Source: Hydrogenophaga sp. (GTDB taxonomy: Bacteria > Pseudomonadota > Gammaproteobacteria > Burkholderiales > Burkholderiaceae_C). Taken from it: a stretch of 13,784 bases of DNA. Location of the stretch: positions 1 through 13,784 of the forward strand of contig JAABRN010000012.1 in the NCBI GenBank assembly GCA_011390855.1, read 5' to 3'. The translations under genes were made by a program, and so were the position numbers. Below are positions 1 through 13,784 of the stretch, piece by piece (positions within the stretch are counted from its first letter, which is position 1; the number at the start of each line of letters is the position of its first letter). The notes beneath the pieces were generated by a model. That model was not told the origin of the DNA. It saw only the letters and a list, made by a program, of their open reading frames with translations, and did no database searches.

Positions 1-53
1 GTTCTGCCGTAGCGTTTGTGGAGGTTCTGCACCAACAGGCTGGGCTGCGTCAT
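1..53 (-). CDS. ABC transporter ATP-binding protein, N-terminal fragment (runs off left edge)
   Basis: Only 17 codons lie inside the window, reading MTQPSLLVQNLHKRYGR from an ATG at 53. The pattern Leu-x-Val-x-Asn-Leu-His-Lys-Arg-Tyr-Gly is the usual first beta strand and A-loop region of ABC ATPases, with the tyrosine that stacks on ATP adenine. The LHKRYG wording is particularly common in the polar amino-acid uptake (HisP/GlnQ) branch, so an amino-acid importer ATPase is the best guess, but Walker A and all later motifs are outside the window. A G-rich stretch (seven G) about 6-12 nt before the ATG could serve as ribosome binding site. An in-frame ATG exists upstream at 122, but the shorter start gives a normal N-terminus. 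The gene lies downstream of miaA on the same strand and could be cotranscribed with it. Confidence 0.7.
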   Translation of the reverse strand, partial: MTQPSLLVQNLHKRYGR

Positions 54-169
54 GCCTTGCCCCCCCAGACCAGAAACACCCCTGGCGGCACAAACCAGCA
101 GGCCAGGTTGCCCCCTGTGCATGGGCGGCGCAAGTCGGATGGGACGCGGTGGATCGGGTTTTTCGGCAT
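50..169 (-). CDS. candidate 39-aa small protein between miaA and the ABC ATPase gene
   Basis: An ATG at 169 opens a 39-codon frame that begins MPKNPIHRV and ends FLVWGGKA. Its TGA stop overlaps the ABC-ATPase start as ATGA, the usual geometry of translational coupling. It starts 19 nt after the miaA stop. About 31 of its 39 codons end in G or C, as real genes of this genome do, and the frame has a hydrophobic C-terminal half (residues about 21-36, with two tryptophans and a Pro-Pro) that could sit in or on a membrane. There is no recognisable Shine-Dalgarno and I know no family for it. It may be a leader peptide, a small membrane protein, or simply an open frame by chance in GC-rich DNA. Confidence 0.3.
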   Translation of the reverse strand: MPKNPIHRVPSDLRRPCTGGNLACWFVPPGVFLVWGGKA

Positions 170-188
170 GTCGCGAGAGTGGGGTTTG

Positions 189-1175
189 TCAGCCGTGGGT
201 TTGAATTGGCGGACCAAGCAGACGTTCTACCGATTGCAGCACGCGCGCCAGCGCATCGGGTGCGTCGCAGGCAATGACCTGTCGTTCGGGCATGGAACGC
301 AGCCAGGTGATCTGCCGTTTGGCCAGTTGGCGTGTCGCAAAAATGCCGCGGTTGCGCAGTTCGGCAAGCTGGGCGTCGGTTAAATGGTTGCCCGCAGCAT
401 CCAGCGCTTCCCAGGCCTGCCGGTAGCCCACGCAACGCATGGAAGGCAGATCGGGATGGAGGTCGCCGCGTGCGCGCAACGCGCGCACCTCGTCAATGAA
501 GCCGTCTGCCAGCATCGCGTCGAAGCGTTGGGCGATGCGCGCGTGAAGCCAGGCGCGGTCGTCCGGCTCCAGTGACAACAGCTGACCGGGGGCCAGCGGA
601 CCGCTTTCTTTGGCGCTGCCGGTCTGGAAAGCAGAGATGGGCTGACCCGATACCTCGAACACTTCCAGCGCCCGCTGGATACGCTGCGAGTCGTTCGGAA
701 ACAGCCGGGCTGCTGTGACGGAGTCAATTCTTGCGAGTTCGGCGTGCAACGCAGGCCAGCCCAGGGACTGGGCCCGGGCCTCGATGCGGGCACGCACCTC
801 GGCATCGGCGCGAGGCATGTCGTCCAGCCCCTGCACCAGTGCCCTGAAATAGAGCATGGTGCCGCCCACCAGCAGGGGCATGCGTCCACGCGACCCGATT
901 TCGCCAATCAGCTGCGTGGCGTCGCGCACAAAATCGGCCGCGCTGTAAGCCTGCAGGGGGTCGGTGATGTCGATCAGGTGGTGCGGCACCTGTGCGCGTT
1001 CCTGTGGCGAGGGTTTGGCGGTGCCGATGTCCATGCCGCGAAACACCAGGGCCGAGTCGACGCTGATGATCTCCACCGGCCAGCGCTGCGCAATGGCCAT
1101 CGAGGCAGCGCTCTTTCCGCTGGCTGTTGGACCGGCCAGAGCGATGCACCTGACTTCCGATGCTGGCGTGTTCAC
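189..1175 (-). CDS. miaA: tRNA dimethylallyltransferase MiaA
   Basis: MiaA transfers the dimethylallyl group from DMAPP to N6 of A37 in tRNAs that read UNN codons, the first step towards ms2i6A. The 328-residue product has the P-loop GPTASGKS at residues 15-22, then the family signature [18 protein letters not shown] at about 38-55 (tRNA/DMAPP pocket, catalytic Asp region), HHLIDITDP at about 65-73, [11 protein letters not shown] near 103-113, and the C-terminal [15 protein letters not shown] element that grips tRNA. Length matches the family. The start codon is GTG at 1175, overlapping the TGA of the MFS gene as GTGA, which indicates translational coupling in a minus-strand operon; no strong Shine-Dalgarno is seen. 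Identification is secure. Confidence 0.97.
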
Positions 1176-2536
1176 GGGTTTGAGCGCGAGGGTTCAGGCG
1201 GATCGGACAGCGGGTGCCCAGATTCGAGCGCACGCCTTGGAATCGGGTCTGCCAGGCCACTGGCGTGGTCTTCCGCTGGAGGGAAGTCACGAAGAGGGGC
1301 TGGGGGGGTGACCTCACTCATTCCGTACTTCTGCACCAGCGTCCACGCGAAGAATGCGATCACCACGCTCCAGAACCACAGGCCGTTGGTCAGAGGCAGT
1401 ACCGAGCCTGCGCCGTCTGCGACGCTGGCCAGACTGCGACCCAGCCAGCCACCCATGAAGAAGGCCGCGACCATCATCAGAAAACCGCTCAGCGCCGAAG
1501 CGGCGCCTGCCGCGTGAGGAAACGGACCGACAGCGCCGCTTTGCCCGCAGGGCTGGTGCACACCGTGCGCCAGCATGAACAGGTAGAAGGGCAGCATGAT
1601 CGCGAACACGTTCTGAATGCCCGCGAGCGCCAGCACTCCCATGAGTGTGCCGCCAGTGACGGTGCATGCGCCCGCCAGGGCAACGGTACGCCGCACGCCC
1701 AGGCGGGGCAGCAGCCTGCGGCAGATGAGGGTGCCCACGATGTAGCTCAGCGACATGCTGAACATGACCATGCCATAGACCGGCTTGGACAGCTCCAGCA
1801 CCTGAATGAAGACGAAGGGCGACGCGGCCAGAAAGGTGAACAGGCCGGTGTAGGACGCGGTGGATAGCAGCGTGAATGCCCAGAACGTGGGGTGTTGCAC
1901 GATCTGCCACCAGGTGCGCAACAGCGTTCCCGGCTGCAGAGCCTGGGGGTTCTTGCGCTGCAGGGTTTCTTCAAAACGCAGGGCAAGCACCACCAGTGTG
2001 GCGGCACCAAACAGCGCGACGACCAGCAAAGCCATGCGCCAGCCCAGGAATTCAGCGACCAGCCCGCCCAGTGGCGCGCTTGCGCAGGCAATCACGCCCA
2101 GGCCGGTGAGGCCTTTGGACATGATGCGGGCCCCTTCCACCGGGGCGTACAGATCGCGCACGATGGCGCGCGCGCACATCACGCCAGCGCCCATGGCCAC
2201 GCCTTGCAGCGTGCGCCACAACACCAGCTGTTCCATGGACGCCGAGAACGTGCTGCCGACCGATGCGATCACATACAGGCCCATGCCCGCCAGCAACACG
2301 GGGCGCCGCCCGAACCGGTCAGACACCGGCCCCCACACCATCTGCGACATGCCGAAGGCCAGCAGCAAGGCGGTCAGTGTGAGCTGGGCCTGCGACATAG
2401 GTGCGCCAAAGCCCTGGGTCAGGGCGGGCAGGGCAGGCAGGTAGAGGTCGGTGGTGACGGGCTGCAGACCGAGCAGCAGCGAGAGCACGAGCACGATCAG
2501 GCCCGGCGACATTGACGAATGGTGGGAAGCGGACAT
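1172..2536 (-). CDS. Bcr/CflA-type MFS multidrug efflux transporter
   Basis: The protein is a 454-residue, mostly hydrophobic inner-membrane carrier with about twelve transmembrane segments. The N-terminal segment ends in a [18 protein letters not shown] stretch, typical of the Bcr/CflA (DHA1) family of proton-driven drug exporters. The MFS motif [15 protein letters not shown], follows TM2, and an Arg-rich loop ([10 protein letters not shown]) follows TM4, as in bicyclomycin/chloramphenicol exporters. Substrate cannot be read from sequence. The open frame extends upstream to 2752, but the extra 72 residues are hydrophilic, overlap the neighbouring hydrolase gene and do not resemble a transporter, so the ATG at 2536 is chosen. 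The C-terminal tail of about 45 residues is polar and proline-rich. The stop overlaps the miaA start by four bases. Confidence 0.9.
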
Positions 2537-2543
2537 CTGATCG

Positions 2544-2549
2544 AGGGTA
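2544..2549 (-). promoter_or_regulatory. possible -10 box of the MFS-miaA operon
   Basis: On the minus strand TACCCT (4/6 to TATAAT) lies 7 nt before the ATG at 2536. No Shine-Dalgarno is visible before that ATG. The geometry would place transcription start at or near the start codon. The -10 match is weak and no -35 is evident, so this is only a suggestion, made because mutL and queG show the same arrangement with better boxes. Confidence 0.25.
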
Positions 2550-2609
2550 GCAGATGGCGCATGCCATGGCTGCCCGAACGACAGCCCGCCAGATGGTCTG
2601 GCAGAAGCC

Positions 2610-3476
2610 TCAGCGAGAGATGGTTTCCTGGGTGTCTTGCCAGCCAAACAGGCTTGCGAGCGCTGCCCGGTACTGGGGCTGACCCACCGAATTGGTGTTG
2701 TGGTGCGAGCCGCCCTCAACCAGAACAAATGCCTTGGGGCCCACGGCAGCATCGTAGAGGCGGCGTCCCAGCTCGGGCTGGATCAGTCGGTCGTTGCCAC
2801 CATGAACGACCAGAAACGGCGAGCCGATGTCGGGCACACGCCGCACCGCTTCGAAACGCTGGGTGATCAGCAGAGAAACGGGCAGCCAACCCCATTTGGT
2901 GGTGCCAACCACATCGGCAATTGAAGTGAAGGTGCCTTCCACCAGGGTGCCGGCCTCGTCGTCCACCCGGGCTGCCAGCTCGATGGCGATGGCGCCACCC
3001 AGCGAGTGGCCAAAGATGTAGCGTGGTCGATCAGGGTATTTCTTCGCCAGCCATGCCCAGGCGGCCTGCGCGTCTTCCACTGCGAGCGATTCGGAGGGTA
3101 GCTGGTTGGTGCTTTTGCCAAAACCCCGGTAGTCGATGGACAGCACCGAGAAGCCCAGCTCTTCCATGCGGCGCACCCGGAAAGCCGAACCGATCACGTT
3201 GAAGCGCGCACCATGCAGGTAGAGCAGAACAGGGGCATCAGGCCGGACGTCGAAATTGGCATTTTTGGTCCACAAGCCATGCAGCTTCACGGGCTGGCTG
3301 GTTTCCCTGGATTCGAAGTCGATCCAGACATCGCTCATGCCTTCAGCGGCAAGCGTGCCGCCATACCAGCTGCGGTCAGACGGCTGGAAGATCCACTGGC
3401 GTTGCTTTTCGTCCAGCGTGGCGCAGCCTGCGAGCAGGGCAATGCTGGCCAGCAGGAGGGCGATCAGTTTTTTCAT
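2610..3476 (-). CDS. alpha/beta hydrolase lipoprotein
   Basis: The 288-residue protein starts with a classic lipoprotein signal: Lys-Lys, a hydrophobic core, and the lipobox LLAGC with the lipidated cysteine at residue 18. Alanine at +2 rather than aspartate suggests Lol-dependent sorting to the outer membrane. The mature part is an alpha/beta-hydrolase of the serine aminopeptidase/BAAT-like group (E. coli YfhR-like topology): LYLHGA at about 85-90 (oxyanion region), the nucleophile elbow GHSLGG with Ser158, the acid in VVHGGNDRL (Asp229), and His258 in GGSHHN. The substrate is unknown; esterase or peptidase activity is plausible. It lies 73 bp upstream of the MFS gene on the same strand and is divergent from the HIT gene across 96 bp. 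No clear Shine-Dalgarno precedes its ATG. Confidence 0.88.
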   Translation of the reverse strand: MKKLIALLLASIALLAGCATLDEKQRQWIFQPSDRSWYGGTLAAEGMSDVWIDFESRETSQPVKLHGLWTKNANFDVRPDAPVLLYLHGARFNVIGSAFRVRRMEELGFSVLSIDYRGFGKSTNQLPSESLAVEDAQAAWAWLAKKYPDRPRYIFGHSLGGAIAIELAARVDDEAGTLVEGTFTSIADVVGTTKWGWLPVSLLITQRFEAVRRVPDIGSPFLVVHGGNDRLIQPELGRRLYDAAVGPKAFVLVEGGSHHNTNSVGQPQYRAALASLFGWQDTQETISR

Positions 3477-3560
3477 TGTTGGGGTGGATGCTGGCGCAGA
3501 GCGGAAAGTTCAGTCCAGAATGGCAAGTTCCGTACCAGGGTGGCCATTTGTCGCCATTAC

Positions 3561-3565
3561 AAAGG
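3561..3565 (+). promoter_or_regulatory. Shine-Dalgarno that decides the HIT gene start
   Basis: AAAGG lies 7 nt before the ATG at 3573 but only 1 nt before the in-frame ATG at 3567, so it supports 3573 as the initiation codon. Confidence 0.6.
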
Positions 3566-3572
3566 CATGATC

Positions 3573-3977
3573 ATGACCGACAGTGTTTTTACCCGTATCG
3601 CCCGGCGAGAAATCCCGGCCGCCATCATCTTTGAAGACGATCAGGTGATCGCCTTCATGGACGCAGGCCAGGTCAACCCCGGTCACGTTCTGGTGGCCAC
3701 CAAACGCCAGGTTGAAACCGTGATGGAACTGGAGGAAGCCGAAGCCGCCCACCTTTTTGCCGTGGCCACGCGCATTGCCAAGGTCGTGCAGGCCGAATTC
3801 CAGCCCAGTGGCATGACCCTGCTGCAAACCAACAAGCCCGACGGCTGGCAGACCGTGCCTCATGTGCACGTGCATGTGTTGCCAAGGCATGCCGATGATG
3901 GCGTCGGGCTGGTCTGGCCCCGCAAGGATCCGCCGTTGAGCGAATTGCAGGCGCTGGCAGGGCGCATTCACATTTGA
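3573..3977 (+). CDS. HIT family nucleotide hydrolase/phosphoramidase
   Basis: This is a 134-residue histidine-triad protein, the usual size for the Hint/Fhit superfamily. After the N-terminal FTRIARREIPAAIIFEDDQVIAFMD stretch (residues 6-30, substrate-binding strand region) comes NPGHVLVATKR, and near the C-terminus the triad motif H-V-H-V-H-V-L at residues 97-103, whose middle histidine (His99) is the expected nucleophile. Hint proteins hydrolyse AMP-linked phosphoramidates and related nucleotides; the biological substrate here is unknown. The frame is open far upstream, but only as antisense of the hydrolase gene; the start at 3573 gives the family N-terminus MTDSVF and has a Shine-Dalgarno. 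The gene is divergent from the lipoprotein gene and convergent with gdhA. Confidence 0.93.
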   Translation: MTDSVFTRIARREIPAAIIFEDDQVIAFMDAGQVNPGHVLVATKRQVETVMELEEAEAAHLFAVATRIAKVVQAEFQPSGMTLLQTNKPDGWQTVPHVHVHVLPRHADDGVGLVWPRKDPPLSELQALAGRIHI

Positions 3978-4053
3978 CTGGCTGAGCGTGAAGCGCATCG
4001 ACTCAGTGCCTCTTCCTGCCAATGGCGAGGGGTGTGTGGCGCTCATTTGCTGC

Positions 4054-4095
4054 TTTCTCCGGAAGCTTGGCTTGGCCGGGTCTCGCCCCGGCGGG
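4054..4095 (+). repeat. diverged direct repeat, copy A
   Basis: This begins TTTCTCCGGAAGCTTGGCTT and is matched 342 bp downstream by the copy at 4396. Over 42 bp I count 6 mismatches (about 86% identity). Copy A runs straight into the stem-loop at 4102-4127. Confidence 0.7.
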
Positions 4096-4101
4096 CGACT
4101 A

Positions 4102-4127
4102 ACTTTCTTTGTCTCGCCAAAGAAAGT
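4102..4127. repeat. perfect 10-bp stem-loop of the ACTTTCTTTG/CAAAGAAAGT type
   Basis: The arms ACTTTCTTTG (4102-4111) and CAAAGAAAGT (4118-4127) are perfectly complementary around a 6-nt TCTCGC loop. A further direct CAAAGAAAG follows at 4131-4139. The same kind of palindrome is, from memory, frequent between genes of Burkholderiales and Xanthomonadales. A terminator role for HIT transcripts is possible, but no canonical GC stem plus U-tract is present. Confidence 0.75.
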
Positions 4128-4202
4128 CACCAAAGAAAGGCGAGCCGGATGCGCTGTCCCTCCGCTTCGCTACGGGCACACTGCGCTGCTCGGTGCGCGG
4201 GG

Positions 4203-4250
4203 GAAATTCGCAAACTTGTCCGCTGCGCGGCCTTCGGACATGCGAATTTC
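4203..4250. repeat. two-tier inverted repeat
   Basis: The outer arms GAAATTCGCA (4203-4212) and TGCGAATTTC (4241-4250) pair perfectly over 10 bp. The inner arms TGTCCG (4217-4222) and CGGACA (4235-4240) pair over 6 bp, with a 4-nt bulge on the left side only and a 12-nt GC-rich loop. It forms a strong cruciform or RNA hairpin from either strand. Confidence 0.7.
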
Positions 4251-4341
4251 TGATCCCCACGCTCCTGCGCTGCTCGCCAGCGCATGACGGCGGAAGGCGG
4301 GATCGGGAGCGGACCACCTCTCAGTCGGGCGCGCCTTCGCT

Positions 4342-4376
4342 CCCTGCCCCGTTGGGGGAGGGCTGGGGTGGGGGCC
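4342..4376. repeat. GC-rich palindrome with G-rich tail
   Basis: CCCTGCCCC (4342-4350) pairs with GGGGGAGGG (4354-4362) with one mismatch around a GTT loop, followed by CTGGGGTGGGGG. The combination GGGAGGGCTGGGGTG resembles a dispersed GGGAGAGGGCTGGGGTGAGG-type repeat known to me from many beta- and gammaproteobacterial genomes. Confidence 0.55.
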
Positions 4377-4395
4377 TCTACCCGCCTTTGCTCTT

Positions 4396-4437
4396 TTTCT
4401 CCAGAAGTTTGGCTTGGCAGGGTCTCACCCTTGCGGG
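4396..4437 (+). repeat. diverged direct repeat, copy B
   Basis: This is the partner of 4054-4095, beginning TTTCTCCAGAAGTTTGGCTT. Unlike copy A it is not followed by the CTTTCTTT stem-loop but by GTCGTTTTTTCCGCG, so the palindromic part has been lost or has diverged. Confidence 0.65.
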
Positions 4438-4521
4438 AGTCGTTTTTTCCGCGAGCCACCTCGCACGAAATGGCTTCATCCAAGGGCACCGAAGATCCGG
4501 CTCCGCCGGTCAGAGGTGCCG

Positions 4522-4555
4522 CCCCCCTCCAAGCCGAAGGCGCCATAGAGGGGGG
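4522..4555. terminator. stem-loop downstream of gdhA, possible terminator
   Basis: CCCCCCTC (4522-4529) and GAGGGGGG (4548-4555) form a perfect 8-bp stem around an 18-nt loop that itself contains GCC-GAA-GGC. It lies 28 bp past the gdhA stop on the minus strand. No U-tract follows, so termination is inferred only from position and stem strength; it may equally be another interspersed repeat. Confidence 0.45.
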
Positions 4556-4582
4556 TGACGCGAAGCGGCGCGGGGGTGCTCT

Positions 4583-5926
4583 CTAGATGATGCCTTGCGC
4601 CAGCATCGCATCAGCCACTTTCACAAACCCGGCGATGTTGGCACCGTCCACGTAGCTGACTTTGCCATCTGCGCGGCGCCCATGCGTCAAACAGGCTTCG
4701 TGGATACCGACCATGATGCTGTGCAGGCGCTGATCCACTTCGTCTCTTGGCCAGCTGATTCGCATGGCGTTCTGGCTCATTTCCAGGCCCGATGTGGCCA
4801 CTCCCCCGGCGTTGCTCGCCTTGCCCGGTGCAAACAACACACCGGCATCTTCGAAGCGCTGCGCCGCCGCCATGGACGTGGGCATGTTGGCGCCTTCGGC
4901 CACGCAGGTCACGCCGTTGCGTATGAGCGTGTTGGCATCTTCGACGTCGATTTCGTTCTGAGTGGCGCAGGGCAGGGCCACGTCCACCGGTACGCCCCAG
5001 GGCTTGACGCCTGCTTCAAAACGCGAACCGGTGCGCTCGGCGTATTCGCTGACGCGGCCGTACAGATGGTTTTTCACTTCCATCAGCTCGGCGAGCTTCT
5101 CAGGGGTGAAGCCTTCATCGTCGACGATGGTGCCGCTGGAGTCCGACACGGTGACCACCTTCGCGCCCAAGGCCATGGCTTTCTCTACCGCGTATTGCGC
5201 CACGTTGCCCGAACCGGAGATGCTCACGCGCAGCCCCTCGAAGGTCTTGCCTTGCTGCTTCAGCATCTGTTCTGCAAAGTACACCGTGCCGTAGCCAGTG
5301 GCTTCCGGGCGGATGAGGGACCCTCCAAAGCTCAGGCCCTTGCCGGTGAACACACAGTCGGCCCGGTTGCTGAGCTTTTTCATCATGCCGGCCATGTAGC
5401 CGACTTCACGTGCCCCCACGCCAATGTCACCGGCTGGCACATCGGTGTCTGCGCCCACATGGCGGAACAGTTCGGTCATCAGGGCCTGGCAGAAACGCAT
5501 CACTTCACCCGGGCTCTTGCCCTTGGGGTCGAAGTCCGAGCCGCCTTTGCCACCGCCCATGGGCAGTGTGGTCAACGCATTCTTGAAGGTCTGCTCGAAC
5601 GCCAGAAACTTCAGGATGGAGAGGTTCACCGAAGGATGGAACCGCATCCCTCCCTTGAAAGGTCCGATGGCCGAGCTGTGCTGGATACGGAAGCCGCGGT
5701 TCACCTGCACGTCGCCGTGGTCATTCACCCAGGCAATGCGGAACATGACCACACGCTCAGGTTCGATCAAGCGGTCTAGCAGGCCGTGTTCAGCGTAGCG
5801 CGGATGTGTGGCGATGAAGGGCCAGATGCTTTCCATGACTTCCGCCACCGCCTGGCTGAATTCGGGTTGCCCTGGGTTTCGGGCGGCGACGTGTTCGAGG
5901 AAATGGTGGACCGAGGTGTATTTCAT
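4583..5926 (-). CDS. gdhA: NADP-specific glutamate dehydrogenase
   Basis: GdhA makes glutamate from 2-oxoglutarate, ammonium and NADPH, the low-affinity route of ammonium assimilation in the cytoplasm. The 447-residue product has exactly the length of the E. coli enzyme and matches it nearly throughout: RVVMFRIAW, SSAIGPFKGGMRFHPSVN, the substrate/catalytic-lysine stretch PMGGGKGGSDFDPKGKS, DVPAGDIGVG, the Rossmann loop SGSGNVAQYA, ALPCATQNE and the C-terminal ANIAGFVKVADAML. The ATG at 5926 gives the family N-terminus (MKYTSVHHFLEHV). An in-frame ATG at 5953 would add nine residues, but it falls inside a palindrome and close to the probable transcription start. No Shine-Dalgarno is obvious at either. 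The upstream region carries several NtrC-like sites, consistent with nitrogen control. Confidence 0.97.
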   Translation of the reverse strand: MKYTSVHHFLEHVAARNPGQPEFSQAVAEVMESIWPFIATHPRYAEHGLLDRLIEPERVVMFRIAWVNDHGDVQVNRGFRIQHSSAIGPFKGGMRFHPSVNLSILKFLAFEQTFKNALTTLPMGGGKGGSDFDPKGKSPGEVMRFCQALMTELFRHVGADTDVPAGDIGVGAREVGYMAGMMKKLSNRADCVFTGKGLSFGGSLIRPEATGYGTVYFAEQMLKQQGKTFEGLRVSISGSGNVAQYAVEKAMALGAKVVTVSDSSGTIVDDEGFTPEKLAELMEVKNHLYGRVSEYAERTGSRFEAGVKPWGVPVDVALPCATQNEIDVEDANTLIRNGVTCVAEGANMPTSMAAAQRFEDAGVLFAPGKASNAGGVATSGLEMSQNAMRISWPRDEVDQRLHSIMVGIHEACLTHGRRADGKVSYVDGANIAGFVKVADAMLAQGII

Positions 5927-5929
5927 GAA

Positions 5930-5958
5930 ATTCAATGCATTGGGTTGGTGCATTGAAT
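5930..5958. promoter_or_regulatory. perfect 10-bp inverted repeat at the gdhA start
   Basis: ATTCAATGCA (5930-5939) and TGCATTGAAT (5949-5958) are perfect arms around a 9-nt spacer, ending 3 bp before the gdhA start codon. It shares its symmetry centre with NtrC-like site 1, so it is probably a protein operator; as RNA it could also form a weak AU-rich hairpin over the initiation region. Confidence 0.55.
5936..5952. promoter_or_regulatory. NtrC-like site 1, next to the gdhA start
   Basis: TGCATT-GGGTT-GGTGCA matches 10 of 12 fixed bases of the NtrC consensus TGCACC-N5-GGTGCA. Its centre (5944) is 18 bp upstream of the gdhA ATG and coincides with the centre of the 10-bp palindrome 5930-5958. 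Binding here would block the ribosome-binding/transcription-start area, which fits repression. The assignment is inferred from the motif only. Confidence 0.5.
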
Positions 5959-5962
5959 GATA
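5957..5962 (-). promoter_or_regulatory. candidate gdhA -10 box
   Basis: On the minus strand TATCAT matches TATAAT at 5/6. Transcription would start near 5950, inside NtrC-like site 1 and about 24 nt before the ATG at 5926. No convincing -35 is found at 16-18 bp spacing, so the promoter is either activator-dependent or wrongly placed here. Confidence 0.35.
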
Positions 5963-5990
5963 CGCAGCAGCCGTTCAGGAAAATGAAAAA

Positions 5991-6007
5991 TGCACCGATA
6001 TGGTGTT
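5991..6007. promoter_or_regulatory. NtrC-like site 2
   Basis: TGCACC-GATAT-GGTGTT matches 10/12 to the NtrC consensus, with a perfect left half. The centre at 5999 is 55 bp from site 1, close to five helical turns, and about 73 bp upstream of the gdhA ATG. Confidence 0.5.
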
Positions 6008-6032
6008 TTTCGGTTTCATGAGCGGCCAAGCT

Positions 6033-6049
6033 GTCACGAAAAAAGTGCA
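6033..6049. promoter_or_regulatory. NtrC-like site 3 (weak)
   Basis: GTCACG-AAAAA-AGTGCA matches 8/12. The spacing to site 2 is 42 bp, about four helical turns. Alone it would not be called; it is listed because of its position between sites 2 and 4. Confidence 0.25.
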
Positions 6050-6072
6050 AAAAAGGATTCTGGATGATGAAT

Positions 6073-6089
6073 TGCTTCGTATTGGTGCA
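6073..6089. promoter_or_regulatory. NtrC-like site 4
   Basis: TGCTTC-GTATT-GGTGCA matches 10/12 with a perfect right half. The centre at 6081 is about 155 bp upstream of the gdhA ATG and 40 bp from site 3. It lies in the intergenic space 40 bp after the mutL stop. Confidence 0.4.
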
Positions 6090-6128
6090 AACAAGCCCCA
6101 TGTAACGCGCTTTGGAGAACCCCTGTTT

Positions 6129-8090
6129 TCAGCGCCCTCGCAGGAACAGCGCGTCCAGTTCCTTCATGCTCACCTGCCGCCAGGTGGGTCGACCGTGGTT
6201 GCACTGGTCTGAACGCTCGGTGGTCTCCATCTGCCGCAACAGCGCGTTCATTTCTTCCAGCGTGAGTCGGCGGTTGGCCCGCACGGCTCCGTGGCAGGCC
6301 ATGGTGGCCAGCAACTCGTTACGGGCGCGCTGCACCACGGTGGAGGCGTCGTGCTGGCTCAATTCGGCCAGCACGCTGCGGGCGAGCTCCACCGGGTTGC
6401 CTTGTGAGAGGGTGGTGGGCACCGCACGCACCGCCAGCGTTTTCGGCGAGAACGGCACCACTTCCAGCCCCAGCATGGCCAGCACCACGGCGCTGTCTTC
6501 GGCGGTGGCCACCTCTTCAGGCGTGGCGGCGAAGGTGGCCGGGATCAGCAGCGGTTGGCTGGCGAGCTGTTCTTCGTCCATCTGCTGTTTGAGGCGCTCG
6601 TACACGATGCGCTCGTGTGCGGCATGCATGTCCACCACCACCAGGCCTTGGGCATTTTCTGCCAGGATGTAGACGCCCTGTAGCTGAGCGATGGCGCGTC
6701 CGAGTGGCCATTCGCCCTGTGGCAATGGGTGGGGCGGGGCTTCGGCAGGCTCAGCCCGAACGGCGTGATGAGGCGGGGCTGAGGGTTGTCCTGCTTCTGA
6801 AGGTAGAGGTCGTGGGCTTGCCCAGGCATCTGTTCGGGCTGGGCTGGTGGGTGCAGCAGAGGAGGCGCCACCCCACAGGGCCTCCAGGTCACTGACCCGG
6901 TGGCCGATCTCTGGCGCTCGGGGTGCAAATGCGAGCCCCGTCTGGTGGGAGGCAGGGGGCCATGCCGGTGCCGCTTCAGTCTCCGGAGCGGACGCCGGTT
7001 CTGCCTTGCCAGCCGAGCGAGGCACGGCCAACGCAGACTCTACAGCCCGGCGCACGGCCTGGTGCACTTCGCGGCTGTCTCGGAAGCGCACTTCGATCTT
7101 GGTCGGGTGCACGTTCACGTCCACTCGCGTCGGGTCGAGGGACACGAAGAGCGCGTACACCGGCTGGCGGTGGCCGTGCAGCACGTCCTCATAGGCACTG
7201 CGGGCCGCGTGCGTGATGACCTTGTCGCGCACGTAGCGCCCATTCACATAGGCGAACTGCCAGTCGTTGCGGGATCGGGCCGCATCGGGTATGCCAGCAA
7301 AGCCCCGGACTCGCAAGCGATGGCCGTTGCCGTCATCGGGTACCTCGAGCGGCCAGTCCACCGCGACAGCTTGCGCCACGAAGTCTTCGCCCAGCACGTC
7401 GGCCAGGCGCTGGCGCAAAGGGTCGGCATGGTCGCTGGCCACGGCGCGCCACTGGGCCACCAGCTTGCCTTCGTGCCAGATGGCAAAGCCCACGTCCGGG
7501 CGCGCCAGCGCGTGCCGGCGTACCGCCTCGATGCAGTGCGCAAGCTCGGTCGCGTCGGTTTTGAGAAACTTGCGCCGAGCGGGCGTTGCAAAAAAGAGTT
7601 CGCGCACTTCCACCGTGGTGCCGCGGTTGCGGGCGGTGGGTTGCAATTCGCCGCTGCGACCGTCCAGCAACCAGCCGTGAGATTCCTGCGAATCTTCCAC
7701 GCGCGTGAGCACAGACATTTCAGCGATCGAGCAGATGGCCGCAAGGGCCTCCCCCCGAAAACCCATGGTGTGCACCGACTCCAGATCGCTCAGGCTGGCA
7801 ATTTTGCTGGTGGCGTGGCGTTTCAATGCGGTGGGCAGTTCGCTGCGCAGAATGCCGCAGCCATCGTCTTCCACGCTGATGAGGCGAACCCCACCTGCCA
7901 GCAACCGCAGCGTGACCTGCCTGGCCCCCGCATCGAGCGCGTTGTCCACGAGCTCGCGCACCACCGAAGCGGGGCGTTCGACGACTTCACCTGCTGCAAT
8001 CTGGCTGATGAGTTCGTCCGGCAGTTCAAGGATCGGGGAGCGCGGCGCGGCGGGCGCAACCGGTGGTGTCTGGGGGGCGGTTTGAGTCAC
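6129..8090 (-). CDS. mutL: DNA mismatch repair protein MutL (endonuclease type)
   Basis: MutL links MutS mismatch recognition to strand incision. The N-terminal GHKL ATPase is complete: ELPDELISQIAAGEVVERPASVV (residues about 22-44), catalytic Glu46 in RELVDNALDAGA, VEDDGCGI, and RHATSKI...GFRGEALAAI. A Pro/Ala-rich linker (about residues 345-460) leads to the C-terminal dimerisation domain with DMHAAHERIVYE at 487-498, which fits the metal-binding endonuclease motif DQHA(X)2E(X)4E except for Gln-to-Met, plus ACHGAVRAN and CNHGRP. Betaproteobacteria generally lack MutH, so self-incision fits. The GTG at 8090 is chosen because it follows a TACAAT box by 6 nt and gives a short leader before ELPDELI; the frame stays open to 8174 without family resemblance. 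The product is 653 residues. The gene is divergent from the YqaA-like gene. Confidence 0.95.
   Translation of the reverse strand: MTQTAPQTPPVAPAAPRSPILELPDELISQIAAGEVVERPASVVRELVDNALDAGARQVTLRLLAGGVRLISVEDDGCGILRSELPTALKRHATSKIASLSDLESVHTMGFRGEALAAICSIAEMSVLTRVEDSQESHGWLLDGRSGELQPTARNRGTTVEVRELFFATPARRKFLKTDATELAHCIEAVRRHALARPDVGFAIWHEGKLVAQWRAVASDHADPLRQRLADVLGEDFVAQAVAVDWPLEVPDDGNGHRLRVRGFAGIPDAARSRNDWQFAYVNGRYVRDKVITHAARSAYEDVLHGHRQPVYALFVSLDPTRVDVNVHPTKIEVRFRDSREVHQAVRRAVESALAVPRSAGKAEPASAPETEAAPAWPPASHQTGLAFAPRAPEIGHRVSDLEALWGGASSAAPTSPARTDAWASPRPLPSEAGQPSAPPHHAVRAEPAEAPPHPLPQGEWPLGRAIAQLQGVYILAENAQGLVVVDMHAAHERIVYERLKQQMDEEQLASQPLLIPATFAATPEEVATAEDSAVVLAMLGLEVVPFSPKTLAVRAVPTTLSQGNPVELARSVLAELSQHDASTVVQRARNELLATMACHGAVRANRRLTLEEMNALLRQMETTERSDQCNHGRPTWRQVSMKELDALFLRGR
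6739..6763 (-). repeat. dispersed GTTCGGGCTGAGC-type palindromic repeat inside mutL
   Basis: On the minus strand these bases read CCGTTCGGGCTGAGCCTGCC followed by GAAGC. TTCGG and CCGAA form the outer stem and GGCT/AGCC the inner one. This matches, from memory, a short interspersed repeat (CGTTCGGGCTGAGC-TGTCGAAGC) found in many copies between genes of beta- and gammaproteobacteria. Here it lies in frame in the MutL linker and encodes about residues 443-451 (AVRAEPAEA). Confidence 0.55.
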
Positions 8091-8096
8091 CGGATC

Positions 8097-8102
8097 ATTG
8101 TA
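8097..8102 (-). promoter_or_regulatory. candidate mutL -10 box (leaderless arrangement)
   Basis: On the minus strand TACAAT (5/6 to TATAAT) ends 6 nt before the GTG at 8090. Transcription would begin at or next to the start codon. No Shine-Dalgarno and no good -35 are seen. Confidence 0.4.
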
Positions 8103-8172
8103 TGCAGTGACGGATAATCCAGGGTTTGGCTGAAGCCGGCCTGCCATCGGGGTGCGCCGTTCACGTCTGCAC

Positions 8173-8177
8173 AAGGA
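8173..8177 (+). promoter_or_regulatory. Shine-Dalgarno deciding the TTG start at 8185
   Basis: AAGGA lies 7 nt upstream of the TTG at 8185. The in-frame GTG at 8152 has no such site, so the rare TTG is preferred. Confidence 0.65.
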
Positions 8178-8184
8178 CGATCAC

Positions 8185-8760
8185 TTGAAACTGTTTGGAC
8201 CGCTGTACGACCGCGTCATGCGCTGGAGCCGCCACCCCAAGGCCCCCTGGTACCTGGGCGGGTTGAGCTTCGCCGAATCGTCCTTCTTCCCGATACCGCC
8301 CGACGTGATGCTGGCGCCCATGTGCCTGGCCCGCCCTGCGGCCTGGTGGCGCCTGGCGCTGTTGACCACGGTCACGTCGGTACTGGGCGGTGTGCTGGGG
8401 TATTTCCTCGGCATCTTCGCGCTGGAAGCGATCATGCCGTGGGTCGACCGCATGGGCTGGACGCCCAAGCTGGAAACGGCCCGCATCTGGTTCGACCGCT
8501 GGGGCTTTGCCGCCGTGTTCATCGCCGGCTTCTCACCCATTCCCTACAAGGTGTTCACCATCGCCGCAGGCGGCATGGCCATGCCGCTGCTGCCTTTCGT
8601 GCTCGCGTCCTTCATCGGACGAGGTGGCCGATTTTTCCTGGTGGCCTGGCTCATGGCCCGCTTCGGCCCCGCCATGGAACCCAAGCTGCGCCCGGTGATG
8701 GAGTGGCTGGGCTGGGGCTCGGTGGCGTTGGTGGTGGCGCTGTACCTTTACTTGCGCTGA
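8185..8760 (+). CDS. YqaA/DedA-family (VTT domain) inner-membrane protein
   Basis: This is a 191-residue integral membrane protein of the DedA/SNARE-associated (VTT) superfamily, YqaA branch. Family marks are the acidic re-entrant segment FAESSFFPIPPD at residues 29-40, the GYFLGIFALE helix near 72-81, and GFSPIPYKVFTIAAGG at 115-130, the second re-entrant loop, followed by an Arg-containing FIGRGGRF. DedA proteins are thought to move phospholipids or undecaprenyl phosphate across the membrane; the substrate of this branch is not settled. The start is a TTG with a good Shine-Dalgarno, giving the usual N-terminus MKLFGPLYDRVMRW. The gene is divergent from mutL (94 bp) and convergent with amiC, from which only 32 bp separate it; no terminator is evident there. 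Confidence 0.9.
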   Translation: MKLFGPLYDRVMRWSRHPKAPWYLGGLSFAESSFFPIPPDVMLAPMCLARPAAWWRLALLTTVTSVLGGVLGYFLGIFALEAIMPWVDRMGWTPKLETARIWFDRWGFAAVFIAGFSPIPYKVFTIAAGGMAMPLLPFVLASFIGRGGRFFLVAWLMARFGPAMEPKLRPVMEWLGWGSVALVVALYLYLR

Positions 8761-8792
8761 CCGACCAGGACCACTCTCCGGCGCGGCGCGGT

Positions 8793-10214
8793 CTAGATCT
8801 GCCGGTTCCGAGCCAACGGCGGGTTCTTGGAAAAATAGCTCACGATGCCACGCAGCAGGGCCTCGGCCAGCTCGTTCTGGTACTTCGGGTCGCGCAGGCG
8901 TTTCTCTTCGTCAGGGTTGCTGATGAAGGCGGTCTCCACCAGCACGCTCGGGATGTCTGGGGCGCGCAGCACCGCGAAGTTGGCCTGCTCCACGCGAGGC
9001 TTGTGCAGCTTGCCGATGCGTTTCACTTCCCCCAGCATGGATGCGCCCAGCTTGAGGCTGTCGTTGATCTGCGCGGTGGTGCTCATGTCCAGCAGGGCGC
9101 GTTGCAGGGTGGCATCTTTGGCTTTCACGTTCAGACCACCCACCAGGTCGGAAGCGTTCTCCTTCTCTGCCATCCACCTCGCCGCGGCGCTGGTGGCGCC
9201 GCGTGTGCTCAGCGCGTACACGCTGGCGCCTTGGGGGCGCGGCGTGTAGAAGGCGTCGGCATGCAGGCTGATCATGAGGTCGGCCTGCACCCGCTGCGCC
9301 TTTTGCACCCGCACCTGCAGCGGCACGAAGAAGTCGGCGTCGCGCGTCATGAAGGCGCGCATCGGATTGCCGTTCACACGTGTGGCGTTGATGCGGTCGC
9401 GCAGGCGGCGTGCGATGGCGAGCACCACATCTTTCTCAAAAGTGCCTCCGGGCCCAATGGCACCGGGATCCTCACCGCCATGTCCGGGATCCAGCGCCAC
9501 GATGATCAGGCGATCGGTTTTGGCCTTTTGTGTCGGTGTTTTCGCTGCACCGGCCGCCACTGTGGGCGGAGCGGGGCTGTTTGTACCGTTGGCGGCGTCG
9601 CGTTCCGCCTGCGCGATCAGCGCCCCCAGCGGATCGTTGGCGGGATCAGGGTCTGCAGCGGTCGCATTGCGATCGGCCATGCGCCCGGTTTCGAGCCCCA
9701 GCAGGCGCGCGGCACGCTCGCTGGCCGCGTCGAGATCACGCATGCGCTGACTGATGAGCTGTTCCAGCGGATCAGGCGGGTTCAAGGGGTAGAGGTCCAG
9801 CACCAGCCGGTGCTGGTAGGCCGCCACCGGTTGCAGGTTGAACACCTGCGGTTTCACGGCCAGCTTCAGGTCGACCACCAGCCGCACCACATTGGGCGCG
9901 TTCTGGGCCACGCGAATGCGGGCGATGTTGGGGTCGTCCGACTTGAGTTGGCCCACCAGTTCGCGCAGGCCGGGCAACAGGTCGATGCCTTCGATGTCCA
10001 CCGCCAACCTGGGCGGGTCACTCACGAAGAACTGGCGGGCCTGCAATTCACCATCGGACTCGATCGTCACGCGGGTGTAGTCCTCTGCCGGCCAGATCCG
10101 CACGGCCACCACGTTGGCGCCGCGCGCAATCTGGTGCGCGCCCAGCAGCAGCACCAATGAACCGGCGCGCAGCAAGCTGCGCCGGTTCAGGGCCAAGGTG
10201 GACGCAATGATCAT
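8793..10214 (-). CDS. amiC: N-acetylmuramoyl-L-alanine amidase AmiC, Tat-exported
   Basis: AmiC cleaves the amide between MurNAc and the stem peptide to split septal peptidoglycan in the periplasm. The 473-residue product begins with a twin-arginine signal (LNRRSLLRAG at 9-18, hydrophobic core, ARGA cleavage region near 30-33). An AMIN domain (about 36-142) targets the septum, a low-complexity linker follows, and Amidase_3 (about 235-468) carries the zinc ligands His245 (DPGHGGEDPG), Glu260 and His318 (SLHAD) plus catalytic Glu427 (VLVETAFISN). The stretch 351-400 (SDLVGGLNVKAKDATLQRALL...) matches the inserted regulatory helix region relieved by EnvC/NlpD-type activators. The ATG at 10214 overlaps the tsaE stop (ATGA) and is preceded by GGAGG at 7 nt, so the longer open frame upstream is not used. 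Confidence 0.95.
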   Translation of the reverse strand: MIIASTLALNRRSLLRAGSLVLLLGAHQIARGANVVAVRIWPAEDYTRVTIESDGELQARQFFVSDPPRLAVDIEGIDLLPGLRELVGQLKSDDPNIARIRVAQNAPNVVRLVVDLKLAVKPQVFNLQPVAAYQHRLVLDLYPLNPPDPLEQLISQRMRDLDAASERAARLLGLETGRMADRNATAADPDPANDPLGALIAQAERDAANGTNSPAPPTVAAGAAKTPTQKAKTDRLIIVALDPGHGGEDPGAIGPGGTFEKDVVLAIARRLRDRINATRVNGNPMRAFMTRDADFFVPLQVRVQKAQRVQADLMISLHADAFYTPRPQGASVYALSTRGATSAAARWMAEKENASDLVGGLNVKAKDATLQRALLDMSTTAQINDSLKLGASMLGEVKRIGKLHKPRVEQANFAVLRAPDIPSVLVETAFISNPDEEKRLRDPKYQNELAEALLRGIVSYFSKNPPLARNRQI

Positions 10215-10822
10215 GGGAGCGCCTCCAGCAATTGGTGACCTGTGGGCGTGAGCGCCTTGACTTTCACGCGGCGGGCTTCTTCCGTGTGTTCGGTCATGTC
10301 GGGATCGCTGGGTGGTTGAGCAAGGGCGCCTTCTGGTTGTATGTCGATGCTGAGGTCGACCACCGGCATGTGGTCGCCGGCACGTTCTGGCCATTCAACG
10401 AGCTTGAGACCAGGGGCTGCAAAAAGTTCGCGAAAGCCGGCATCTTCCCATTCGCGCGGATCGTTGAAGCGGTAGAAGTCAAAGTGCCAGATGGCCAGTG
10501 GTTCACCCGCCGGCATGATCGGGCAGTCGGTGGCGCTATGGGGTTCTACCACGGCGTAGGTGGGGCTCTTGATGCGACCGCGCACGCCGAGTGCTCTCAG
10601 CAGGTGGCGCACAAAGGTGGTTTTGCCGGCGCCCAGATCGCCTTGCAGCGCGAGAGTGGCGTGGGTCACAGCCGGGCAGGCGGCCAGTGCGCGTGCAAAT
10701 GCCACTGTGCCCGCTTCGTCGGCCCAGGTGCCTGACCAGGTCGACGCGCGCTCGGGCCCACCGCTGGTGGGCTGCGTTCCTACAATGGTCGGTACATGAA
10801 CGCCCGTTTTGATGCTGATCAC
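10211..10822 (-). CDS. tsaE: tRNA threonylcarbamoyladenosine biosynthesis ATPase TsaE
   Basis: TsaE is the P-loop ATPase that drives the TsaB-TsaD-TsaE complex making t6A37 on ANN-decoding tRNAs. Walker A GDLGAGKTT is at residues 61-69 (counting from 10822), followed by family motifs RGRIKSPTYAVVEPH, WHFDFYRFNDPREWED and LKLVEWPERA. The start is uncertain. There is no ATG; the GTG at 10822 gives 203 residues but lies 27 bp inside the divergent queG coding region, while the GTG at 10705 (164 residues) would remove the first helix WADEAGTVAFARAL. A non-standard codon between them is possible. The C-terminal tail beyond the core (about 45 residues) is longer than in E. coli. The gene is translationally coupled to amiC through ATGA. 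Confidence 0.93.
   Translation of the reverse strand: MISIKTGVHVPTIVGTQPTSGGPERASTWSGTWADEAGTVAFARALAACPAVTHATLALQGDLGAGKTTFVRHLLRALGVRGRIKSPTYAVVEPHSATDCPIMPAGEPLAIWHFDFYRFNDPREWEDAGFRELFAAPGLKLVEWPERAGDHMPVVDLSIDIQPEGALAQPPSDPDMTEHTEEARRVKVKALTPTGHQLLEALP
10781..10786 (+). promoter_or_regulatory. candidate queG -10 box (leaderless or very short leader)
   Basis: TACAAT (5/6) ends 9 nt before the queG ATG, so transcription would start within a few bases of the start codon. No clear Shine-Dalgarno precedes the ATG and no good -35 is seen. Confidence 0.4.
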
Positions 10823-11908
10823 CTCGTCTCTCAGATTCAGGCCTGGGGCCGGGAGCTGTCATTTTCCCAAATTGGGATCGCAGATGTGGATTTGTCCAGC
10901 GCAGAAGCCGGTTTGAAGGCCTGGTTGTCGGCTGGATGTCACGGTCAGATGGCCTACATGGCCTCGCACGGTCTGAAACGGGCCCGTCCGGCCGAACTGG
11001 TGCCCGGTACGGTGAGCGTGGTGACGGCGCGCATGGACTACCTGCCGCGCGACACCGCAGACGACTGGCAAGTGCATGAGTTCGACCGTTTGCAGCGTCC
11101 GGGCGAGGCCATCGTGTCGATCTATGCGCGAGGGCGCGACTACCACAAGGTGCTGCGCGCGCGGCTTCAGAAGCTGGCCGAGCGCATCGAGCAGGCGGTG
11201 GGACCGTTGGGCTACCGTGTCTTCACCGATTCTGCCCCGGTGCTCGAGGCCGAACTGGCGCAGCGCAGCGGGCAGGGCTGGCGTGGCAAGCACACGCTGC
11301 TGTTGAACCGTGAAGCCGGGTCCATGTTCTTTCTGGGCGAGATCTACCTTGATGTGGCGCTGCCCGCCACCGAGCCGGTGAGTGCGCATTGCGGTGCTTG
11401 CACCGCCTGCATCGACATCTGCCCCACCCAGGCCATCGTGGCGCCGCACCGGCTGGACGCTCGCCGATGCATCAGCTACCTCACGATCGAGCACGCGGGG
11501 GCCATCCCGGAAGACCTGCGCCCACTCATCGGCAACCGCATCTACGGGTGCGACGACTGCCAGCTGGTTTGCCCATGGAACAAGTTCGCGCAACGCAGCG
11601 CGCTGCCCGATTTTGATGAAAGGGAGGGCTTGAGCGGCGCGCAGCTGGTCGAGCTGTTTGCGTGGTCTGAAGACGAGTTTTTGAAGCGCACTGAAGGCAG
11701 CCCGATCCGTCGGATCGGGCATGAGCGCTGGTTGCGCAACATCGCGGTGGCCATGGGCAATGCCTTGCGTGCGGGTGATGAACTCGCTCCAGAGGAACGT
11801 TCTGCTGTCAATGCCTCGCTGCACAGCCGGCGTGATCACCCCAGCAGTCTCTTGCGCGAACACGTGCAATGGGCATTGGACCAAGGGGTCGATCGGCACA
11901 GAATCTGA
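10796..11908 (+). CDS. queG: epoxyqueuosine reductase QueG
   Basis: QueG performs the last step of queuosine synthesis, cobalamin-dependent reduction of epoxyqueuosine in the anticodon of His, Asp, Asn and Tyr tRNAs. The 370-residue product has the usual length. Visible features are the N-terminal cobalamin-binding domain with TDSAPVLEAELAQRSGQGWRG around 134-153 (conserved Asp135, the proposed proton donor), and two 4Fe-4S clusters: CGACTACIDICP at 199-210 (Cys199, 202, 205, 209), Cys225 in RRCISYLT, and CDDCQLVCPWNK at 252-263 (Cys252, 255, 259). HEAT-like helices close the protein. The gene is divergent from tsaE with essentially no intergenic space if tsaE starts at 10822, and convergent with the marR gene. 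Confidence 0.96.
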   Translation: MNARFDADHLVSQIQAWGRELSFSQIGIADVDLSSAEAGLKAWLSAGCHGQMAYMASHGLKRARPAELVPGTVSVVTARMDYLPRDTADDWQVHEFDRLQRPGEAIVSIYARGRDYHKVLRARLQKLAERIEQAVGPLGYRVFTDSAPVLEAELAQRSGQGWRGKHTLLLNREAGSMFFLGEIYLDVALPATEPVSAHCGACTACIDICPTQAIVAPHRLDARRCISYLTIEHAGAIPEDLRPLIGNRIYGCDDCQLVCPWNKFAQRSALPDFDEREGLSGAQLVELFAWSEDEFLKRTEGSPIRRIGHERWLRNIAVAMGNALRAGDELAPEERSAVNASLHSRRDHPSSLLREHVQWALDQGVDRHRI

Positions 11909-11913
11909 TGGCA

Positions 11914-11938
11914 GCGCGCATCCACTGTGGATGTGCGC
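11914..11938. terminator. hairpin between convergent queG and marR genes
   Basis: GCGCGCATCCAC (11914-11925) and GTGGATGTGCGC (11927-11938) are complementary over 12 bp apart from one G/T mismatch (a G-U wobble in one RNA strand) around a single central base. It fills almost the whole 30-bp gap between two converging stop codons. There is no T-run on either side, so it is a barrier-type hairpin rather than a classical intrinsic terminator. Confidence 0.5.
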
Positions 11939-12376
11939 TCAGGGTTCACTCACATTGGCCAGCAAGCGATCCAGTTGCGATTGCAGCGTGGCGAGTTCTT
12001 CGACATCAAACCCACGCGACATGTCCCTGGCAAAGCGCTGCCGGTGTTGCTGCATGCGGCGGTGCATGGCGCGGCCTGCGCTCGTCGGGCGCAGGCGCAG
12101 CACGCGCCGGTCGGTTTCATCCGGCTGGCTATCAACCAGGCCGCGATCGATCAGGGCTTTGACGATGCGGGCGATCTGCGCCTTGTCGCGTCCGGTGTGG
12201 GCCACCAGATCGCGCTGCGTACTGCCCTCAAACCGGGCGAGATGGTTCAGTGCACGTGCCTCCATGACGGCAATGCCGTCGCCATCGTCGCGCACGGCTT
12301 CGTGCATGCGGCGGTGGAAGCGCGCCACGAGGCTGTGCAGGCGCTCCAGCACCTCGGATGAATCAGCGGCAGACAT
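11939..12376 (-). CDS. MarR-family transcriptional regulator
   Basis: This is a 145-residue winged-helix regulator. After the N-terminal dimerisation helix (LERLHSLVARFHRRMHEAV) comes the HTH (residues about 50-75, STQRDLVAHTGRDKAQIARIVKALIDRGLV), then the wing with the MarR signature D-E-T-D-R-R-V-L-R-L at about 86-95 and LTSAG-like RPTSAG, and a C-terminal dimerisation helix. The start at 12376 is preceded by AAAGGG at 6-nt spacing; the longer start at 12406 would overlap the first operator. The gene is divergent from the siderophore-interacting protein gene and the shared region has two 15-bp palindromes, so it most likely represses itself and its neighbour. The ligand (metal, oxidant or organic compound) is unknown; no obvious redox cysteine is seen. 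Confidence 0.92.
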   Translation of the reverse strand: MSAADSSEVLERLHSLVARFHRRMHEAVRDDGDGIAVMEARALNHLARFEGSTQRDLVAHTGRDKAQIARIVKALIDRGLVDSQPDETDRRVLRLRPTSAGRAMHRRMQQHRQRFARDMSRGFDVEELATLQSQLDRLLANVSEP

Positions 12377-12392
12377 GACACGCCCTTTAATG

Positions 12393-12407
12393 GTTGACTT
12401 TATCAAC
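12393..12407. promoter_or_regulatory. MarR operator 1
   Basis: GTTGACTTTATCAAC is a palindrome with 5-bp arms GTTGA/TCAAC. It is identical at 13 of 15 positions to operator 2, whose centre lies 31 bp away (three helical turns). It overlaps the -35 element of the plus-strand promoter. Confidence 0.7.
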
Positions 12408-12422
12408 TAAAACCAGAATAAT
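12394..12422 (+). promoter_or_regulatory. sigma70 promoter for the SIP gene
   Basis: TTGACT (12394-12399, 5/6 to TTGACA), a 17-bp spacer, and AATAAT (12417-12422, 5/6 to TATAAT). Transcription should start near 12429, inside operator 2, giving a leader of about 55 nt before the ATG at 12484. Confidence 0.7.
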
Positions 12423-12423
12423 G

Positions 12424-12438
12424 GTTGTCATTATCAAC
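12424..12438. promoter_or_regulatory. MarR operator 2
   Basis: GTTGTCATTATCAAC is the second copy of the palindrome, covering the predicted SIP transcription start. With flanks, 12391-12409 and 12422-12440 agree at 17 of 19 positions. Confidence 0.7.
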
Positions 12439-12449
12439 TACCAGACGAC

Positions 12450-12482
12450 CGCTGTGTGAGCATTGACGCAGCGCGGTTTTTT
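12450..12482 (+). terminator. terminator-like hairpin in the SIP leader, possible attenuator
   Basis: CGCTGTGT (12450-12457) pairs with ACGCAGCG (12466-12473), 8 bp with one U-G wobble, around an 8-nt loop. CGG and six T residues (12477-12482) follow, ending one base before the ATG at 12484. This looks like an intrinsic terminator or attenuator in the leader; the stem is short, so function is uncertain. Confidence 0.4.
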
Positions 12483-12483
12483 C

Positions 12484-13290
12484 ATGACCGAAACCACAGA
12501 GCTCTCTCCTTACGCCGTGCAACGCGTGCGCCACCCCCTGAACGTTCGTCGACTCCGTGTGCAGGAAGTTATTCGGGCCAGCCCGCATCTGGTGCGCGTT
12601 CGGCTGTGTGGTGACAACATGCAGGATTTCACCAGTGCCTCTTTCGACGACCACCTCAAGCTCTTGCTCCCACCCGACCCTGATGCGCCGCTGGTATTGC
12701 CCCAGCCAGGTACTGAAGGCTTGGCCTTCCCGCCTGATGCACCACGTCCGGTCATGCGCGATTACACGCCGCGCTGGTTTGATTCCGCGCGCGGCCTCCT
12801 GGATCTGGAGTTCGCCTTGCACGGAGAGGGTGTGGCCGCAAAGTGGGCGGTGCAGGCGCGGCCGGGACAGGAGGTGGGCGTGGGTGGACCGCGTGGCTCC
12901 TTCGTGGTGCCCACGGGCTTCGACTGGCATCTGCTGGTGGGTGACGAAACCGCCTTGCCGGCGATCGCCAGGCGCGTGGAAGAGCTGCCCGCAGGTGTTC
13001 AGGCCTTTGTCATCGCAGAAACCGCCGACCCGGGCGACCGCCGCGCTCTGCACAGCCATGCTGATCTGGCGGTGCAATGGCTGTCGGGAGGGGCAGACGG
13101 AGGCCTTGCCGCAGCGGTAGCGGCATGGCAGAAACCGGAAGGAGAGGGCTATGCCTGGGCTGCTGGTGAAGCGGCAGAAATGGGTGCCTTGCGGCGCGTG
13201 CTGGTGGAACAGCACGGCGTGGTGAAGGAGCGCATGCGCGTGGCGGCGTACTGGAAGCGGGGTGCTTCTGCGCACCACGAAAACCTCTGA
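12484..13290 (+). CDS. siderophore-interacting protein (ferric-siderophore reductase, SIP family)
   Basis: SIP-family flavoproteins use FAD and NAD(P)H to reduce iron in imported ferric siderophores, releasing it in the cytoplasm. The 268-residue product has an N-terminal FAD-binding barrel (residues about 18-130), including the R-x-Y-T-x-R flavin motif RDYTPR at 92-97 and the GVGGPRGSF phosphate-binding stretch, then the SIP/NAD(P)H domain with LVGDETALPAIARRVEELP and the C-terminal YAWAAGEAAEMGALRRVL. The ATG at 12484 gives a family-like N-terminus; an in-frame TTG at 12463 would begin inside the leader hairpin. Neither has a convincing Shine-Dalgarno. The gene is divergent from and probably repressed by the MarR regulator; the layout recalls E. 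coli yqjH-yqjI. It is convergent with the acyl-CoA synthetase gene. Confidence 0.92.
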   Translation: MTETTELSPYAVQRVRHPLNVRRLRVQEVIRASPHLVRVRLCGDNMQDFTSASFDDHLKLLLPPDPDAPLVLPQPGTEGLAFPPDAPRPVMRDYTPRWFDSARGLLDLEFALHGEGVAAKWAVQARPGQEVGVGGPRGSFVVPTGFDWHLLVGDETALPAIARRVEELPAGVQAFVIAETADPGDRRALHSHADLAVQWLSGGADGGLAAAVAAWQKPEGEGYAWAAGEAAEMGALRRVLVEQHGVVKERMRVAAYWKRGASAHHENL

Positions 13291-13299
13291 ACTGTTCAG
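13287..13299. repeat. short palindrome at the SIP stop codon
   Basis: CTGAAC-T-GTTCAG is a perfect 6-bp inverted repeat that includes the SIP stop codon and lies in the 15-bp gap between the two converging genes. The one-base loop and lack of a T-run make it a poor terminator. Confidence 0.3.
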
Positions 13300-13305
13300 C
13301 TTGCG

Positions 13306-13784
13306 TCAGTTCGCGTGGCGGTTGCGCAGTTCCCGCTTCAAAAGCTTGCCGCTCGGATTCTTGGGCAGGCTGTCGGTGAACACCACGCGCTTGGGCGCCT
13401 TGAAGCTGGCCATGTGTGTGGTGCAGTGGGCAATGACCTCGTCTTCGGTCAATGCCTGACCCTCTTTCACCACGATGAACGCGGTCACGGCCTCCACCCA
13501 TTTGGCATCCGGCAGGCCGATCACCGCCACCTCACTCACGCCGCCCAGGCGGTAGATCATTTCTTCAACCTCGCGGCTGGCCACGTTTTCGCCACCGGTC
13601 TTGATCATGTCCTTCTTGCGATCCACGACCGTGATGTAGCCTTCGTCGTCGATCGTGGCCAGATCACCGCTGTGAAACCAGTCACCCTCGAAGGCGGCGC
13701 GCGTGCGCTCCGGGTCGTTGAAGTAGCCCAGCATCAGATGCGGCGAGCGGTGCACGATTTCGCCAACTTCGCCCACAGCCACTT
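13306..13784 (-). CDS. acyl-CoA synthetase (AMP-forming), C-terminal part, truncated by right edge
   Basis: About 158 residues of the C-terminal part of an ANL-superfamily adenylating enzyme are visible. Motifs in order: MLGYFNDPERT, GDWFHSGDLATIDDEGY (core motif with the ribose-binding Asp), DRKKDMIKTGGENV (the A8 hinge where the C-terminal domain rotates), SREVEEMIYRLGGVSEVAVIGLPD, and KNPSGKLLKREL with the catalytic A10 lysine. The wording fits medium/long-chain fatty-acid or aryl-acid CoA ligases, which activate carboxylates to acyl-CoA through an acyl-adenylate. Substrate cannot be set without the N-terminal acyl pocket. The frame is open to the window edge, and the GTG at 13782 is an internal valine codon, not a start. 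Confidence 0.93.
   Translation of the reverse strand, partial: VAVGEVGEIVHRSPHLMLGYFNDPERTRAAFEGDWFHSGDLATIDDEGYITVVDRKKDMIKTGGENVASREVEEMIYRLGGVSEVAVIGLPDAKWVEAVTAFIVVKEGQALTEDEVIAHCTTHMASFKAPKRVVFTDSLPKNPSGKLLKRELRNRHAN

Follow-up and report, generated by a model that had tools for sequence, protein, structure and literature searches.

The closest described precedent is found in Pseudomonas putida where, according to the available part of PMC5648810, gdhA is directly repressed by NtrC (Hervas, Canosa, Santero 2010, Mol Microbiol 78:305), this repression being independent of NtrC phosphorylation; the original prediction had referred to such repression in Pseudomonas. The accessible text of PMC5072197 also describes gdhA as actively repressed under nitrogen limitation. 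A reconstruction of the NtrC regulon in Proteobacteria names three groups in which gdhA is a target (Moraxellaceae, Rhodobacterales and deltaproteobacteria); in the part of PMC5343134 available, betaproteobacteria are not among them. For the betaproteobacterium Herbaspirillum seropedicae, derepression of zwf in an ntrC mutant is mentioned in the same part of PMC5648810. Among the matches listed by literature searches, whose titles and abstract openings were covered and for which most of the subscription literature lay outside coverage, there was no report of NtrC control of a betaproteobacterial gdhA; the accessible portions of the literature on Acidovorax citrulli, Burkholderia cenocepacia, Azoarcus BH72 and Burkholderia sp. 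M6-3, and of a review on diazotrophs, contained no gdhA-NtrC data, Azoarcus BH72 being said there to be without GDH.

We have analysed a stretch of 13,784 nucleotides from Hydrogenophaga sp. (hereafter the window) for which an array of NtrC-like sites upstream of gdhA had been predicted. That observation is correct, and the locus likely represents a known kind of control in a new case; it has several sites in a conserved layout and, in addition, one odd dyad.

An array of NtrC-like sites between mutL and gdhA

Given a gdhA start at 5926, the gap separating it from mutL is 202 bp long (5927-6128) and, since both genes point the same way, it serves gdhA (Table 1). The protein begins MKYTSVHHF from this ATG and would gain nine residues from the in-frame ATG at 5953; the family score in the table was taken on the ORF from 5953. 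An in-frame ATG 27 bases 5' of the gdhA ATG is present both in the window and in the sister genome G047.

Table 1. Coordinates of genes, sites and other elements around the mutL-gdhA gap (window positions)
Feature	Position	Strand	Remarks
gdhA, NADP-specific glutamate dehydrogenase	4583..5926	-	447 aa from ATG 5926; NF006929, 750 bits (cut-off 536)
Perfect dyad containing site 1	5930..5958	.	29 bp, 10-bp arms, 9-bp spacer; arms co-vary across the genus
NtrC-like site 1, TGCACCAACCCAATGCA (gdhA strand)	5936..5952	-	10/12; matrix 9.2 bits; centre -18 from ATG; over the predicted transcription start
Predicted -10 element TATCAT	5957..5962	-	CATAAT in most of 28 aligned rows
NtrC-like site 2, AACACCATATCGGTGCA	5991..6007	-	10/12; matrix 12.3 bits, the window's best; centre -73
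Weak NtrC-like site	6033..6049	-	8/12; matrix 8.6 bits; centre -115; sister G047 lacks it
NtrC-like site 3, TGCACCAATACGAAGCA	6073..6089	-	10/12; matrix 6.2 bits; centre -155; 11/12 site here in sister
mutL	6129..8174	-	NF000949, 814 bits (cut-off 750)

Sites were scored against TGCACC-N5-GGTGCA, i.e. 12 fixed bases in 17 bp. A pattern scan returned the three predicted 10/12 sites with the coordinates and match counts originally given, and the count of the 8/12 site, read from the sequence, was also right. The three are the only places in the window with at most two mismatches, and all lie inside the gap; every gdhA site of the window thus has at least two mismatches, the best reaching 10/12 and none being perfect. 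Over the whole window such matches are not enriched (3 seen, 2.0 expected; three or more in 59 of 200 shuffles), and 5000 shuffles of the gap that kept dinucleotides gave a mean of 0.014 sites and a maximum of 2, so that the enrichment is a local one. The prediction had also held that three exact TGCACC/GGTGCA hexamers in about 150 bp exceed chance, and indeed only 0.1% of 5000 gap shuffles contained as many. With a matrix built from the genus (see below), the window contains 11 places that score at least 6 bits, the gap accounting for 4, and the 8/12 site (8.6) ranks above the outermost 10/12 site at 6073 (6.2). A terminator-like match on the + strand at 5992-6006 was rejected as a feature of its own: it is site 2 itself, antisense to gdhA, with a chance expectation of 0.6.

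Conservation in Hydrogenophaga

The matrix was derived solely from glnK-amtB upstream regions of the genus and contains no gdhA sequence. One site with a perfect GCAC-N7-GTGC core was taken per locus: 30 loci were fetched, 27 had a recognised glnK start and 24 had the core, the three without it including that of G047. Two loci (L164, L174) were left out, their sites duplicating the letters of others, which gave 22 sites and 21 distinct sequences, another repeated pair being kept; in L163 and L173 the second-listed site was taken, as fitting the T-rich form.

A search of 60 Hydrogenophaga genomes, that of the window included, yielded 38 upstream regions of gdhA orthologues, the window's among them. 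At 10 bits or more the matrix finds a site in 23 of these 38 regions (22/37 when the window is removed) and none in the other 15, and the control promoters of the same genomes give 0/24 for gltA and 0/25 for recA, partial genes having been excluded before counting (24 of 27 gltA rows and 25 of 28 recA rows used). At 8 bits or more 29 of the 38 regions are positive, and one recA promoter also reaches 8. When each region was compared with its own shuffles, 23 of 30 genus members had P<0.05, where about 1.5 would be expected. For the cultured strain Hydrogenophaga sp. IBVHS1 the highest-scoring gdhA site has 9.0 bits. The half-site GCACCA is present in 30 of the 38 regions against 7.3 expected, other 6-mers, some of them probably belonging to the end of mutL, ranking beside or above it.

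In the sister genome G047, whose GdhA is 94% identical, the three exact hexamers are all preserved (at -164, -81 and -26). Identity between window and sister is 41/51 at site bases and 75/151 outside them (P 0.0001), and it is still 25/34 against 75/151 when site 1 is removed (P 0.013). The orthologue comparison thus came out in favour of the original prediction both in the matrix scan at 10 bits and in the hexamers, 3 of 3 being retained by the sister.

Two other arrangements were noticed upstream of gdhA in the genus. In G016 (locus L102), a 22-base unit is repeated three times in tandem ahead of the gene and the NtrC-like site is absent, the best score being -1.8. In a subclade comprising L104, L113 and L118, the halves TGGTGCG and GCACCA face outwards and make up an inverted repeat whose arms are 12-14 bp long.

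Layout of the sites and the predicted promoter

Across the genus, the centres of matches of at least 5 bits cluster at -14 to -18 (26 matches), -69 to -71 (18), -88 to -91 (6) and -129 to -134 (14) from the ATG, and 27 of the 38 regions, window included, have such a match centred at -14 to -28. Measured from the site nearest the start, the distances of the others follow a period near 10.5 bp (P 0.003, 0.006 and 0.03 as the threshold is made stricter), in a test for which every distinct distance counts as an independent one and common ancestry is left out of account. The centre spacings of 55, 42 and 40 bp given in the prediction are correct for the window. Its further statement that they lie near whole 10.5-bp turns stands for 42 and 40, but not for the first step, since 55 bp corresponds to 5.24 turns and is therefore a quarter turn off.

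From its conservation, the CATAAT (TATCAT here) adjoining site 1 is predicted to be a -10 element, which would place the start of transcription inside that site, near 5949-5950. A strict scan for sigma-70 promoters called none at gdhA, probably for want of a good -35.

A dyad over the start-proximal site

The symmetry around site 1 extends beyond the NtrC-like motif (Table 1), and an equivalent ATGC-N11-GCA dyad stands in the same place in 28 of the 38 genus regions, window included. Three of its inner pairs are invariant and a fourth hardly varies; the next three pairs co-vary (C-G/A-T, T-A/C-G and G-C/T-A/C-G). For these three variable pairs, 71 of 84 cells are Watson-Crick against a shuffle mean of 47.4, a count equalled in none of 20 000 shuffles, relatedness being ignored in this calculation. 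Reduced to 14 distinct arm combinations, of which 9 are imperfect, the arms agree at 39 of 56 positions, where the null mean is 30.1 (P 0.001). On a gdhA tree holding 30 of the 38 regions, the symmetric variants TTCA/TGAA, TCTC/GAGA, TTTC/GAAA and TGCC/GGCA are found in separate places, and therefore about four or five joint changes of the arms, as read off the tree, are likely. To look for a regulon sharing the long dyad, 14 genomes were searched for its commonest form, CATGCAC-N7-GAGCATG, with at most one mismatch, and 20 places came up. The exact form occurs in three of these genomes (G024, G025 and G050), each time at gdhA and nowhere else; the coordinates of the one-mismatch places G003:C16, G012:C77, G029:C1:1154854 and G054:C1 also put them at gdhA. 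GGAG, a ribosome-binding sequence, stands about 9-10 bases 5' of the gdhA ATG in 17 of the 28 rows that have the dyad; the window and G047 do not have it.

A sequence-specific protein alone would not predict co-variation of the arms; an RNA hairpin would. Site 1 might then be part of a hairpin in the gdhA leader rather than a protein site, only the upstream sites concerning NtrC. Besides the co-variation, this explanation can call on the folding of the full 44-nt stretch as RNA, at -9.4 kcal/mol (z -3.3), and on the position of GGAG, at the loop end in the rows that have it. However, with the conserved -10 element the transcript would begin inside the left arm, and the transcript so shortened folds at 0 kcal/mol. 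In addition, G-U pairs are nearly absent (1 of the 22 non-Watson-Crick cells), G004, which is sister to the clade of the window on the gdhA tree, has a 12.2-bit NtrC-like site without the dyad, and no Rfam family is reached at gathering score, the search of 5500-6500 giving one sub-threshold match on the opposite strand (E 0.35, 21 bits where 60 are required). We hold the hairpin to be improbable. There is a somewhat better, still rather doubtful, case for the start-site copy being more than an NtrC site: either a second constraint would act on the symmetry itself, through DNA structure or through a leader RNA joining NtrC control to translation, or one arm would repeatedly be copied to the other by template switching, which is the mutational alternative for the co-variation.

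Likeness to the core targets of NtrC

Both in matrix scans and by comparison of individual sites, the gdhA sites resemble the NtrC sites of glnK-amtB and glnA in the same genus. The perfect GCAC-N7-GTGC core precedes glnK-amtB in 24 of 27 loci, many of which also have a sigma-54-like element, and the motif is found before glnA in both genomes examined, that of the window and G047. In the genome of the window, an 11/12 site (TGCACTTAAATGGTGCA) is located upstream of glnA, and the sigma-54-like element TTTGGCACAGATACTGCTT comes after it. The 5.8-Mb genome of G047 contains a single perfect TGCACC-N5-GGTGCA, which lies upstream of glnA. With at most one mismatch, G047 has 37 places, one of them at gdhA, and 15 for the pattern read backwards; the window's own assembly has 17, none at gdhA, and 1 for the backwards pattern. 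As a separate observation, the glnA upstream regions of the own genome (L184, 1480-1760) and of G047 (L179, 1100-1520) both have a sigma-54-like element, several half-sites of NtrC type, and GCGCCATAAT, which resembles the gdhA -10.

NtrC itself scored over the curated cut-off in all 31 relatives searched; ntrC was not found in the window's own assembly (2.39 Mb in 553 contigs), which is 55% complete. The NtrC of G047 contains GAFTGA, and its C-terminal end reads as what we take to be a Fis-type helix-turn-helix. Just 3' of the G047 ntrC, in L136 at about 930-1100, a stretch is present three times in tandem and encodes a repeated peptide (ORF 246-1160).

Conservation outside the genus

The named loci used for comparison were 80, mostly betaproteobacterial, their gene starts being the starts of tblastn matches, taken unreviewed and shifted in ten loci. 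One locus (L078) was dropped for having only 6 bases upstream, which left 79; two of these are from Hydrogenophaga (L010, the contig of G029, and L050, very likely that of G008) and were removed, leaving 77 loci outside the genus and, minus one short locus, 76 regions for the 6-mer count.

A site of at least 10 bits is present in 18 of the 77 regions and in 21 of 2505 tiles, mostly coding, taken elsewhere in the named loci; the other 59 loci have no such site. Against shuffles, 25 of the 79 loci have P<0.05 where about 4 would be expected, and in the 76 regions GCACCA is the top 6-mer by z-score (29 regions, 8.0 expected). Lineages reaching 10 bits include Herminiimonas, Ramlibacter, Zoogloea, Pseudoduganella, Thauera, Aromatoleum, Comamonas, Delftia and Simplicispira and, outside the betaproteobacteria, Tolumonas. 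None of the named loci of Nitrosomonas, Aeromonas, Alcaligenes and Acinetobacter does so, the best Acinetobacter score being 9.4 (L068); the glnK-derived matrix may be unsuited to Moraxellaceae.

For 50 named genomes, a subset of 78 listed loci picked with site scores already known, presence of a gdhA site agrees only weakly with presence of NtrC: at 10 bits 17 of 42 genomes with NtrC and 1 of 8 without it are positive (P 0.13), and at 6 bits the figures are 26 of 42 and 2 of 8 (P 0.06).

Those two genomes without detected NtrC (L066 with 12.8 bits, L044 with 9.7) bring up the possibility that another regulator, reading the GCACCA half-site, binds the gdhA array. L066 is a metagenome draft. 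The poor second half that accompanies one strong GCACCA in many gdhA copies also speaks for such a regulator. It has to be set against the origin of the matrix, which comes purely from glnK-amtB, and against the location of the sister's one perfect consensus at glnA, both being core NtrC targets in the available part of PMC5343134. We consider another regulator to be an unlikely reading, slightly more so than the hairpin.

Activation or repression

A further possibility is that NtrC does bind the array and activates gdhA through a sigma-54 promoter. NtrC is classically an activator, the glnA and many of the glnK promoters of the genus join the motif with sigma-54-like elements, and the window itself contains one two-mismatch sigma-54-like match at -174, with a spacing one base short. 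But a search for canonical TGGCAC-N5-TTGCA (at most two mismatches, GG and GC kept) found no element in any of the 38 gdhA regions, whereas the same search was positive for 17 of 30 amtB-upstream stretches, 3 of the 30 being too short to score, and for the glnA promoter of G047. Activation is therefore disfavoured, and the conserved CATAAT/TATCAT with a site lying over the predicted start would rather suit a repressed sigma-70 promoter; we regard activation as very unlikely. Least credible of all is that the array is meaningless, made by chance from hexamers common in the genome: TGCACC is over-represented window-wide (26 seen, 16 expected) and 10/12 matches, as said, are not enriched across the window, but the clustering in the gap, the conservation in place, the control promoters and the orthologue comparison speak against it.

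Proposed control and its meaning

What we consider quite probable is that the gap is an operator of gdhA made of NtrC dimer sites, two to four in number, through which NtrC would directly repress a sigma-70 promoter under nitrogen limitation. The view that the array confers NtrC-type control like that of Pseudomonas is supported by the conservation in place, by the control promoters and by the likeness to the sites of glnA and glnK. When nitrogen is limiting, NtrC would bind over the predicted transcription start, with a centre at about +7 of it, and at further sites near -49 and -131, a weak one lying near -91. Across the genus these sites tend to share one face of the helix; in the window, with centres at -18, -73, -115 and -155 from the ATG, only the step nearest the gene departs from this, the other two coming close to whole turns. 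Once bound, the dimers, which may be joined to one another, would deny sigma-70 RNA polymerase access to the gdhA promoter. Cooperation or looping between dimers on one face is suggested by the spacing only, and the direction of control, repression, is our inference as well. With the promoter so kept shut, scarce ammonium would as a consequence be taken up via GS-GOGAT and not by the low-affinity glutamate dehydrogenase.

The cell would thus probably switch its ammonium-using glutamate dehydrogenase off when nitrogen is scarce. If this is true, glutamate dehydrogenase would be under NtrC control not only in Pseudomonas, where this is known, and in the few groups for which it has been predicted, but also in a large genus of betaproteobacteria and probably in many further Burkholderiales and Rhodocyclales. 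The choice between GDH and GS-GOGAT would then be made by the same switch that activates the scavenging of ammonium. Sites so conserved in position would also form a good natural series for studying repression of a sigma-70 promoter by an enhancer-binding protein.

Comparison with known systems

The glnA promoter of the same genome, as an NtrC-activated promoter which we presume to be of the glnAp2 type, has several upstream copies of the motif found at gdhA; it differs in having a sigma-54-like element, none of canonical spacing being present at gdhA. P. putida offers the same gene, the same regulator (here by motif) and, as predicted here, low gdhA under nitrogen limitation, whereas the present case concerns betaproteobacteria and up to four sites conserved as a set, one of them over the predicted start. 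With zwf of H. seropedicae the locus would share the lowering by NtrC of a carbon/NADPH gene in a betaproteobacterium, but the gene is another one, and for gdhA the available part of PMC5648810 cites control by NtrC from P. putida only. Finally, the regulon reconstruction, in the part of PMC5343134 available, agrees with our results in having gdhA as a target in some groups and glnA, glnK and amtB as core targets, and differs in its taxonomic range, to which the present evidence adds Hydrogenophaga and, less certainly, other Burkholderiales and Rhodocyclales.
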